Source of the DNA: Phycisphaerae bacterium
Lineage (GTDB): Bacteria > Planctomycetota > Phycisphaerae > UBA1845
Direction of reading: 5' to 3'
Length of the DNA: 64,000 bases
NCBI GenBank assembly: GCA_029260115.1
Contig: JAJDDW010000071.1
Coordinates: 1-64,000 of the forward strand
A program made the position numbers and the translations under genes. Every line of letters begins with the position of its first letter. Position 1 is the first letter of the stretch. This document shows, one piece after another, positions 1 through 64,000 of the stretch. The notes below the pieces were generated by a model. It was given only the letters and a program-made list of their open reading frames with translations. It made no database searches and had not been told where the DNA came from.

Positions 1-882
1 GTAGTCATCGCATCCTTTTCCGGGGAGGCGATGCTCTCACAATGCCTCGACAGCGTGCTGACCCAACCCGGCATTCCTCAAATCATTGCCGCTACCAACG
101 CTGACGAAAATACAGTAGCTAAGTTAGCACATCGCTACACAACAGTCACATTTATTCGAGGGACCGCAGATGCCCGTGTGTATGAACTGCGCACATTAGG
201 CGCGAAGGAAGCTACCGGTACGATTATCGTATTCACCGAGGATCATTGCACGTTTAGCCCCACTTGGCTTGCGGCGATAATACATGCTTGGTCAATAGGA
301 CATCGCATCATTGGCGGTCCGGTTGACAAAGGCTTGTCACGCGGCGCTTACCTGTGGGCGCTCTATTTCGCCGAGTATGGCAATTATATGTCGCCGCTAC
401 CTGATGGGCGTGTATCCATTGTTTCCGGAATCAACGTGGCCTACGATCATGAATTACTGCGTACGTGTCGCGAAACGTGGGCTGTTAGGTTTCGGGAATA
501 TGAAGTACACGAAGTGCTAGGTAGCCGTGGCGTATCGCTGTACATGGCTAGTGACGCGCTGGTGTACAGTTACTTAGATATGAGTTTCGTTATGGCGATG
601 AAGCATTTTCTAGGCGGCGGAAGACACTACGGTTTTTATCGCCGAAAGCAATCGCCAGTATTGAAGCGGATCGCCCATGCCCTGGCTTCGCCGCTGGTTT
701 TTTTTGTGCTTTTAGCACGCATTGTGCGGCGTGCCCTCACGTGCAACATCGCCATGGCGCCGCGCCTAATCTACTGCGGACCATACTTAGCATGCCTGCT
801 GGGAGCGTGGTCACTCGGGGAGGCTATGGGTTATATTGGCCCGGATCCTTCAAAAATTTCGCCCACAGAAAAGCTGTCATAA
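1..882 (+). CDS. Glycosyltransferase family 2, 5'-truncated by window edge
   Basis: The reading frame is open from the first base. Its first visible residues are VVIASFSGE, the start of the nucleotide-binding strand of GT-A glycosyltransferases, so the true start lies left of the window and the ATG at 31 is internal. Later landmarks are FTEDHC (residues about 78-83 counted from that ATG), which sits where the metal-binding DxD-type motif is expected, and a hydrophobic C-terminal segment (LASPLVFFVLLARIV) suggesting membrane association. GT2 enzymes move sugars from nucleotide donors to polysaccharide or lipid acceptors; the acceptor here cannot be told. About 290 residues are visible. The family call is firm, the substrate unknown. 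Confidence 0.8.
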   Translation, partial: VVIASFSGEAMLSQCLDSVLTQPGIPQIIAATNADENTVAKLAHRYTTVTFIRGTADARVYELRTLGAKEATGTIIVFTEDHCTFSPTWLAAIIHAWSIGHRIIGGPVDKGLSRGAYLWALYFAEYGNYMSPLPDGRVSIVSGINVAYDHELLRTCRETWAVRFREYEVHEVLGSRGVSLYMASDALVYSYLDMSFVMAMKHFLGGGRHYGFYRRKQSPVLKRIAHALASPLVFFVLLARIVRRALTCNIAMAPRLIYCGPYLACLLGAWSLGEAMGYIGPDPSKISPTEKLS

Positions 883-966
883 TTGAGATAGTTAATTTGG
901 CTGTCACTATTCGAGTGGATCAGCTGTTGATACGAGTCAAATATCACAATACCTTTCAAAAATATA

Positions 967-1302
967 TTAAGCATAGTCTTCATAGTTCACATCTTGCTTC
1001 TGGAATCGCCCGCTTTGTTCCAGGATACGATCCACGTAATGGATAGCATCCTGACTCTCTGTTGCAAAAATAAAAACGAAACTCCACTCATCATTAACCA
1101 GTTCAAAAGGCCCGGAGGGAGAATCGAAAGTGACATCAAAACTGAAAATGAGATCCCGCTTACTACTTGGGACTAAATCATTCTCAGCAAACACCGCTCG
1201 TAAGTCTGAGGCGAATGGTTCCTCAAAGGAATAGGGGCCAAACTCAATAAGGAATTCCTTACTCCTATACCCAGGTCGGACCATATACGAATGCTTCTTC
1301 AT
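967..1302 (-). CDS. Hypothetical protein (111 aa)
   Basis: Unrecognised small soluble protein with no signal peptide, membrane segment or metal-binding motif visible. It is acidic and aromatic-rich (for example EFGPYSFEEPF and NDEWSFVFIF), which looks like a compact beta-rich fold. It starts with MKKHSY 57 bp inside the chromosome from the left attachment repeat and is transcribed toward the glycosyltransferase. It lies outside the 34-bp repeat, so it belongs to the host flank. No function is proposed. Confidence 0.5.
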   Translation of the reverse strand: MKKHSYMVRPGYRSKEFLIEFGPYSFEEPFASDLRAVFAENDLVPSSKRDLIFSFDVTFDSPSGPFELVNDEWSFVFIFATESQDAIHYVDRILEQSGRFQKQDVNYEDYA

Positions 1303-1358
1303 TTCCGAATCCCACGACCAGAAGCAGAAAGATAGTTGAGAAACAACTTCTTTCGCTG

Positions 1359-1392
1359 TTACTGGGCGATACAGGACTTGAACCTGTGACCT
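1359..1392. repeat. Left attachment-site repeat (tRNA-Val 3' fragment)
   Basis: These 34 bp are identical to 32083-32116. The identity stops abruptly after the T-arm and variable region, where the tRNA would continue into its anticodon arm (ACGGCG here against TTCGGG at the right end). The fragment has no anticodon, so it is not a functional tRNA. It marks the left junction of the element. Confidence 0.9.
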
Positions 1393-1431
1393 ACGGCGTT
1401 TTTGATGCCATAAAGGCTGTTTATGGTCTGC

Positions 1432-1453
1432 TTTAGGTCAACCTTTTAGGTCA
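1432..1453. repeat. Two direct TTTAGGTCA motifs near the left end
   Basis: TTTAGGTCA occurs at 1432-1440 and 1445-1453, a 13-bp period that places both on nearly the same helix face, 40 bp inside the left attachment repeat. Related copies occur 45-64 bp inside the right attachment repeat. They could be arm-type binding sites for the element integrase or excisionase. This is inferred from position and repetition only. Confidence 0.5.
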
Positions 1454-1512
1454 AACTCGATTTCGGTAGCGTGAGTGGAGTTTCTGTCTTGCCGGTTAGC
1501 CCCACATCTGGG

Positions 1513-1527
1513 AATCGAACCCCATCG
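1513..1527. repeat. T-arm-like 15-bp repeat, copy 1
   Basis: AATCGAACCCCATCG is identical to 3112-3126. Read on the minus strand it contains GGGGTTCGATT, the signature of a tRNA T-loop. Weaker similarity continues downstream in both copies to a shared AAATGTAA. The two copies flank the 399-aa gene at 1864, so they may be remnants of attachment sites of a nested insertion. Confidence 0.45.
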
Positions 1528-1863
1528 TATCACTTCTCACGATAGCGTAGACGCTATTATTTCGACAGCAAATGTAAGACTAAATGTAACCAAGAGTACG
1601 GCACGCCGAACTGCCTACTTCTGTCGACGTTGCAGGCGGTTTTGCAAGACGGTCATGCTTGTGGTCAACACCATCAAGACAAATTCCGTTCTCTCCAAAT
1701 GGCAGCGAAAGGCATTGTGACACTGATCGGCGACGAATGTTTACAATGGGAGCAGACGAGAGGATAATGGCTGTCGAGGCTACGTCGCAGGGCAATGGTG
1801 TTCAACTCCACCGATACCATGGCCCCGCTTGCCAATTCTCGTGGAGAATGAAAGGACTCGACC

Positions 1864-3063
1864 GTGGAACTTATCATCACCTGTGCTGTGGCGGTAGTCG
1901 CAGCGACGCTTGGTGCTCTTGTTACACACTGGCTGAAATCGAGCAAACCGTGGCTCGGTATCATTGCGATCTCCCGAGACGACCGGCAGCTTGTGACAGT
2001 GAGTACAGAACTACAGAATCTGACGCAGGATTGTAATTGGCTCAAGGGGATTGAGCGTTCTGAGGTTCCGCTCCGCACTCTGGTCGATTTGAAAGAGAAA
2101 ATTCAAGAGCTACTCCACGGCCTGAAATCCTCGCTGAAGCTCGCTGAAGACTTCGAGGAAAGTCTGCGATCCGACGACCTGCCGAACAATGAGTTGAGAA
2201 CAAGCCTTGTTACGTTTCTGGCGGACGAAATGGTGCTTTCGTCCCTCCTAGGTATGTTCAGACGCCAAACACTCCCACTCCCGGAGGAATCCTCTCTTCA
2301 ACTTCCAGAACAGCCCCTGTTGGAGGGTAACGACTTAACGAAGGAAGGGCACAACGAAAAGCTCTATGTTGTTGATGTTGATGACGGAAAAATACTCATC
2401 CGACCGGGCACAGTGTATGCTGGACAGGCTGCCCTATCGCGCACACGAGCTTTGGGCCATATCCTTCAATACGGTCTCCAAGATCATCTTAGGGCAATTG
2501 TATCCGCAGTGGCGAAAGATTCGCAGGCAGATTTTCAACGTTGTCTGGAGATAAAGGAGCGTCTTGCAGACACCATTCAGGCGAGAAGACTGATGGTGAG
2601 GGCGCAAATCACAAATATGGGTGGTAGTCCTGAGCATCTTGAGCCTTTTGGCATTCTCAGGGTTCATACTACTGGGAAGCCCGTGGCTCCCATTATTGTA
2701 TCAGTGCAGAAGGCGGAAATATACGAACCCGGATTTGATATGATCCCCAGTATGCTGGATCTAATGGAGGGAATGGCGAGGAAGCAAGGAGTGCAAAGCG
2801 CTCGCATTGCACCAGGACAAAAAGATGAACCAATATATGTTGTTGTTAAGCCCGGAGATGTTGTAGAGTGTGAGCTGTCAACAATCGAGCCCGTGGAGGA
2901 TGCTGAGATATTTGCCGCGCTGCAGAATGGTATGCTGTCGTGTGAGTTGGTGCTACGAAGGTCAGGCCGAAAGAGGAGAAAGTGGGTGACATCCGCTCGG
3001 CAGATTCTTGGGTTCCAGATAAGTTCTGAGAAGCGCGAAGAACTGCTCAGTCATATAGGGTAG
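1864..3063 (+). CDS. Membrane-anchored hypothetical protein (399 aa)
   Basis: Unrecognised. The protein starts at GTG with AAAGGA about 9 nt upstream. An N-terminal hydrophobic segment (residues about 2-20, ELIITCAVAVVAATLGALV) should anchor it in the inner membrane. The rest is soluble, with helical stretches (residues 55-110, rich in K, E and L) and a C-terminal part that looks beta-rich. It lies alone between two copies of a tRNA T-arm-like repeat, with the small opposite-strand gene at 3189 next to it. Element cargo of unknown role. Confidence 0.65.
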   Translation: MELIITCAVAVVAATLGALVTHWLKSSKPWLGIIAISRDDRQLVTVSTELQNLTQDCNWLKGIERSEVPLRTLVDLKEKIQELLHGLKSSLKLAEDFEESLRSDDLPNNELRTSLVTFLADEMVLSSLLGMFRRQTLPLPEESSLQLPEQPLLEGNDLTKEGHNEKLYVVDVDDGKILIRPGTVYAGQAALSRTRALGHILQYGLQDHLRAIVSAVAKDSQADFQRCLEIKERLADTIQARRLMVRAQITNMGGSPEHLEPFGILRVHTTGKPVAPIIVSVQKAEIYEPGFDMIPSMLDLMEGMARKQGVQSARIAPGQKDEPIYVVVKPGDVVECELSTIEPVEDAEIFAALQNGMLSCELVLRRSGRKRRKWVTSARQILGFQISSEKREELLSHIG

Positions 3064-3111
3064 AATGTAAATCGGCTTTCTAGATATTTTCCTTCTATTT
3101 GAGGCTGCGGT

Positions 3112-3126
3112 AATCGAACCCCATCG
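3112..3126. repeat. T-arm-like 15-bp repeat, copy 2
   Basis: This is the second copy of AATCGAACCCCATCG, 49 bp after the stop of the 399-aa gene and in the same orientation as copy 1. The flanks differ (TGGG before copy 1, GCGGT before copy 2), so neither is a complete tRNA. Confidence 0.45.
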
Positions 3127-3188
3127 ATTCACTGTTTGATATAGTAAGAACGCCGATTTTGAGGTAGGAAATGTAATGCGATTTGAGC

Positions 3189-3449
3189 TTATTTCTGCAA
3201 TCTGAGCACAGCTACGGTGCTCATAGCCATTTCGATTCCATTTCCGTTTGTCTTAGTCTGAGCGGCTTTTGTCTTGCCTAATAGGTCCAAGATCGTTTCG
3301 GCTATCTGCATCTGGATTGTTGCTGCCATGACAAATTTGTCCACGTCTAATTCTTTAGATGTATCGATCAAGATGCCGTGTTTCTCGCAGGCGAGTCTCC
3401 CATTACGCCACCAATCAGCCTTCGTCCTAGTGTAAAGCTGCATTTGCAC
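3189..3449 (-). CDS. Small hypothetical protein (86 aa)
   Basis: Unrecognised. It starts at GTG (3449), or at the ATG two codons later. The N-terminal part (RTKADWWRNGRLACEKHG) is basic and aromatic; the middle is a methionine- and isoleucine-rich helix (FVMAATIQMQIAETILDLLG). No signal peptide. It is divergent from hsdM, whose start is 62 bp away, so both could share a promoter region. Moderate confidence that it is a real gene. Confidence 0.45.
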   Translation of the reverse strand: MQMQLYTRTKADWWRNGRLACEKHGILIDTSKELDVDKFVMAATIQMQIAETILDLLGKTKAAQTKTNGNGIEMAMSTVAVLRLQK

Positions 3450-3510
3450 TTAGAATCATCTACGTGTTAACCCGAGGGATCTCCTCGTCTGTTACAAATC
3501 GGAGCAGAGA

Positions 3511-5121
3511 ATGGCTAAGAAGCGGTCGAAGAAGAGTGACCAGAAAAGCGACAACGGAGCTGAGCTCGGTTTCGAGCAGAAGCTCTGGCTCGCAGCAGAT
3601 AAGCTACGGGGCAACCTCGATGCAGCCGAGTACAAGCACGTCGTTCTGGGGCTGATCTTCCTAAAGTACATTTCCGACGCCTTCGAGTCACGCCGTGCCC
3701 AACTTGAAACACTTTGCGACGACAAGAAGAGCGAGTACTTCGTCAACGGTGACGACGATCAGAAGCAAGCGATCCTTGAAGACCGGGATGAGTACCTATC
3801 CGCCAGGGTCTTCTGGGTTCCCGCTGATGCCCGATGGCAGAAGCTCCAAGCGGCAGCGAAAAAGCCTACCATCGGTAAGACCATCGATGAGGCGATGGAA
3901 GCCATTGAGAAAGAAAACGACAGACTCAAGGCAGTCTTGCCCAAACGCTTCGCCCGTCCAGATCTCGACAAGTCTCGCCTCGGTCAACTGATCGACCTCA
4001 TTGGTACGATCATGGTTGGCGACGAAGCTTCCCGTTCGAAGGATGTACTGGGTCGAGTCTATGAATACTTCCTAGGCAAGTTTGCGTCGGCTGAGGGCAA
4101 ACTTGGTGGCGAGTTCTTCACGCCCAGTTGCGTTGTCCAATTGCTTGTCGAGATGATCGAGCCTTATAAGGGTCGAGTTTACGATCCGTGTTGTGGTTCG
4201 GGCGGCATGTTCGTTCAGTCCGAACGATTCGTTGAAGCTCACGGCGGCAAGGCCGGTGACATCAGCATCTACGGTCAGGAATCCAACCCGACAACGTGGC
4301 GTCTTTGTCAGATGAACTTAGCCATACGAGGTATTGAGGCGCATTTCGGTAGTAAATGGGCAGACTCGTTCAGCGAAGATTTGCATAAAGATCTCAAAGC
4401 AGACTTCATCCTTGCTAATCCGCCGTTCAACATCTCGGATTGGGGCGGGAAGGCGTTGCGAGAGGATGCTCGCTGGAAGTACGGGACGCCTCCGGTTGGA
4501 AACGCCAACTACGCATGGATTCAACACTTCGTTCATCACCTGAGTCCGAAAGGTACTGCCGGGTTCGTGATGGCTAACGGTTCGATGTCTGCGAATAATT
4601 CAGGTGAGGGTGACATACGTAAGGCATTGATGGAGGCTGATCTTGTGGATTGCATTATTGCTATGCCCGGTCAGCTTTTTTATACTACTCAGATTCCCGT
4701 GTGCTTGTGGTTTCTGTCTCGCAGCAAAACAAACGGTAAACACCGTAACCGCAAGGGCGAAACGCTGTTTATCGATGCCCGCAAAATGGGCACGCTAGTT
4801 AGCCGAGTTCTACGTGAGCTTTCTGAGGATGAGATTATGCAGATCGCAGGTACTTATCATGAGTGGCGGAGTAAGGGCAAAAGCAAATATGAAGATGTTG
4901 CCGGATTCTGCAAGTGCGCATCACTCGTAGATATACAAAACCATGGCTATGTCTTAACGCCTGGTCGTTATGTAGGGGCCGAGGAAGTCGAAGATGATGG
5001 AGAACCGTTCGAGGAGAAGATGCCTCGATTACTGGCAACTCTGAAAAAACAGTTTGAGGATTCAATGCCGCTTGAAGAGGCCATATTATCAAATCTCTCG
5101 GAGATGGACTATGGCGATTGA
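3511..5121 (+). CDS. hsdM: Type I restriction-modification methyltransferase subunit HsdM
   Basis: 536 aa, the modification subunit of a type I restriction-modification enzyme, which methylates adenine using S-adenosylmethionine. The N-terminal helical HsdM_N domain covers about residues 20-190 ([11 protein letters not shown] onward). The methylase domain follows, with EFFTP at about 201-205, SAM-binding motif [11 protein letters not shown] at about 225-234, and catalytic motif IV NPPF at 303-306. All key residues are present, so it should be active. Start: ATG at 3511 with GGAG 7 nt upstream. Its stop overlaps the hsdS start by 11 bp, indicating translational coupling. First gene of a four-gene operon on the element. 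Confidence 0.95.
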
Positions 5122-6397
5122 ATGGCAAGAAACTGCATTGAGCGATATTTTAGAATCCATTAATACAGGTCTCGATGCGATCAGGCGTGCCCCAATTGTT
5201 AATTTTGAGACTGGTGTCAAATGCTTACGTATACAAGACATTTCTAATTCAAAGCCCTTTTTAAACTGGGGCAATACAGAAGTAAATCAAAAAGACTATG
5301 AAAAATACAAGCTTGTAAAAAATGATATCATCATGGCCAGAACTTGCTCAACTGGTATCAGCCTTCTGATAAAGGAACCGCTGAATGCCGTATTCAATAA
5401 CGGCTTGGCAAGGATTAGATTAAAATTGGACAGGGCATTACCAGAATTCATTGCCTATGTATTCAAATCGAAGGAGTTTGTTGAGTACATTTACGGAATT
5501 TCTGCGGGTACATCTGTTCAGTTAAACATGAGGGTTGGGGATGTTGCTAAATATAAGTTCTTGCTTCCACGATTAAGTACACAAAGTGAAATTGCTCGAA
5601 TCCTAAGAACATTCGACGACAAGATCGAACTCAATCGGCGGATGAATGAGACATTGGAACAGATGGCGGCGGCAACCTTCAAGGCGTGGTTCGTGGACTT
5701 CGAACCCGTCAAAGCCAAAGCGGATGGAGCCAAGAGCTTCCCCTCCATGCCGCAGGAAGTCTTCGATACCCTACCGACCGAATTCACCGACTCTCCCCTC
5801 GGCCCAATTCCCAAGGGGTGGGATGCTGTTGGGTTTGGTGATATTGCTGAGTGCTACGATTCAAAACGAATACCGCTGTCCAAGAGAGAACGATCTCAAC
5901 GCCAAGGGACTTATCCTTACTACGGTGCTGCATCAGTAATGGATTATGTAGACGATTTTCTATTCGACGGCAATTACGTTTTGATGGGCGAGGATGGATC
6001 GGTCATAACTGTCGAGGGCTACCCTGTGCTCCAGTACGTCTGGGGACAATTCTGGGTTAACAATCACGCACATGTATTACAGGGGAAGAATGGCATCTCG
6101 ACTGAACACCTATTACTCAGCCTAAGACAGTCAATCCTTACGCCATTCATCACCGGCGCTGTTCAGCTTAAGCTGAACCAGGGAAACATGAAGCAGATTC
6201 CTTTTGTCTTTCCAACGTCGTCAGTGTCAGCGGCGTTTGTCCGGTCGATTGACCCGCTCTTTGCGAAGTATCGGGCGAATGTTGAAGAATCGAGAACGTT
6301 AACGGCAATTCGAGATGCCTTACTTCCCAAACTTCTCTCGGGCGAGATTCGAGTCGGTGAGACTAAACGCATCGCCGAGGAGGTGGCGTTACAGTGA
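5111..6397 (+). CDS. hsdS: Type I restriction specificity subunit HsdS
   Basis: 428 aa from the ATG at 5111 ([12 protein letters not shown]), which overlaps the end of hsdM. Two target-recognition domains are visible: residues about 1-150, and a second after [11 protein letters not shown], the typical entry sequence of the second domain. Each is followed by a helical spacer ([21 protein letters not shown], and the matching [19 protein letters not shown] at the C terminus). HsdS determines the bipartite DNA target and binds two HsdM. The target sequence cannot be read from the protein. The stretch around 5180-5500 is notably AT-rich compared with the rest of the operon, consistent with exchange of the first recognition domain. 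Confidence 0.93.
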
Positions 6398-7473
6398 AGA
6401 AAGAGGCCCGTCTTCTGTTTGAAAAAGCGTTGGATTCGCTGCTATTGGTGGTTGACCATTTCAACCGACCTTGGGATTGTGGTAGAGCCGACGCCGTGCT
6501 CATTTTCTTCGACCATGCCTTCGAAATGTTACTCAAGGCTGCCATCCTTCATCGGGGAGGACGAATTCGAGAGCGTCGAGCCAAACAAACCATCGGCTTT
6601 GATGCCTGCGTCCGAAAGTCACTTTCTGACGGGGACTTGAAGTTCCTCAGTAAAGAGCAGGCCGTCATTCTTCAAACCATTAACAGTCTTCGTGACGCTG
6701 CTCAGCATCACATCGTTCAGCTTTCTGAGGCTCACTTGTCCATACATGTTATGGCAGGGATGACCTTGTTTAGTGACATTGTCAAAGAAGTATTCGATCA
6801 CGACATCACCGACGATCTGCCTGTGAGGGCTCTAGCAATATCGACGAAGGCACCACTCGACTTGGCTGCTCTCTTTGCAACCGAGGCAGCGGAAGTACGA
6901 AAGCTCTTACAGCCGGGTACTCGTCGCCGCCTGGAGGTGGAAGCTCGGCTGCGTGGACTTGCGATTGTTGAAGGAGCCATGACTGGGGAGCGACTGCAAC
7001 CGACCACCGGAACCCTTAACAAGATAGGCGATGCTCTCTTGGACGGGCGGAGGTGGGATCATGTCTTTCCGGGAGTCGCCTCCATTACGCTTACGAGCGA
7101 CGGACATGGCCCGAGTATCGATTTACGGATCACGAAGAAAGGCGGCACCCCAATCACACTCGTACCTGAAGGAACACCTGGAGCAGCCGTTGTTGCGGTC
7201 AAGCGTGTTGATGAGCTAGGTTTCTATAGCTTGGGGCTGAAGGATCTGGCCAAGACAATTGACCTGTCGCCGCCGAAGACGCTCGCATTCATCAAGGCCG
7301 TCAAACTTCAACAAGACGCAGATTGCTATAAAGAAATCAAGGTTGGACGTACGAAATTCAAACGTTATTCAGAGAAGGCTGTATCCGTCCTGAACGAAGC
7401 CAAGAGCGAAATGAGTCTTGATGAAGTGTGGGTCAAGTACGGTCAAGGAAGTAGGCGTCGAGCTGCTGGGTAG
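6394..7473 (+). CDS. DUF3644-like protein within the hsd operon
   Basis: 359 aa starting at GTG 6394, overlapping the hsdS stop by 4 bp. The N-terminal 140 residues resemble DUF3644: an ALDSLLLVVDHFNRP opening, then DHAFEMLLKAAIL and SLRDAAQHH, the helical core with conserved Arg/His that recalls HEPN-type folds. The C-terminal part (FYSLGLKDLAKTIDLSPPKTL) looks like a winged-helix or nucleic-acid-binding module. DUF3644 genes are often found with restriction systems, but their role is not established; a HEPN-like RNase or anti-phage accessory is one possibility. Position between hsdS and hsdR, with tight overlaps, argues for co-expression. Confidence 0.68.
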   Translation: MKKEARLLFEKALDSLLLVVDHFNRPWDCGRADAVLIFFDHAFEMLLKAAILHRGGRIRERRAKQTIGFDACVRKSLSDGDLKFLSKEQAVILQTINSLRDAAQHHIVQLSEAHLSIHVMAGMTLFSDIVKEVFDHDITDDLPVRALAISTKAPLDLAALFATEAAEVRKLLQPGTRRRLEVEARLRGLAIVEGAMTGERLQPTTGTLNKIGDALLDGRRWDHVFPGVASITLTSDGHGPSIDLRITKKGGTPITLVPEGTPGAAVVAVKRVDELGFYSLGLKDLAKTIDLSPPKTLAFIKAVKLQQDADCYKEIKVGRTKFKRYSEKAVSVLNEAKSEMSLDEVWVKYGQGSRRRAAG

Positions 7474-7484
7474 TGTGAGATTAC

Positions 7485-10400
7485 ATGAGCCGATTTACAG
7501 AATCCATCGTCGAAGAAGCCGCGCTTGAGTGGCTGGAGGGTATGGGTTACTCAACAGCCCACGGCCCCGACATTGCTCATGACGGTGAGTCGTCGGAGCG
7601 AGCTTCCTACGACCAAGTTGTACTGACTGAACGCCTTCACAACTCTCTTACGAATATCAATCCGGAGATTCCTGATGAAGCCATTGAAGATGCGATCAAG
7701 AAAATCACTACGACCGAGAGTCCCACGCTCATCCAGAACAACGAGCGATTCCATCGACTGTTGACTGATGGCGTCGATGTCGAATACCGACGTGAAGACG
7801 GCACCCTCAAGGGCGATAAAGTCCAACTCTTCGACTTCAACGATCCCGACAAGAACGACTGGCTGGCAGTGAATCAATTCACCGTCCAGGAACCACGTGG
7901 GCAGGCTCGCAGGCCCGATGTCGTGGTATTCGTTAATGGGATTCCGCTTGTCGTCATCGAGTTGAAGAACCCGGCTGATGAAGATGCGACGATTTGGTCG
8001 GCGTACAAACAACTTCAGACTTACAATAACGAAATCTCCTCGCTTTTCGTCTTCAATGAGCTACTCATCATTAGCGATGGTCTTGAGGCAAGACTCGGAT
8101 CACTGACAGCAAAGCGTGATCGGTTTATGCCCTGGCGTACCATTGATGGAGAGAACATTGCACCGACTGAACTTCCCCAGCTTGAGACGATGCTCAAGGG
8201 AGTCTTCGACAAGCGGTGGCTGCTCGACCTGATCAAACACTTCTGCGTATTCGAGTCTGATGGTCAAACGACAGCGAAAAAAATAGCGGGTTACCACCAG
8301 TTTCACGCAGCGCGTAAGGCAGTCGTGACCACTCTAGCAGCATCTGATCCAGAAGGTGATCGTCGATGCGGCGTTGTCTGGCACACTCAAGGAAGTGGCA
8401 AGAGTCTCACCATGCTCTTCTATGCTGGCAAGTTGATTGATGAGCCAGCGATGATGAACCCGACGCTTCTTGTCCTCACTGATCGAAATGATCTCGACGA
8501 CCAATTGTTTGGAACGTTTAGCCGGTGCAAGTCGATCCTCCGACAGGCACCAAGCCAGGCTGATAGCCGGGACGATCTCAAGGAGAAGCTGAAGGTCGCA
8601 AGCGGCGGCGTCGTCTTCACGACCATCCAGAAATTCATGCCGAAAGTAAAAGGCGGCGAATACGAAATGTTGTCAGACAGATCGAACATCGTCGTCATCG
8701 CAGACGAAGCTCATCGGTCGCAATACGACTTCATCGACGGATTCGCTCGCCACATGCGAGACGCTTTGCCAAATGCATCATTCATTGGGTTTACTGGCAC
8801 ACCTATTGAGAAGACTGATGCCAACACTCAGGCAGTCTTCGGAGACTACGTTGATGTCTATGATATTCAGCGATCAATCGAAGATAAGGCGACGGTTCCA
8901 ATTTATTACGAGGGTCGGCTGGCGAAGATTGAACTCGACGAAGCCCAGAAATTAACTATCGATGAGGAGTTCGAGGAAGCGACCGAGGGAGAGGAGCTAT
9001 CGCAGCAGGAGAAACTAAAGACGAAGTGGGCGGCGATGGAGGCACTCGTCGGTGCAGAAGAGCGACTACGGCTCACGGCGGAGGATTTGGTTCAACACTT
9101 CGAGCAGCGGTTGGAAGCGATGGACGGCAAGGCGATGATCGTATGCATGAGTCGTAGGATTTGCATGGATCTTCACGACGCAATCGTCGAGCTACGTCCT
9201 GATTGGTTTAACGAAGACGACGATAAGGGTGTTATCAAGGTCGTGATGACTGGTAACGCAAGCGAGGGACCAAGAGTGGCTTCGCATGCGAGGAGCAAGT
9301 CACGACGTGAGCAGTTATCCAAACGATTCAAGAATTCCACTGATCCGCTGAAACTCGTGATTGTGCGGGACATGTGGTTAACGGGTTTTGATTGTCCATG
9401 CCTACATACCATGTACATCGATAAGCCCATGCGGGGGCATGGCTTGATGCAAGCCATCGCCCGGGTCAATCGGGTGTTCAAGGACAAACCGGGCGGGCTT
9501 GTTGTTGACTACCTCGGGATCGCCGATCAGTTGAAACTCGCTTTGGCAACTTATACGGAGAGTGGCGGCAAAGGCAGTACTGCACTTGATCAGAACGAAG
9601 CCGTCGCTGTGATGCTTGAGAAGTACGAGATCGTCCAGGCGATGTTCCACGGTTTTGACTTTACGACTTACTTCACCGGATCACACACCGAAAAGCTATC
9701 TATCATTCCACGATCTATCGAGCATGTACTTCAGCAGGAAGATGGTAAAGAGAGATTCCTCAAGGCAGTCAATGAGCTATCAAAGGCATTCGCACTGTCG
9801 GTTCCACATCCGGAGGCGATTCGTATTCGGGATGATGTCGGATTCTTCCAGACGCTACGTGCTGGAATCATGAAGGCTACGACTCCGGGGAAGAAGACAG
9901 CGGAGGAACTTGATACAGCGATTCGGCAGATCGTATCACAAGCCGTATCTGGCGAAGGCATCGTTGACATTTTTGCCACCGCTGGACTGAAGAACCCGGA
10001 TATTTCGATCCTCTCGGAGGAATTCATGGCGGACGTGGCTAACTTGCCACAGAAGAACCTTGCGGTCGAAATGCTTCGCAAACTACTCAACGATGAGATC
10101 AAGAATCGAAGCAAGCGGAATGTTGTCGAGGCTCGCTCATTTAAGGACATGCTGGAGGCGTCGATCAGGAAGTACAAGAATCGTGGTGTTGAAACTGCCC
10201 AGATCATTCAGGAATTGATCCAAATCGCAAAAGAGATGCGGGAAGCGGCCCAGCGTGGCGAGAAACTGAAGCTGAATGACGACGAACTCGCTTTCTACGA
10301 CGCTCTGGCGGACAACGAGAGTGCGGTCGAGGTACTTGGCGACATGACTCTGCGTGACATCGCCCGTGAAGTGGCCGCCAAGATACGGCAGAGTGCCTCA

Positions 10401-10556
10401 ATCGACTGGACGATCAAGGAAACCGTACGGGCTTCCATGAGGGCAATGGTGAAGCGGCTCCTCCGCAAGTACGGTTACCCGCCCGACATGCAAGAAGGGG
10501 CGACCAAACTAGTGTTGCAGCAGGCTGAATTGATTTGCTCCAACGCAGCAGCATGA
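7485..10556 (+). CDS. hsdR: Type I restriction endonuclease subunit HsdR
   Basis: 1023 aa, the motor and nuclease subunit that translocates DNA and cleaves at unmethylated sites. The N-terminal PD-(D/E)xK nuclease shows RPDVVVF (D at about 145) and VVIELKNP (E159, K161). The superfamily 2 helicase motor shows TQGSGKS (Walker A, about 301-307), ADEAHR (motif II, about 406-411) and GFTGTPIE (motif III, about 435-442). The C-terminal region is helical and should dock onto HsdM/HsdS. Length is normal for the family and all catalytic motifs are intact. ATG at 7485, 11 bp after the preceding gene. Confidence 0.95.
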
Positions 10557-11006
10557 TTTCCAACTCTTAGACTTGGTCGTGACCATCTGACAGGTCTGTT
10601 GATTGATCTAACTATTTAGATCTAACCGTCCTAGCGGCTAACGAATTAAATTTCGCCAAAGTTTTTTTCTCGGTTTCTCAGCGCATCACTTACATAGTTT
10701 TAGCCTTCGATACTTCATCTACAGTTCTCTAACACCGATTGGTGCCATCAACGTTGCACACTCTCACTTATTTCGGAGAGATTCGAGGACGCTTTGTCAA
10801 GGCGTGACGAAAGATTTTCCTTGACATTTTTTCGTATTGTGTTAAGCTACCGATGTGATGAGTTGGAACTTATCACGGACTTTCAATTGCATCGAGCCCT
10901 TTGGGCCTTCCATTTTTACAAAGCAGTTTGAGATTATGACGAGAGAAATCTGCGTCCGTTGTGGACGTGGTCTGAGCTAGAGGACTAGTTTGAAGGGAAT
11001 AACGAA
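10557..11006. other. Intergenic region downstream of hsdR, promoter of next operon
   Basis: 450 bp without a convincing gene. After hsdR there is a small inverted repeat (GATCTAA, 4-nt loop, TTAGATC at 10605-10622), which is AU-rich with no U-tract and so is a doubtful terminator. A consensus -35 TTGACA lies at 10821-10826, followed 16 bp later by a poor -10 (TAAGCT, 10843-10848). This could drive the 11007 operon and would leave a long leader of about 150 nt. Confidence 0.5.
10821..10848 (+). promoter_or_regulatory. Candidate promoter for the 11007-12394 operon
   Basis: TTGACA at 10821-10826 is a perfect -35 hexamer. With a 16-bp spacer the -10 would be TAAGCT, matching TATAAT at only 3 of 6 positions. 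The direction fits the downstream genes. Confidence 0.35.
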
Positions 11007-11606
11007 ATGGGAATCAACATCACAACGTATCAGCTGCCGGATGAGGGACAAGACCCAAAGGTCTATGCCGATGCTCTACGAAGCCTAGAGATCTTGGCTA
11101 TGGACTTTGGTCGATCAAAGGGACTAATCTCGTGGATACAGGGGCAGATACTCTTGAGAGCCAGAGAAGCTTGTCTAAGAGGCGGATGGAAAGCCTTTCT
11201 TGCGAGCGTCCATTTGAAACCGGGTACGGCTGGTCATTTGCTCCGCATTGGGAAAGACATTTCAGCGGAGAACAAGAACCTTGAGTACAACGAAATGCTC
11301 GCCATCATCTACCCTAATACTTACGGCAAGGACGCCGTAGAAAAGCGTAAACGTGGTGGTGGTGGCAAACGTACCACGCAAACGGTGGATCAATCCTATG
11401 CCGATCTTGCTTCGATCAAAACCAAGGTCCAAAAAATAGGGGAGCGTAAGTTTCTTGAAAGCAAGCTACCGCTCGATCAAGCGATCCTGAAGTACAATCA
11501 ATCCATTGGCGTTATTGAAGTATGCAGCAAAGAGCTTGCTAAATTAAAAAGCATCCTAGAAAAGCGACAAGCGGGACTCACGATCCATGGAAAGCAAGCG
11601 GCATGA
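11007..11606 (+). CDS. DUF3102-like DNA-associated protein (199 aa)
   Basis: Soluble 199-aa protein. Residues about 45-90 (ILLRAREACLRGGWKAFLA, then a short helix and LLRIGKDI) resemble the DUF3102 pattern: a helix, a Gly-Trp turn with a helix-turn-helix-like element, then a helix. Such proteins occur on plasmids and phages, often near replication or partition genes. A basic glycine-rich linker (KRKRGGGGKRTT) follows, and a C-terminal coiled coil from about residue 140. The gene overlaps the downstream methylase by 4 bp (ATGA), so the two are probably co-translated. The family assignment is tentative. Confidence 0.5.
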   Translation: MGINITTYQLPDEGQDPKVYADALRSLEILAMDFGRSKGLISWIQGQILLRAREACLRGGWKAFLASVHLKPGTAGHLLRIGKDISAENKNLEYNEMLAIIYPNTYGKDAVEKRKRGGGGKRTTQTVDQSYADLASIKTKVQKIGERKFLESKLPLDQAILKYNQSIGVIEVCSKELAKLKSILEKRQAGLTIHGKQAA

Positions 11607-12394
11607 AATGGCTACTCCGTTATTACGGGGCCAAGATGAAGTCGGGGCGAGACATCTTTAGTTTCGCCCCGGCTACATTTTCCCACTACGTTGAACCATT
11701 TTGTGGCTCAGCGGGGATGTTGGCTCATGTACCCACTTCTGTTGATCGTTGGATCAACGATTTGAATCCTGATGTAGTCGCATTCCATCTTGCATTGCGA
11801 GACGATCCTGATTTCCTGGATAGGATATTTGAATTCGCAAAATTACAAACAGCCGAAGAGATACGGATTGCCTTTTATAAAGCGAAATGGGACTGGTTTC
11901 AAACTGGCTGTCCCGTTTCGTACTGGCTTCTCAATCGTTACGCAAAATGTCGAATGGTACGTCGTAGCCGTCCTGATATAGCGAGCTTCGATCATCGCTA
12001 TCTAATTCGTGGTATGCGTTTTCCTTTCACTTGGGAAGAGGCTGAGCAGGCTAGAGCCGTTATGCAGGGTGTACGAATTACCTGCCTTGATTTTAGGGAA
12101 GTACTGGCTAATGCCCCGGCTGACTCATGGGTCTTTGTCGATCCCTGTTACCATGTCAAAGAGCAAATCTATGATAAGGAAATGTCTTTTGATGACCACC
12201 GTGATTTGCGGGATTGTCTAGTGTCATTGCGTGAGCCTTTTCTCCTGACGACGGGAGGATCGGAGTTGTCGTTTCGTCTCTATCAAGGTCGTGGCCTTGA
12301 TATTTATCAGCATCACTACAATAACGTCAATCTGCTAAGAGGCGGCTCCAAGCCCGCTGTCGAGTATTGGATTCGGAATGATCTAAATTCTTAG
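11603..12394 (+). CDS. D12-class adenine-specific DNA methyltransferase (Dam-like)
   Basis: 263 aa. The order of motifs is that of the D12/Dam family: N-terminal WLLRYYGAK, SAM-binding motif I VEPFCGSAGML (about 29-39), NDLNPDVV (about 52-59), and motif IV VFVDPCYHVK. The usual catalytic DPPY reads DPCY here, an uncommon but chemically plausible change because Asp and Tyr are kept. The C-terminal DIYQHHYNN matches the family's late motif. It probably methylates adenine in a short target, protecting or marking the element. It has no partner nuclease next to it, so it behaves as an orphan methylase. Confidence 0.8.
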   Translation: MKWLLRYYGAKMKSGRDIFSFAPATFSHYVEPFCGSAGMLAHVPTSVDRWINDLNPDVVAFHLALRDDPDFLDRIFEFAKLQTAEEIRIAFYKAKWDWFQTGCPVSYWLLNRYAKCRMVRRSRPDIASFDHRYLIRGMRFPFTWEEAEQARAVMQGVRITCLDFREVLANAPADSWVFVDPCYHVKEQIYDKEMSFDDHRDLRDCLVSLREPFLLTTGGSELSFRLYQGRGLDIYQHHYNNVNLLRGGSKPAVEYWIRNDLNS

Positions 12395-12445
12395 AAGTTG
12401 ATAGTTAGAATATTAACAAAAACTTGTAGAAAAGGAAAATAACAA

Positions 12446-12697
12446 ATGACGAGAAAAGAATTTACGAAGCTCATACGTGCTAAAGTAAATGAGCTTGGTT
12501 GTGAACAGACTAAAGAATCCAAGGGCAGAGAACTCTGGAACTGCTATTCTCGGTGGAATAACAGTGCTAAAAGTAAGGGTATTAAGCTGCTCAAATTGTT
12601 GACGCAATATAACATCCCTACGGATTATTTGATTGCTCAACAAAAAAGGATCAAAGCCATAGAAGATCAAATCATGGAAACCTTACAAAAAAGGTGA
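12446..12697 (+). CDS. Small basic hypothetical protein (83 aa)
   Basis: Unrecognised. Lys-rich helical protein starting MTRKEFTKLIRAKV after AAAAGGAAAATAACAA. No membrane segment or cysteine motif. It lies downstream of the Dam-like methylase and converges with the primase-like gene, whose stop is 30 bp away. Confidence 0.5.
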   Translation: MTRKEFTKLIRAKVNELGCEQTKESKGRELWNCYSRWNNSAKSKGIKLLKLLTQYNIPTDYLIAQQKRIKAIEDQIMETLQKR

Positions 12698-12727
12698 TTG
12701 TATTCGTGAGAAGGCGCACTTCTCTCT

Positions 12728-14530
12728 CTAATTTTTCATAACTTGTTTCATTTTTTCGAGCTGTTCATCGAATGTTAGCGTTGTATCCGTCGTTTTGATC
12801 GCTTCATGCCAATGAAGGTGCGGAGAGTCATCACTGTACAAGGACTTTTTCCTCTTTTCTGTCTTGTTCGTTAGCTTACCCCTTGCAGGTGTACAGCTAA
12901 CACTTACGAGAGAGAGAGGGGAGAGAGAATTAGACCGGGCTATGCACGGGCTTAACTGTTGTTTTAATCTTAGTAAGCCATACTGCCTACATTTAGAGTC
13001 AGTACGATCGTAGTTATCTAAAGTATGAAGTAACTTAGCATCCCTAAGCAGGTGTTGCATTTTATCCCAAGTTCTTTTTCCGCCAAAAATAGAGTGTGCG
13101 AGCTTATAATAAATACGCCCACTATACTTCATCATATAATCGTAGAACTTCCCGAGCATAGTCAATTTCTTGTAAGAAAAACCACATAACTCTTTAGCTT
13201 TTCGCAGAAAATAAGAACGGTCAATTTTCGCTGAAGTAGCAAAACGCTTTTTATCTTGCTTTCCTCTCTGGTTTTCTGTTCGGTTCTTGGATTTTGACTT
13301 GGTAGGATCGAAAAATTCAGGATTAAAGAAACCCGTCATAATACGACGTGCAAAATCTGCCCGCATGGTCGAGCTATGACAAGTAGTGGAGTCATACTTA
13401 GCCGTAGCAAGTATATAATCGTCAAACTCAGCAATAGCTAGCTCCAGTTTTGATTTATCTCCACCATATTTCCACGTCAGACGTGATGGTATTTTTGCAA
13501 AACGGACATAACGATCATAAGTGTTTTTAATCTTGTTCATTTCAGCGATGAACTTAGGATTACTATCAAGCCCTATACTGAGCATAGACTTTGATTTAGG
13601 CTTAGACGCTGTTACGGCTACCGCTGTTGCATCTTGTGCCTCTTGTTTGGCTACCCACTCAAGTGCAGGTACAAACAGAGCGTCTACGTCTACAGGCGTA
13701 GCTTTGATCCACTCATAATTAAATGTATTGACTACATCTCGTGGATGCTCATCGTCGTATTCGAACTTGGTTTTAAGGGTAAGAGGATTACAGACTTCTA
13801 CCCACCGTTGAGGTAGTCTGATTAGTCTGTTGCGTTCGTCTACTGAAGTTTCGTCGTGTATGTCGTAGTAGGTCTTAAATGCAGGTACTAACTTCTCACG
13901 AAGAGTTTTCACTTTAATGGGACGATTAAATTTTATCCAAGCATATAGCCCCTGTACATGCTCGCCTCTGAAAATGCCTTCAAGTAGTATGTTACCGGGG
14001 CTAGTAGTCCAAACTATATCAAAGCTTAGTTCTTCCGCTAACTCGATGAGGTTTTTGACTTTCGTAAAAAACTCATGATCTGCTTGTTGTCGTTCTTGCG
14101 GTGTATCGTGGTTATCATACCGATGACGGTCGCAATCAATTTGAAACCCTTGAATGAAACTCTCATCGGGATATGTGGCTAGCAACCAATGCTTATCGTG
14201 TTTGTGCCATTCTTTTCGGCTTATATTGGCTAAGTAGCTACCTCTTACTTTTCCTTTTTTGTCATGGTAAGCTAACTTTTCTAGCGGGACTCTTCGCCCG
14301 TTGTTCATCCGAAAACCGTCTTCGATTGTTATGTTTTTGTGGCGCTTGATGGTTCTAGGGTATGGGCGCGGAAACAGCATAAGTTCTTTTGCAAAGCGAG
14401 TGCGATGTGCAGGCGTTATCCATGACGAAACAAAATCCATTTCAGCGGGGGGACGGTCTGCAAAGACTGGTTCTTCCCACGGTCCTGTGCCAATCGTTTC
14501 TAAAATTTTGTCGTTGTTACCGTTTATCAT
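12728..14530 (-). CDS. Putative primase-polymerase-like replication protein (600 aa)
   Basis: Large soluble protein. Between residues 120 and 245 there are three blocks in the order expected for archaeo-eukaryotic-type primases of mobile elements: QGFQIDCDRHRYDN (about 128-140, a D-x-D metal motif), a strand and turn ending TTSPGN followed by GLYAWIKF (about 175-201), and NRLIRLPQRW (about 234-243). The C-terminal half is basic and may bind DNA. Together with an upstream attenuator-like leader this suggests the element's replication-initiation gene. No helicase Walker motif is visible. The start is ATG at 14530 with a weak AGGGA ribosome-binding site. The primase call is inference from motif spacing; it could be another nucleic-acid enzyme. 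Confidence 0.5.
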   Translation of the reverse strand: MINGNNDKILETIGTGPWEEPVFADRPPAEMDFVSSWITPAHRTRFAKELMLFPRPYPRTIKRHKNITIEDGFRMNNGRRVPLEKLAYHDKKGKVRGSYLANISRKEWHKHDKHWLLATYPDESFIQGFQIDCDRHRYDNHDTPQERQQADHEFFTKVKNLIELAEELSFDIVWTTSPGNILLEGIFRGEHVQGLYAWIKFNRPIKVKTLREKLVPAFKTYYDIHDETSVDERNRLIRLPQRWVEVCNPLTLKTKFEYDDEHPRDVVNTFNYEWIKATPVDVDALFVPALEWVAKQEAQDATAVAVTASKPKSKSMLSIGLDSNPKFIAEMNKIKNTYDRYVRFAKIPSRLTWKYGGDKSKLELAIAEFDDYILATAKYDSTTCHSSTMRADFARRIMTGFFNPEFFDPTKSKSKNRTENQRGKQDKKRFATSAKIDRSYFLRKAKELCGFSYKKLTMLGKFYDYMMKYSGRIYYKLAHSIFGGKRTWDKMQHLLRDAKLLHTLDNYDRTDSKCRQYGLLRLKQQLSPCIARSNSLSPLSLVSVSCTPARGKLTNKTEKRKKSLYSDDSPHLHWHEAIKTTDTTLTFDEQLEKMKQVMKN

Positions 14531-14550
14531 TCGTCCCTATGAACAAAAAA

Positions 14551-14590
14551 AAGCCCCGGCAGCGTTGGGACAACGGCAACATCGGGGCTT
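14551..14590 (-). terminator. Intrinsic terminator in the leader of the primase-like gene
   Basis: On the minus strand AAGCCCCG pairs with CGGGGCTT (8 bp, GC-rich), enclosing a 24-nt loop with an inner GTTG/CAAC stem. It is followed at once by eight T residues and then, 14 nt later, by the ATG of the 600-aa gene. A terminator directly before a start codon acts as an attenuator: transcription reaches the gene only when the hairpin is prevented from forming. Confidence 0.75.
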
Positions 14591-14644
14591 AAAGTTCCGC
14601 CTAAATGACGGAGCGAAGTCGGTAAATTTATAGTGCTGTCCTCG

Positions 14645-14699
14645 CTGCAAAATCCGACTTCGCAGCTTACAGGTATATTATACAATTACTATTTTGCAG
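14645..14699 (-). promoter_or_regulatory. Promoter and inverted repeat upstream of the attenuator
   Basis: TATAAT (minus strand, 14682-14677) is a perfect -10 box that would start a leader of about 140 nt ending at the primase-like gene. No good -35 is seen. A perfect 9-bp inverted repeat, CTGCAAAAT at 14645-14653 and ATTTTGCAG at 14691-14699, brackets the -10 and is a candidate operator. Confidence 0.5.
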
Positions 14700-15036
14700 A
14701 ATCCTCTTTTTGCGAAAATATATTTTGATCATCGAATGTGATCAAATCCCGAGACCTCAATGTAGTCCACCATCGAGGTACGAGAACGCTCTACTCTCTG
14801 AACACCAAATCAATTCAGTGTCCCCACGAACGACCTTGGAAACCGTGAAAAACGTAGTGTGAGTCGATGCAAGTTCCATTTTGACGGCGAATAAACTACG
14901 CCGTTTTTGAAATTTCAGTCTATCCGAAATCAGTGTCAAAAAAACTTGCAATCTGTCCAAGATTTGTCTTGGCCTTGTCCAGTGATTGCGCTAGGGTGTG
15001 ACTTGCGACGTGGTGACGGACGAATTGAGGTAGAAC

Positions 15037-15984
15037 ATGATTCCATCGATAGATCACTGGTTAGGACAAGAGAATGCCATTCGGCGTTTCAAGGTTGCAC
15101 TCGAAGCGAGTTGGAGTGATGGCACTCGGCTTCCTCACATGCTGTTTACGGGGCCTCCAGGCGTTGGCAAGACGTTGCTTGGCCAACTCGCCGCCAGAGA
15201 AATCGGGGGGCATGCAGAAGAACGAATTGCCCAAGTTCTGAATACGCCGGGGACGCTTAATGGCTTCCTAATGGCAGGAAAAGACAAGGGAGTCTTGTTC
15301 ATCGACGAGATACACGAATTACTGCCAACCTTGCAAGTACGCCTGTACAAAACGATGGAAGAACAGCAGCTTTCGCTCCAGACGAATTCCAACAAGACCG
15401 TCACGATGCCGCTGAAGAACTTCACGCTGGTGGGAGCAACAACCGATGAATTCCGCATTCTTGCTCCATTGCGTGATAGATTCAAAGTTGTTTTGCCTTT
15501 CACTACATACGATGTCGAGTCACTTGCTCGCATCACAATTCAACGGGCTAAGCATAGTTCTATAGATATAGAACCAGCGATTGGGCTTGAAATAGCAAGG
15601 CGATCCAAAGGCACTCCAAGGCTTGCGATACGGCTACTTGAATCCTGCCACCGTTACGCTCGCAGTATCGGCGACGATCGGGTCACGATGAAGCACTTCA
15701 TGGCTACGGTTGAATTGGATGGTCTCGATGCACTCGGTCTCGGATCTGACGAGCAACGATACCTTCAAGCGCTCGCTAGCCGTCACGGCAAACCCATGCG
15801 CCTGTTTGACCTGGAGGCAAACGTCGGCGTCCATCGTCGAACAATTCAAGATGTCATCGAGCCATTCTTGATCCGAAGCGGACTGGTAGAACGCAATACA
15901 CAAGGTCGAATTTTAACCGAGACTGGCATGCGGCATCTTGGCTTGCTGCCGGATCTCGAAACCGTGAGTGAGGTCACATCATGA
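15037..15984 (+). CDS. RuvB-like Holliday-junction branch-migration ATPase
   Basis: 315 aa, with the full RuvB architecture: Walker A GPPGVGKT (39-46), Walker B VLFIDEIHE (86-94), sensor I TLVGATT (130-136), arginine-finger region LRDRF (145-149), sensor II GTPRLA, and a C-terminal winged helix (residues about 235-305). RuvB is a hexameric motor that moves Holliday junctions with RuvA. No RuvA or RuvC gene is near. Divergence from chromosomal RuvB (for example EFRILAPLRDRF in place of the usual GLLTSPLRDRF-type segment) and its location on the element suggest a dedicated motor for element replication or recombination. GAGG precedes the ATG. Confidence 0.85.
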   Translation: MIPSIDHWLGQENAIRRFKVALEASWSDGTRLPHMLFTGPPGVGKTLLGQLAAREIGGHAEERIAQVLNTPGTLNGFLMAGKDKGVLFIDEIHELLPTLQVRLYKTMEEQQLSLQTNSNKTVTMPLKNFTLVGATTDEFRILAPLRDRFKVVLPFTTYDVESLARITIQRAKHSSIDIEPAIGLEIARRSKGTPRLAIRLLESCHRYARSIGDDRVTMKHFMATVELDGLDALGLGSDEQRYLQALASRHGKPMRLFDLEANVGVHRRTIQDVIEPFLIRSGLVERNTQGRILTETGMRHLGLLPDLETVSEVTS

Positions 15985-16487
15985 GTAAGCCAGATGTGTT
16001 GAAAGAGGTCGTAACTGTCAGTGAAATGGCACGCATGTGCGGTCTGTCTAGGGCGAGATATTATCAACTGGCCAAAGAAGGCATCTTTCCTACGCCGTCA
16101 CGCAACCCGCAAACTGGTCGCCCGTACTACGACCGTAAGCAGCAAGAGCTCTGCCTGTTGATTCGTCGGACGAACAAGGGTGCCAATGGTCGAGTCGTAC
16201 TCTTTTATGGTCGCCGTCTCGAAACTGTTCCGAGGCTTCCATCTAAGCGACAGCGAGTCATTAGGAAGAACCCGAATGTTACCCCTGTCGGTATTTCACC
16301 CGTATTGGTGGAACTTCGGAGTGGGCTGACTCAGCTTGGAATGTCAGACGTCTCGATGGATCAGATCCGTAATGCATTGGCGACGGCGTTGCCAGACGGA
16401 CTCGATGGACGGGATGAAGGAGAGGTTTTGCAGGCTGTATTCACCCAACTGGGATGTCGGAATTCAGATGATAACGTTAGCGGATAA
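15981..16487 (+). CDS. Helix-turn-helix DNA-binding protein (168 aa)
   Basis: The ATG overlaps the RuvB-like stop by 4 bp (ATGA), so the two genes are translationally coupled. Residues about 10-45 form a MerR/excisionase-type helix-turn-helix: VTVSEMARMCGLSRARYYQL, a wing, then TGRPYYD. The remainder is basic, with a C-terminal helical region. Likely a regulator or recombination directionality factor working with the neighbouring recombinase at 16593. An inverted repeat that overlaps this gene's stop codon and recurs before the recombinase is a plausible binding site. Confidence 0.65.
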   Translation: MSKPDVLKEVVTVSEMARMCGLSRARYYQLAKEGIFPTPSRNPQTGRPYYDRKQQELCLLIRRTNKGANGRVVLFYGRRLETVPRLPSKRQRVIRKNPNVTPVGISPVLVELRSGLTQLGMSDVSMDQIRNALATALPDGLDGRDEGEVLQAVFTQLGCRNSDDNVSG

Positions 16488-16574
16488 TTATCATTATCTG
16501 CTCAATCGAAGCATGAACCTGTCTACTATCTGTCTTATTTCTGTTGAGAAGGCGTCAAATATTCAGCGGATAAT
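16479..16574 (+). promoter_or_regulatory. Repeated AGCGGATAAT operator-like sites
   Basis: AGCGGATAAT (16479-16488) and ATTATCTGCT (16493-16502) form a near-perfect 10-bp inverted repeat with a 4-bp centre. AGCGGATAAT recurs at 16565-16574, 18 bp before the recombinase start. Three half-sites in 96 bp upstream of the gene suggest regulation, possibly by the HTH protein encoded just before. Confidence 0.5.
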
Positions 16575-16592
16575 GATTTTGAAGGAATAACA

Positions 16593-17465
16593 ATGAATGA
16601 TTTACCAACATGTGTTGATGATTTTATTTCAGCGAATGATTTCAGTAGTCATACCGTCAAAGCTATCAAAGCTGACATTCGAAAATTCATCACATGGTTT
16701 TCAACTGCTAACGGTGAGCGATTCGACCCAACCCGAGTGACTGTCCGAGACGTGGTCGATTTCAGGGAGCACTTGTCCCGTGTGCGACGGCAAGCGGTAT
16801 CGACGACCAACCGAGCTTTGATTTCTGTACGGAGCTACATGGAGCATCTGCTAAAGTCTGGAGCCCTTCCAACAAATCCAGCCAAGTCCGTAAAAGAGAT
16901 ACGACGGATGCCGACTGTACCGAAGGGACTAACTCCGCCACAAGTACGCAAAATTTTGCGGGAAATTGAAATCCGCCAAGATCGTAAAGCTGCTGCCATC
17001 ATAGGCGTCATGCTGTTCGGTGGACTGCGAGCATCCGAAGTCGTAGGTCTGGAAATTGATGATGTAACCATCGCCCCGAGATCCGGGCAACTTGTATGTC
17101 GTCATGGAAAAGGTAACAAGCAACGCATCATACCTCTGTCGCACGAGGCTCGACGGCTGTTACAGGAATACTTAGAAACCCGTCCACTTTGCGACTCGGA
17201 CGCTGTTTTCATTGGTGAGCGTGGAGCCCTATCGTACCACGGATTGCGGGCGATCTGCTCGAAGTATGCTGCAATCAGTGGCGTCAAGTTCACGGCACAT
17301 TCCCTTAGGCATAGCTTCGCTCATCGTTTCCTGAGTTCTACGGAAAACGACATCGTCTCCCTCGCTCAAATACTTGGTCACGAGAACCTGAATACGACCT
17401 CAATGTACACCAAACGGCGGCAAGAGGAGCTACAACAGAAGATTGATGGTTTGCGGTATGAGTAA
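16593..17465 (+). CDS. Tyrosine recombinase, XerC/XerD type
   Basis: 290 aa, the usual length for this family. The N-terminal SAM-like core-binding domain covers residues 5-95. The catalytic domain has every active-site residue: R146 (GGLRASEV), a beta-hairpin lysine near GKGNKQR (about 173-177), H236 and R239 (HSLRHSFAH), H263 (LGHENLNTTSMYTK) and nucleophile Y272. The start ATG is preceded by AAGGA. It is complete and should be active, acting on dimer resolution, excision or a secondary site. A 63-aa membrane protein follows at once, an arrangement that recurs at the element's right end. Confidence 0.92.
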   Translation: MNDLPTCVDDFISANDFSSHTVKAIKADIRKFITWFSTANGERFDPTRVTVRDVVDFREHLSRVRRQAVSTTNRALISVRSYMEHLLKSGALPTNPAKSVKEIRRMPTVPKGLTPPQVRKILREIEIRQDRKAAAIIGVMLFGGLRASEVVGLEIDDVTIAPRSGQLVCRHGKGNKQRIIPLSHEARRLLQEYLETRPLCDSDAVFIGERGALSYHGLRAICSKYAAISGVKFTAHSLRHSFAHRFLSSTENDIVSLAQILGHENLNTTSMYTKRRQEELQQKIDGLRYE

Positions 17466-17470
17466 ACGAG

Positions 17471-17662
17471 ATGATGACCACGACAACAATCGAGTTGACC
17501 ACTGCTGAGCGAGTGTACCGCTTTATTGCTCAGGCGATTCCGCCGATCCTTGCCTCCGGATACGTTTCCAAAGTGGAGGCGATAGGGCTCGCCGGAGTGT
17601 TCCTGCTAACACTTGCGATTGCTGCCCTCTCGTTCTACCGCCGTTATCATCGTTTCCGTTGA
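17471..17662 (+). CDS. Small single-pass membrane protein (63 aa)
   Basis: Starts 6 bp after the recombinase stop and is probably co-transcribed with it. It has a Thr-rich N terminus, one transmembrane helix at about residues 39-54 (EAIGLAGVFLLTLAIAALSF) and a short basic tail (YRRYHRFR), which predicts an N-out/C-in orientation. Not recognised. It shows the integrase-then-membrane-protein order seen three more times in this element. Confidence 0.6.
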   Translation: MMTTTTIELTTAERVYRFIAQAIPPILASGYVSKVEAIGLAGVFLLTLAIAALSFYRRYHRFR

Positions 17663-17862
17663 TGCCCTATAAAACATGCTGTTCCAGCCGTCGTTCATCG
17701 CTATAGTGGCTGCTAAGGAATGCAACACGTCCATGACTAGAAATGTAGGCAAGATACTGGTACTATAAGATTCAGAATACAAATAGGATCGATGTTACAG
17801 CGGCACCTAAAGCAACGAATTGCGATGAAGAGCTTTACCCTTTCTCAGAGGAGCGAATCAGC

Positions 17863-19587
17863 ATGATCGGCAATCACTTTATCGTATTAGATCAAGAAAG
17901 ACAGGGTAGAAAAAAGGAGTATACCACGTTGCAACGATCCGACCTATTAGTAAGCCTTTTGTTTTTCATCGCAACTGCTAGCGCTGTTCAAGCCCAGCCA
18001 ACGCTTTTTGGAACGGACAGAAGCAGCCTCTATACGATCCCGACGCAGCCACCTGTTGAAGTCACCGTTCTAGGCGACATTAACTTGACGAACCAAAGGA
18101 TGGTTGCAATGGCGTTTTCGCCTTCTGGAGTACTTTATTCAACTAATGGTGGGAGTTTGTTCACGCTTCAGACTGTATCACCTTTTACGGCGACTAACCT
18201 AGGAGACATTGACTCATCAAGCCGAGTGATGGTTGCATTTGCTTTTTCACCATCTGGAATCCTATTTGCAACGGATGGTATGGGTGGGCATCTCCTCACG
18301 ATTCAAACCGTATCGCCTTTTTCTGCGACAGACCTTGGTGACATTCACTTGACAAACCAAGCGATGATTGCGATGGCGTTTTCGCCGTCTGGAATACTAT
18401 ATGCAACTAATGGTGGGCATCTCTTCACTATTCAGACCGTAGCGCCTTTTACTGCGACTGACCTTGGCGACATTGACTCAACAGGCGAAGTGATGATTGC
18501 ATTTGCCTTTTCGCCTTCTGGAATACTGTATGCGACTAATGGCGGGCGTCTTTATACTATCCAAACAGCCCCACCCTACACTGCTACTGATCTTGGGGAT
18601 CTTGGAGCCATTACGGCAGACATAGGAGGGAAGATGGTAGCAATCGCCTTCGAATTCGGAATGGACTGCAACAATAATGGAGTCGTAGACGAGCTAGAAA
18701 TCCAATCCGGGAATGACTGTGATTCCAATGGAATTCCGGATGATTGCGAAACCGACGCTGACGATGATGGTTTCATCGATGCATGTGATGGTTGCCCAAA
18801 CGATTCGGCCAAGACAGCACAAGGGATTTGTGGTTGTGGCATATCGGATGTCGATTCAGACGATGATGCTGTTGCTAATTGCAACGACAGTTGCCCAGAT
18901 GATCCGAACAAAGTGCTGGACGGTATCTGCGGATGTGGTGTTCCCGATACTGACTCAGACGGCGACAACGTTGCCGATTGCGTAGATTCTTGCCCGAACG
19001 ATCCAAACAAAATGGCTCCAGGTATTTGTGGATGCGGAAACACCGAAATCGACACCGATGCTGATGGCACGCCAAATTGCATCGATGGATGTCCCAATGA
19101 TCCAGATAAGACGGTAGTCGGCCCTTGTGGATGTGGCAACGCCGACGTTGATACCGATGACGACGGTACGCCTAATTGCAACGATCAGTGTCCAAACAAC
19201 GCCGAAAAACTCGAACCAGGTATCTGTGGTTGCGGTCGATCCGACGACGATTCTGATGGCGATGGCGTAGCCGATTGCAAAGATGATTGCGAAGACACTG
19301 AAGATGGTGTTGACGTAGATGACAACGGCTGCCCACTAGAGGAACCTGCCGAACAGCCAGTAGCTGATGAAGATGGTGATGGAGTTCCAGATGACATTGA
19401 CGTATGCCCTGGCACAACGACTGGAGATTCTGTGGACACTTCCGGTTGCTCGATAGATAGCATGCCGGATTCCATGCCTACTGGTTGTGGAGCATGCGGT
19501 ACGTTTGGAATGATTAGTTGGACAATGTTGCTGATAGGATTTGTTGGGCTGCGGAAAGTATCCTGCAACGGACGCAGAGTTCTCTAA
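17863..19587 (+). CDS. Secreted repeat protein with calcium-binding-type repeats and C-terminal anchor
   Basis: Two starts are possible. ATG 17863 follows GAGGAG at 9 nt; TTG 17929 follows AAGGAG at 9 nt and gives a cleaner signal peptide (LLVSLLFFIATASAVQA, cut before QPTLFG). The mature protein has five repeats of about 42 residues built on LGDI...MVAMAFSPSGILYATNGG, probably beta-propeller blades, then about six Asp-rich thrombospondin-type-3-like repeats with CPNDPxK, GICGCG and DSDGDG motifs. It ends with a sorting-type tail: GCGACG, a hydrophobic helix, and a basic end. An extracellular, cell-surface protein of planctomycete style. Ligand unknown. Confidence 0.78.
   Translation: MIGNHFIVLDQERQGRKKEYTTLQRSDLLVSLLFFIATASAVQAQPTLFGTDRSSLYTIPTQPPVEVTVLGDINLTNQRMVAMAFSPSGVLYSTNGGSLFTLQTVSPFTATNLGDIDSSSRVMVAFAFSPSGILFATDGMGGHLLTIQTVSPFSATDLGDIHLTNQAMIAMAFSPSGILYATNGGHLFTIQTVAPFTATDLGDIDSTGEVMIAFAFSPSGILYATNGGRLYTIQTAPPYTATDLGDLGAITADIGGKMVAIAFEFGMDCNNNGVVDELEIQSGNDCDSNGIPDDCETDADDDGFIDACDGCPNDSAKTAQGICGCGISDVDSDDDAVANCNDSCPDDPNKVLDGICGCGVPDTDSDGDNVADCVDSCPNDPNKMAPGICGCGNTEIDTDADGTPNCIDGCPNDPDKTVVGPCGCGNADVDTDDDGTPNCNDQCPNNAEKLEPGICGCGRSDDDSDGDGVADCKDDCEDTEDGVDVDDNGCPLEEPAEQPVADEDGDGVPDDIDVCPGTTTGDSVDTSGCSIDSMPDSMPTGCGACGTFGMISWTMLLIGFVGLRKVSCNGRRVL
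18073..18605 (+). repeat. Five tandem coding repeats of about 126 bp
   Basis: Within the secreted-protein gene, units beginning near LGDI recur at about 126-129 bp spacing. Units 3 to 5 are the most alike at DNA level, for example the shared stretch TCTGGAATACT. The conservation suggests recent unit duplication, so copy number may vary between strains. Confidence 0.7.
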
Positions 19588-19931
19588 TCTCAACTCGCTC
19601 CGGCTAGAGAGCCTGTAGGTAGCGGGGGTGGGCCTCCCCCGGTGGGTAAGATTACGGTTCCATTTATGGACTTCGGAGGGGTTTCCCCAAGCTAGATGCA
19701 CGAGCGGGTGTGTCTTTTCTCGAATGACTACTCTGTACATCAAGCGACCTACATCGGACACATGAAAAGTATCAGATTGGCGTAAGCAAGTTAACGTAAC
19801 AATATGAAATATAGCCTAGAATACTTATCAGTATAAGCAAAATTGACTTGATCTTGTCACATGGATTCTGCTACTATAGCTTACCGTGTTACAGTTCTGA
19901 TGTGTACGAAATTTAAGGAGGAGTCAAAACC
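19588..19931. other. Intergenic region holding a dispersed repeat
   Basis: 344 bp between two exported-protein genes. The first half carries copy 1 of a dispersed repeat (19626-19752). The second half is AT-rich and ends in a strong ribosome-binding site (AAGGAGG) for the next gene. No gene is called with confidence. Confidence 0.5.
19626..19752. repeat. Dispersed repeat with two hairpins, copy 1
   Basis: About 127 bp that align without major gaps to 22757-22883 at roughly 70-75 percent identity by eye. Fully shared segments include GTGGGCCTCCCCCGGTGG and TCGGAGGGGTTTCCCCAA. Both contain short hairpins (GGGGG/CCCCC and GGGG-TTT-CCCC). On the minus strand both copies keep a similar reading frame with WGNPS(E/D)V. 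Confidence 0.65.
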
Positions 19932-20423
19932 ATGTCACGTAATTTATCAATCTTAGTTTCTGCTTTAGGTCTTCTGGCTTGTGGACAAATAGCAAATGGA
20001 CAGCAAGGCGAAGTTGTAAGCTACCATGGGATATTCGATACACCACAAACTATCCCTGTTCCTGCGGGCGGATTCGTTCTTACAGATATTATTATTTTGG
20101 ATGGTCAGGGTGCAATTACGATCATCACACTAAACGAAAAGCTAATGGCAGTCACGACTCCAAAAGCACGATTTCGTGCGACTGAGGGACAGCAAATGAG
20201 TTATCATCTTCAATCTGGAATTGTATTTGCGGGGGGAAGTGAAATTAGTTTCGATGGTTCCTTTAACATCCCAGCCAACGTCACTATTTCCGGCTACATT
20301 CCTACTGCTGCATCGTCTGGAACTGTCCCTGCAATTTCTACTTGGGGAATAGCAATTATGCTCATGCTTATCGTCGCAACAGGTACTCTGGTATTCAGAG
20401 GTAAGACGACGCACATTCAATAA
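19932..20423 (+). CDS. Exported protein with IPTL-CTERM-like sorting signal (163 aa)
   Basis: Starts after AAGGAGG. The N-terminal signal peptide (LSILVSALGLLACGQIANGQ) is followed by a small beta-rich domain of about 100 residues with no recognised family. The C terminus has VPAISTWG, a 20-residue hydrophobic helix and a basic end (RGKTTHIQ), the three-part IPTL-CTERM layout read by exosortase-type enzymes. No sortase gene is in the window, so the host must supply it. The signal peptide and sorting tail closely match the next gene. Confidence 0.72.
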   Translation: MSRNLSILVSALGLLACGQIANGQQGEVVSYHGIFDTPQTIPVPAGGFVLTDIIILDGQGAITIITLNEKLMAVTTPKARFRATEGQQMSYHLQSGIVFAGGSEISFDGSFNIPANVTISGYIPTAASSGTVPAISTWGIAIMLMLIVATGTLVFRGKTTHIQ

Positions 20424-20437
20424 GAAAGGTGCATTTC

Positions 20438-21118
20438 ATGTTACGGAATTTATCAATCATTACATTTAGCTTCTTAATGATCGGACAAATTGCAAACGCA
20501 CAAGTCACTTGGTACGATGATGAATCGACTTGGCTTACTGAAACAATCAATCCTTCGCTAATTGATTTTGATAATTTGTCGCTCGCTGAAGTCATTTCTA
20601 TGCAATTCTCTGGTGTAACGTTTAGCTCTACAAATACTGGTCAACCTCATGTGGACGATGCAGATCCAGGTGCAGTAGTTCCAAAAAGCTCACCCAATAA
20701 TATGCGGGTGAGAGATCCTAATCTTGGAGGTGGCGATTGGAAAGCAACGCTTAGCTCTCCTCGATCAGCGGTAGGTTTTTGGGTTTGGGATTTGGAGTGT
20801 GTAGGTTTTCCTGAATCTAAAGCAATCCTGAAGACTCAAAATGGTGGAACAATTGAGAAAAACATCTGTGAAATTCATTCCGCATCCGCTGGTCAAGATT
20901 GGCGTTTTATTGGCGTTACATCTAATGATACTATTGTCAGCATCGAGGTGATCCCTGATGGGGTTAACGGCACGAGTGGCGATTTTATGGTGTTCGACAA
21001 TTTTTCCACAGCAACATCTATACAGTCTATCCCCGCAATCTCAACTTGGGGGTTGTCAATTATGATTATGCTCATAATCGCATCAGGTACATTGGTATTC
21101 AGAGGTAAGACGACGTGA
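20438..21118 (+). CDS. Exported protein with IPTL-CTERM-like sorting signal (226 aa)
   Basis: The ATG at 20438 is preferred over the upstream GTG because AAAGG lies 8 nt before it. The signal peptide (RNLSIITFSFLMIGQIANAQ) resembles that of the preceding gene. The mature domain (FDNLSLAEVISMQFSGVTFSS, and a later VVPKS... VGFWVWDL region) has the look of PEP-CTERM-type exoproteins: a jelly-roll-like beta domain. The tail IPAISTWG plus helix plus RGKTT is nearly identical to its neighbour's. Tandem, 14 bp apart, likely one transcript and a duplication of the targeting signals around different passengers. Confidence 0.72.
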   Translation: MLRNLSIITFSFLMIGQIANAQVTWYDDESTWLTETINPSLIDFDNLSLAEVISMQFSGVTFSSTNTGQPHVDDADPGAVVPKSSPNNMRVRDPNLGGGDWKATLSSPRSAVGFWVWDLECVGFPESKAILKTQNGGTIEKNICEIHSASAGQDWRFIGVTSNDTIVSIEVIPDGVNGTSGDFMVFDNFSTATSIQSIPAISTWGLSIMIMLIIASGTLVFRGKTT

Positions 21119-21190
21119 AAGGATGTCATCAGGACTCTGGTAATAACCGGTATTATCGTACTAGTCACGTTGCTTCCGAGGAGTTGATCT

Positions 21191-22288
21191 ATGACCGACC
21201 ACTCTGAAACCGATCAGGTTGCTGTGGAGACGCCCCAACCACTCCAAAGTCCACTCGTTGACATCACTACAATCAACGCCGCCGAGTCTTTGTTTCGAGG
21301 TGACGGCGTGATCGATCCGTGGGCCTCGACACAGGCAATTCATCTTGCTGACCTCTATGTCTTTTCCAGATTACCGAGGTATCCTCTTCCCGTCCCCATG
21401 GAGGCACAAGGGTTGGATCAGGGCACGCCGTTCTTGTTGCGACGTCTCCAGAAACTGGATTCAGACGTGCTCACGGTCGAGCGATGTATTCTCGATCCGT
21501 CCGAGCGACATCTTAATCCAGATTATCTTGCGGATGCCTTCGAAGGCTTCTCACAGTGGATAGAGAACAACGAGACTGGGTATAAGAACTTGCTTCGGGT
21601 TCACAACCAAGACTGGATTCGCTTAGGGCAACGTGAACGTAATCTAAGCGATGGCTATTTCTACAATGTCAAGAACCTGAAGAGTATGGGCGCAGTCATA
21701 CCGAAAGCGCTTGCGCTAGATGTAGCGTTGGAGGATTTGTTGTATACGTTCGATGTCGTGCTGAGGTATCCTCTCTATGGCGAAGCAGCTGGAGCAGGAA
21801 ATACCTATCTGACCCATCCCATCAGAGAGCAGCAAAACCTTCCAACAATGCGGCGTGAGAACTCCTCTCCCGTCGAGCTTCCCTTTTCATTCGGGTCGAT
21901 TCTCGCCCCCTATTTTCCTGCTCTCAGCGTCGAGCAGTATGCTAACTTGCTTCATGAGGGACGCTCGGTGCTCCAGGAGTTGAAGATAGTGGATGATGAT
22001 ACGGGGACATTTAACGACGGAGCCGTTACGGAATTCATGGACGCCGTACATCTGACGGTGCGGCTCAAGAAACCCGCAAAGGCGTTAGGTGTTTTTGGTG
22101 GAATCCTGAGCATGCTTTCACCGTTGACAACATGGACATCCGTGACGGCTGCCGTTGGCGGTGGAGCAATCTCAGTTGCCGCAAACCTGTGGTCGGGCAA
22201 TGTTCCGCTCGGGACTAGTCAGTTTCGTTGGTTGCGATGGGCGCTAGATTGGCACGTCACGGTTGATGAGCCTAAGGAACCATATTGA
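21191..22288 (+). CDS. Hypothetical protein (365 aa)
   Basis: Unrecognised. Starts with ATG after GAGGAG (7-nt spacing). Mostly soluble and helical, with a Gly/Ala-rich hydrophobic segment near residues 300-330 (GVFGGILSMLSPLTTW, VTAAVGGGAISVAANLW) that could insert in or touch a membrane, in the way some toxins or effectors do. The N-terminal 20 residues are disordered and acidic. No catalytic motif seen. Followed 73 bp later by an 84-aa gene that may be in the same transcript. Confidence 0.6.
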   Translation: MTDHSETDQVAVETPQPLQSPLVDITTINAAESLFRGDGVIDPWASTQAIHLADLYVFSRLPRYPLPVPMEAQGLDQGTPFLLRRLQKLDSDVLTVERCILDPSERHLNPDYLADAFEGFSQWIENNETGYKNLLRVHNQDWIRLGQRERNLSDGYFYNVKNLKSMGAVIPKALALDVALEDLLYTFDVVLRYPLYGEAAGAGNTYLTHPIREQQNLPTMRRENSSPVELPFSFGSILAPYFPALSVEQYANLLHEGRSVLQELKIVDDDTGTFNDGAVTEFMDAVHLTVRLKKPAKALGVFGGILSMLSPLTTWTSVTAAVGGGAISVAANLWSGNVPLGTSQFRWLRWALDWHVTVDEPKEPY

Positions 22289-22361
22289 CCAACAAAATAG
22301 GTACGGCCAAAGGAGTTAATACAATCACTCCCGGTCATCGGGACTGAAAGGAGTCGGACAA

Positions 22362-22616
22362 ATGCCGCCAAGTGAAGAATCTCCCATTGAGGAAGAAGGT
22401 TTTCCAGTTGATCAAAAACGTTCGCAAATCTTTCGCCAAGCGCTGAGTCTACCAATTTCACAATTGCGGCGCACGATGAAGGATTTTCTCCGGCTGATAG
22501 ATGCCGAGAGACAGAAAGAAGAGTCGGAGCGAAATGCTGCCTTGGTAGGACAACTCACCCTGCATTATGCAATCTTAGCTGTAGTACTCCAAGAGACGGA
22601 AAAAAGTGAAGGGTAG
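22362..22616 (+). CDS. Small hypothetical protein (84 aa)
   Basis: Strong ribosome-binding site (AAAGGAG, 8 nt before the ATG). Acidic N terminus, then an amphipathic, probably coiled-coil, helix rich in E, R and K (DAERQKEESERNAAL), ending in a hydrophobic stretch (LTLHYAILAVVL). Lies directly downstream of the 365-aa gene and may be its partner. Not recognised. Confidence 0.55.
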   Translation: MPPSEESPIEEEGFPVDQKRSQIFRQALSLPISQLRRTMKDFLRLIDAERQKEESERNAALVGQLTLHYAILAVVLQETEKSEG

Positions 22617-22956
22617 CTCATCCGTCACTAGGCACTATACGATGTGTCTACGGTTCGAGAGGCGTCAATCCGTCCACCCATTTTCCTGAAGATCGTCTTC
22701 GGCAACGTCCACTGACGGTGCTCCGGGTAAGCCGTAGTAGAGTAACCTTCGCCCCCGGGTGGGCCTCCCCCGGTGGCGTAAAGCTCTGGTTCCATATTTG
22801 GACGTCGGAGGGGTTTCCCCAATCTAGATATACGAGCGAGTGCTTCTTTCGGCGAATGATCACGTTGTACTTCAGCGATGCCGTCCGCCGCATTACATTT
22901 TGAAGCCTCAGTCACTTACGCCACTTGCTCTAAATGTTTAGATATACCGGCCAGGG
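22617..22956. other. Intergenic region holding copy 2 of the dispersed repeat
   Basis: 340 bp between convergent genes. Copy 2 of the dispersed repeat occupies 22757-22883. A minus-strand frame through it resembles that of copy 1 but has no ribosome-binding site and is not called as a gene. Confidence 0.5.
22757..22883. repeat. Dispersed repeat with two hairpins, copy 2
   Basis: Same orientation as copy 1, 3.1 kb away. The GC-rich hairpin blocks are the best-conserved parts. Differences from copy 1 are scattered, with few length changes, as expected for old copies of one element. Confidence 0.65.
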
Positions 22957-23142
22957 CTATCGAAGCGAAGGCGTGAAATTCTGATCTTGCTGTCGTCTTT
23001 TCTCCTGCTTCGCTCGTAGTTCTCGTTGCTCAAGTATTTCGGCAGTTTCCCTCGCCATTGCGTCAAGGATATGAATGATCGTTTCCTTCTTAGCTTGTTC
23101 TCTGGCTTCTCTCCAACGTTGTCGATGCTCTCGTATCGCCAT
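22957..23142 (-). CDS. Small coiled-coil protein (61 aa)
   Basis: The ATG at 23142 is chosen because CAGGAGGAG lies 6-8 nt before it; a longer frame opens upstream from TTG 23229. The product (MAIREHRQRWREAREQ...) is almost entirely charged helix, rich in R, E, K and Q, probably a coiled coil. Soluble. Not recognised. Confidence 0.5.
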   Translation of the reverse strand: MAIREHRQRWREAREQAKKETIIHILDAMARETAEILEQRELRAKQEKRRQQDQNFTPSLR

Positions 23143-23430
23143 AGCTAACTCCTCCTGAATGCGTGTGTGGATTCCGATGAGTGATTGGCTTCTGGCCAAC
23201 TCACTTCGTTTCGTTACTTGGGAATTCAAGCAAGAAGTTCCTGCGTTTGCCAGCTACATTGCGTCACAATTTCGCAAGTGAAAACGTCAACAAAATAACG
23301 AGTTTTTCTTGATTGACGGAAAGCTGGGTTCTAAAGATAAAGACCGTCGTGAGAATGGCTCAGGATGCTTCCAAGAGTGGTTGTGTTGGCGTCTACGGTG
23401 TTGAATAAGCCTAACCATGAAAAGTGGCAA

Positions 23431-23997
23431 CTAGAGATAGAGAAGTTGGTGTAAAGAAGGGGTGTTTTTTTTTGCACCTTCGTACATGTTATAAACAACA
23501 TAGCCTACAATAATTATAAGGATTATATTTGCGCTATTAATTAAAACGAAAGGTCGCCACGTCTCCATTGATTGGAACGACAAAGACACTTTGATTACTG
23601 CAAGAAAAAACATATCCATAATGGGACTATGATTGAGGAATCCGCTTGTTGTAGTACGCAATTTTCTATATAGTCTGCAACTTGTATTCAGATTACTTTC
23701 TCGCTCACAAGATTGTGCAACATCGTGACAAGCATGATAAAGGACACGTGTCCGTAAATCCATTAGCCATAATGTAATAGAAATGATTACGCACGATGCG
23801 GGTATCAGCTCTTTATTTATTTCAATATCTTTATCCATTACCCATGAATAAGCTATAGCATGAGCTGCGATTGTTGCTATGTAGCCAGCAAAAAGTCGAT
23901 GCCTCCAAGTTAGAAAGTATTGGTGCATCGTAACGCTCTGTAAATAGATATCTTTTATAGTTACCATATCAGCGTTCGAACTTGATGTTTCTGTCAT
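23431..23997 (-). CDS. Four-helix membrane protein (188 aa), end of the small-gene operon
   Basis: Four transmembrane segments are visible: about 35-54 (LFAGYIATIAAHAIAYSW), 64-82, 127-142 (MDMFFLAVIKVSLSF) and 153-175 (FVLINSANIILIIIVGYVVY). Between the second and third pair is a Cys-containing cytoplasmic loop (YHACHDVAQSCERESN). The layout recalls the small multi-helix membrane effectors of bacterial conflict systems, but no family is recognised. Last gene of a minus-strand run starting at 26491; the gap to the previous gene is 30 bp. Confidence 0.6.
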   Translation of the reverse strand: MTETSSSNADMVTIKDIYLQSVTMHQYFLTWRHRLFAGYIATIAAHAIAYSWVMDKDIEINKELIPASCVIISITLWLMDLRTRVLYHACHDVAQSCERESNLNTSCRLYRKLRTTTSGFLNHSPIMDMFFLAVIKVSLSFQSMETWRPFVLINSANIILIIIVGYVVYNMYEGAKKNTPSLHQLLYL

Positions 23998-24027
23998 TAT
24001 TACTACTCTTTTGTAACTAGTGGTTCA

Positions 24028-24411
24028 TCAAGTAAAATGCTCGTTACACTCTGGACATTTGTATTTGCTCAAAGCTTGAAATAAATCAGATTGGATGGTT
24101 AAAGGCATGATTTTCCCCTCACTACTCTTACATCTCGGACAAAAAGCAGTGCCTGCCGGGTAACCACCGGCATCTTCATCCGGCATGTAGACACCGTCCT
24201 TATAAATCAAAATATCTGCTAGGCTTTCTGAGCTGTTCTTATTTTTAACATCTCTAGTAAGCCTAAGACTTTTCTCCTTCTCAGCAGCTAATTCTTCCTC
24301 CAATTCAACTATGCCTTTACGTAGTTTTACAATCTGTTCTTTGTAGTCAATAAGCTTCATGTCGCTATCAGCTTTTAACAAGCGGTCCACAGTACCTAGT
24401 AAGTCAAACAT
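24028..24411 (-). CDS. Coiled-coil protein with C-terminal zinc ribbon (127 aa)
   Basis: Residues about 15-55 form a coiled coil (IVKLRKGIVELEEELAAEKEKSLRL in two pieces). The C-terminal 45 residues carry FCPRC and KCPECNEHF, a four-cysteine zinc ribbon. Such proteins usually bind nucleic acid or protein partners. Start ATG at 24411 with GGAG 9 nt upstream. It lies between two membrane-protein genes in the same direction and is probably a soluble component of the same set. Confidence 0.68.
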   Translation of the reverse strand: MFDLLGTVDRLLKADSDMKLIDYKEQIVKLRKGIVELEEELAAEKEKSLRLTRDVKNKNSSESLADILIYKDGVYMPDEDAGGYPAGTAFCPRCKSSEGKIMPLTIQSDLFQALSKYKCPECNEHFT

Positions 24412-24442
24412 ATATATCTACTCCACTCATTTGATTGTTCAG

Positions 24443-24871
24443 TTAAATTGCAAGTATGCGTGATACCATTAACAGAAAATAAGGAATGACAACTGGGCTT
24501 ATACAAGCGACAACATAAGCTATCCCAGATAGTAGAATTCCAAGCCCTGCAAACTTATCATCAGGGTTGTTTACATTCTTAACCAGGGTTATAGGTGACG
24601 ACCAAAGGAAGCCAGCCAAATACCAAAGCCAATCCCACCTACTAAGGTCATGGTATAATGCCAAGCTAACCGCACCAGCCACAATCAGACCTTGACCGAT
24701 ACATACTGAAGTTCCGATAGCAATTGATAAATAATTAAACCAAGCTGGTGGCTCTCGATCTTCGCCATATATTAACATGGTAGGCATCCCTACAGCGAAG
24801 AGTACGGTGCCGATAAGGAGCGAGTATAGAAAATTGAAAAACGTAAGCTTTAAGATGAATAACAAAAACAT
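24443..24871 (-). CDS. Multi-pass membrane protein (142 aa)
   Basis: The internal ATG at 24871 (MFLLFILKLTFFNFLY) is preferred; the frame is open further upstream, but that part overlaps the small lipoprotein gene. Four hydrophobic helices: about 2-30, 44-70, 78-95 and 112-138. It has no charged pore motif. Its start is 43 bp after the lipoprotein stop, on the same strand. Function unknown. Confidence 0.55.
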   Translation of the reverse strand: MFLLFILKLTFFNFLYSLLIGTVLFAVGMPTMLIYGEDREPPAWFNYLSIAIGTSVCIGQGLIVAGAVSLALYHDLSRWDWLWYLAGFLWSSPITLVKNVNNPDDKFAGLGILLSGIAYVVACISPVVIPYFLLMVSRILAI

Positions 24872-24914
24872 GGCACTATCCGCCCTCTTGCTCGATACCG
24901 AGCAAGCACGCATT

Positions 24915-25088
24915 CTACGGCAAAATATCGACAGTTGATGGCAAGTAGAAGAATTTACCGCAACTTGAGGCAAATAACCCGCACTCACCGTCAGCAATGG
25001 TATTGTCGTGGCTGCACCCTGCAATGATACAAACAGCAATAATCGCAAGTATAGTGGCTATACGAGACGAGAATATAAATATTGACAT
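24915..25088 (-). CDS. Small lipoprotein (57 aa)
   Basis: ATG at 25088, preceded by AAGGA at 8 nt. The signal sequence MSIFIFSSRIATILAIIAVC is followed by IIAGC, a clear lipobox, so the mature lipoprotein begins at the Cys and is only about 33 residues long, with two further cysteines that may form a disulfide (ECGLFASSC). Its position between the Trypco2-like gene and the membrane gene suggests co-function, as an envelope-facing member of the set. Confidence 0.6.
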   Translation of the reverse strand: MSIFIFSSRIATILAIIAVCIIAGCSHDNTIADGECGLFASSCGKFFYLPSTVDILP

Positions 25089-25128
25089 TAAGTTTATCCT
25101 TATACAATTTAACGCTACAAGCAATGCT

Positions 25129-25479
25129 TCATGGCAGAAAAACTGGCACTGTAAACTGAACTCGACTGACCGAGCTATTGGTGCTGTTATTTTCCTTGCC
25201 ACCACCAAGGGAAAACACTGCTACTGATAACTTTGCACCACCTTCAGAACTTGATTCCTTTGACGTGGTAACTGCAACGTCAAAGGATATGTTTTGTGCC
25301 CACTGTCCACCCTTGCCTTTATTTAAGCGATAAACGGCTCCTTCTGGTTGACTGTCAACGCCACCCATATGAGCAAATGGATTGACTTCAGCACCGATAG
25401 TCGATCCATACTTTTTTGCATCGGCAACACCGTTCATGATTTGGCGTAACGATTCATTGATAAATTCTTCGAGGTTCAT
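25129..25479 (-). CDS. Trypco2-like (trypsin-co-occurring domain) protein (116 aa)
   Basis: The layout matches the Trypco2 domain: N-terminal helix (LEEFINESLRQIMNGVADAK), then a beta segment ISFDVAVTTSK, a Gly/Ser-rich middle including SVAVFSLGGG, and a closing strand SVSRVQFTVPVFLP. Trypco2 proteins are small, compact proteins found fused to or next to trypsin-like proteases, nucleases and other effectors in predicted bacterial conflict systems. Here no protease is adjacent; the neighbours are small membrane proteins and a lipoprotein. No clear ribosome-binding site at the ATG. The family call is by eye. Confidence 0.5.
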   Translation of the reverse strand: MNLEEFINESLRQIMNGVADAKKYGSTIGAEVNPFAHMGGVDSQPEGAVYRLNKGKGGQWAQNISFDVAVTTSKESSSEGGAKLSVAVFSLGGGKENNSTNSSVSRVQFTVPVFLP

Positions 25480-25556
25480 GATAGCGTCATTCGTTAATTT
25501 GATTACTGATTTATATGATGCTAATTGGCATTATTCCAAATCAAGCAGCTGGATAA

Positions 25557-25688
25557 CTAGAGTTTTTCTATATCACGCTCATCTTTGGATGCATTTATTT
25601 TACTCGAAGGTTCAACAATCGTACACTCAGAATCATCTTCATCTTTGTCATTCTTTTTGTCATTGTCTTTTTCTTTTTTATCTGCCAT
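25557..25688 (-). CDS. Acidic/lysine-rich 43-aa peptide containing TIVE
   Basis: Short gene with GGAG 8 nt before the ATG. The product starts MADKKEKDNDKKNDKDEDDS, then ECTIVEPSSK. It has no membrane segment and is likely disordered. It shares the M-A/P-D-x-x-K start and the TIVE tetrapeptide with the tail of the protein encoded just upstream (25787-26491), where TIVE occurs twice. The two may be related peptides, one free and one fused. Function unknown. Confidence 0.5.
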   Translation of the reverse strand: MADKKEKDNDKKNDKDEDDSECTIVEPSSKINASKDERDIEKL

Positions 25689-25786
25689 CTTATGTCACTC
25701 CATGTATGGTTTCCATTGTGATATTCTTTCGTATCTTCTTTATACTCAAGAAATATCAATTGTTGAATGGAATCAACAACGTAAAA

Positions 25787-26491
25787 TCACCTGGACTCGC
25801 CACGAGGTTTCTTAGAATTTATTACTAGATGCGTACCTTCGACTATGGTTGGTTCATCGGTAGCAATTACCTTTACAGTATCTTCAACAATCGTCACTTC
25901 CGTTTTGTCTTTGTTTTCATCTGGCATTATAATTTCTCCTTGACGTGATAGTACATTTCCACACGTAACAATAAATATAAAAAGAATGACGAACAAAAAA
26001 CCACGGCGCGTAGCTTGATTAAGCTTCGTACCATCCGACTTTAGTTGTTCGTCACTACAGCGATTCTCTTGGATTGATGTAGTTAAGTTCTCACTCAATT
26101 CAGTCCAAAACTTGTCGGATGGGAACGTAACAATTTGTTTACTTTTGATAACTTTTTGTAGCACTTTGATGCCGAGAGAAGATTTTTCTGATATACCGAT
26201 CAGCCTAAGCGCACAAAAAAAACCAATGCTAGTATAAATAGCAGCAATTACCCCAGGGAGTATGGAGCATAGAGCAATCAATCCGCTTGCATTCATCGTT
26301 TCGAGTCTAGACAAGCCATAAGAAAGAGCAGCAAACTGTATTACATGTATATTGAGGAACTTGTAGGATTTTTGCAGATACGATTGTTCTGATGCAGCAT
26401 CTGTTTCACAGAGCCAAATCAAATGATCGTACACGCCTTTTGCTATTTTTTCCCGCTCAAGTTGAGTGGGCGTGCTGTCTTCAATTGCCAC
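25787..26491 (-). CDS. Membrane protein (234 aa) with an in-frame internal start
   Basis: First gene of the minus-strand set. Start GTG at 26491 behind GGAGG (6-nt spacing). Cytoplasmic N terminus; a transmembrane hairpin at about residues 48-95; a helical loop; a third helix at about 164-182 (GFLFVILFIFIVTCGNVL); then a polar C-terminal tail of about 46 residues with two TIVE motifs. The codons for SRQGEII contain AAGGAG 8 nt before ATG 25924 (MPDENKDKTEV), an ideal internal initiation site in the same frame, so the tail may also be made alone. It resembles small multi-helix membrane effectors but no family is recognised. Confidence 0.6.
   Translation of the reverse strand: MAIEDSTPTQLEREKIAKGVYDHLIWLCETDAASEQSYLQKSYKFLNIHVIQFAALSYGLSRLETMNASGLIALCSILPGVIAAIYTSIGFFCALRLIGISEKSSLGIKVLQKVIKSKQIVTFPSDKFWTELSENLTTSIQENRCSDEQLKSDGTKLNQATRRGFLFVILFIFIVTCGNVLSRQGEIIMPDENKDKTEVTIVEDTVKVIATDEPTIVEGTHLVINSKKPRGESR
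25914..25940 (-). promoter_or_regulatory. Internal ribosome-binding site and in-frame ATG
   Basis: Inside the 234-aa gene, AAGGAG is followed by AAATTATA and ATG (about 25924). Spacing and sequence are ideal for initiation, better than most starts in this operon. It would yield a 46-aa soluble peptide identical to the tail of the membrane protein. Confidence 0.45.
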
Positions 26492-26811
26492 GTTAAGCCT
26501 CCATGCCAGATAACCTGATACATGCTAAAATCTATTATATCAGGGATATGTTAGGTGTCCAGCAGATGGCAATGTCTAGGCTGGGAATAAATCTGTGATA
26601 TCTTGAAGGATGGTTTGTGGCGATTAGTGGCTATCGTTTTTTTTGTCGAGAGCGTCCGTATCGTTTTGGGCATGATACCCTCATGTAGCAGATTGTTTTT
26701 AATCTTGGCTGGCTGGCTGGTCGGCTGTGGAACGGCTTGGAAGCCGCTGGGAGCGATGATGGATACGGTGCATCCTGCTGCAATGCGGGCTGTTCCAACC
26801 GTTTGTTGGAG
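26492..26811. other. Intergenic region upstream of the Trypco2 operon
   Basis: 320 bp. It should contain the promoter of the minus-strand operon starting at 26491, but no box is convincing. A plus-strand frame here (from 26603) begins with a lipoprotein-like hydrophobic start but runs antisense into the next gene and is not called. Confidence 0.4.
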
Positions 26812-27492
26812 TTATCTCTTCTTGCCGAATCTTTCGAGCGTTGCGAGGGTCTTTTTTCGGCCAGAATTGAACGAACTTAGTGCCGTACCCGCTTCCATCT
26901 TCATTTCTGACAGAGCGATTCGCATTGCGGATATGTCAATAATTGGGCTTTCGTTGAGTTGGAGAGCTATCTTAGCCACTCTCTCCCGAACTATTTCCAG
27001 CCGAGGATGAAGCTGTGCCAAACCCTCGACAGTTCTCTTCGTCTTTCCGATATGTTCCTTCATAAACTTGTCGTAGCGACTCCCGAAAAGCGTGAACTCC
27101 GAGCTGTAGCCGACTGCGTCGTCTTTGGCAAGTGCCTTGAGTTCCTCTACAGAGTAGGACTCTGTTGTCTTCACGCTAGCTAACGCTTTCGATAATTTTT
27201 CCAGCGATTCAGTTAGCTGCTCCAGACTCGCCGTCACTGGGTATGGTGTTCCTTGCTCTAATAGCGACAATACATGGTCGAAGGACGCATCGATTCTTTC
27301 GAGTGACTCTGAAGTGCTATCCAGTTCAAGTAAACCGATTCCGTCAGCAACTTCGGTTGACAAACTTTTTTGACCATACTGAAAGCTAATCCATCCAACT
27401 ATTAGACTACTCACCACGGCAATCGCAAGGTTCTTTACAAACCATGAAGCAATCCGCTTCGCCTTATGAATCGCATCGTTTGTCGCCGACAT
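26812..27492 (-). CDS. Membrane-anchored coiled-coil protein (227 aa)
   Basis: The second ATG (27492) is preferred because AAAGGA lies 8 nt before it. One transmembrane helix at about residues 23-40 (LAIAVVSSLIVGWISF) follows a basic N terminus, so the body should lie outside the cytoplasm. The body is a long helical region (repeated LEQL, LEKLSKALASVK), probably a coiled coil, with a basic end (SGRKKTLATLERFGKKR). It follows an integrase-tail fragment by a few bases. Function unknown. Confidence 0.6.
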   Translation of the reverse strand: MSATNDAIHKAKRIASWFVKNLAIAVVSSLIVGWISFQYGQKSLSTEVADGIGLLELDSTSESLERIDASFDHVLSLLEQGTPYPVTASLEQLTESLEKLSKALASVKTTESYSVEELKALAKDDAVGYSSEFTLFGSRYDKFMKEHIGKTKRTVEGLAQLHPRLEIVRERVAKIALQLNESPIIDISAMRIALSEMKMEAGTALSSFNSGRKKTLATLERFGKKR

Positions 27493-27505
27493 AGTTTCCA
27501 TCCTT

Positions 27506-27673
27506 TCATTTCTTCCCGAAAAAATAGTGACGCTCGATAGCCTTGGTAGCGTCGTCTACCATCTTCGGATTTCGCTTGATATAGGCATCGCTCATGCCAC
27601 TGATCTTGTGTCCTGCGAGTATCTTCGCAATCGTCCAGAAAGTGAGAAGGTCAATAAATGGCTCCAGCATCAT
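27506..27673 (-). pseudogene. Integrase C-terminal fragment or small integrase-tail protein (55 aa)
   Basis: Starts MMLEPFIDLLTFW after GGTGG and continues AGHKISGMSDAYIKRN, which matches the last part of tyrosine recombinases: the G-H motif, then the nucleophile Tyr, then the terminal helix (AIERHYFFG). The upstream catalytic Arg and His/Arg boxes are absent, so it cannot be a recombinase. It is either a remnant or a retained small protein. It is the second of two such tails in tandem and lies between membrane-protein genes in the same direction. Confidence 0.6.
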
Positions 27674-27683
27674 GCTAACCACC

Positions 27684-28058
27684 TCACTGTGAATACCTAT
27701 CGGTTTTAAGCCGGGTTGACTGCCCCGTCTGCTGTTTGTAGATGTCGTGTTCGGTAAGTTTAGACCAATCGCAATCGTTATCGATCTTGTTCATGTCACG
27801 CTGGAAGCTGCTGACGACGGATTGAGCGGCCTGGCGGATTCGAGCGAGCTTTACATGGTCGCCTCCTTCTCCTTCACAGATGTCAACGATCTCTTGAGCC
27901 GTCCTCCCCATCCGTGCTATATCTTCACGTGCAGTCCTCAGCTTGGAAAGAAACCGCATCGAAACGCCCTTGGATCGAATGTGCGAATACGCTGCAAGGA
28001 AGAACCCGAACAATGACGCTGCACCGAATACTAATTCAAGATTTTCAAGATTTGGCAT
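27684..28058 (-). CDS. Membrane-anchored hypothetical protein (124 aa)
   Basis: ATG at 28058 is preferred, since GGAGG lies 8 nt upstream. One N-terminal transmembrane helix (LELVFGAASLFGFFLAAY) is followed by a basic, helical cytoplasmic domain (SKLRTAREDIARMGRTAQEI) and a polar tail. Directly downstream of an integrase-tail remnant and directly upstream of another. Not recognised. Confidence 0.55.
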   Translation of the reverse strand: MPNLENLELVFGAASLFGFFLAAYSHIRSKGVSMRFLSKLRTAREDIARMGRTAQEIVDICEGEGGDHVKLARIRQAAQSVVSSFQRDMNKIDNDCDWSKLTEHDIYKQQTGQSTRLKTDRYSQ

Positions 28059-28085
28059 TACAATATCCTCCAAGGAAACTGAACG

Positions 28086-28241
28086 TTAGCGAGACATATC
28101 ACCGAAAAAACACTCTTCGATTGCTTCACAACAGGCTACCACTTTCTTGTTCGTTGCCTGTCTCAAGACATATTTATCGCTGATTCCCGTCTTATGTCCA
28201 GCGATAAATTCCCATCCTAGAGTGCCATAGAAGATGGCACT
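28086..28241 (-). pseudogene. Decayed integrase C-terminal tail
   Basis: The frame has no start codon and opens right after a stop. It reads AGHKTGISDKYVLRQ then AIEECFFG, closely matching the tail at 27506-27673 (AGHK, a SD.Y motif, AIE..FFG). Only the recombinase 3' end survives. A perfect hairpin covers its upstream end. Confidence 0.6.
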
Positions 28242-28243
28242 CT
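28219..28243. repeat. Perfect 10-bp inverted repeat at the integrase-tail boundary
   Basis: AGAGTGCCAT (28219-28228) and ATGGCACTCT (28234-28243) with a 5-nt loop. No U-tract follows on either strand, so it is unlikely to be an intrinsic terminator. Its position at the exact edge of the integrase remnant suggests a recombination or attachment structure. Confidence 0.6.
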
Positions 28244-28388
28244 AATACAATTTCACTAAAATTTTTTGTTTGTTGCATTTAGATCGCAGGTTACACTGCA
28301 AGCTGCAACGGTCAATATGGTTGATGATCCGAGTGCTGGTAATTCTAATTGATACTGGATCGTACAGCCCTTTATAGGAGTCTTGCCG

Positions 28389-28691
28389 ATGGTGAAACTT
28401 GTCAATTGCCCGATATGTAAGCGAGAGGATTGTGTCATGGTACGCAAATCGGACGGGAACGTGATTGCGTTTGCCTGTACTATCTGCGGGAAGGTCTTCA
28501 AGTCCGAATGGTCATGGGACGAGTCCTTGCAATCAGTCATCTACTGGGGACTTGAACTCAATCCGGAGTTCACATCCAAGTCGTCTGATTTCAGCGTGAG
28601 CCTTTTGGAAATCCTAGAGTTAGAGAAGAAAGGTATTCCTAAGTACCTCGGCAAATACAAGATGTTTGACGAGAAAGTGGATGAAGATTAG
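28389..28691 (+). CDS. Small zinc-ribbon protein (100 aa)
   Basis: ATG at 28389 (AGGAG at 8 nt) is preferred over the TTG at 28383. The N-terminal zinc ribbon has NCPICKREDC and FACTICGKVF; the rest is an acidic helical domain. It is the only plus-strand gene in the right third of the element and converges with the truncated integrase. Likely a nucleic-acid or protein-binding adaptor. Confidence 0.6.
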   Translation: MVKLVNCPICKREDCVMVRKSDGNVIAFACTICGKVFKSEWSWDESLQSVIYWGLELNPEFTSKSSDFSVSLLEILELEKKGIPKYLGKYKMFDEKVDED

Positions 28692-28712
28692 CACGATGTT
28701 ACGCCTTGCGGT

Positions 28713-29981
28713 CTAATCGCTGATTTGCTCTCCGTCGAAGTATTCGGCTCCGATCAGATTGACGACGGGGACCAGATAATCATCAGGCGTATCATCCATG
28801 TAGAAGACGCATTGACCGTCTACATCATGCCCTAGAAACGCCTCAATCTCGCTCTTCGTTCGACGGTTGTTGCGTCCGACCGTTCCGCCCGCATTGCGGA
28901 AATGTTTGAACCAGACACCATCTAGTATCTCACAAGCCTCTCTGAGTCTGTCAAAATTCTCCGCTATTTTCTCACTTTTGTATTGTTTTTTTCCGTCGTT
29001 TGAAAAGACAAACTCGGTTCGTGGCTCTTCGTATTCTCGCCACCGATTTATCGCTGCAATCGTTGATGGTAGCAGCGGCGTATAACGGTCTACGTTTGTC
29101 TTGCTGCGACTCAGCGTGAATAGTGGGAGGTTCCCGTTAAGAATCAAATCGTTGTACGTTAGGTTGCAAATATCCGAGTTGTCGCAGCCACATTGTACGG
29201 CGAGTCTGAGTACCGCAGACCATTGTACGCCTACTCGCTTGACCCGATTCGCTTGCTTGACGTTGTTCGCTCTAGCCAAGTGGGGCATACCCGCTCTACC
29301 CCGTTTCGTCCCGCTACCCTTATGCTTGCGAAGGGGCAGCGAATCGGCGTACTCATGTACGTCGATGTTAGCCCACTCTTCCGCCTTGGCTAGCAGTTCG
29401 TGGAAATGTTCAACCGACAACGCTGTACGGTTTCTCTTATGAGGCTTAGGCTTTTTGTACTCAAAAACTTCTAGCCAATGATCGAGTTCAGGAGGAAACG
29501 TCCACTCGGTCAACTTGCGAGCAGCCTTGAGTACAGCACCAACGGGTATCAGTTGTTGCCTACGCCATTGCTCGCCTCGTTCGCCTTTCGTTTCGTCAAC
29601 CTGATTTTGCCACTCGACGAAGTGGGCCTTCGTCATTCCGGACAGGTCACAATCGTCGCAAAATTCTGCAAAAGCATCGAAGACAGTCTTGTACTCATTA
29701 AGATGTTTGTCACTTAGATTGTTTGCGAGCTTTCGCTTGTACCAGACGGGGAAACATTCTGACAAGCGGTAGCCGACTTTAGGAGTACGTCCTTTCGTTC
29801 CTAGTCGTTTATTGATCGCCTCTTGGACTTTGACAAGAACGTGAGTGTACCATTTTTCATTCCAATTGGGTTTCTTAACAGTAGCAACACGTTCTGATGC
29901 AACAGGATGCTTGCACGAATGGCTGTGTTGCGATCTGAGGTGTTTTCGTGGCTTGGTGGAGTGATGACTAGGTCGTTGGTG
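28713..29981 (-). pseudogene. Tyrosine recombinase without a usable start codon
   Basis: The C-terminal half shows recombinase features: CGCDNSDICNLTYNDL where the first catalytic Arg should be, KHFRNAG with the second Arg (about residue 290 from TTG 29765), LGHD and a Tyr at about 322. The first Arg is missing and the His of the H-x-x-R box reads Lys. The coding frame continues upstream from TTG 29765 for 72 codons to a stop at 29982-29984 with no ATG, GTG or TTG. The gene is therefore probably 5'-truncated or frameshifted, and likely inactive. Confidence 0.6.
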
Positions 29982-30014
29982 TCATGGGCGACCTGCGGGG
30001 CTTGTTCTAAGATT

Positions 30015-30422
30015 TTAGATCGCCAGTCTCAGCAATTCAGCAAAGTGCTCGCTCATACAATATCGATGAGTGTCGTTAAATGTGATGTCATCTACAAAGC
30101 CAAGATTCTCCAAGATGCCGACTTTTTCCCGCAGATTGTCGTGATCCTCAAAAAAATAGCTGAGAATTTTCTTGTTTGGATTATGGTTGTAGCTCCCTCG
30201 TTTCGAGAAAAGAATAAACTCACGGCAAAGCGGGTTCGTGGTGAGGTCGTCTCGCATCTCGGCGATCAACTCAGGCATCTTGTCGGTTACATATTGGAGG
30301 TCGCTGTCACCGGCTCGTTTCTTTTCCATACCGCGCCGTTTGTCCGTATACTTGTCAGCAAGATATTTTCCAGCACAGGCAATGAAGATGCCCGTTAGAA
30401 TGCCCGCTAGGTATTTCGTCAT
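30015..30422 (-). CDS. Membrane-anchored protein with winged-helix-like C-terminal domain (135 aa)
   Basis: N-terminal transmembrane helix (YLAGILTGIFIACAGKYL) with a basic cytoplasmic segment (DKRRGMEKKRAG). The soluble domain (about 55-135) includes EFILFSKRGSYNHNP and DNLREKVGILENLGFVDDI, which look like a small winged-helix or similar alpha-beta fold. ATG overlaps the stop of the small coiled-coil gene (ATGA). Sits directly downstream of the element integrase. Function unknown. Confidence 0.6.
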   Translation of the reverse strand: MTKYLAGILTGIFIACAGKYLADKYTDKRRGMEKKRAGDSDLQYVTDKMPELIAEMRDDLTTNPLCREFILFSKRGSYNHNPNKKILSYFFEDHDNLREKVGILENLGFVDDITFNDTHRYCMSEHFAELLRLAI

Positions 30423-30526
30423 TTCACTGGTTCCGCCCCGTTCATGTTGTCTTCTTCCATCAACTTCATCAACACGTCAGCTTGTTTGTTTTCGTCATTC
30501 AGTTTTTCCATCTCAATTCTCTCCAT
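30419..30526 (-). CDS. Short coiled-coil protein (35 aa)
   Basis: Starts MERIEMEKLNDENKQADVLM; an alternative ATG five codons later has GGAGAG 7 nt upstream. The stop overlaps the following ATG, indicating coupling. Its frame is the same as the integrase frame: the codons after the integrase stop (TGA) continue as ..IALRRLRIIEES into this peptide without another stop. It may be a separate coupled gene or a C-terminal extension made by read-through. Confidence 0.45.
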   Translation of the reverse strand: MERIEMEKLNDENKQADVLMKLMEEDNMNGAEPVK

Positions 30527-30568
30527 TGATTCTTCAATGATTCTCAATCGCCGCAAGGCTATCGTCCA

Positions 30569-31993
30569 TCAATTGCCGAGTATCGCCTTGCGAGCTTTCG
30601 TCAATGCCTGCTTTGTTTCCGACGCTATCCGCTGAGTAGTATACCTGTCTTTCATCCCGCCAGAATGTCCCATTACCCAATCTTGAGCTATCGCATGTTC
30701 CGCACCCATTGCGGTACTGGTCATTTTCCTGATGCCGTCAAATTTTACCGCAACAGGCAGACCAGCGGCGGACCTCAACTTGCGATGCAACCGATCAACT
30801 CGGTGAGTATCCCACTGCTCGCCCGATCCTTTTCTTTTGGAGTTCCGTGGTTGGACAAACAGATATTGTGAGTGGTTGCCGAATTCGTCGCTGGCTTTGA
30901 AAGCCTTGATAGCCTTGATAGTTTCCTTCCAAACGTAGGCGACATGCTGAATACCGTCTTTCTCACGATAGCTATCAAGAATCCTGTCTTTCAAATCCAA
31001 ATCGTCGTGTTCCAATTCCGCTACTTCCAGCGGATGAAAAGCGAAGTTGGCTGCGGACATATACATTGCGTAGGCAAACTTTGAGTGATTCTTGGCGGCA
31101 GCCAACAGCATTCTAAATTGCTCAGGTTTGACTGGCTTGATCGAAGGTATCTTGGCTTTGGTTTTCTTGTCTTGTGACCAGTCTTGACAATTATCTCGTA
31201 TCCTTCGCTTCAACCGTTCGATTGTTGGCGTATGTATTTCAAACAACTTGCGAGCGTGATTTAGGACACCTTGGACAAGTATATAGTGATTCTGTTGCGT
31301 TCTTAGGGAGTATTGTTTTTTCGTTCTTAGGGATACGGTTTCTTGGACGCAACGCTTGTAGTTTTGAAGTAAAGCTGGCGTGATTTCTTCCGCTAAGTCT
31401 ACGGCAACACCATCCATGAAGAACGCCCAAATCGTTTTGGCGTCTTTGGTTTGGCTCGGACGCTTGAACTTCTTGTCCTTAGTGAAACGGTCTATCATTT
31501 CTTGAAGGGTTAAGGGTGTTACGATGGGCGGTAAGCTGTGGATATTTTGAAGCTCTGGTATGCCCACCAATTCCGCAAATTCTTTGCGTGTGGCGGGGTT
31601 GCCCAATTGCTCCCGTACCCAATCAGCCAGATCAGTACGATCCATAATCAGACCGCCTGGGTTGTTTTGAAAATCTGCAATCGTCAGATCGGCTGGCGGG
31701 ATTCCACCTTTGGCGTGAGTCTTGAGAAATGTCAAGTCATTCGGTTCTCGACCCTTCTGCCAACATTCATGTTCGTAGATCGCTCGCCGCAAGTACGCCA
31801 GCCCGACCTTGCCACTCTTGCCGTAGTAGTGGCGTCCCACCTTGTCATCAGCGATGCGGTAGTACCTACCCGTTGATTTGTGGATGCGAAGCCCTCGGAC
31901 GGCTTCGCCCGTATCAGGATGGACCACAAAAGCAACGGGTTGCCTTCCACCTTTGCGTTTCTTACTACTCTTGAAGCGATTCGTCTTGGTCAT
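30569..31993 (-). CDS. int: Element integrase, tyrosine recombinase family
   Basis: 474 aa. The N-terminal region (HPDTGEAVRGLRIHKSTGRY) looks like an arm-DNA-binding domain, followed by a core-binding domain (about 160-260). The catalytic domain has VKFDGIRKMTSTA (Arg 422), VMGHSGGMKDRYTTQR (G-H 442-443, nucleophile Tyr 451). The first catalytic Arg region reads FAFHPLEVAELEHDDLD, which lacks the canonical Arg, as in some divergent planctomycete integrases. Position 90 bp inside the right attachment repeat and pointing away from it, beside the intact tRNA, makes it the integrase of this element. Confidence 0.85.
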   Translation of the reverse strand: MTKTNRFKSSKKRKGGRQPVAFVVHPDTGEAVRGLRIHKSTGRYYRIADDKVGRHYYGKSGKVGLAYLRRAIYEHECWQKGREPNDLTFLKTHAKGGIPPADLTIADFQNNPGGLIMDRTDLADWVREQLGNPATRKEFAELVGIPELQNIHSLPPIVTPLTLQEMIDRFTKDKKFKRPSQTKDAKTIWAFFMDGVAVDLAEEITPALLQNYKRCVQETVSLRTKKQYSLRTQQNHYILVQGVLNHARKLFEIHTPTIERLKRRIRDNCQDWSQDKKTKAKIPSIKPVKPEQFRMLLAAAKNHSKFAYAMYMSAANFAFHPLEVAELEHDDLDLKDRILDSYREKDGIQHVAYVWKETIKAIKAFKASDEFGNHSQYLFVQPRNSKRKGSGEQWDTHRVDRLHRKLRSAAGLPVAVKFDGIRKMTSTAMGAEHAIAQDWVMGHSGGMKDRYTTQRIASETKQALTKARKAILGN

Positions 31994-32018
31994 GGCTAAC
32001 GAGTCCTCAATAGGAATA

Positions 32019-32038
32019 TAGGTCAGCCATGACCTAAA
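32019..32038. repeat. Inverted TAGGTCA motifs near the right end
   Basis: TAGGTCA (32019-32025) faces TGACCTAAA (32030-32038), the reverse complement of the TTTAGGTCA motif found twice near the left end. They lie between the integrase start and the right attachment repeat. Candidate arm-type sites or an autoregulatory operator. Confidence 0.5.
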
Positions 32039-32082
32039 AGCAAGTGGATAGGCTAGTCAATGCTACTATACAAGCCTTTTTC

Positions 32083-32116
32083 TTACTGGGCGATACAGGA
32101 CTTGAACCTGTGACCT
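32083..32116. repeat. Right attachment-site repeat
   Basis: 34 bp identical to 1359-1392. It covers the last 30 nt of tRNA-Val and 4 nt beyond. Identity ends inside the tRNA toward its anticodon arm, so the crossover lies within this block. Confidence 0.9.
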
Positions 32117-32159
32117 TTCGGGTGTGATCCGAACGCTCTGCCAACTGAGCTAATCGCCC
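32087..32159 (-). tRNA. tRNA-Val (anticodon CAC)
   Basis: Folds perfectly as a cloverleaf: acceptor GGGCGAT with ATCGCCC, D-arm GCTCAGTTGGCAGAGC, anticodon stem TTCGG/CCGAA around loop ATCACAC (anticodon CAC at 32126-32124), T-arm with GGTTCAAGTCC. Discriminator A; CCA is not encoded. It is intact because the element restored its 3' end on insertion. It is the integration target. Confidence 0.95.
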
Positions 32160-32502
32160 CTGTCATGGAATTAACAGGCAACATCTTAGTCATGCACGAT
32201 GTGATGAGCAATGAAGTTGACAATCTGAATTTGTAAGTATTGCTTCATTTTTAACCGCGAGAGAGCCATACCTGCTATAGTGTGTGAGCAGGGAAGTTGC
32301 GTACCGGGCAGTGGAGTTCCAACGGCGGGAATAACGTCAGTCACCGGCGATTTGGGCTTATCTCGATCAGAAATAATTTGACAAAATGGCCGAGCGAAAA
32401 TATCGAATGGATGCAGTTGGGGCTAGCTTGCAAAATTGGCCCTATTAGCTAGAATTCAACTTCTCGGTAGTATTGGGAATCGGGCTTGCATGGAGGCTTA
32501 TC
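32160..32502. other. Intergenic region right of the element
   Basis: 343 bp of chromosome between the tRNA and the next gene. No further RNA gene or promoter stands out. A strong ribosome-binding site, GGAGG, sits just before the ATG at 32503. Confidence 0.4.
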
Positions 32503-33336
32503 ATGCCCAAAGCTAAGGACGGGCCTGCGCTGTTTGAGTTAATCGAACGGCAACGAAAAAACGGACCAGATTCGCTGAAAGTTCCCAGCTGGTGGACACA
32601 CGCGGATTCCAAAGCCGTTAGAATGGAGAATCACGACTCGGAAAGTGCTGAGCTTGAGATAGCACCGAGCGTGGCTGCTGAAGCGACTACTCCGGCCGTT
32701 GAGCGACCTGAGCCTGACAAAACGCATCAGCTTGTCGAAATCGATGGCCAATGTGTGCGGTTTACACTGACTAGCACCTCTGGCGCCGTCGCTGTTTTCG
32801 CGATGATGATGGCGCTGGTGTTTAGCCATGTACTGGGCACGCGCAGCGGCTACGACGATGGCTTTCGTGTAGGACACGAAAGAGGAAGAACCTCCTTCGA
32901 GGCTGAAGCGACGAGCGAAATTGAATTGGCAAAGGCTGGGCCTGCGGCGACTTCGCTGTTAGGTTCTTTGGTCATTGACCCTGCAGCGGCTGCGAACAAC
33001 GAAGTCGTTGCCTTGCCGACGCAGTGGGTTAAAGGATTGACTTATATTGTAGCTCAGGAGTTTTCGGCTGGGCGGAATGAAGAAGTCTCGTTGGCCAAGC
33101 AGTTTTTGAGCAAGCGAGGTATTGAGACCGAGTCAGTACAGACGCAAAGCGGCGCGACTCAGCTAATAACCACCCGTGGGTATAACCATAAGGACCGGGT
33201 GCAAAAGCAGATGGCGGACGCATTACTAGAAAAAGTTAAGGCTGCGGGTGAAGAGTATTTCACGGTTGGCGGCGGTTATAAATTGAATGGCTACTATCGA
33301 ACCCTCACGCGGGATTCTTGGTTAGCGGGAGCATGA
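32503..33336 (+). CDS. Membrane protein with planctomycete-type GPALFELIE N terminus (277 aa)
   Basis: ATG 32503 follows GGAGG at 8 nt (the frame opens earlier at 32473). The opening PKAKDGPALFELIERQR followed by a Trp-Trp motif is common in planctomycete genomes at the start of membrane proteins with SPOR-like tails. One transmembrane helix at about residues 96-114 (AVAVFAMMMALVFSHVL). The periplasmic C-terminal domain (QWVKGLTYIVAQEFS onward) resembles a small alpha-beta SPOR-type fold that could bind peptidoglycan; this is inferred. It sits 5 bp before the small basic protein gene and probably shares its transcript. Confidence 0.7.
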   Translation: MPKAKDGPALFELIERQRKNGPDSLKVPSWWTHADSKAVRMENHDSESAELEIAPSVAAEATTPAVERPEPDKTHQLVEIDGQCVRFTLTSTSGAVAVFAMMMALVFSHVLGTRSGYDDGFRVGHERGRTSFEAEATSEIELAKAGPAATSLLGSLVIDPAAAANNEVVALPTQWVKGLTYIVAQEFSAGRNEEVSLAKQFLSKRGIETESVQTQSGATQLITTRGYNHKDRVQKQMADALLEKVKAAGEEYFTVGGGYKLNGYYRTLTRDSWLAGA

Positions 33337-33340
33337 TGAA

Positions 33341-33574
33341 ATGTCACTAGATAAATCACTCAAATCAAAAAACACACTGGCACGTCACAGAAATGTTCTC
33401 ACACGAGCAGAACGCGTCGAAGCCATGAAAGAAACCGGGCTTTGGTCGAAAGAATCCTGTGCCATTGGCATGCCCAAGTTCGGACATCGCAAAGTCTCAC
33501 TCGGCAAGAAGACCAAAAAGAAGACCGAAGGCGACGAGAAGGTTGAGGATGTCAAGAAAACCGGCAAGAAATAG
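33341..33574 (+). CDS. PVC-superphylum small basic protein (77 aa)
   Basis: Starts MSLDKSLKSKNTLARHRNVL then TRAERVEAMKE, the conserved opening of the small basic protein family (TIGR04137) known from Planctomycetes, Verrucomicrobia and Chlamydiae. The C-terminal tail is a Lys-rich stretch (KKTKKKTEGDEK). Its molecular role is not established; it is very basic and may associate with RNA or ribosomes. A strong taxonomic marker for this window. Confidence 0.85.
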   Translation: MSLDKSLKSKNTLARHRNVLTRAERVEAMKETGLWSKESCAIGMPKFGHRKVSLGKKTKKKTEGDEKVEDVKKTGKK

Positions 33575-33749
33575 CCCACTGCTCGCGATTAGGTCGATCG
33601 GCTATTAGCACTATTCCTTCGTAAAAAACGATTTAGACGTTTAGTGGGCGCATGTTCTAATCTACGACATGGTATGATCGTGGGCTGTGCGCCCGGGCGA
33701 ACAGTGTGATTACGGAAACAAATCGACGATAGATCGCAAGAACCAGCCA

Positions 33750-34799
33750 TCACTGCGGCGTCATGGTAGAACGACAATTTGTACCAGCAGTAACCAGCGA
33801 AATATCCAATAAAATGCTGCCATCAGCTAAAACTGACAGCGTTGCGTTTTGATTGTCCACCCCGGCTGCCACAACGTCCACCGCCGAGGCCATGGCTCCG
33901 CTTAATGTCAACAGAATGTCATTATTTTCCGCTAGCCCGCGCAGAATAAGCGTATTGGCTTCGGCCACCAAATTAACGGTCGTACTATCGCCTGGACAGT
34001 CGCCCGCAAGCGCGTAATTACCCGGTACAAAGTCTCCAAAGCAGGGACTCGGCGTACACGTGGTACCGTCACCTTGATAAGTCTCGCCAAGGTTTTGGGA
34101 CATGCAGTCAGACTCGGTGAGTTCGAAGCAGCCATCTCTGGTACAGCATGCGCCCAACTTCATACACGAATCGATCACCGCGTTCGCACATAGGCCCTCG
34201 GTGGGCGAGTCCGAGACTAAGATTAATTCGCAAACGTCAGTCGTACAATCGTCGGCGTCGTCACAATCACTATCCTGGGTGCATCGCTTGGCGCAATCCC
34301 CCAATCGTCCTTGATAGTTTGAGCCTAATGGAATTTCACTGACACATAGTTCATCAGCTGCGCACTCGACGTCTGTGACAGATTCGTGTTTACAACCTAG
34401 TGTCGGATCACACGAATCGATCATGCACGGATCAAATAGCTGGCAGGAAAGAAAGCCACCGTCGTTACAGGTAAAAGTTTCGCAAAGCGCATTCGTCGTG
34501 TCGGGCTGCGTGCTATCTGCTTGATCTTGACTGACAATGGTTTGGCAGGGATCGTTGTTGACACAAGGAATGTCGCTATCGCAGATGCTCTTGCACGCAC
34601 CACTAGGTTCCACGCATACAGATGGGGCGTCGCAGACGACATCTGTACAGCCCGGGTCCTGCGCCGATGAACCTTGAGTCTCCGTATCGCTAATGCTCAG
34701 TCGACAGCCAGCGAGTAGGTAAACCATGATGTATATGGTGCCAGTCCCGAGTATCGGGATGCGTCGCCATGACCTAGCGTTAAAAAGATAGTATCTCAT
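33750..34799 (-). CDS. Secreted Cys-rich lipoprotein (349 aa)
   Basis: The signal peptide ends in LLAGC, a lipobox. The mature part is very rich in Cys, Asp and Ser, with motifs such as GCTDVVCDAPSVCVE and DSDCDDADDCTTDVCE, and one GACCTRDGCF unit ending GDGTTCTPSPC that is the same module repeated eight times in the protein at 54925-55965. The C-terminal 80 residues (NYALAGDCPGDSTTVNLV onward) form a different beta domain. Predicted surface protein stabilised by disulfides; ligand unknown. Start ATG 34799. Confidence 0.68.
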   Translation of the reverse strand: MRYYLFNARSWRRIPILGTGTIYIMVYLLAGCRLSISDTETQGSSAQDPGCTDVVCDAPSVCVEPSGACKSICDSDIPCVNNDPCQTIVSQDQADSTQPDTTNALCETFTCNDGGFLSCQLFDPCMIDSCDPTLGCKHESVTDVECAADELCVSEIPLGSNYQGRLGDCAKRCTQDSDCDDADDCTTDVCELILVSDSPTEGLCANAVIDSCMKLGACCTRDGCFELTESDCMSQNLGETYQGDGTTCTPSPCFGDFVPGNYALAGDCPGDSTTVNLVAEANTLILRGLAENNDILLTLSGAMASAVDVVAAGVDNQNATLSVLADGSILLDISLVTAGTNCRSTMTPQ

Positions 34800-34884
34800 A
34801 TCGCAATCCTGCAGTTAAATGACCTATTCCAGCCCATAGATTCCTGTCTATTCGACATGTTGATGTAATGAGCCATAACAACAT

Positions 34885-35835
34885 TCAAACCTCAATAGCG
34901 TGCGCCTGCTTATCAGCCTTGCGCGTCGGTGGGCAATTTCCGTTTAGCATTGTCGCTTTTTTAATCACGTCAAGTTGTGATTGTCTTGTCTGGACATGAT
35001 GTTGATACAAATTTCGTAATGTTGTAAATTCATGCTGGGATAATAACAGGTCAAGTCGCGACAGCGTTTTTGAAAGATTGGTGTAATGTGATAAGCGTCG
35101 CATGAATGGCACTACTTGCCTGGGCTGATCGGGGTCTAACTCCCAGGGATGAATGTTGACCACGACCGGACGATTGGCGCGATCGTGTTGCGAGAATGTC
35201 AGCCGTGTGACCAGCATAGGCCAAAGGCGGAGATAGCCTCCGGTCGCAGCAGGTAGGCGGCGGCGAAATATTTTCCAGGTAGGCAGCGGGAATTCGTATA
35301 GGCCATTGTCGAGTAATGAAGGTGACAAGGCAGCACCAGGCACGCCATATCGACCATGAGGCGCGCGAACGGGATAGATGCTCGAGTCGTAGCGCATCCC
35401 AAGCTCGCGTAACATATCGAGTGACCAATGCGTTTGCGATCCAATCGAATACGCTGGTGCGCGATAGCCGATGACCGGTTCGCCGATGAGTGATTCAAGC
35501 GTATTTTTGGCACGAGACACGTCATCGCGAAATTGCGACTCGTTAAGCTGGTCGACGCGCTGATGATCCATCCCGTGACAGGCTATCTCGTGCCCGGCTT
35601 GATGGATCGTAGTCACCAAGGCTGGCTGACGCTTAGCGACGTATCCGAGTATAAAAAATGTGGCTTGGGTGTGGTGCTTTTCCAATAGCGACAGCAATTG
35701 CGACACTGGCTGGTCAAGACGAAGCGGCAGATCATCCCACTGAGTCCTTACGATGTTGAGGTTATGGGCATGAAACCAGGCTTCCAGGTCGACGGTAAAA
35801 GCGTGTTGTGCTTGTTTCTTTATTGTCATTGCCAT
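34885..35835 (-). CDS. Polysaccharide deacetylase, XrtA/PEP-CTERM-locus type
   Basis: 316 aa. NodB-type catalytic features: FTVDLEAWFH (motif 1 with catalytic Asp), HGMDHQ (metal-binding motif 2, H-x-x-x-H), YRAPAYS (motif 3), then the family's C-terminal NIHPWELDPDQPR that is typical of DUF3473-containing deacetylases of exosortase loci. Removes acetyl groups from N-acetylated sugars in exopolysaccharide; no signal peptide, so it probably acts in the cytoplasm or at its inner face. Start ATG 35835 (MAMTIKKQ). With the glycosyltransferase at the left edge it points to an exopolysaccharide locus interrupted by the element. Confidence 0.85.
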   Translation of the reverse strand: MAMTIKKQAQHAFTVDLEAWFHAHNLNIVRTQWDDLPLRLDQPVSQLLSLLEKHHTQATFFILGYVAKRQPALVTTIHQAGHEIACHGMDHQRVDQLNESQFRDDVSRAKNTLESLIGEPVIGYRAPAYSIGSQTHWSLDMLRELGMRYDSSIYPVRAPHGRYGVPGAALSPSLLDNGLYEFPLPTWKIFRRRLPAATGGYLRLWPMLVTRLTFSQHDRANRPVVVNIHPWELDPDQPRQVVPFMRRLSHYTNLSKTLSRLDLLLSQHEFTTLRNLYQHHVQTRQSQLDVIKKATMLNGNCPPTRKADKQAHAIEV

Positions 35836-36326
35836 TGTCGCGTAGTGCCTTTTGTCGCCGACGTCGACAGCCGAACTGAAGGTGCGGGCCTATTGCTCAT
35901 AGATTCATCGGCTCAAAGGCCGATAGAATCGAGACGTAAGCTGTCATAAAGTACGATTTCGGGAAATTGAGGCGACAAGTGTAGCGATCAGCCCCTTGAG
36001 CAGCCATAAAGTACTCCATGGCAAAAGGTTACGTTTTTTCGACTGATGTCCTCGTTGAGTTAATTGGACCGCTGGCAACTCGGCGAGAGTGGGTCGAAGG
36101 TCGATAAAGATGTCACGGGCGCGGTCTTTTTGGGTGGTAGGCGTACCATAGCCGTATCATCCCCTAGAGGACGGGAGAATGAGCGCGAGGTTGTAGGTAG
36201 TTGTGACGCTGAGGATCCGCCGATTGATAGTCGGTAACATACGCCGATGTTAGGACTAAAATGATGATAGATTCTAAATCTAGTTAGCTTGGTTTGCAGT
36301 AAACGGGTCGGTCAGGATAGTTAGAT
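35836..36326. other. Intergenic region between deacetylase and LOG protein
   Basis: 491 bp, divergent upstream regions of two genes. Seen: a short direct repeat CATAAAGTAC (35944-35953 and 36006-36015). No gene or strong promoter recognised. Confidence 0.4.
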
Positions 36327-36332
36327 GTGTAC

Positions 36333-37388
36333 ATGGTAGTGAAAAGGAACGATACGATTAGTCAATCTAAAAAAGATTTTCGCAACGACCGGGCTGAGGC
36401 TATTGAAAGGTTCTTGGCGGAATTTGCGCCGTCAGACCACGATGATTTGTATGAACAAATGCTCGTGAGCTTATGTCGATTATCTGCGGATGATGCTGGT
36501 CGAGGCGATGTGAAAATTCTCAATACAACCTTAAAAGAGTTGCGTTACGCATTCAAAGTTTTTGCGCCGTACGCTCACATTCCTAAGGCGTCAGTTTTTG
36601 GATCAGCCCGCACCCCGGAAGAACATCCACAATATATACAGGCCAAGCTGTTCGCGGAATTGATTCAACAGCAAGGATGGATGGTCATTACCGGTGCGGG
36701 GGATGGCATCATGCGGGCCGGGCATCACGGCGCGACCCCAGAAGCTAGTTTTGGCGTGGCTATTAGTCTGCCGTTTGAACAGAAAACCAACACGATCATC
36801 GCGGATGATCCCAAGTTGATTATGTTCAAATATTTTTTCACTCGCAAAGTAATATTCGTCAAAGAAGCCCGGGCTATCGTTTTGTTCCCCGGCGGGTTTG
36901 GCACGCAAGACGAAGGGTTTGAATCGTTAACCCTGGTACAGACGGGTAAGTCGTTGCCCACGCCCATCGTCATGTGCGATGAGCCTGGTGGTACGTATTG
37001 GCGACAGTGGGAAGAGTACGTCAAACGAGAATTGCTGGCTAAAGGCATGATCGATAAAGCGGATATGAATCTGTTTATGGTGACGGACAACGCTCAGGAA
37101 GCAGTCGACGAAATTCTTCGTTTTTATCGACGCTACCATTCCTCGCGCTATGTGTTTGATAAATTGGTCATGCGATTAAACAGCCCGGTATCTCCGGAAC
37201 TATTAAAAGAATTAAACGAATCGTTCAGCGACATTCTAAGTGATGGCTGCATTGCACAGTTTGATAAGCCGTTGGAAGGTGAAGAGGACGAGTTCCCTGA
37301 TAAATCGCGGCTGGCCTTTGCTTTTGATCGGCGCAATGCCGGACGTTTACGGATGCTCATCAATCGTATTAATGCGGATGATGCGTAG
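36333..37388 (+). CDS. LOG family protein (Rossmann-fold nucleotide-binding protein)
   Basis: 352 aa from ATG 36333 (a GTG two codons earlier is possible). The core has SVFGSARTPEEHP, VITGAGDGIMRAGHHGA and FPGGFGTQDEGFESL, the PGGxGTxxE signature of LOG / lysine-decarboxylase-like proteins. LOG enzymes release the base from nucleoside 5'-monophosphates (known in cytokinin activation and general nucleotide salvage). This longer version has an N-terminal helical extension of about 75 residues and a C-terminal region of about 90. Cytoplasmic. Substrate unverified. Confidence 0.85.
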   Translation: MVVKRNDTISQSKKDFRNDRAEAIERFLAEFAPSDHDDLYEQMLVSLCRLSADDAGRGDVKILNTTLKELRYAFKVFAPYAHIPKASVFGSARTPEEHPQYIQAKLFAELIQQQGWMVITGAGDGIMRAGHHGATPEASFGVAISLPFEQKTNTIIADDPKLIMFKYFFTRKVIFVKEARAIVLFPGGFGTQDEGFESLTLVQTGKSLPTPIVMCDEPGGTYWRQWEEYVKRELLAKGMIDKADMNLFMVTDNAQEAVDEILRFYRRYHSSRYVFDKLVMRLNSPVSPELLKELNESFSDILSDGCIAQFDKPLEGEEDEFPDKSRLAFAFDRRNAGRLRMLINRINADDA

Positions 37389-37433
37389 TGGTAGTCGCAG
37401 TTAGCTAGTAAGAATTGACGAAGGGTAAATGAC

Positions 37434-38534
37434 ATGACATCGGAACCCCGTAGCGAACGTGATGGTGACCCGGCAGCAAGCCCTGACGAAATTGCGTTGG
37501 CTAAAAAACTTGTTGATACACACGCGCAGATTCGCAAGCAGCTTCGCCAAGTGATCGTAGGGCAAGAGCGCGTTGTCGATGAGGTATTGATCGCTATGTT
37601 TTGTGGCGGTCATTGCATTCTTGAAGGTGTCCCCGGCTTGGCCAAGACGCTCATTATCAGTACGCTATCAAAGCTGCTGTCGCTAAGTTTTTCGCGTATC
37701 CAATTCACGCCGGACCTCATGCCCTCAGACATTACGGGTACGGAAGTGATCGAAGAAGATCGCGGTACGGGTGCTCGTTCGCTGCGATTCGTCCAAGGCC
37801 CTATTTTTGCCAATATCGTTCTCGCAGATGAAATCAATCGTACACCACCGAAAACGCAAGCGGCGCTACTCGAAGCGATGCAAGAGTATCAAGTGACGGC
37901 TGCGGGGTTCCCGCACAAATTGCCTAAGCCGTTTTTTGTCTTGGCCACGCAAAATCCCATCGAGCAAGAAGGAACTTATCCCCTGCCCGAAGCGCAGCTG
38001 GATCGATTTATGTTCAAGGTGCTGGTTGACTATCCCTCTGAGCAAGAGGAGTTTGAAATCGTCAAAATGACCACCGCTTCACATGACGTCACGCTGGAGC
38101 GCACGTTAACAGCCCGCGACATTATGGAACTTCAAAGCATTGTGCGGCGGGTGCCTTGTGCGGACCATGTGATTAGATATGCCATGTCCTTGACACGTTC
38201 AACGCGGATTGATAAAGGCGAAGTGCCAGAATTTATTCGAGAATATGTGTCCTGGGGCGCTGGTCCTCGCGCGTCGCAAAATCTCGTGCTCGCTGGAAAA
38301 GCTCGCGCGATGTTACAAGGCCGATTTTATGTGTCCATCGACGATATTCGCGACATTGCTAGGCCGGTATTACGCCATCGCATTCTCACCAATTTTAACG
38401 CCGAGGCGGAGGGACTATCGACTGACGACATTGTTGATCGTCTCATCGAATTGCTACCTACGGAGTCTTCATCAAGCTTGAGCGACGCCATGGCCAGTCG
38501 CGTTTTTTCGGCCAAGAGTGATACGAACCAGTAA
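37434..38534 (+). CDS. MoxR family AAA+ ATPase
   Basis: 366 aa. Walker A GVPGLAKT (about 63-70), Walker [15 protein letters not shown] (about 125-138), sensor 1 [20 protein letters not shown] and arginine finger region QLDRFMF. MoxR ATPases act as chaperones that assemble or activate VWA-domain proteins. It is the first gene of a cluster of DUF58, two VWA proteins and a DUF4175-like protein, with gaps of 20-81 bp, which agrees with that role. Confidence 0.92.
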
Positions 38535-38591
38535 TACGAATCGACGCCAGCGAGACAGGCGAGTAAAGACAACCAAGCAGCGACCTAAACC

Positions 38592-39542
38592 ATGACCCAT
38601 GATGCGGCACCAACTACATCGACGCTCCCGCCATATTTCGATCCCCGCGTACTGGCTAATTTGCACGGATTGGAATTGCGAGCGCGGATGGTCGTGGAAG
38701 GTTTCTATGCGGGTATGCACCACAGCCCACATCATGGCTTGTCTATCGAATTTGCTGACCACCGGGCTTATACACAGGGTGACGACCTCAAGCATATCGA
38801 CTGGAAAGTATTCGCTAAGACCGACAAGTATTATATCAAGGAATACGAGCAAGAAACGAACATGCATGTGCTGTTTGTTGTCGATTGTAGCGCGTCGATG
38901 AACTATCGCTCTAGCGAGGCGTTTTTATCTAAATACGAGTACGCCACCGTAGCTACTGGTGCGATTGCACATTTGGCACTGCGGCAGCGCGATTACGTTG
39001 GCCTAGCGCTTTTTGACGAGCACATCACAGAATATATTAAACCCAGCGTCCGTCATCATCATTGGCACACATTGGTTCGTGCGATGTCTAACCATGAGCG
39101 AACCGGAGGCACTTCACTAGGCGCAACGTTAGCCGAGCTTGGCGAGCGTCTGAGTCAGCGCACGCTGGTGATTGTCATTAGCGACCTGTTCGACGACCCC
39201 GAAAGAATCGTCAAGGGCTTGACCCAATTGCGATATCGTCGTCACGAACCCGTCGTCTGGAACCTGTGGGACCAAGCGGAATTGACATTTCCGTTCGATG
39301 GCACGGTTTTGTTTGAAGGTTTAGAACAAAGCGGCGAACTGGTGGCGGAGCCTGATGCCATTCGTCGTCAATATTTGGAGGAGGTGCATCGTTTTCAAAA
39401 CGACATGCGAACCATGTGTGGGCGACAGCATATTAGTTACTCGGTTTTCGATACGTCGCAGCCGTTAAGCGTTTCCTTAACCAGTTATCTGGCGGCTCGT
39501 AGTAATCGACTTCGACAACGTTCATCGCGCGTGTTGCGATAG
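38592..39542 (+). CDS. DUF58 domain protein
   Basis: 316 aa, soluble. Conserved features of DUF58: GLSIEFADHRAYTQGDDLKH then IDWKVFAKTDKYYIKEYEQE, and a degenerate VWA core with the metal-site motif VVDCSASMNY (D-x-S-x-S-type). Family members occur next to MoxR and VWA proteins in most such clusters and probably bind them. Starts ATG 38592, 57 bp after moxR. Confidence 0.9.
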   Translation: MTHDAAPTTSTLPPYFDPRVLANLHGLELRARMVVEGFYAGMHHSPHHGLSIEFADHRAYTQGDDLKHIDWKVFAKTDKYYIKEYEQETNMHVLFVVDCSASMNYRSSEAFLSKYEYATVATGAIAHLALRQRDYVGLALFDEHITEYIKPSVRHHHWHTLVRAMSNHERTGGTSLGATLAELGERLSQRTLVIVISDLFDDPERIVKGLTQLRYRRHEPVVWNLWDQAELTFPFDGTVLFEGLEQSGELVAEPDAIRRQYLEEVHRFQNDMRTMCGRQHISYSVFDTSQPLSVSLTSYLAARSNRLRQRSSRVLR

Positions 39543-39561
39543 ATCGATAGCGGCAATAAGC

Positions 39562-41835
39562 ATGCTAAATCTAGCCCAATTTTGGCCTTTTGTTCACCCC
39601 GCCTTAGCCGGTGCTGGTCTGGCCGCCGGGGCTATTCCCATCATTATCCACTTAATTAACCGGCGAAAATATCGTCGCGTACCCTGGGCGGCGATGTCGT
39701 TTTTGATTCGGGCCAAGCGCCGGGCTGCCCGCACGGTTTGGCTAGAACATTGGCTGTTGCTATTGCTGCGCATCGCATTGATTATCTTGCTCGGGCTTGC
39801 GGTGGCGCGACCATTTACCAACTCGTCTCAACTGGCCAGCTTAACGGGCGGCAGAGGGCATCACATCATTCTGCTGGATAATTCCCTATCGATGCAGGCT
39901 ATCGATGCCAAGGGCGTTAGCCGTTTTGATCATGCTAAGGCATATGTCGATCAACTATTAGAATCGTATCCAGAAAATGATGCCGTGAGTTTGATTACCA
40001 CAGGCTATCCCGCCAAGGCGGTGATCGGACATCCTGAAAGCGATCGGCGTGTGATACGTGAACGGTTCAACGCCCTGCAAGCCACTCAATCACATGCAGA
40101 TTTTCTTGGCGCGGTGTCAAGCATCGAAAACATTCTAGATACTGTGGATTTACCACGCGGTAGTTGCAGTGTACATGTAGTGTCCGATTTTCCATCGTCA
40201 CAAATACTGGGCGCTAAACGAGAAGACCATGTCAAACAGTCGGCACCTGGCACGACAACGACGCTCGCATTGCAACGACTAGCGGATAAGTTAGCCCAGT
40301 CATCGCACGAACTTACGCTTCTTAGAATTCCTACTTCTGACAGTGAAAATATAGCTATTACAGAATTATCTCTGTCCTCGCCGATGGTCGCGGCTGGCTT
40401 TCCTGTGCAAGTGTCGATCATCGTCAACAATTTCGGAAGCGCAGGCGGGCGCGGATTGACGCTTACGCTACGCCGTGGTCAGCAAATAGTACGCACCGAG
40501 ATGCTCCCGACGATTAGTCCAGGTCAACAAAGTGAAGTTTCTATGTCGCTCCTGTTTCAACAGGCGGGCCATTATATGCTCGAGGCTAGCCTCAACCCGA
40601 CTCATCGCGACGCATTGCCCATCGACGACAGCAGACGCCTAGCAGTGGAGGTAGCCGCACGCATGCCGGTGCTTTTGGTAGATGGACGACGGTCATCATC
40701 GTGGCTATCGGGGCAATCCGGTTTTATCGCAGCTTCGCTGGCACCGGAATTATTATATGAGCAGGACACGACACAAAATCGTAACACTCCAATCCAACAT
40801 GAGAGCCTGTTTGCGCCAAACATAGTCGATCCCGCGGAGCTAGCGTCAGAAGCATTGGATGCTTACCCCGTGGTATATCTATGTAATGTTAGCCGACTGC
40901 CGCCCGAGCAGTGGTCGAGACTAACCGACTATGTATCGCGAGGTGGCGGGCTGGGCATTTTTGCCGGTGATCTGTTGCAAGTAGAAAATTACAACCGCTA
41001 CGGCTTTGCAGATGGTAAAGGTTTGCTTCCCGGTGAAATGCAAACGGTGGAAAGCACTTCTAACCGCGATGAGGCTTGGGCTATCGTCCAGGGTGTGCTG
41101 CCTCATCCTCTCGTAAAAGAGTTGATGTCATTATCAGATAGCGGTCTGTTTCTCGCTCGGATTTCGCAATATTTGCCATTAAAACTTCGGCCTCATGCTG
41201 ACGTAGTGCTGCATATGAATAATGGTCAACCGCTAATGATCGCCTCGAAGTTTGGTCAGGGGCGTGTGTTGTATATGGCTAGTAGCGGTGACATGGCCTG
41301 GAATAATCTACCGGCTAAGGGCGACTACGTGTCACTCATCGTCAATAGCACCGCATATCTGGCTAAATCTCAAGGTACGCATCGCACAGTTGTTGTTGGC
41401 GATACAATAGTCGAACCGTTAATCGCAGCGGAAACGGCGCTCCCGGCGCATGTCGTCGATACCAACGGAACCAATCAGGAAGGGCAATATGTATCCCATG
41501 ACGAGGCATTGGCCTATTCGTTCGGCCCCGTAACTAATAGCGGGGTTATGAGCATGACCATTGGCACTACATCTCGCGCGTTCGCGGTCAACGTGGATGC
41601 GCAAGAATCGGACATTCAGTCAGTCTCTAGCGAAACACTTGATCAGGCCATGTCGGGTCGAGTTCGCATTGAAGATATGCAGCTAGGCGTACACGTGCGT
41701 CAATCGAGCTTGGCGTCTGCGGAGCTTGCGCCGTATGCACTGTTGGGCGTTATCGCATTAATGTTAACAGAAATTCTTCTTGCCGCTTGGTTTGGCGCAC
41801 GACGTCAGCCAGCGATAGTCGCTCGGGCACGATAA
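39562..41835 (+). CDS. BatA/VWA domain membrane protein (757 aa)
   Basis: The N-terminal BatA-type region has two transmembrane helices around a basic loop (PIIIHLINRRKYRRVPWAAM, then LLLLLRIALIILLGLAV). The VWA domain starts at HHIILLDNSLSMQA, containing the MIDAS motif D-N-S-L-S. A long beta-rich periplasmic part follows, including a glutamine-amidotransferase-like region (YVSRGGGLGIFAGD), and a C-terminal transmembrane helix (YALLGVIALMLTEILLAAW). Envelope-associated partner of the MoxR/DUF58 pair. Confidence 0.85.
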   Translation: MLNLAQFWPFVHPALAGAGLAAGAIPIIIHLINRRKYRRVPWAAMSFLIRAKRRAARTVWLEHWLLLLLRIALIILLGLAVARPFTNSSQLASLTGGRGHHIILLDNSLSMQAIDAKGVSRFDHAKAYVDQLLESYPENDAVSLITTGYPAKAVIGHPESDRRVIRERFNALQATQSHADFLGAVSSIENILDTVDLPRGSCSVHVVSDFPSSQILGAKREDHVKQSAPGTTTTLALQRLADKLAQSSHELTLLRIPTSDSENIAITELSLSSPMVAAGFPVQVSIIVNNFGSAGGRGLTLTLRRGQQIVRTEMLPTISPGQQSEVSMSLLFQQAGHYMLEASLNPTHRDALPIDDSRRLAVEVAARMPVLLVDGRRSSSWLSGQSGFIAASLAPELLYEQDTTQNRNTPIQHESLFAPNIVDPAELASEALDAYPVVYLCNVSRLPPEQWSRLTDYVSRGGGLGIFAGDLLQVENYNRYGFADGKGLLPGEMQTVESTSNRDEAWAIVQGVLPHPLVKELMSLSDSGLFLARISQYLPLKLRPHADVVLHMNNGQPLMIASKFGQGRVLYMASSGDMAWNNLPAKGDYVSLIVNSTAYLAKSQGTHRTVVVGDTIVEPLIAAETALPAHVVDTNGTNQEGQYVSHDEALAYSFGPVTNSGVMSMTIGTTSRAFAVNVDAQESDIQSVSSETLDQAMSGRVRIEDMQLGVHVRQSSLASAELAPYALLGVIALMLTEILLAAWFGARRQPAIVARAR

Positions 41836-41862
41836 GCCGTAACGCAAGCACGAATAGCTATT

Positions 41863-44352
41863 ATGGATCAGCTCTGGCAATCACTACTTGACTTAGACCA
41901 CATTCACTTGGATGTGGATGCGCCACTGCTGCTCGACTGGCGTGGCGGCATTGAGCCATGGATGTTGTTTTGCTTCGCGCTAGTTGGCGTGGTGTGGGTA
42001 GGATTAGCTTGTCGCCGTGAGCGAACCTCGACTGCTCGTAAGCTGATCTTGGCAAGCCTGCGATGTCTCTCATTAATCGTGGTTGTGGCTATGATCTGCG
42101 AGCCGACGTTGGTCCTGCAAAAAAACCGCGTAGAACAGGCCCATGTCGCGCTGTTGATTGATACCTCCCAAAGCATGGCGACGCACGACACTGACGAGGC
42201 TGCGCAAGATGGCGATACTGAGAGGCTTGAATCGACGGATGACCCTGTTGATGGCCAACGCCCTGATAATTTAGCTTCTCAACCCTCGCGATTGAATGTA
42301 GCGCAGGCAACGCTTTTAGATAACGACGCGGCTGCGATAAAAAATATTCTTAACCAAAACGCGCTAGAAGTTATACAATTTTCGGACACCATAGAAACAT
42401 TGTCGTATGTCAAGGATGTAGGCGACGTATCTCAGGTGACTAGCGCCATTGGCCAATTGAATGCCAGCGGTCTGTATACTAATTTGTCTACTGCGATAGG
42501 CGCAACACTCGAACAGTCGCAAGGTCGTCACTTAGCGGCGATCGTGGTGGCCTCAGACGGACAATCAACCCAGCGCGGCGACCTTGCCGAAGTGCTCGAT
42601 CAAGCACGTGGACGACAAATTCCAATTTTTGCCTTGCGCATTGGTTCCGCCACGCCCCGCCGCGATATCGAGCTACGTTCAGTTCATGCACAGGAAACTG
42701 TATTCGTCGAGGATATGATTGCTGTCGATGCCAAGCTAAATCTTCGCGGCTTCACACAACCAGCCACGGCTACCTTGCGTTTGCGAGATGTGCAAACGAA
42801 TACAGTCGTAGCCAGTAGCGAAGTGGACATTGATGGCCAAGCCACGGAATTGGAAGTCGAGCTGCTCGTGAAAGCTACCACACCGGGGCGCAAGCAATAC
42901 CGCGTCGAAGTAGAGCCGGTCTCCAATGAGTATGTCGTAGACAATAACGAGGCAGCGCTCGAGGTGACGGTTCTCGATGACGATTTGCGTGTGCTGTATG
43001 TCGATAGCTATCCACGCTACGAATATCGTTTTATGAAGAATGCATTAATTCGCGAAAACACCATAAAAATTAGCGTCTTGCTCATCGGTGCGGACGAGCA
43101 ATTTGTGCAGGAAGGCTCATTTCCCATTCGCCGATTCCCAGATACGCCGGAAGAGTTAAATCGATTCGACGTGGTGATATTCGGTGATGTGGACCCTCGT
43201 GCCGGATGGCTGTCACATGCACAGATGAACATGCTGCTCGATTTCGTGGGCAACGAGGGAGGCGGATTTGGTGTCATTGCCGGCCAGCGACATGCCCCGC
43301 TTGCATTTCTAGGCACGCCCTTGGAAAAATTACTCCCGGTTCGTATCGACCCACAATTCTTTGGCCGCTACGATGCGCCATTGTCAAGCGGCTTTAATGT
43401 AAAGCTAACGCCTGAAGGATTGCGAAGTCGCATTTTCAGGTCCACATCTCAACCACAATCGGCTTTAGCGAAAGACCGTTATGCTTCAAGCCGCGCGTTT
43501 GAGCGCCTACCCGAGTTATATTGGCTTGCTAAAACGCTTGGACCAAAACCCGGGGCAGCCGTATTGGCTGAGCATCCCACCATGATGGCCGACGCCGGCC
43601 AGACTGGGCGCACGGTGCAGATGCCTGTCGTGGTGACGGGGAGATACGGGGCGGGAAAAATTTATTTTCAAGCGACCGACGATACCTGGCGATGGCGCAG
43701 GCATACCGGTGAGTTGCTGCACGATACCTATTGGGTCCAAGTCGTGCGCGAACTCATGCGTAGCGATCGCATGTCCCAGGGACGGCGGTTCGTCGCGCGG
43801 ACAGACCATCGGGTCTATGACTACGGCGCGTCGGTGCGTGTATCGATCGTCGTTTACGATAGTCAATTGCTATCCGGCCTGGGTGAGTCAATTCCGATTT
43901 CAGTGGTTGCCCATGATGAATCTTCGGATACCCCAGATACCGGCGACGTGGTGACGCAGATGAATGCCCATCGGCTGTCACCCTATGCCAACGAATACGA
44001 AGCGGTTTTCGTCCCGCCGCGGCCACAGAAATACCAGGTCGTCATTCAAAATGAGGCGTTGGCCAATGAACGACATACCATGACCCTACCGTTTCGCGTA
44101 ACGTCTCCGGACCTTGAAAAACGTCGCCCGGAAGCCAACCACGAGCAGCTAGCACTCATGGCAAATATGACTGGTGGGCGCGTTTTAGAACTAAGCGAAT
44201 TGGCCCAGGCGATGACTACCATACGAGACAGAAGCGTGCTGATTCCAGATGACGTGACCGAACCGTTATGGGATTCGTCCTTAGCCCTGCTGGTTTTTGT
44301 CTTGCTTATTACTACTGAATGGTCGCTTCGGAAAATGTTTGGACTGTTATGA
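41863..44352 (+). CDS. VWA domain membrane protein (829 aa)
   Basis: Membrane helices near residues 27-43 and 60-78; a VWA domain with HVALLIDTSQSMATHD (MIDAS) at about 94-108, preceded by a cytosolic Arg-rich loop. After the VWA there is an immunoglobulin-like region and a segment DVVIFGDVDPRAGWL plus GGGFGVIAGQRH that matches class I amidotransferase-like folds lacking a catalytic Cys. C-terminal helix anchors the protein. A paralogue-like companion of the 39562 gene. Expected to act at the inner membrane. Confidence 0.82.
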   Translation: MDQLWQSLLDLDHIHLDVDAPLLLDWRGGIEPWMLFCFALVGVVWVGLACRRERTSTARKLILASLRCLSLIVVVAMICEPTLVLQKNRVEQAHVALLIDTSQSMATHDTDEAAQDGDTERLESTDDPVDGQRPDNLASQPSRLNVAQATLLDNDAAAIKNILNQNALEVIQFSDTIETLSYVKDVGDVSQVTSAIGQLNASGLYTNLSTAIGATLEQSQGRHLAAIVVASDGQSTQRGDLAEVLDQARGRQIPIFALRIGSATPRRDIELRSVHAQETVFVEDMIAVDAKLNLRGFTQPATATLRLRDVQTNTVVASSEVDIDGQATELEVELLVKATTPGRKQYRVEVEPVSNEYVVDNNEAALEVTVLDDDLRVLYVDSYPRYEYRFMKNALIRENTIKISVLLIGADEQFVQEGSFPIRRFPDTPEELNRFDVVIFGDVDPRAGWLSHAQMNMLLDFVGNEGGGFGVIAGQRHAPLAFLGTPLEKLLPVRIDPQFFGRYDAPLSSGFNVKLTPEGLRSRIFRSTSQPQSALAKDRYASSRAFERLPELYWLAKTLGPKPGAAVLAEHPTMMADAGQTGRTVQMPVVVTGRYGAGKIYFQATDDTWRWRRHTGELLHDTYWVQVVRELMRSDRMSQGRRFVARTDHRVYDYGASVRVSIVVYDSQLLSGLGESIPISVVAHDESSDTPDTGDVVTQMNAHRLSPYANEYEAVFVPPRPQKYQVVIQNEALANERHTMTLPFRVTSPDLEKRRPEANHEQLALMANMTGGRVLELSELAQAMTTIRDRSVLIPDDVTEPLWDSSLALLVFVLLITTEWSLRKMFGLL

Positions 44353-44433
44353 TAGCTGAGTCGTAAAATGTATAGGTGATTGAATCGTAAATGCTGACGC
44401 CTAGGCGAAATAGGACAGCGTGGAATTAATATC

Positions 44434-47400
44434 GTGGATGTACCCCTAAACCCAATCAGCGACCATTCGAAGCTGCTCGATCAGCTCGAGCATCTGCGCC
44501 GACAGGTACGCCGCAGGCTCGTTGCCTATGGCCTATGCACTGTTATCGGTGGCGGCGTCGCGGCCTGGGTGACAATCGTCACCATCGATTGGCTGTTTTG
44601 GTTGCCGTCGCTCTTGCGTATGGTGGTCGCCACCGTGTTTTTAATTGGTTTTGTCGCAGCCACTTGGCGATGGATCATCACGCCTCTTCGTGCTCGCCTA
44701 GAAACTGACGAGATGGCCGCCCGCCTCGAACAACACTTTCCGCATCTGCAGGATCGATTATCCAGTACCGTTAATTTTATAAAAAATCCGACAGCCGGTT
44801 CGCCGCGCATGATACAGCAGGTCATCGCTAATACCGACCAGTTAGTTTCGTCTATGTCGCTTCACCAGATACTGGTCCTGCGACCTTTAATGCGACAATT
44901 GCTGTTATTGGTATTCGCGATTGTGACCGTCACCACTGTTGCTATGACATCTTCCAACTGGATGCGTACAGGCCTGTATCGATATATCTACCCTTTCGGC
45001 GAGATCGATTGGCCCCGTCGCGTAGCTATTCAACCTTTGACCAGTCATCACGCCGTGCCTATCGGTGAGTCCTATACCGTAAAACTTCGCGTAGACCGCG
45101 GACTAACTAATTCGCTACGAAGCGTGGTACGCATTAAAGATTCTGAGGGAAACATTAGCTCCTTAGCAATGCAGCGTGACGAAGGTAATCAATTTTATGC
45201 CACCATTGATGTAGTCACTGCGGACTTGCAATATTGGTTTGAAGTTGGAGACGCAAGCACGTATAAACATCCCTTCACCTTACAGGCCGTCCGTCGTCCA
45301 GAAGTGGTTTCCATCAATGCCCAAATATTCGCCCCGGCATACGCGATAGACCATCCGCCACGTACCAGCGATTTCGGTCAGGGTTCCGTCGAAGCGACCA
45401 TTGGCTCAACGGTCGTCGTTCATTTACAGGCGAGCAAGCCTATTCGCGTTGACGCTGGTGATGCGAAGGCTGGACTGCGCTTAGCCGATGACACGATCTT
45501 GCCACTCAAAGCAGCGGCACCCGATCAGACGACATTAGCAGCGACGCTCGCCATACGCGATGACATTAGCTTTCGCGTCGAGCTTCAAGATAGCGATGGC
45601 TTAGCCAATCGCGGCGGACTTCTCTATACCATCCATGCCAATAAGGATACCCCGCCCATCGTGCTTATCGAAAAACCGCAAGCTACCGTCGAGGCAACAC
45701 CCACAGGCCAGGTTGATTTTCTTGTCCGCGTGAGCGACGATTTCGGCATAGCCTCGTTGCAACTTGAAGCTACCGGGCCCAAGGATACCGACGTAGCATC
45801 AAGGCCACTACTTACTGAAACGGCGCAGGATGACAATGAAAAACGAGTCGTATTCACTGCGAATGAATCGCTTTTACTACAAGAATATAATCTGCATGCA
45901 GGAGACACGTTGCGATTTGTAGCCATCGCATTCGACAACCGCGATCTCGATTCGGGAGGGCCGCAGACTTCTCGTTCTTCCGCGGTACTGGTTAGAATTA
46001 TCAGCCAGCTAGAATTCAGCATTCGCATACGCGATGAGCTAGCCCGAATGGAAGAGCACATTCGCCGCATCTCTCTCGATCAATCTGAACGTATCGATGA
46101 CACGCAAATGCTTCGGGATAAAATGATTTACGACCCCGACGGTTCCCTGAAAAAACATGAGACTGCTATATCGCTGTCTGATAAGCAAGCCAGGCTAGTC
46201 CGACGACTGCAAGAAGTAAATCGGCGCATGTCGCTACTTGGCGAACAAATTGCCAGCAATCAATCACACAAAGATCAAGCAGGTCAGCAGGTACAACAGC
46301 TTGTAAAAACGCTTACAACCATTGCGGATGGGCCGATGTCAGACGCTCGGTCTTCCCTCAGAGATGCCGCCGAACAGATGGACGTCCCAGCTTCGGTTGA
46401 TCACGTTAATGACGCCGTAGACAAGCAGCAACAGTCGGTAGCTGCCTTACAACAGGTGCTGCGAGACATGTCCCAGTGGGGCAACTATCAAGGCTTGGTC
46501 GTACGAACGCGTGACCTGTTGGATCGTCAAGGCCAAATACAAAGCGAAACGTCTGAGTTTGGTCAAGACGCGATGGGCAAAACCGTAGACGAATTGACCA
46601 AGCCCCAGGACACCGATCTCAAACGAATCGAACGAAGGCAAACCCAATTAGCTGACGACGTATCTCAACTGCTCGATCATGTAGACGAACTCCGCACTTC
46701 GTTAGAAAAAAAAGATGCAGCCGCAGCCGAGGCGATGGATGCAGCCTTGCGGGCTGTTCGTTCTCAACAACTACAAAAACATCTCAGCGACGCGGTCAAA
46801 GCGATACGATCCAATCGCACCGCAGCTGCGAACATTGAACAAAAAGCAGCCTCAGAAGGCATACGTCGTATGATTCAAGCCCTACGCCAGCGCGAATCAC
46901 GCGAACTCGATCGCTTGCAGAAACAAGCCACGAAAGCGATCGATGAAATTAAAGTAATTATCCAACAACAGCGCCAACTTCAACTTGCCACTGAGGAAAT
47001 TATCGCACAAGGCCAAGATAAACAGGCGCTGTCTGATATAGCTGACCAACAGCGTCAATTGCGCCGCAATACAGGTCAACTGTCGCGTGAATTAGGTAGT
47101 GTCGAGCGCTTAGCCAGTGCGTCTCGACTGGTAGAATCCGCATCAGAATACATGCAGGACGCGCAACAGCAACTAACCAGCGACACACCTAACCAAGTGA
47201 CCGTCAGTCAAGAAGAATCCGTAAGCCTCCTAGAAGAAGCCCTCGCCCGACTAGAAAAAGCCAACGAGCAGATTGCGCAAGAATCCATGCAGCGCCAGCT
47301 AACCCAGATACGCGAAGACTTGGAAAAATTGCGTACTGAGCAAGTTATAGTAAACGATCGCATTACCACTTTGCACGGACAAGTGTTGAAGAAAAAACGT

Positions 47401-47931
47401 GTCACCCGTCGCGAGGCGCGGGAGGCGACCAAACTAGCGAAATTACAGGCCGAGGTCCGCACGTTGCTCGACGAATTACTGATCGATATGGAAAAAGTTC
47501 CCGTGTACGACTGGGTATTACGTCGCGTAGCCGGGTGGATGGACATGAGTCGAGACTGGCTTATCTCCCGCAAAATTGATACCGAACTGGTCGAAAACAA
47601 CGTACGCATCAGCCGCGAACTGGACCAACTCATCGCCGCCATCAAAGAGACGCAAGACGCACCCATTGAAACTGAATTTGAAGAAGCTGAGAGCGGAGGT
47701 GGAAGCGGGCAAGGGAAAGGCAAGAAGCAAAAACCAATACCCACCATGGCTGAGCTTATCGTACTCAAAGCCATCCAAACAAATATCAATGAGCGCACCG
47801 TAAGCGCCAACGACGGTATCGACTGGAATGATCCAACAGAACTCGATCTGCGTAATTTGAAAATTATCGCAGAAGATCAAACAGAAGTTCAATCGCTAAC
47901 CAATAAACTGACCGCGAAAGCTAGGCATTAG
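44434..47931 (+). CDS. DUF4175-like large coiled-coil membrane protein (1165 aa)
   Basis: Two N-terminal transmembrane helices (about 31-50 and 57-75), a conserved LEQHFPHLQDRLSSTVNF segment, another helix near 150-170, then beta-rich repeats (about 200-520) and a very long Gln-rich coiled coil (about 540-1060) before a basic Gly-rich segment (GGGSGQGKGKKQK). The arrangement matches the large DUF4175-type proteins at the end of planctomycete MoxR/VWA clusters. Start GTG 44434, with a poor ribosome-binding site. Probably a structural or scaffolding element of an envelope complex; no enzymatic motif. Confidence 0.75.
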   Translation: MDVPLNPISDHSKLLDQLEHLRRQVRRRLVAYGLCTVIGGGVAAWVTIVTIDWLFWLPSLLRMVVATVFLIGFVAATWRWIITPLRARLETDEMAARLEQHFPHLQDRLSSTVNFIKNPTAGSPRMIQQVIANTDQLVSSMSLHQILVLRPLMRQLLLLVFAIVTVTTVAMTSSNWMRTGLYRYIYPFGEIDWPRRVAIQPLTSHHAVPIGESYTVKLRVDRGLTNSLRSVVRIKDSEGNISSLAMQRDEGNQFYATIDVVTADLQYWFEVGDASTYKHPFTLQAVRRPEVVSINAQIFAPAYAIDHPPRTSDFGQGSVEATIGSTVVVHLQASKPIRVDAGDAKAGLRLADDTILPLKAAAPDQTTLAATLAIRDDISFRVELQDSDGLANRGGLLYTIHANKDTPPIVLIEKPQATVEATPTGQVDFLVRVSDDFGIASLQLEATGPKDTDVASRPLLTETAQDDNEKRVVFTANESLLLQEYNLHAGDTLRFVAIAFDNRDLDSGGPQTSRSSAVLVRIISQLEFSIRIRDELARMEEHIRRISLDQSERIDDTQMLRDKMIYDPDGSLKKHETAISLSDKQARLVRRLQEVNRRMSLLGEQIASNQSHKDQAGQQVQQLVKTLTTIADGPMSDARSSLRDAAEQMDVPASVDHVNDAVDKQQQSVAALQQVLRDMSQWGNYQGLVVRTRDLLDRQGQIQSETSEFGQDAMGKTVDELTKPQDTDLKRIERRQTQLADDVSQLLDHVDELRTSLEKKDAAAAEAMDAALRAVRSQQLQKHLSDAVKAIRSNRTAAANIEQKAASEGIRRMIQALRQRESRELDRLQKQATKAIDEIKVIIQQQRQLQLATEEIIAQGQDKQALSDIADQQRQLRRNTGQLSRELGSVERLASASRLVESASEYMQDAQQQLTSDTPNQVTVSQEESVSLLEEALARLEKANEQIAQESMQRQLTQIREDLEKLRTEQVIVNDRITTLHGQVLKKKRVTRREAREATKLAKLQAEVRTLLDELLIDMEKVPVYDWVLRRVAGWMDMSRDWLISRKIDTELVENNVRISRELDQLIAAIKETQDAPIETEFEEAESGGGSGQGKGKKQKPIPTMAELIVLKAIQTNINERTVSANDGIDWNDPTELDLRNLKIIAEDQTEVQSLTNKLTAKARH

Positions 47932-47941
47932 GACGTAGGTG

Positions 47942-48625
47942 ATGATGAAACAACCAACTGTTCACGATATATCGTTGAAACTATCCAGCATTGGGTGGTG
48001 TATGCTTCTGACAGCGCTGATCATTGTCTCGCTGCTGCCGACCAACCCAACACTGGCTATCATGCAGCAGGGGGACAAGGGAGCCGATGACAAAAAAGTC
48101 GATAAAAAACTTGGCGAAAAACTGATCCGCGACGTCACCACCAAAGCCGACAGCGATCTCATGACGTCCATCATGCAATTGATGATTGAATCTGCCCGCC
48201 AATTGGAAGTTGATTTTGATCCTGGCCCGCAGACGCAAAAAATTCAGCAGCAAGTGATTACCAAATTGGACGAGGCCATCGCCCAAGCGAAATCGCAACG
48301 CCGCAAGAAATCGCCCAATCAGCAACCCTCGTCCAGCGACCGCCGCACCCAACCACCCGCATCCAAAAACAAGGACGAGCCTAAACAAGCGGACGGTCAA
48401 AACGCCCAAGATGGCCAGGCTAGCTCGACCAGCACGCCACCGGGCGGCAGCGTGACAGAGGCAGGCACGACTGGCGGTCTGCTTGAAGAGTCTAGGCGGT
48501 CATGGGGGCATCTGCCACAGCGACATCGCGACGAAGTCATTCAAGGCGCGGGCGAACAATATTTACAACGCTATCGCGATTGGATTCAGCGATACTACCG
48601 CGCGCTGCAGGAGGCTAAGCCATGA
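47942..48625 (+). CDS. Secreted hypothetical protein (227 aa)
   Basis: Signal peptide or anchor (WCMLLTALIIVSLLPTNPTLA) followed by a helical domain and a long low-complexity Pro/Ser/Gln/Lys linker (about 120-185), then a conserved C-terminal helix (WGHLPQRHRDEVIQGAGEQY ..RYRDWIQRYYRAL) that is shared with small proteins near prenyltransferase-repeat genes. Its stop overlaps the next ATG by 4 bp. Probably an envelope partner of the next gene. Confidence 0.65.
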   Translation: MMKQPTVHDISLKLSSIGWCMLLTALIIVSLLPTNPTLAIMQQGDKGADDKKVDKKLGEKLIRDVTTKADSDLMTSIMQLMIESARQLEVDFDPGPQTQKIQQQVITKLDEAIAQAKSQRRKKSPNQQPSSSDRRTQPPASKNKDEPKQADGQNAQDGQASSTSTPPGGSVTEAGTTGGLLEESRRSWGHLPQRHRDEVIQGAGEQYLQRYRDWIQRYYRALQEAKP

Positions 48626-49695
48626 GCGCACCTCAAGCGATACTACCAAAATTAAGCCGCATACCACATAAAGCAAAACACCTGCGCGATGTCGTAGCGA
48701 TAGCCTTGTGCCTAATCGCATCGGCAAGTGCTTTCGCAGAAGACAGGCATACGGCATCAGCCGACGAGGAAGAAATTACAGTAGCGCAAGCCCTCGCCGT
48801 AGAAAAAGGTCTACAATGGCTATCCACACAACAATCTGAAGATGGCTCTTACGGCAGCCTATCCCATTACGGACCACACGTCGGCATCACCGGGCTCGTC
48901 GGCTTAGCCATGATGGCCGATGGACACATGCCAGGCAGAGGTCGCTACGGACAGACCGTCGATCAATGCTTATCCTTTGTATTACGGCACAGTTCAGAAA
49001 GCGGTTTGCTCGCCGCAGAAACCTCGCACGGACCCATGTATGGACATGGATTTGCTACACTTTTCTTAGCGGAAGTATATGGCATGACAGCCCGTACAGA
49101 AGTTCGAGAAACACTTCGCCGAGCCGTACGACTAATCGTAAATACACAGAACGATGAAGGCGGATGGCGCTATCAACCTGTTCGCGGCGACGCAGATATT
49201 TCCGTCACCATATGCCAGGTCATGGCGCTTAGAGCAGCAAAAAACGTCGGAATCTACATCGATAAATCGATTATCGACAAAGCGACCAACTACGTAAAAA
49301 ACGCCCAAAACCCCGATGGCGGCTTCCGATACATGCTTAGCTCCGGCGGATCAGCCTTCGCACGCTCCGCTGCTGGCATCGCCGCATTGCAATACGCCGG
49401 AATTTATAAAGGCGAAGAGATCGATCGGGGCCTACAATACCTTAGCCGGTTCAAACCGCCGAAAGAACGCACCGTAGGCCATTACTTCTATGGCCATTAC
49501 TATGCTGCCCAGGCGATGTTTTTAGCTGGCAACGTGTACTGGACTGACTGGTGGCCCGCCGTTCGATCAGAACTCATCGAACGACAGTCCCCAGAAGGCT
49601 TCTGGAGAGGTCAAGCGGGACAGGAATATGGGACGGCGATGGCCCTCATCATACTCCAAATGCCCAATCGGCTATTGCCGATATTTCAAAAATGA
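48622..49695 (+). CDS. Prenyltransferase/squalene-oxidase-repeat secreted protein (357 aa)
   Basis: Signal peptide (IALCLIASASAFAEDRH) then an alpha-barrel of repeated helices with the QW-type motif: QWLSTQQSEDGSYG, NTQNDEGGWRYQP, NAQNPDGGFRYM, RQSPEGFWRGQ. This is the alpha/alpha toroid of terpene-cyclase/prenyltransferase repeats. The cyclase DxDD active-site motif is not seen, so it may bind rather than convert lipids. Translation is coupled to the previous gene (ATGA). Exported, so periplasmic or surface-located. Confidence 0.85.
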   Translation: MSAPQAILPKLSRIPHKAKHLRDVVAIALCLIASASAFAEDRHTASADEEEITVAQALAVEKGLQWLSTQQSEDGSYGSLSHYGPHVGITGLVGLAMMADGHMPGRGRYGQTVDQCLSFVLRHSSESGLLAAETSHGPMYGHGFATLFLAEVYGMTARTEVRETLRRAVRLIVNTQNDEGGWRYQPVRGDADISVTICQVMALRAAKNVGIYIDKSIIDKATNYVKNAQNPDGGFRYMLSSGGSAFARSAAGIAALQYAGIYKGEEIDRGLQYLSRFKPPKERTVGHYFYGHYYAAQAMFLAGNVYWTDWWPAVRSELIERQSPEGFWRGQAGQEYGTAMALIILQMPNRLLPIFQK

Positions 49696-49699
49696 GCGT

Positions 49700-50920
49700 A
49701 TGAACAATCGACTGAAAAAGTTCGGACTAATCGCTGCGTTTCTCAACGCCATCATAATGTCACCGACGCTGCGCGCATCCGGCATTGAGCCATTACAAAA
49801 TATCGTAGTCACCACCGTCGATGGCCAGGTCCACACGGGACAACTCATTAAGCTCTCCGATCGCGAAGGCATCACGCTGCAAGTGGCCCTCGATAAACAG
49901 CTTCGATTAGCGACCGCAGATTTGATAAATATTTCGACTTCATACGACCAAGCAATCATCAGAAAACGTGACGCGCTCATCAAGACCTCTAACTTGGACC
50001 ACCTGTACGGACAGTTTGCTGAACAAGGCGAAGACGTCGTGGTGATCGAGACGACCGACCTGGGCAAGGTATCGGTACCGATGGACAGGGTTGTTGAGAT
50101 TATTCCCGGCGGACAAGACAAACTTTCACACCAGCGGTCCCGGACTTGGTTACATCGCATGTTGCCATCAGGTGAAGACGTAGCTTTGCTTGCAAATGGG
50201 GATACCATACGCGGCTTTCTAGTGGGAGTTAGCGCCGAGGGTTTCGTTTTCGAAACTAGCAACAATGAAATACGACTTCCCTTAGCTAGTGTATTGGCCA
50301 TTAAACTGTCCAACCAACGACAGTCAAAACCGACCAACCCTCATTTCAATATCCGATTAAGTAACTCAGGGCACGTAACCACTGATCGCCTGCAATGGGA
50401 AACCAACATCATAAACGCACATTTGCAGTTCGGCGTTGACGCACAAATCGAAGCTGAACGCGTGGTAAATTTCGAAATTGGCGGCGGCAGATGGCAATGG
50501 CTAAGCGACTTAGAGCCTATCAGCTATGAACATACGCCTATGATGTCACTAAACTGGCACTACACCACTGACGTCAATATCGTGGGTGGCCCGATCACCG
50601 TGTCGCTAGAATCATACGAGCATGGCATCGGCGTACATTCTCGATCCGTTCTCAAATATGACCTCAAATCAGCGTATCACGAATTCGTAACGTCCTTTGG
50701 CATAGACGATAACAGCGGACCGCTGGCCGATGTGCATGTGATGATTCTTGTGGATGGCACACGACGGTTTGAAAAAGAGAACGTGCGCCAAGGCACGCTC
50801 CATGGCCCATTACGCATCAACATAGAAAACGCCAAGACACTAGAACTAATCGTAGACTTTGGCCTACGCGGCGACATCCAAGACCGATTCAACTGGGTAG
50901 AAGCCGCCCTAATACGCTAA
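49700..50920 (+). CDS. Secreted protein with C-terminal NPCBM domain (406 aa)
   Basis: ATG 49700 gives a signal peptide (LKKFGLIAAFLNAIIMSPTLRA). The middle is beta-rich and twice repeats an SH3-like element (VVTTVDGQVHTGQLIKLSD and DVALLANGDTIRGFLVG). The C-terminal 110 residues (SYEHGIGVHSRS, ..HEFVTSFGIDDNSG.., ELIVDFGLRGDIQDRFNWVE) are a clear NPCBM carbohydrate-binding module. Likely binds cell-surface glycan. Follows the prenyltransferase-repeat gene by 4 bp and ends this cluster. Confidence 0.85.
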   Translation: MNNRLKKFGLIAAFLNAIIMSPTLRASGIEPLQNIVVTTVDGQVHTGQLIKLSDREGITLQVALDKQLRLATADLINISTSYDQAIIRKRDALIKTSNLDHLYGQFAEQGEDVVVIETTDLGKVSVPMDRVVEIIPGGQDKLSHQRSRTWLHRMLPSGEDVALLANGDTIRGFLVGVSAEGFVFETSNNEIRLPLASVLAIKLSNQRQSKPTNPHFNIRLSNSGHVTTDRLQWETNIINAHLQFGVDAQIEAERVVNFEIGGGRWQWLSDLEPISYEHTPMMSLNWHYTTDVNIVGGPITVSLESYEHGIGVHSRSVLKYDLKSAYHEFVTSFGIDDNSGPLADVHVMILVDGTRRFEKENVRQGTLHGPLRINIENAKTLELIVDFGLRGDIQDRFNWVEAALIR

Positions 50921-50939
50921 TATATTTCCCAACCGAGCC

Positions 50940-50955
50940 GCGGGCTTTAGCCCGC
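50940..50955. repeat. GCGGGCT-TT-AGCCCGC hairpin
   Basis: A perfect 7-bp stem with a 2-nt loop just after the cluster. The motif (GCGGGCT..AGCCCGC) recalls a short palindrome that seems common in intergenic DNA of planctomycetes. It may help end transcription but has no U-tract. Confidence 0.5.
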
Positions 50956-51088
50956 GCGGACTCACGAACGTATATCACACCCGACCGGATGGCATGGGTA
51001 CGCGAAGCTTACGAGTGTCTTCCGACTGACTATCTAAATCCAAATGGTCAACGACTCTACGTGCACATCAAATGATGATACGTACACT

Positions 51089-51577
51089 TTATCGATTCTG
51101 ATTAATCGAACACCCCGCCTGCGGATTCTTCTGCACGTGCTTCTGATGATAATCCTCTGCCATGTAAAAAGTACAAGCCGGGGAGATTTCCGTTACGATA
51201 GCATCTTGATATTGCCCCGAATGCGCCACTGCGTCGCACGTGGCCCGAGCAGAATCTTCCTGATCTTCCGATTGAAAAAATATAACCGAGCGATACTGCG
51301 AGCCCACGTCAGGCCCCTGACGATTGTGCATGGTTGGATTGTGACAATTCCAAAAAACGTCTAGTAGATCATCGAACGTAGTCTTGTCTGTATCAAACGA
51401 TACGCGCACCACTTCTGCATGACCGGTCGTACCAGTGCAAACATCCTTGTAGCTGGGATTGGCCGTCGCCCCACCGCAATAGCCTACAGCCGTATCGACG
51501 ACGCCTTCCACCTCGCGAAAGGCTTCTTCCACACCCCAAAAACAACCAGCTCCAAATACCGCTTCTTCAATACTCAT
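51089..51577 (-). CDS. msrA: Peptide-methionine (S)-S-oxide reductase MsrA
   Basis: 162 aa. GAGCFWGVEEAF near the N terminus (catalytic Cys 12) and the downstream VGYCGG and GHAEVVRVSFD motifs are diagnostic. Reduces the S-epimer of methionine sulfoxide using thioredoxin. The length is normal for the family. No MsrB next to it. Cytoplasmic. Confidence 0.95.
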   Translation of the reverse strand: MSIEEAVFGAGCFWGVEEAFREVEGVVDTAVGYCGGATANPSYKDVCTGTTGHAEVVRVSFDTDKTTFDDLLDVFWNCHNPTMHNRQGPDVGSQYRSVIFFQSEDQEDSARATCDAVAHSGQYQDAIVTEISPACTFYMAEDYHQKHVQKNPQAGCSINQNR

Positions 51578-51669
51578 CTTCGATTCTCCTGAATAATTCC
51601 AGAAAATGATAGACGAATGCTAGCAAATCGTCCAGGGGTAAACTGCTTTCATGATGTTGGAAATACCCC

Positions 51670-52794
51670 TTATTTTGCGAACCACACCCCATAAATCGGC
51701 GGTAAATGATTAGAAATCGTATGCCAATGATCCCCCTGATCCCCAGACCACCATAACGACCCCGTCGTACTCCCGAATGCCACCTCCTCGCCACAGGCAT
51801 CCACATCCAACGCATGTCGAAACGTGATGTCATACGCATGATCCTGCGGCAGGCCCTCACGCAACACGTCGAACGTTTCGCCACCATCGCGCGTACGCGA
51901 CACCACTACCTGGGCATCGACCGGAATACGTTGTTCATCTTTGATCGCGGGCACCAGCCAAGCCGTGTTTGCATCATGCGGATGAACTGCCACCGCAAAG
52001 CCAAATGTAGATGGCTGAACATTTTTAACTTCGGTCCAAGATTGGCAACCATCGGCAGATCGAAACACGCCGTTGTGATGCTGCGACCAAAAGGCGTCCG
52101 GCGAACTCCCACATTGTACCACGAGGTGCGGGTCTTGAATATCAACATCGTCCTTACGTTCAGGCGGCATGTACGCAGCCCACATCCCCTTCGATTGACA
52201 GGACCAACTGTTACCGCCATCACCAGTCACCCACACCCCGCCACATGAAATGCCCACAGTCACCCGCTGACTATCGCGCGGATCAACGCAAATGGAATGC
52301 ATACCGGGATAATCCAACCCGCCGCCGAACCAATTCTTTCTACTAGGATGATCCCAAAGCGATCGAATCAGCGACCATGATTGCCCATGATCTTCAGAAC
52401 GAAACAACCCACCCGGCACAGTCCCGCACCAAAGCACCCCAGGCTCATCCGCGCCACCAGCCGCCAACGACCATATCAATTCCAGATTCCACGGGATAGG
52501 CGTGCCGCGCATGGGGCACAAAACATCTTCCACATCTTCTGGCTTCTCAGGATAAGCAGGGGCAGCTATTTCCTGCCATGTCACGCCCCCATCGCTAGAG
52601 CGATGAAGTTTAGATCCAAAATGCCCATGCCCCAAAGCGGCATACACACTGTCATCCCGCGCATCATGCAGCACAATATAAATCGGATCAGACAAGAAGG
52701 CCGTGCCCGATATTGACCAACGACACGCGCCTTTCCCACTACGAGAAAGCGTAAACATCCCCTTGCGGGTAGCTACGAACATCCGATCACTCAT
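51670..52794 (-). CDS. BNR/Asp-box beta-propeller protein (374 aa)
   Basis: At least six Asp-box motifs of the S-x-D-x-G-x-T/S-W type: RSSDGGVTWQE, RSEDHGQSWS, VTGDGGNSWS, RSADGCQSWTE, RTRDGGETFDV, WSGDQGDHWHT. They predict a sialidase-like or sortilin-like propeller without the sialidase active-site Arg triad in evidence. It is a cytoplasmic or peripherally associated protein (no signal peptide) and lies beside a MoaD/ThiS-like gene, a pairing seen in various bacteria. Function unknown. Confidence 0.8.
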   Translation of the reverse strand: MSDRMFVATRKGMFTLSRSGKGACRWSISGTAFLSDPIYIVLHDARDDSVYAALGHGHFGSKLHRSSDGGVTWQEIAAPAYPEKPEDVEDVLCPMRGTPIPWNLELIWSLAAGGADEPGVLWCGTVPGGLFRSEDHGQSWSLIRSLWDHPSRKNWFGGGLDYPGMHSICVDPRDSQRVTVGISCGGVWVTGDGGNSWSCQSKGMWAAYMPPERKDDVDIQDPHLVVQCGSSPDAFWSQHHNGVFRSADGCQSWTEVKNVQPSTFGFAVAVHPHDANTAWLVPAIKDEQRIPVDAQVVVSRTRDGGETFDVLREGLPQDHAYDITFRHALDVDACGEEVAFGSTTGSLWWSGDQGDHWHTISNHLPPIYGVWFAK

Positions 52795-52854
52795 AACTCA
52801 ATCCTTTTCTCATCACCTACTGACCCTGAACAAGTATGTGACCCTGCTAGGCAG

Positions 52855-53124
52855 CTATCCACCTGACAACGCCTGCATCACATATATCTCATCGCCAGCC
52901 GAGACTTCATCGCTCAACAAGGTACGATCTTTTATAGGCTGACCATTAATAAAAATAATCATATGCTTGCGAACTGCCCCACGATCATCCAGCACATACC
53001 CTCGCGCCTGTTCATTTTTCTCAAACACACTATTAAGCACTTCGCGCACAGTGTCTCCAACAATGTCAACAGTTTGACATTGTACATGCCGTTGAATATT
53101 AGATGTAAAAGTTACGCGCACCAT
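52855..53124 (-). CDS. MoaD/ThiS-like ubiquitin-fold protein (89 aa)
   Basis: Start M of MVRVTFTSN (53124); the frame extends upstream without a ribosome-binding site. The sequence follows the beta-grasp pattern and ends ..EIYVMQALSGG, the Gly-Gly tail adenylated or thiocarboxylated in sulfur carriers. Conserved middle part HMIIFINGQPIKDRTLLSDE. Possible sulfur donor or modifier partnered with the propeller protein next to it, 60 bp away on the same strand. Confidence 0.8.
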   Translation of the reverse strand: MVRVTFTSNIQRHVQCQTVDIVGDTVREVLNSVFEKNEQARGYVLDDRGAVRKHMIIFINGQPIKDRTLLSDEVSAGDEIYVMQALSGG

Positions 53125-53284
53125 AATGCTTGCCCAATATTGACCGAAAAAAGCCGTCCGGGTGGCATGGGGATGCACCAGCTTACCCGTGGTTTTGCGT
53201 GGGACTATCATACCACAAATAAAATCTATATGCCCGCCGGCCCACTTAGCGATACAACATCAAAGCGACACGATCGCCAGCATT

Positions 53285-53812
53285 CTACACGATCAACGCA
53301 CGACCATTAGCCGTCAAGCTGTAAAAAGTGGTAGGTGGATAGCTAGGCATCACCTTACGGACCACAAGATTCACCGCCTGCATATCTTTCAGCGCAGAAG
53401 CCAACGCCCGGGCCGTAAGCTGGGGGAAAATGCTGCGAATCTGGTTAAACCGTTGCTGCCCCTCACCAAGCCCAACAGCGATTGGAACAGACCACTTCCG
53501 CAAAGCGATCTCCGTAACCCCCAGCCGCAGCATCACCTGATACACACGAGCACACCACAACGCCGGATTTTTCCCTGCTGCAGTCAGTACATATTCTGGC
53601 CTAAGCGGATGACCATGGCCAGGATTACGCATCACCCATCCTAATTCCGCCGCATGCGATAGCGTTCGCCGCAGGGCATCCTTACTAACGCTTAATCGGG
53701 TACTCAACGTGACGAACTTCGCGCCCTTCCCTCGATGTAATTCAGTTAGTACTGGAATTACCCAGCGATATTGCGTGAGCAAAAATATTATTTTCATCTC
53801 TTGTTTTGACAT
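53285..53812 (-). CDS. HxlR-like winged-helix transcriptional regulator (175 aa)
   Basis: ATG 53812 (AAGGG about 8 nt upstream) is preferred. Residues about 1-70 form a winged helix (RWVIPVLTELHRGKGAKF, LSTRLSVSKDALRRTLSHAAEL, GWVMRNP). The second half repeats a similar pattern (QRFNQIRSIFPQLTARALAS, MQAVNLVVRKV), so two wHTH domains are likely. The divergent VOC gene starts 122 bp away with TTGACTC sites in between, the natural target. Ligand unknown. Confidence 0.7.
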   Translation of the reverse strand: MSKQEMKIIFLLTQYRWVIPVLTELHRGKGAKFVTLSTRLSVSKDALRRTLSHAAELGWVMRNPGHGHPLRPEYVLTAAGKNPALWCARVYQVMLRLGVTEIALRKWSVPIAVGLGEGQQRFNQIRSIFPQLTARALASALKDMQAVNLVVRKVMPSYPPTTFYSLTANGRALIV

Positions 53813-53821
53813 AAATAGCCC

Positions 53822-53927
53822 TTGACTCATCAATATTGCACATTGACTCTTTTATATATTTAGTATACTTTCAGAACCTTGGCGTGTACAGAGATCACTA
53901 GCCACGTTCTTTTAATAGAGGAGTCAA
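53822..53927 (+). promoter_or_regulatory. TTGACTC operator-like sites and promoter of the VOC gene
   Basis: TTGACTC at 53822-53828 and 53843-53849 is repeated at a 21-bp (two-turn) spacing, and its reverse complement GAGTCAA is at 53921-53927. The second copy doubles as a -35 (TTGACT 53843-53848), 15 bp from TATACT (53864-53869). The arrangement suits a dimeric wHTH regulator, probably the divergent HxlR-like protein. Confidence 0.5.
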
Positions 53928-53933
53928 TAGATA

Positions 53934-54311
53934 ATGGCATCATCATTAGGTTTTGACGGAGGGTTGACGTGCGCGTTGCGAGTGACCGATCTGGATCGGT
54001 CTATTGCCTGGTATGAACAAACGCTGAGCTGCAACATGTTGTTCCGGCTTGACGAAATTGGTTGGTGTGAATTATCAACCGAGGTAGCGCGGGTAAATAT
54101 CGGATTATCCAATGTAGAAAAGGCAGGTGGCGAAGGCGGTGCGACGCTGACATTTGGGGTGAAAGATATTGAAACCGCACGTAAGCAGTTAGAAGAAAAG
54201 GATGTGCGCTTCGACGGACCGACGCAAGTCATAGAAGGTATGGTCAAACTCGCCACCTTTTTTGATCCGGACGACAATGCCCTTATGTTGTATCAAGATT
54301 TGCAATGTTAA
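53934..54311 (+). CDS. VOC (glyoxalase/bleomycin-resistance) family protein (125 aa)
   Basis: Classic VOC fold: ALRVTDLDRSIAWYEQTLSC, ..FRLDEIGWCELST.., ..GATLTFGVKDIETARKQLEE, and the C-terminal FFDPDDNALMLYQD. Two beta-alpha-beta-beta-beta modules that usually bind a metal and small molecule. Start ATG 53934 after GAGGAG. Ends by overlapping the next frame. Possible detoxification protein; substrate unknown. Confidence 0.85.
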   Translation: MASSLGFDGGLTCALRVTDLDRSIAWYEQTLSCNMLFRLDEIGWCELSTEVARVNIGLSNVEKAGGEGGATLTFGVKDIETARKQLEEKDVRFDGPTQVIEGMVKLATFFDPDDNALMLYQDLQC

Positions 54312-54346
54312 TATTTAATGTACTACTAACAAACAGGAGGCCGACT

Positions 54347-54901
54347 TTGAACGATCTAGTGAGAACAACTAAAGGAAATACAGGCCGGGCGTGGACGCTC
54401 GTTCTATGTCTCGCAGCAATTCCTTTGGCAAGTTATTGTTACGTCTCTATCGCACGCGCGGAAGACATGCCCAACACTTCTTCTAAGTTAGAGGCCTTTC
54501 GCTGGCTTACTGGTACTTGGGTTGGCAAAGACAATCCTGATCTTTACGAAGTGTGGACCGATCCTATCGACGACGCCATGATCGGCATATTCCGCTGGAC
54601 AAAAAAGAATAAACTCTGGATGACGGAACATCTGTCGATTACGGTGGATGAGGGTGTACCGGTATTTCGACTCCGTCATTTCGCAAGAGATATGGTCGCC
54701 TGGGAAGATAAAAACGGCGCTCTCACCTATCCACTCACATCAGCCACCAACAACGAAATTATTTTTGAAAACCCAAAACGCGATCATCCAAGACGGTTCA
54801 TCTATCGGCGCATCAGCCACGATTCATATTCGGTTACCCTTGCTGGTGGCGGCAACGCCAAAGATGATTCCGATGTGTTTGAATTTCAACGCGTAAAATA
54901 A
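54347..54901 (+). CDS. Exported DUF6265-like protein (184 aa)
   Basis: TTG 54347 is preferred: AGGAGG lies 6 nt upstream and the frame's other start at 54305 has none. Signal peptide (LVLCLAAIPLASYCYVSIARA) then a lipocalin-like beta-barrel domain: KLEAFRWLTGTWVGK, YEVWTDPIDDAMIGIFRW, ..GNAKDDSDVFEFQRVK. DUF6265 is a small exported barrel of unknown role. Follows the VOC gene by 35 bp and is probably co-transcribed. Confidence 0.7.
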   Translation: MNDLVRTTKGNTGRAWTLVLCLAAIPLASYCYVSIARAEDMPNTSSKLEAFRWLTGTWVGKDNPDLYEVWTDPIDDAMIGIFRWTKKNKLWMTEHLSITVDEGVPVFRLRHFARDMVAWEDKNGALTYPLTSATNNEIIFENPKRDHPRRFIYRRISHDSYSVTLAGGGNAKDDSDVFEFQRVK

Positions 54902-54924
54902 TAACCGTTTGGCTATCACGTATT

Positions 54925-55965
54925 TTACTGACCTGATTGTCTACACGTGCTAGAACTACACGCAGTCCCATCGCCTAAGAATGTGTCGCCAGCGCCCGAA
55001 CATTGGGTGGCAAAAGTGATCGTACATTCGCCACCGGTGCAACAGGCCCCAAGCGTTTGCTGGCAAAAGGCTATGTCGCACGAAGAAATATCATCCAAAA
55101 ACGTGCCGCCGCTGGTTTGACAATCAGCCGAGGTCGTCAGTGAACATTGTCCATCGACGCAGCAGGCAACCAACGAACCATTAAAGCACGGGTTCGGGTC
55201 GCAAGCGACGCCAACACCCTCGAATGTGCCGCCAGCCAACCCGCAATCGGTAAGCGTTTGCAACGTGCAAGCACCTGCGAAATCGCAACAGGCCCCTTCG
55301 CAAGAGGCGTCGCTGCACGTAGTGCCATCACCATTGTACATGCCATTGCAAGCCTGTTGGGTAGTCATCGCGCATACGCCTGATTCACCGCAACAAGCGC
55401 CGCCACATAGATTGGGATCGCAGGTTGTGCCGTCGCCGAGATACGTACCATCGCAGGCATCACGCGCGGTGCTCGAACAGTCACCAATATCTGAGCAGCA
55501 TGCGCCAACACAGGCGATTGTATTACAAGAGGTACCGTTACCTTGATAGGTCGAGCCAGCGGCCATGCAGCCGCTCATCGTTTCTTCGTTACATTGACCC
55601 TGCTCATCGCAACAAGCGCCGAGGCAGGTGTTCGATGCGCAGGCCGTTAGCTCCGCGACAAACGTACCACCCAGCGTGTCGCACGCACTTTGTAAGTCTT
55701 CGATGCAACTACCATCAGCCAGGCAACACGCGCCGCTCGTTGGCGCATCCATTGGCTCATCACAGAAGGTGTCTTGGCACGTCGTCAAGTCTCCCAGATA
55801 TCGGCCACCGAGCGTGGTGCAAAAAGTGTTGGATGTAAAATCGATACACGCGCCATTATTACAACAGCCGCCAGTAGGCTCAACGCTGCACCCGGCCTGC
55901 ATGAGCAGTGAAGCCATGCCGCCATAAAAGCAAATGGTTAGCCAAGATCGATGTTTAACTTGCAT
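54925..55965 (-). CDS. Secreted lipoprotein of eight GACC repeats (346 aa)
   Basis: Signal peptide with lipobox MQAGC. The mature protein is eight units of about 35-42 residues of form GACC..G.C...T...C...GGTF/Y.GDGT.C....C, each with six cysteines, likely three disulfides. Such repeats are common in planctomycete secretomes. The same module occurs once in the protein at 33750-34799. A surface or secreted structural protein. Confidence 0.75.
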   Translation of the reverse strand: MQVKHRSWLTICFYGGMASLLMQAGCSVEPTGGCCNNGACIDFTSNTFCTTLGGRYLGDLTTCQDTFCDEPMDAPTSGACCLADGSCIEDLQSACDTLGGTFVAELTACASNTCLGACCDEQGQCNEETMSGCMAAGSTYQGNGTSCNTIACVGACCSDIGDCSSTARDACDGTYLGDGTTCDPNLCGGACCGESGVCAMTTQQACNGMYNGDGTTCSDASCEGACCDFAGACTLQTLTDCGLAGGTFEGVGVACDPNPCFNGSLVACCVDGQCSLTTSADCQTSGGTFLDDISSCDIAFCQQTLGACCTGGECTITFATQCSGAGDTFLGDGTACSSSTCRQSGQ

Positions 55966-55986
55966 CAGTAGAACCGTACCGATGCA

Positions 55987-56193
55987 CTAAGTAGCTGAAA
56001 AGTGAGGGGTGGAAGATTTTTTTGTAATCCTACGACGATCTCGGCGAATGTGGGCCGCCATTGGATTGGACCGCTGCTGTAAGCGCGTCAGATATTGTTC
56101 GAGTTCGAGTTTAGAAAATTCGGCGAGAAAATTGGGGTTCACCGTCGTGTTGAGTCGGATGATGGCCGTGATGGCTTCGCTTTTGGTTTGCAT
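55987..56193 (-). CDS. Small hypothetical protein (68 aa)
   Basis: Helical, ending in a basic tail (RRDRRRITKKSSTPH). The middle AIIRLNTTVNPNFLAEFSKL with LEQYLTRLQQRS looks like a small conserved planctomycete protein. It starts near the Cys-repeat gene's own start region and converges on nothing. Soluble. Function unknown. Confidence 0.5.
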   Translation of the reverse strand: MQTKSEAITAIIRLNTTVNPNFLAEFSKLELEQYLTRLQQRSNPMAAHIRRDRRRITKKSSTPHFSAT

Positions 56194-56525
56194 TTGTGTC
56201 TACTCCACGCTGCAGGTAATTAACTGACCAAGTTTCTGGACTAAAATACGCCCAGCCAAAGAAGCTATCGGTGTGGCTAGACCATCCGCATTACTGCTAA
56301 ACATGGCTAAAAATGACCAAAAAGCGCACTTGTTGCGTGATCCGGGCGTCGAAGTTGCGCGTGTTAAAAGCGCACGCCATTCTCTCGATGGCAACGTCTA
56401 TGGCGAGCACGCTTGGCTGCAAAATGTGCGCTAGCAAATAACGAGATTTTTATTTGTTCTCAGCATGAATGTCGGATTTGCGTTTGGTTGACCACAGGCC
56501 CATTGCCCATGTACGATAACCGGCC

Positions 56526-57107
56526 ATGGCTATTAGATTTCAATGTAGTTCGTGTTCGCAACCAATCGAGATAGACGATGTATGGTCGTCGAAGCTGGTG
56601 GCGTGCCCCTACTGCCAAAACACCGTTACCGCCCCGGCTACCTCCACCCTGGCGGATTTAACGTCAACGCCCACAGCTAGGCAAATTGTTGGTGATTTCG
56701 CAGGCGATGCAAGTGTGCCTGCGAAACGAAGCCGCCTTGGTATTGTTTCAATTGTATTAGCTAGCTTAGCTATAGTATTCGTGATTTCATACGTCTCAGT
56801 TGGCGCGGCTCATATCGATCAACTGAATAGTTTTAATGAAAAAATGAATGAGCTTATCACGCAAGACTTGGACTTTTTCACGGCCTCACAGCGTGCGTCT
56901 GCTGAGCTGTTTCAGACTAGCCCGGGCGGCGCACCGCCTATGTGGATATTCGCGATCGGTATGCTAATGATCGGCGCGGGTATGTGTTGGCTATCGGCAG
57001 TTACCTGTGCTTTAATTGCCTCGCGTAACTCCACCAGTCGCAAGCAAGCATTCATCGCGTTGGGTATATGCGCGATGACACTGGTTCTTGCTTTTTTCCC
57101 GGGTTAA
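56526..57107 (+). CDS. Zinc-ribbon membrane protein (193 aa)
   Basis: The N-terminal zinc ribbon (FQCSSCSQPIEIDDVWSSKL ..CPYCQ) is followed by a linker and three transmembrane helices: about 76-95 (LGIVSIVLASLAIVFVISYV), 140-165 (WIFAIGMLMIGAGMCWL) and 175-190. Common in planctomycetes. No RBS visible. Function unknown. Confidence 0.65.
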   Translation: MAIRFQCSSCSQPIEIDDVWSSKLVACPYCQNTVTAPATSTLADLTSTPTARQIVGDFAGDASVPAKRSRLGIVSIVLASLAIVFVISYVSVGAAHIDQLNSFNEKMNELITQDLDFFTASQRASAELFQTSPGGAPPMWIFAIGMLMIGAGMCWLSAVTCALIASRNSTSRKQAFIALGICAMTLVLAFFPG

Positions 57108-57348
57108 TAATCCACGAAGATTTGTGCCTCACGCTATGAAGCACTGCGCAATCACACTACAATTCCTAAGCGCCCCCGAGTAAAACCAATGACCGAGCGT
57201 AGCGTTAATTATTACCTGTTTGCGCATATACATCTCAACTCCGCGCAAGCTGAAGCATGCGGCTCGATTCGCTTGCGTATCATGTGCTATAACTTTGGGT
57301 TGGGACGGAAAGATGAAACGCTGTACTCAGCAAATGGAACAAAACGTA

Positions 57349-57534
57349 CTACTTGTCCTGCTTGTCGTCTGTGACCTCTGCGTTTCCGCTTGCAGTGATG
57401 ACAGGCGTGGGCTGGACTGGTACGTGGAATGAGATACCGCAAGTCGCGCAGCGTACACGCTTGCCTCGAATATCATCAGGCACGCGTAACACGGCGCGAC
57501 AATTTAGTCTTGGACATATGATCGCAATAGCCAT
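57349..57534 (-). CDS. Small zinc-ribbon protein (61 aa)
   Basis: Starts MAIAIICPRLNCRAVLRVPD, then RGKRVRCATCGISFHVPVQP. Four cysteines (C-x4-C, C-x2-C), the pattern of MJ0042-type zinc ribbons. Ends polar. A short protein of unknown partner. Antisense shadows in this stretch were discarded in its favour. Confidence 0.6.
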   Translation of the reverse strand: MAIAIICPRLNCRAVLRVPDDIRGKRVRCATCGISFHVPVQPTPVITASGNAEVTDDKQDK

Positions 57535-57667
57535 TTTTTACCCATCTCTCCACAGGCGCCCTTTGTAGAAGCGCCATATGCCACGCATATCGACCGCCAA
57601 AGGCATCGACTTTACGCGACAACCCCGGGTATTGAGAGTTTAAGATATCAAATTGGCTTGTGCGAAA

Positions 57668-58960
57668 TTAAGCGGACGCCCGACGGCGTCTCCGCTCAGG
57701 AGGAGAAAGAAGCGAGGTTTTACCCTCGGCGACGCTCTTGGTAACGACGCATTTACCGGACTGTGGTGAATCAGGTAAATCGTACATGGGATCGAGCATC
57801 AGCTCTTCCATGACAGCTCGCAGGGCACGGGCACCTGTTTCGCGCTCCATAGCTTTACGAGCGATAACCTTGAGTGCTTCATTGGCGAATTCCAGCTCAG
57901 CGTTTTCATACTCGAAGAATTTTTTATATTGCTTGACTAGCGCGTTTTTAGGCTCTGTCAAAATGCGCACGAGTGTATCTTCGTTCAATGGCTCTAGTGC
58001 GGTAATGACAGGCAGCCGCCCGACAAGCTCTGGAATCATGCCATATTCAACGAGGTCTTCAGGGGATACCTGAGCTAGAACCTCACCTTCTTCTTTGAGC
58101 ATATCGCGTGGTTCACCCTCATTGGAAAAACCAATGGCGCTGTGACCAAGGCGGCGGCGGATAATGTCGGATAGACCAACGAACGTACCACCACAGATGA
58201 AAAGAATCTGGGAGGTGTCCATCTGAATATATTGCTGTTCAGGGTGTTTTCGGCCACCTTGCGGCGGAATGTTCGACACGGTCCCTTCGAGCATTTTGAG
58301 TAGGCTTTGTTGTACACCTTCGCCCGAGACGTCGCGGGTTATGCTGACGTTTTGCGAGGTGCTGCCGATTTTATCGATTTCGTCAATATAAATAATGCCG
58401 CGCTGCGCAGCCTCAAGATCGTACTCGGCGCTTTGCAATAACCGTAGGAGAATATTTTCAACGTCTTCGCCGACGTATCCAGCTTCTGTTAAAGTGGTGG
58501 CATCTCCAATCGCAAACGGCACGTTGAGCATACGGGCGAGCGTTTTCGCTAGAAGCGTTTTGCCTGACCCAGTAGGCCCTACAACAAGCACATTTGATTT
58601 ATCAATTTCGATATCGTCCGCGCCGCTTTGGTCCAAATGTCGCATGCGTTTGTAATGATTGTGTACGCCGACGGCCAATGTCTTCTTGGCCCGCTCTTGA
58701 CCAATGATGTAATCGTTGAGGTACTGATGTACGACTTTGGGACTGGGGATTTCGTCCGTGACTGCTTTAGTAGAAGACGAGCGGCGCATTTCTTGTTTGA
58801 TTATATTGTGACAAAGTTCAACGCACGACTTGCAGATGTATACGTCCTTTGGTCCCTCGACCATAGGCCCGGCGTCTCGCTGGCTTTTGCCGCAGAAACT
58901 GCAAGTACTGGTACGTCGAGATCGGCCTCCCGACCCTCCTGAGCCACGAACTGTCGTCAT
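57668..58960 (-). CDS. clpX: ATP-dependent Clp protease ATP-binding subunit ClpX
   Basis: 430 aa. N-terminal zinc-binding domain with C20, C23, C43 and C46 (CSFCGKSQ.. ICKSC). AAA+ module: Walker A GPTGSGKT, Walker [11 protein letters not shown], conserved pore loop GYVGEDVEN, sensor GGTFVGL. C-terminal domain with [19 protein letters not shown]. It unfolds substrates for ClpP. An unusual Gly/Arg-rich N terminus ([16 protein letters not shown]) precedes the zinc domain. No clpP in the window. Confidence 0.96.
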
Positions 58961-59067
58961 AACAAATTCCTTTTTGCCTAAAAGCTCTTGCCAGAGCCAG
59001 GCGTCTACTTCGCTTCGACGCTAAATACATCATCGGGCGATCGCTAGCCATCCTTAACCTGTCATCC

Positions 59068-59367
59068 TTAGACGGTGTGGGTGCTCATCAAGTCGATGAC
59101 CTTTTCCTTGAGAACCTCGTATTGTTGCTCGGTCAGTTCACCATTGTCGCGAAGTTGTCGCAACTGTTCGAGCGTGAAATCCGGTTTACCAGTATTGTCT
59201 GACGTTATGAACCGACGCCAGAGGATAGTCAAAAGCCACGCAGCTGCGATCACGACAACGAGGAAAATCCCTAGCCAAACCATACCGCCGACGATCGCTG
59301 CGCGACCGCCACGTTGAGCCAGTACGACCGAAACCAGCCAGCCTGTCTGATCGACCGCCGCGATCAT
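59068..59367 (-). CDS. SHOCT-domain membrane protein (99 aa)
   Basis: One transmembrane helix (GMVWLGIFLVVVIAAAWLL) and a C-terminal SHOCT motif: LEQLRQLRDNGELTEQQYEV. SHOCT helices are short oligomerisation modules at protein ends. Start codon ATG 59367. Role unknown. Confidence 0.7.
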   Translation of the reverse strand: MIAAVDQTGWLVSVVLAQRGGRAAIVGGMVWLGIFLVVVIAAAWLLTILWRRFITSDNTGKPDFTLEQLRQLRDNGELTEQQYEVLKEKVIDLMSTHTV

Positions 59368-59757
59368 CGCAACCTCTCCATACTATCGCAATCCCACTTT
59401 TTGTGTAGCGTCACTATCCACAAAAATCGCCGCGCACATCAGAGTATCAGCCTCGCACGTACCAGCTACGACAGAAGAACAAAGCTTGCGTTGGCCATCT
59501 AACGATTTTAAGTAGATTCGGCCTTACTATTCTAGGTGTCTAGTCGCGGCGAATCCAGCGGCCATTGAAAGGATAAAGAGGCCGTAAACCATCCCGAAGT
59601 GGTAGATGGCGACCCAATTCTCCGTCAGACTCGCACAAGCAGGCATCCAGTCTTCTGCTGTTCGTCCGCGAGGGCCAACTAATACTCCCCCCAACAACTC
59701 TCCTAGATTCCATCCTACATATGCGAATGACGCCAGGAAAAGCTTTTAGAAACATGA
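59368..59757. other. Intergenic region between SHOCT and histidine kinase genes
   Basis: 390 bp. A minus-strand frame (59540-59755) is present but has no ribosome-binding site or recognisable pattern, so no gene is called. No RNA gene was recognised. Confidence 0.4.
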
Positions 59758-61314
59758 CTAAGTGAGTCTGACGTTCACTCTGGCGCGAGAATGCGTGATA
59801 TGGACGGGTAGCTGGACAACAAACATCGCGCCTACTTCGGGACCATCGTCTAGGCGGATGGTCCCACCCAACATGCCCACCAGCTCCTTGGTGATGGTCA
59901 AGCCTAGTCCGGTCCCTTCGTATTCTCTGGTCTTGGAGGCGTCGAGTTGATAGAACTTTTCAAAAATGGAGGCTCGCTTATCTTCTGGTACGCCCACCCC
60001 AGTATCTTCGACCACGAGCATGACGGTATCTGGGATGTCTCCAGCAGACACCCGCAGCGTAATTTTACCGCCCTCCGGTGTAAACTTCACCGCATTGCTC
60101 AACAAGTTATAAAGAATCTGCTTAATCTTGCCCTCGTCGCTGTGACAGGCTGGCAGGTCTGGCTCAATTTCCAGTGAAAGGGTGTGCTCTTTTTTCTCGG
60201 CTAAGGGCGTAACAAAATCGATCAGGTCACCGCACAAGGTTGCTATAACAAAATCGCCGAGGTGTAATTCCATTCTCCCCGCCTCAATCTTGGCTAGATC
60301 CAACAGATCATTGATGATGTCTAGTAGGCCTCGACCGCTGGTCAAAATGTTTTCTGAGTAGCGCCGCAAGCGCTTGGTATCGATTGACGGATCGCCCCAC
60401 GCATCGCGAAGTAGCTCTGCGAAACCGATGATCGAGACTAAGGGCGTGCGCAGTTCATGGGATACGTTCGTGAGAAATTCTCGCTTTAATTGATTGGATT
60501 CATAAAGCGCCACATTTCTTTCAGCTAACTCGCCAAGTTTGATATCTAACGACCGATTCGTTTTTTGCAGGTCTTCCTGGGCCTGACGTAGGTGCGAAAG
60601 CATTTCATTGAAAGCCAACGACAAATCTTGAAACTCATCGCCACTTTCAATCTTAGCTTGGGCAGTCATATCGCCCGTCGTCACCCGCTCCGTAGCCTGA
60701 CGCAAAGCCGAGACCGGCGTGAGTACCAGGCGCTGGGTGACAAGATAAAAAGCCAAAATCGCAAGCACCGCCCCGCTCGCACCGGCTAGGCCCGTGACGA
60801 CCTGATTCCAAACTACGTTAGCCTGAGAAACCGGTAGACTCACGTCGATGAACCCTACCAGCGTATTGGGGTGTGGGTCGGAATCTGCCCCACGAACGGC
60901 TAAGGCAAATCGAAACTGCCGCCCGCTTTCTTGAAGTTTCCAATAATGGCGGGCATATGGACGACTTTGCAATCGGGTCATCGCCTCTCGGCGAAAACCA
61001 CTGGCTGAAACCGTCGTATCCGCACGTATCAATACGGGGCACTTACCTGGCAAACCAAAGTTGCGAAGTAGGACGGGCCATTGCTGCGTGAGCTGGGCCT
61101 GGGCACGGGTCCAATCTGGCTGATGCAAATCCACTGCCTGTGACGCAGCTGTCGCGACGCGATGGGCACGCTCCAGCATGGCCTCCTCGTTCAAATTTCC
61201 CATGTGCATCCACGGGAATAGCAGTGTGACGCAAATAATAAGCAGCACCGACGAGCCGAACAGCAAGCTTATTTTTCGGGCAAGGGAGACTCGTAACCAG
61301 CGGCGGGTATTCAT
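59758..61314 (-). CDS. Sensor histidine kinase (518 aa)
   Basis: N-terminal transmembrane helix (about 14-32), periplasmic sensor region of about 135 residues, second helix (LAGASGAVLAILAFYLVTQ), HAMP domain (LVLTPVSALRQATERVTTGD, residues about 190-245), coiled coil, HisKA domain FLTNVSHELRTPLVSIIGFA with phospho-acceptor His, then HATPase: N box LLSNAVKFTPEGG, G1 DTGVGVPED, G2 GTGLGLTITKELV. All catalytic motifs are intact. The response regulator is not adjacent. The start codon directly follows a short palindrome. Confidence 0.92.
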   Translation of the reverse strand: MNTRRWLRVSLARKISLLFGSSVLLIICVTLLFPWMHMGNLNEEAMLERAHRVATAASQAVDLHQPDWTRAQAQLTQQWPVLLRNFGLPGKCPVLIRADTTVSASGFRREAMTRLQSRPYARHYWKLQESGRQFRFALAVRGADSDPHPNTLVGFIDVSLPVSQANVVWNQVVTGLAGASGAVLAILAFYLVTQRLVLTPVSALRQATERVTTGDMTAQAKIESGDEFQDLSLAFNEMLSHLRQAQEDLQKTNRSLDIKLGELAERNVALYESNQLKREFLTNVSHELRTPLVSIIGFAELLRDAWGDPSIDTKRLRRYSENILTSGRGLLDIINDLLDLAKIEAGRMELHLGDFVIATLCGDLIDFVTPLAEKKEHTLSLEIEPDLPACHSDEGKIKQILYNLLSNAVKFTPEGGKITLRVSAGDIPDTVMLVVEDTGVGVPEDKRASIFEKFYQLDASKTREYEGTGLGLTITKELVGMLGGTIRLDDGPEVGAMFVVQLPVHITHSRARVNVRLT

Positions 61315-61499
61315 AGAGCAAGCTCTACATCTGTTGTAACGTCCGGAAGCAGATTCACTCCGGGATTAACTATCCATGCTACGCGACACGTAACTATCCG
61401 TCGCACTATAACATCCTGCGTTGTGGTGCATCGCTTTATGGCGACTTTCCTGCGAGAAATACTGGTTCTTGACCAAAGCTCAAAAAAAGAGCTTGCTCT
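61315..61499 (-). promoter_or_regulatory. Paired AGAGC-N2-GCTCT palindromes
   Basis: AGAGCAAGCTCT at 61315-61326 touches the kinase start codon; its exact reverse complement AGAGCTTGCTCT is at 61488-61499, 173 bp upstream. Each is itself a 5-bp palindrome with an AA/TT centre. Candidate regulator sites, or (for the proximal one) an RNA hairpin that hides the ribosome-binding site. Confidence 0.4.
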
Positions 61500-61622
61500 A
61501 GATTACTCCGCTTTCGCATTTCGTCGAATGCGTTGCGTTGTTTTAGTATAGCATAAGGTCTACATTTGGCTCACATAGCCTAGATGCGGACAATTGGGCT
61601 AGGCGAGAAACTAGGCAAGAGA
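61315..61622. other. Upstream region of the histidine kinase with paired palindromes
   Basis: 308 bp between the efflux transporter stop and the kinase start. It holds two copies of AGAGC-N2-GCTCT (61315-61326 and 61488-61499) on opposite strands. No gene called. Confidence 0.45.
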
Positions 61623-64000
61623 CTAGGAGACATTCGACGTCGCAGGCGATGGGCCTTTCCCGCTAAGCCAAAACCACGCTCGGAATGAAATGCGCTTAAT
61701 ATCTTCAATAATGAGATAAAACGAGGGCACCGCTACGAGTGTCAAGACGGTGGCGAAAGCTAGGCCCGATGCAATGGACAGGGCCATGGGGATGAGGAAC
61801 TTGGCTTGGAATGAGCGTTCCATCAGCAATGGCGCGATACCGAATACTGTGGTCATGGAAGTCAGCAGGATAGGCCGAAGTCGACTCTTGCCGCTTTCTA
61901 TGACCGCCTCTTCGATGGGCGTACCCTCGGCTAATCTGCGATTGACAAAGACGACGAGCACCAGCGAATCGTTGACGACGATGCCGGTTAGCGCGACCAA
62001 GCCAATCGCAGATAACATGGTGAAAGGGAATCCCATGAACAAATGGCCCGCCACGGCACCAATCATACCGAACGGAATCACCGACATGACGATCAATGGC
62101 TGAATGTAACTCTTGAATAATCCGGCAAGGATGATGTAAATCATGAGCGAGGCGATCATGAAATCTTTCTTGAGCGAACCAAACGTGCGCTGCGTCTCAA
62201 GCTTTTGGCCACCGAACTCAAAACGCACATCAGGATATTGCTCAGCTAATGCGGGTAAACTTTGCGAGATAGCTGCGATGATATCATCCGGTGTTGAAAT
62301 ATCCGAATCGACGTCCGCCGTGACAGTGACCGTGCGTCGTTGATCTTTACGCCGAATGGAAGCGTAGCCAATCCCCTCAGTAAGCCGCGCGACCTCTGTA
62401 AAGGGAACCAAATCACCGGATGGCGTTTTGATGCGCATGGTTTCAATGTCGTAAATGTGACGACGATACTCCGGCAGGTATCGCACCATGATCTTCACAT
62501 CTTCCGTACCGCGCTGCACTTTGTTGGCTTCATAACCATAAAAGGCCGCGCGAACCTGCGTAGCTAAGGACTCGGTGGTCAGGCCTAGCGCGCGGGCAGA
62601 ATCAAATAATTCGACCTGCACCTCGCGTCGACCGGAATCAAAATCGTCCACAATGTCGGAAACCCCGTCGTAGGTAGTTAATTGAATTTTTACTTCTTCG
62701 GCGGCAGCCCCAAGCGCTTCCAAGCTATCACCGCTAATTTCCAGATGAAACGGTGCACCGCCCGGGCCGCCTTGGATGCTGTCGAAATTGAGCCTGTCGA
62801 CGCCGGCGATGACTCCCGCTTTTTCGCGAAGGAAATTGACAATGTCCTGGCTGGTGCGATTGCGATCCTCTGAAGGCACTAATTCTATAAACACTTGAGA
62901 CAAATGAGACTGCGGGGCTGATAGCATCAAGTCATTGCTTACGCGCATACCAACCAGGGTGTACATGTTCTTTAATTCAGGTAACCCGAGGGCCGCGCGC
63001 TCGATTATGTCAGCGGCTTCCACCGTCTGTTCGATGGGCGTGCCCACATGCATTTCCAAATTGGCGACAACTGTCTCCGAATCCATACTCTGAATAAGCA
63101 CATAGGGCACCCGGCCACTGACCACCAAACCGAGCGTAACGATCAACAGAAATACCAATGCCGCTGTGGTAACATAGCGATATGAAACCGCTAGGCGAAG
63201 GAGTTTTTCATAGACCGCACTGAGCTTTTCTTGGAAGTACAATTGCTGGATATAACGCAAACGCCTGGTTAGAGATCGCCACCCCTTCGACAAGCCATTT
63301 CTTTGACCGATGCCACTATTGTGATGGCTCGCTTTCTGAGGAATATGCAACCCGTGGGCAAGGTGTGATGGCAAAATGGCTAGAGATTCTAGTAGTGAAA
63401 CGGTTAGTGCGATGCTAACGACTACGGGAAGCACGCCAATCCAATCGCCGATTTGACCGTCCATGTACATCAACGGAATGAAGGTAATGACCGTTGTCAT
63501 TACGGTGCATGTGACTGGCCAACTGACCTCTTCCCCCGCGCTAATCGCGGCTAGCTTAGGTTCAACACCTTTTTCGATTTTGCTGTAAATGTGCTCTGCC
63601 ACAATGATGGCATCATCGACAAGCAGACCAAGTACGATGATAAGGCCTAGCATGGTGATTAAATTAAGCGATTGCCCCAGAAGCTGCATACAGATCAAAG
63701 AACCAGCGACAGCCAGGACCAGCCCCATCATCACCCATAAAGCCACGCGCCAGTGCAAAAATAGTAAAAGGCACAGGGTCACTAATACCAAACCCCAAAA
63801 ACCGTTTCGGGTGAGCAATTCAAGGCGTCCTTCGATGAAAACGGAAAGGTCGTTGTGAATGGCTACGTTGACATCGGAGGGGTATTGCTGCTTCGCGCCT
63901 AATTCGTAGGCGGTGGCGAGATCGTCTCGTCCGGTGAAAAGGCTCACGAATCGTTGCGTCAGCGAGCGGGACAACGGCTCACCGGATTTCCCGGCCACCA
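61623..64000 (-). CDS. RND efflux transporter permease, 5'-truncated by window edge
   Basis: The frame is open to the window end, so the N terminus (about 250 residues, with the first helix and start of the porter domain) is outside. The visible 790 residues show RND permease landmarks: the transmembrane block with GLLVDDAIIVAEHI (proton-relay Asp pair in helix 4), GEEVSWPVTCTVMTTVITFI, the second porter domain (GGPGGAPFHLEISG), and the late helix GIVVNDSLVLVVFVNRRL. It exports small molecules or metals with periplasmic adaptor and outer-membrane partners, which are not visible. Confidence 0.9.
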   Translation of the reverse strand, partial: VAGKSGEPLSRSLTQRFVSLFTGRDDLATAYELGAKQQYPSDVNVAIHNDLSVFIEGRLELLTRNGFWGLVLVTLCLLLFLHWRVALWVMMGLVLAVAGSLICMQLLGQSLNLITMLGLIIVLGLLVDDAIIVAEHIYSKIEKGVEPKLAAISAGEEVSWPVTCTVMTTVITFIPLMYMDGQIGDWIGVLPVVVSIALTVSLLESLAILPSHLAHGLHIPQKASHHNSGIGQRNGLSKGWRSLTRRLRYIQQLYFQEKLSAVYEKLLRLAVSYRYVTTAALVFLLIVTLGLVVSGRVPYVLIQSMDSETVVANLEMHVGTPIEQTVEAADIIERAALGLPELKNMYTLVGMRVSNDLMLSAPQSHLSQVFIELVPSEDRNRTSQDIVNFLREKAGVIAGVDRLNFDSIQGGPGGAPFHLEISGDSLEALGAAAEEVKIQLTTYDGVSDIVDDFDSGRREVQVELFDSARALGLTTESLATQVRAAFYGYEANKVQRGTEDVKIMVRYLPEYRRHIYDIETMRIKTPSGDLVPFTEVARLTEGIGYASIRRKDQRRTVTVTADVDSDISTPDDIIAAISQSLPALAEQYPDVRFEFGGQKLETQRTFGSLKKDFMIASLMIYIILAGLFKSYIQPLIVMSVIPFGMIGAVAGHLFMGFPFTMLSAIGLVALTGIVVNDSLVLVVFVNRRLAEGTPIEEAVIESGKSRLRPILLTSMTTVFGIAPLLMERSFQAKFLIPMALSIASGLAFATVLTLVAVPSFYLIIEDIKRISFRAWFWLSGKGPSPATSNVS

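Follow-up and report, generated by a model that had tools for sequence, protein, structure and literature searches.

In the Inc18 plasmids pIP501 and pAMbeta1, transcription of the replication gene (repR/repE) passes a poly-T terminator in the leader upstream of rep. In pIP501 this terminator lies just 5' of rep and attenuation is driven by an antisense RNA (PMC5703833, PMC4981023). A repressor operator is located at the promoter (PMC5703833, PMC5862659), and the RepE/RepS proteins form one family of the AEP superfamily (PMC5862659); we found that the Rep of pIP501/pAMbeta1 also carries the PriCT_1 domain. In the pT181 repC leader, too, a terminator-like stem-loop directly precedes the rep start codon, and a pre-emptor is present (PMC5703833); there the RBS lies inside the stem and antisense RNA drives attenuation, but RepC is a rolling-circle initiator of the Rep_trans type, unrelated to the protein discussed below. 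A third system, pRN1, combines an AEP replication protein with a stem-loop adjoining its gene, proposed as the origin of this AEP replicon (PMC4234260); this stem-loop is on the downstream side of the gene and plays no part in termination, whereas the hairpin described here lies upstream.

The locus analyzed here belongs to a chromosomal element in Phycisphaerae and lies in a stretch of 64,000 nt (hereafter "the window", meaning the whole stretch). To our knowledge, replication control of the mobile elements of Planctomycetota is essentially unstudied. The gene of interest (positions 12728–14530, minus strand) encodes a replication-type protein of 600 aa with the AEP-like motifs IDCDRH, GLYAWIK and ERNRLIRLP. 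It has no match in Pfam, PHROGs or NCBIfam, its family lies outside the Pfam models PF22548 and PF16793, and single-sequence searches for close relatives retrieved none from genome contigs, viral contigs, phages, plasmids and a 392-genome sample of the phylum. An order-level search identified relatives at 23–32% identity in five genomes, plus fragments, and judged by its alignment the protein is a member of a small Phycisphaerae family with AEP-like motifs. D132-x-D134, TSPG...GxYAWIK and RNxRLPGQ are invariant in the alignment of relatives. Within the general AEP scheme hhhDhD / sx(H,Q,Y) / hD (PMC5862659), D132 and D134, invariant in six relatives, agree with motif I (hhhDhD/E) and align, in a weak profile alignment, with FFIDFDIH, motif I of pAMbeta1 RepE. 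The region of motifs II and III is represented by the conserved G(L/R)YAWIK and WDxRxRNxRLPGQ, and via these motifs another weak profile alignment connects the family with a RepB_primase protein (locus L036, see below). An AlphaFold model built from six sequences is of low confidence (mean pLDDT 49) and gave no PDB match at E < 0.001. The earlier suggestion, made from the letters of this DNA without database searches (the sequence-only reading), that the gene is primase-polymerase-like is plausible by motif (D132-x-D134, GxYAWIK, RNxRLPGQ), and the product is probably an AEP-like replication protein. An alternative start at the internal Met31 (codon at 14440) fits the N-termini of the relatives and has no Shine-Dalgarno sequence; with this start the terminator would be 104 nt upstream.

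Direct reading of the minus strand confirmed both the coordinates and the 14-nt spacing given in the sequence-only reading. The hairpin at 14551–14590 (minus strand, about -19 kcal/mol) has a GC-rich base stem formed by AAGCCCCG (14590–14583) and CGGGGCTT (14558–14551), with further inner pairs, and runs into a tract of eight U residues (14552 to 14545 in RNA order), from the last of which it is 14 nt to the A of the ATG (14530–14528). A stable GC stem directly before a U tract is the hallmark of an intrinsic (Rho-independent) terminator. A generic terminator scan overlooked this hairpin because its loop exceeds 8 nt. With a fixed rule requiring ≥7 bp, ≥4 GC pairs and ≥7 T among 8 positions, four matches were found in the 64-kb window, compared with 0.78 per 64 kb in dinucleotide-shuffled windows; the hairpin at 14551–14590 is the best of them, with the most GC pairs and the full T8, and the remaining three lie within genes. 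The GC-rich stem and eight U residues that had been noticed before the start codon are thus the strongest terminator in the window, and when the intergenic region (506 nt) is shuffled, the same rule finds a terminator in 1.0% of the copies.

Two candidate promoters precede the terminator on the minus strand: TATAAT at 14682–14677, a candidate -10 element whose -35 is poor (P-value 0.33), and, further upstream, TTGATC-17-TATATT (14717–14745), found by a promoter scan. No -10-like site was seen by inspection in the 14 nt between the terminator and the ATG, and we rejected leaderless transcription from a promoter behind the hairpin on this ground; in one relative (L061) TATAAT adjoins the ATG. 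Since both candidate promoters lie upstream and none was seen between terminator and ATG, all rep transcripts would have to read through the terminator, as far as the sequence tells. Nor can the terminator be the 3' end of a co-directional gene, because the upstream neighbor (from 15037, plus strand) is divergent. This neighbor opens a module of genes for RuvB-like and AlpA-like proteins and a tyrosine recombinase (15037–17465, plus strand). In loci that share this module with the window, no conserved DNA precedes ruvB and a homologous rep gene is missing from that place; alignment of the leader via these relatives is therefore impossible. On the other side of the 600-aa gene lies a D12 (Dam-type) adenine methyltransferase gene (11603–12394, plus strand); D12 genes also occur beside the relatives of the 600-aa gene in loci L059 and L062 and beside an AEP gene in L033. 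Between the divergent promoters, overlapping TTGATC-17-TATATT, we found an operator-like perfect palindrome with 8-bp arms, TTTGATCA-N7-TGATCAAA (14724–14746), by a pattern derived from the sequence itself; it is absent from the other fetched loci except copies of the same stretch. By analogy with CopR in pIP501, its position suggests an additional repressor; no Cop-type (XRE) gene was recognized in the scanned neighborhood.

The same arrangement recurs before other AEP-type genes. In L062, which encodes a relative (26% identical) of the 600-aa protein, TATAAT and a 9-bp hairpin are followed by a T7 terminator of -19.4 kcal/mol with the stem CTCCAGTCC/GGACTGGAG; its T run begins 22 nt before a GTG start. 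This terminator was spotted by eye before a strict scan (≥8 bp, ≥5 GC pairs and ≥7 T among 8 positions) was applied to 446 kb, comprising the window and 24 loci, most of them chosen for the RuvB/AlpA/recombinase module or for a rep relative. The scan returned six terminators. Four of them stand a short distance ahead of start codons, each time of an AEP-type gene: the window gene, that of L062 and two that were new from the scan, L033 (position 6833), whose product matches AEP-TOTE (PF22548, 1.8e-10), and L036 (position 1603), whose product matches RepB_primase (PF16793, 8.9e-8) and has a DnaG zinc ribbon. Genes with these two domains, TOTE-AEP and RepB_primase, are found in mobile elements and belong to the AEP superfamily; the members in L033 and L036 share the terminator position with the window gene. 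The distance from the beginning of the T run to the start codon is 22 nt in the window, 22 in L062, 29 in L033 and 23 in L036. Applied to the pAMbeta1 repE leader region as a positive control, the scan also detects a terminator (T7). The enrichment among AEP genes has a Fisher P-value of 4.6e-7 against an estimated ~240 other genes (partly post hoc, with crude gene calls), 4e-4 if all 46 AEP genes examined are counted (with the same reservations), and 5e-4, again on crude gene calls, if only the two loci not previously seen, L033 and L036, are used. We regard the enrichment as strong but not conclusive. A layout of the attenuation type (promoter, hairpin, terminator, start) had been proposed for the window leader alone; it is supported here and recurs before three further AEP-type genes. 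It is no general rule that AEP genes have terminators, as none of ~38 further PF16793 or PF22548 matches in the class has one directly ahead of the start codon. In this GC-rich DNA strong hairpins precede the start codons of 50 of 311 genes, so that a hairpin by itself is uninformative as a criterion; only the combination of hairpin and T tract discriminates. In L062, L033 and L036 a co-directional upstream gene ends 190–340 nt before, and these terminators might serve that gene, which is excluded for the window by its divergent neighbor.

The four leaders differ completely in sequence, without any conservation among them, and the families of L036 and L033 offered no close relatives for covariation analysis except one degenerate fragment. 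Among the relatives of the window gene itself, L058, L059 and L060 have hairpins without a U tract, and L061 has a leaderless-looking start. Large hairpins of this kind before the genes of several relatives could mean that the structure acts as DNA, as a stem-loop origin or priming site for the AEP protein with an incidental U tract. The stem-loop of pRN1 is a precedent (PMC4234260), though it lies downstream of the gene, and outer stems around the terminator were detected in L062, L033 and L036 (P-values 0.014–0.028). However, the outer stem of the window is not significant (P-value 0.23), iterons were looked for and none was found, and four independent stems with T-rich tracts, in the coding direction and just ahead of the start codon, are required for a terminator rather than for an origin, which makes this explanation improbable. 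Two further features of the relatives were observed. L058 (6289–6325) and L060 (8815–8845) share a conserved hairpin before the AEP gene, CCCCTCCGGTG/CACCGTGGGG, with a Shine-Dalgarno sequence (GGGGGGAG) in its 3' arm, and L058 has GTC where a GTG start is expected. L059 (6159–11094) and L062 (4026–9907), two relatives with less than 30% identity, have a common order of methyltransferase(s), Dam, a P-loop-like protein, leader and AEP gene; the P-loop-like protein contains GGLGKS and has no Pfam match.

Upstream of the terminator the window leader can form further hairpins. Hairpin B (14613–14663, minus strand) is a 10-bp perfect stem, GCGAAGTCGG/CCGACTTCGC, with arms at 14654–14663 and 14613–14622 (P-value 0.002 against shuffles), and is mutually exclusive with hairpin A (14644–14666, minus strand), a local 10-bp stem that would be the first to form during transcription; a small hairpin C (TCCGTC/GGCGGA) lies at 14596–14612 (minus strand). 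The promoter TATAAT and the upstream hairpin of the sequence-only reading were thus both recovered, the latter as this 10-bp inverted repeat. We followed the folding path by ensemble folding of transcripts of increasing length. Hairpin A dominates at 60 nt (0.96) and is replaced by hairpin B at 70 nt (0.98); at 108 nt hairpin A is transiently back, together with a 7-bp pairing (0.76) between GGACAGC (14635–14641, minus strand) and GTTGTCC (14574–14568, terminator 5' half), and in the final fold the terminator (0.96) and hairpin B (0.99) prevail. The GGACAGC:GTTGTCC pairing has, in these models, the geometry of a pre-emptor, the element known from pT181, and two exclusive hairpins with a 7-bp pre-emptor make an RNA switch possible. 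An anti-terminator conformation, for which the sequence-only reading had suggested looking, is possible in that a pre-emptor is available; in energy, however, the terminator-free fold does not surpass chance (P-value 0.125). By default the leader is predicted to adopt the terminated fold. With the terminator at 0.96 and the terminator-free fold at that P-value, default termination with limited read-through is the best-supported reading, and a regulated switch is possible.

The dominance of the terminated fold, the lack of a visible conserved switch and the wholly different leader sequences would also suit a fixed leaky terminator, which receives no signal and divides transcription by a constant so that a costly protein stays low. 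A bare terminator has no need of upstream hairpins, though, and the long ones of the window, L062 and L036 are beyond chance expectation (P-values 0.002–0.006); we consider a fixed leak possible but rather unlikely. The outer stems of L036, L062 and L033, but not that of the window, cover the ribosome-binding region, hinting at a translational layer in these three predicted folds. Such stems, and the fact that the whole window leader folds more stably than its shuffled copies (z = -2.9), would also be expected if the terminated leader were itself a small RNA, or a 5' structure acting in mRNA stability and translation with the U tract as a ribosomal S1 site, rather than a device for gene control. 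The leader has no match in Rfam and no second copy in the genome, and the missing conservation among the four leaders also speaks against such a function, to which we give as little credence as to a DNA origin.

Taken with the four start-proximal terminators of the 446 kb, which all precede AEP-type genes and support the attenuation reading, these data lead us to favor, with some reserve, the view that the leader of the AEP-type gene contains a true intrinsic terminator, made up of the hairpin and U8 tract, which acts as a transcription attenuator. We infer termination in vivo and a regulated read-through fraction. Transcription would start at the promoter or promoters within 14677–14745, most polymerases would halt at about 14545, and the 600-aa gene would be expressed only from the read-through fraction, by which the replication protein would be kept scarce. 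In the possible switch, hairpin A with the pre-emptor would correspond to read-through and hairpin B to termination, and it could be tipped by a repressor or the Rep protein, by an antisense RNA, by pausing, or by nothing at all (a fixed leak). Should the leader prove to be an attenuator, premature termination ahead of AEP replication genes would extend beyond Gram-positive plasmids and across different AEP families; it would then be a general way of limiting the supply of primase-type initiators, and would offer a direct entry point into the copy control of these elements.

Control by an antisense RNA, as in pT181 and pIP501 proper, was not borne out. Here a counter-transcribed RNA would bind the leader, cause the terminator to form and so set the copy number. 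The layout is identical in kind, hairpins A and B and the candidate pre-emptor are available, the operator-like palindrome would parallel the CopR site, and a weak plus-strand promoter, ATGACG-18-TATAGT (14605–14634), points the right way. This best antisense promoter of the window leader has, however, a P-value of 0.12 against shuffles, and those of the other three leaders are at chance too (0.83, 0.50 and 0.32); moreover, the plus strand lacks a strong terminator at which an antisense RNA could end, the terminator is already the default fold without one, and no Cop-type gene was identified beside the leader. We therefore consider antisense control improbable. The comparison with pIP501 is nevertheless closer than the sequence-only reading knew, as the attenuated Rep of that system is itself an AEP protein. 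The window leader differs from Inc18 in its length (about 140 nt, against about 320) and in a Rep family without a Pfam match. It would appear to work like an attenuator of the Inc18/pT181 type, while membership in the antisense class fails on the antisense promoter, the one defining feature tested; the layout is known in kind and new as a variant. It is conceivable, though we hold it only tentatively, that AEP replication genes of unrelated families in mobile elements of Phycisphaerae acquired a default-on start-proximal terminator independently, or inherited it as an exchangeable leader, and that it is relieved by a factor other than antisense RNA, for instance a leader-binding replication protein or another element-encoded factor.

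Relatives of the L036 protein are also encoded on plasmids, including Natranaerobius pNTHE01 and Selenomonas pSRC5. In pNTHE01 (L125, 2410–2468) TATAAT, a hairpin with a Shine-Dalgarno sequence in its 3' arm and then T6 precede the AEP-like gene, whose TTG start follows after 11 nt, and in pSRC5 a terminator lies 121 nt before the gene; plasmids of Gloeocapsa, Bacillus licheniformis and Staphylococcus equorum have no terminator before the L036-related gene.

The RuvB-like/AlpA-like/tyrosine recombinase module of the window recurs in Phycisphaerae (L030–L046), and the AlpA-like protein is present in 19 of 298 genomes of the class. Some of these loci have differing AEP genes and Dam-type methyltransferases nearby, and the module may represent a type of element so far undescribed. 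A near-identical hairpin with a T tract, GGCTGTATGGTT...ACAGCC, was found in two different genomes (L038, 4505–4535; L041, 13877) and may represent a repeated element, either mobile or a terminator. Elsewhere in the window, the hsdS and hsdR genes of a type I restriction system flank a DUF3644 gene (6394–7473).

Follow-up and report, generated by a model that had tools for sequence, protein, structure and literature searches.

A RuvB paralogue, a helix-turn-helix protein and a recombinase form a recurrent module with its own dif-like site on integrative elements of Planctomycetota

Here we describe a three-gene module, accompanied by a putative recombination site and a set of short direct repeats, which recurs among the elements of Planctomycetota and was found in a 64,000-nucleotide stretch of a Phycisphaerae bacterium (positions 1 to 64,000 of contig JAJDDW010000071.1, assembly GCA_029260115.1; hereafter the window). 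The first gene encodes a RuvB-type AAA+ protein of 315 aa, designated RuvBL (15037-15984, + strand), the second a helix-turn-helix (HTH) protein of 168 aa (15981-16487, + strand), and the third a Xer-type tyrosine recombinase of 290 aa (16593-17465, + strand). The ORFs of RuvBL and HTH share 4 bp. An initial annotation had described this succession of an overlapping RuvB-like and HTH pair with a recombinase behind it, and its coordinates were confirmed; the dif-like site, the repeats and the borders of the element described below had escaped it. The existence of the module, with its site and repeats, is well supported. As to its function, we propose tentatively that it is self-contained and serves recombination, probably the resolution of multimers, with a filament of the HTH protein loading a RuvA-independent RuvB paralogue beside the site. 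A bolder formulation would be that the RuvB paralogue, with a filament-forming HTH protein in the place of RuvA, has become the dedicated motor of this recombination system, corresponding on the element to FtsK at dif and serving tyrosine and, at one locus, serine recombinases; this we regard as possible but rather doubtful.

The trio sits within a 30.7-kb integrative element at a tRNA-Val gene. The left attachment repeat (34 bp, 1359-1392) is a copy of the tRNA-Val 3' end and is 100% identical to the right one (34 bp, 32083-32116), which overlaps tRNA-Val(cac) (32087-32159, - strand) and covers its 3' end. A tyrosine integrase of 474 aa (30569-31993, - strand; Phage_integrase 30.8 bits) adjoins the tRNA. 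A tRNA end, flanking direct repeats and a tRNA-adjacent integrase, the marks of a tRNA-site integrative element, are thus all present, and on the basis of the perfect repeats, their overlap with tRNA-Val and the neighbouring integrase we place the trio inside such an element; the mobile setting proposed in the initial annotation was therefore correct. In the sister species G024 the same tRNA-Val is occupied by a different element of ~45 kb (G024:C101 7839-52845), with repeat copies at 7839-7875 and 52809-52845 of its contig. The integrase-containing stretches of the two elements are 80% identical at the DNA level, and the chromosomal gene past the left end is identical in kind. Given this separate tRNA integrase, and the G024 element in the same tRNA-Val, the recombinase of the trio is not the tRNA integrase. 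No clean empty site was obtained from the sister G023, whose tRNA-Val is intact: the right flank was found there, but the left-flank gene was absent from the 14 kb examined.

The element carries further cargo. A type I restriction system (M, S, R) occupies 3511-10556, and a 359-aa gene between its S and R genes matches the PADLOC candidate family PDC-S19 (497 bits). An additional tyrosine recombinase is encoded at 28713-29765 (- strand; Phage_integrase 42 bits), making three such enzymes in the 30.7-kb element. Facing the module is an ORF of 600 aa (12728-14530, - strand) with no match in Pfam, PHROG, NCBIfam or PADLOC and with no relatives found in the other module loci; it may have a replication or primase role. 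Also, two secreted-looking proteins (19932-20423 and 20429-21118) have a common C-terminal signal with FRGKTT, which we take to resemble the IPTL-CTERM sorting signal.

To our knowledge, RuvB is regarded as a housekeeping motor with RuvA as its obligatory partner. RuvBL is like the bacterial RuvB of the RuvAB motor in its fold, AAA+ motifs, lid and C-terminal winged helix. The Pfam domains RuvB_N (111 bits), AAA_lid_4 (41 bits) and RuvB_C (65 bits) all score above cut-off, solved RuvB structures match its AlphaFold model (pLDDT 92.6) at TM 0.87-0.90 among the best rows, and alignment demonstrated that Walker A, Walker B, sensor 1, the arginine finger and the sensor-2 arginine are retained. RuvBL falls under both NCBIfam RuvB equivalog cut-offs (246 versus 282 bits and 234 versus 299 bits), so that "divergent RuvB" with all ATPase motifs, as the initial annotation put it, is an accurate description. 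The difference from bacterial RuvB lies, besides these scores, in a separate clade, a shorter docking hairpin, the lack of a ruvA neighbour and the HTH protein as a fixed partner. In a maximum-likelihood tree, 26 of the 27 RuvBL rows grouped together with support of 100/100, to the exclusion of the remaining 29 RuvB rows, of which 26 come from the same taxonomic family and the others from E. coli, Acetoanaerobium and one phage record. The RuvBL of locus L042 took an intermediate position on a long branch, with no placement in either group, and that of L093 was excluded because its branch was too long. RuvBL thus lies outside the chromosomal clade and is 33% identical to the RuvB of its host, which has its own ruvC, ruvA and ruvB clustered on contig C55 of the chromosome; the gene is neither a member of the host RuvB group nor the only copy in the genome.

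Using RuvBL as a query at E <= 1e-60, we found matches in 8 of 114 genomes within the order and, at the level of the class, in 13 of 397. In all 14 loci retrieved in this way an HTH gene follows RuvBL, and a recombinase comes next in all but L060, where the recombinase position is lost at a contig end. With the HTH profile as the sole query, 392 genomes from the phylum yielded 14 places in 9 genomes, 13 of the places being new, and this RuvBL-blind search led to a RuvBL gene directly upstream of HTH in 13/13 new loci (that of L093 strongly diverged). The trio reported in the initial annotation therefore recurs in other elements, and the window, the 14 loci from the RuvBL search and the 13 from the HTH search make up the 28 RuvBL loci considered here. 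A second HTH-based scan gave ten loci, five of them already known. Among the five new ones, L139 and L140 carry the full trio, L141 has a RuvBL remnant in the form of a fragment along with a disrupted HTH, and in L142 and L143 an HTH without a RuvBL match is followed by an ordinary phage-type integrase. Since L142 and L143 are without RuvBL and L141 retains only a fragment, RuvBL is not indispensable to the HTH protein. The HTH and phage-type integrase pairs (L142 5968-8194, L143 3706-5400) represent a two-gene form of the module.

The cargo around the modules differs between loci. Genes for Amidoligase_2, GGACT, a putative zinc peptidase and a glutamine amidotransferase recur nearby (L041 5641-7058, L042 12280-15936, L053 14551-15940, L060/L061) and possibly form a mobile peptide-modification gene set. 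TOTE-type archaeo-eukaryotic primases are encoded near two modules (L040 6856-8565, L053 343-2265), and an ArdC-type anti-restriction protein, of a family present in 6 loci, directly upstream of RuvBL in L088 (7887-8798). In G024, a promoter-like stretch 5' of RuvBL is duplicated within and between elements (L039 721-821 and 1668-1768; L042 9806-9999). It holds a palindrome-like TTTTCCGCGAAAA core and is possibly a shared operator. Two further identities were considered for the trio and set aside. No PADLOC defence model matched it, RuvBL and HTH giving weak AAA/HTH cross-hits of <=22.7 bits and Xer none, on which ground a defence system was rejected. A viral or plasmid origin was discarded because the HTH protein found no match in plasmids, phages or viral contigs and RuvBL no close one there; the RuvBL matches from plasmids and phages were all <60% identical and mostly ordinary-looking RuvB genes.

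The recombinase of the window, assigned from Pfam, NCBIfam and an alignment, has a complete R-K-H-R-H-Y set of catalytic residues. R, K, H and R are present in 13/13 aligned rows, and the following H and Y in 12/13, the L054 protein being truncated. It scores under the XerC and XerD equivalog cut-offs (171 versus 335 and 159 versus 330 bits) and under that of the integron integrase model (92 versus 265 bits). The host has a XerD above cut-off on contig C17 and a further strong match on C80. Following the recombinase gene is a small hydrophobic ORF of 63 aa (17471-17662, + strand) with no Pfam match; like-placed hydrophobic ORFs occur after xer in L039 and L040. Of the 28 RuvBL loci, 17 have the recombinase type of the window (type 1) and 7 a second tyrosine recombinase type (type 2), which is 23-24% identical to that of the window in the four cases aligned. 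L042 has a diverged recombinase of 200 aa as called, L093 has RuvBL and HTH with no recombinase directly behind them, and L060 ends at its contig border. In L087, RuvBL and HTH are followed by a serine recombinase of 199 aa (Resolvase 142 bits). The type of recombinase is thus swapped between loci while RuvBL and HTH remain.

Next to the recombinase gene is a dif-like core site of 28 bp (16477-16504), with a left arm at 16477-16487, a 6-bp spacer at 16488-16493 and a right arm at 16494-16504; the TAA of the left arm doubles as the stop codon of HTH. Two additional copies of the left recombinase arm are found on the + strand, one within the HTH 3' end (16464-16474, -13 bp from the core left arm) and a third arm shortly before the xer start (16563-16573, +86 bp from the core left arm). 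The offsets of -13 and +86 are exact in 7/7 close loci, and the HTH-xer interval is 105-108 bp in the seven closest loci. The pattern GATAAN6WTATC is present in the HTH-xer interval of 14 of the 17 type-1 loci and has no further occurrence in these loci, over 700,794 strand-bases; because it was derived from the loci in which it was counted, the contrast between inside and outside is the informative part. The exceptions are L056 and L089, which have variants, and L085, which has nothing. Among the other loci the pattern was found in 1 of 10 (L095). When the dif-like dyad was scored alone, p <= 0.03 was reached in 8 of the 17 type-1 loci, so automatic detection works in about half. In L094 an extra ORF lies between HTH and the core, which remains with xer.

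The core site is single in the 94.7-kb contig of the window and in a putative 63-kb element of G675, delimited on the basis of a repeat and a tRNA-Pro. Its exact form occurs once in the genome. With one mismatch allowed, the genome yielded six matches, among which the site itself was counted again on its opposite strand, versus four for a reversed control pattern. A second core copy, which could have served as an attachment site or inversion partner, is absent from the window, the contig and the exact matches genome-wide, and integration by the trio recombinase and inversion of the hsdS type were set aside for this reason.

Between the core and xer lie four direct repeats with an 11-bp period (16520-16563, + strand; the period was computed and the unit borders were read from the sequence), which are candidate binding sites for the HTH protein. 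Over 23 intervals the lag-11 signal gave a Stouffer Z of 11.1 and lag 22 a Z of 7.2, with all other lags from 4 to 25 at <=1.2; the maximum in 60 random draws of the same length from the same loci was 2.2. A thinned set of 18 loci still gave 8.8 at lag 11, and the six type-2 loci alone 6.5. Since the type-2 loci by themselves have the signal, the repeats track RuvBL-HTH and not the type of recombinase. The periodicity analysis left out L058 (short called interval), L060 (contig end), L087 and L093 (no xer) and L094 (inserted ORF), and for both the periodicity and the core counts several interval ends were placed manually where xer probably starts.

Profiles and a structure model (pLDDT 81, pTM 0.45) suggest for the HTH protein a winged helix of the MerR/AlpA/BldC kind, MerR-like in the model, and a C-terminal helical domain. 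Its best PDB neighbours are MerR, BldC and the excisionase RdfS; these are weak matches, none at E <= 0.001. BldC binds head-to-tail on direct repeats (PMC5859096), and RdfS has been likened to BldC as a filament former (PMC11963761). By analogy, we infer that the HTH protein would bind the 11-bp repeats.

Our tentative model for the module is as follows. The Xer-type recombinase would act at the adjacent core on multimers or cointegrates of the element, in its excised or replicating state, and resolve them. Resolution is favoured over integration, inversion and cassette capture because of the one core per element examined, the separate integrase and the serine resolvase in L087; that the element needs multimer resolution is assumed. 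The HTH protein would build a head-to-tail filament on the 11-bp repeats, like BldC, RdfS and lambda Xis on theirs. This filament may shape the synapse and would replace RuvA as the loader of the RuvBL ring. RuvBL itself would be a RuvA-independent translocase on double-stranded DNA which aligns, activates or clears the recombination complex, in a manner comparable to FtsK at dif. We infer every step of this mechanism.

An alternative that we consider unlikely assigns the module to the control of excision. The HTH protein would then be a recombination directionality factor of the AlpA/Xis/RdfS type and the module would govern excision of the island, with xer and its site providing a switch or another path to excision and with RuvBL helping to dismantle the integrase complex. 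Consistent with this, the HTH relatives of L142 and L143 precede a phage-type integrase in the absence of RuvBL, that of L142 exceeds the Phage_AlpA cut-off (23.9 versus 21), the PHROG excisionase profiles give weak matches to the HTH protein, and RdfS is among its weak structural neighbours. However, the repeats and arms are at xer, which is ~15 kb distant from the attachment sites; in the window, the tRNA integrase is a different protein with no HTH of the trio family directly beside it. Furthermore, with one core per element the trio recombinase has nothing to excise.

A role in replication or restart, which we judge somewhat less probable again, would make HTH and RuvBL the initiator and ring acting on iteron-like 11-bp repeats, with the recombinase resolving the resulting dimers. 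The direct repeats are indeed in helical phase, plasmid backbones commonly join replication genes with a resolvase, and the TOTE-type primases are close to the L040 and L053 modules. Such primases were found, however, in only 2 of 28 neighbourhoods, in a scan of selected proteins, and RuvB is not known as an initiator.

The initial annotation had suggested a dedicated branch-migration motor. In its strict form, in which RuvBL moves the Holliday junction of the element's own recombinase and borrows RuvA from the host, we find this improbable. Tyrosine recombinases, the usual downstream partners of RuvBL, pass through a Holliday junction, and serine recombinases make none. The serine resolvase in place of the tyrosine recombinase in L087 implies, if that locus works, that junction branch migration is not the shared role of RuvBL. 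The RuvB fold and ATPase motifs of RuvBL speak for such a motor, as does the presence of RuvA in the host; the only RuvA_N match in the genome, though, is the chromosomal ruvA, and no RuvA is found next to RuvBL, neither of the two following genes being RuvA by Pfam, as had been noted from the start. The part of RuvB that meets RuvA has also changed. In RuvB, domain III of RuvA docks on the presensor-1 hairpin together with helix alpha-3 (PMC9477746); this hairpin is 1-6 residues shorter than in host RuvB in 18/18 aligned RuvBL rows. Additionally, the N-terminal Arg preceding a conserved Pro is absent in 16 of these 18 rows and the Asp of the signature E-D pair in 15, where the two columns were matched to the numbering in PMC9477746 by our own reading. 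The shortened hairpin and the lost Arg and Asp fit, but do not prove, a motor that may have lost RuvA.

In G024, homologous flanks enclose two unlike modules, L039 and L042, whose RuvBL proteins are 61% and 28% identical to that of the window; these flanks begin no more than ~75 bp from the coding sequences. Whole modules, or parts of them, are exchanged between elements. That the trio is a nested mobile unit, inserting into larger elements by means of its own recombinase, could be read from these unlike modules within the same flanks and from the variable cargo, but is very improbable, as the homologous flanks begin near the coding sequences and not at core sites, the module ends lack a core site, only a single site is present, and exchange by homologous recombination explains L039 and L042 better.

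Parts of the multimer-resolving module proposed here have counterparts in known systems. In plasmid multimer resolution of the cer/psi type, a Xer core lies beside accessory sequences bound by helper proteins; the module differs in that its helper is encoded by the element, the recombinase is its own and an AAA+ motor is present. Single-recombinase Xer systems with an adjacent site are already known, and so are winged-helix filament proteins in recombination. In XerS/difSL and XerH/difH (PMC5357621), a single tyrosine recombinase is genetically linked to a neighbouring dif-like site, whose two inverted arms flank a central region. The module of the window likewise has one tyrosine recombinase with an adjacent dif-like site, but it is located on integrative elements, its site is of 28 bp with a 6-bp spacer, two extra arms and 11-bp repeats, and RuvBL and HTH are in the operon. 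With the filament proteins BldC (PMC5859096), RdfS (PMC11963761) and Xis, the HTH protein would share a MerR-like winged helix and, at its putative target, direct repeats spaced by roughly one turn of the helix; in contrast to them it has an extra C-terminal helical domain and is in an operon with a RuvB paralogue, its DNA binding being predicted. A literature search that covered few of the subscription journals found no published description of a RuvB paralogue in such a recombination unit.

The findings from this analysis suggest that the recombination system of a mobile element has recruited a motor from DNA repair. A family of integrative elements in planctomycetes can be recognised by its RuvBL-HTH module. 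If the proposal is true, a whole clade of RuvB paralogues, associated with an HTH protein and with recombinases that can replace one another, would represent a second way of loading and using the RuvB motor, and it would become testable whether recombinases beyond XerCD, XerS and XerH depend on a dedicated DNA translocase.
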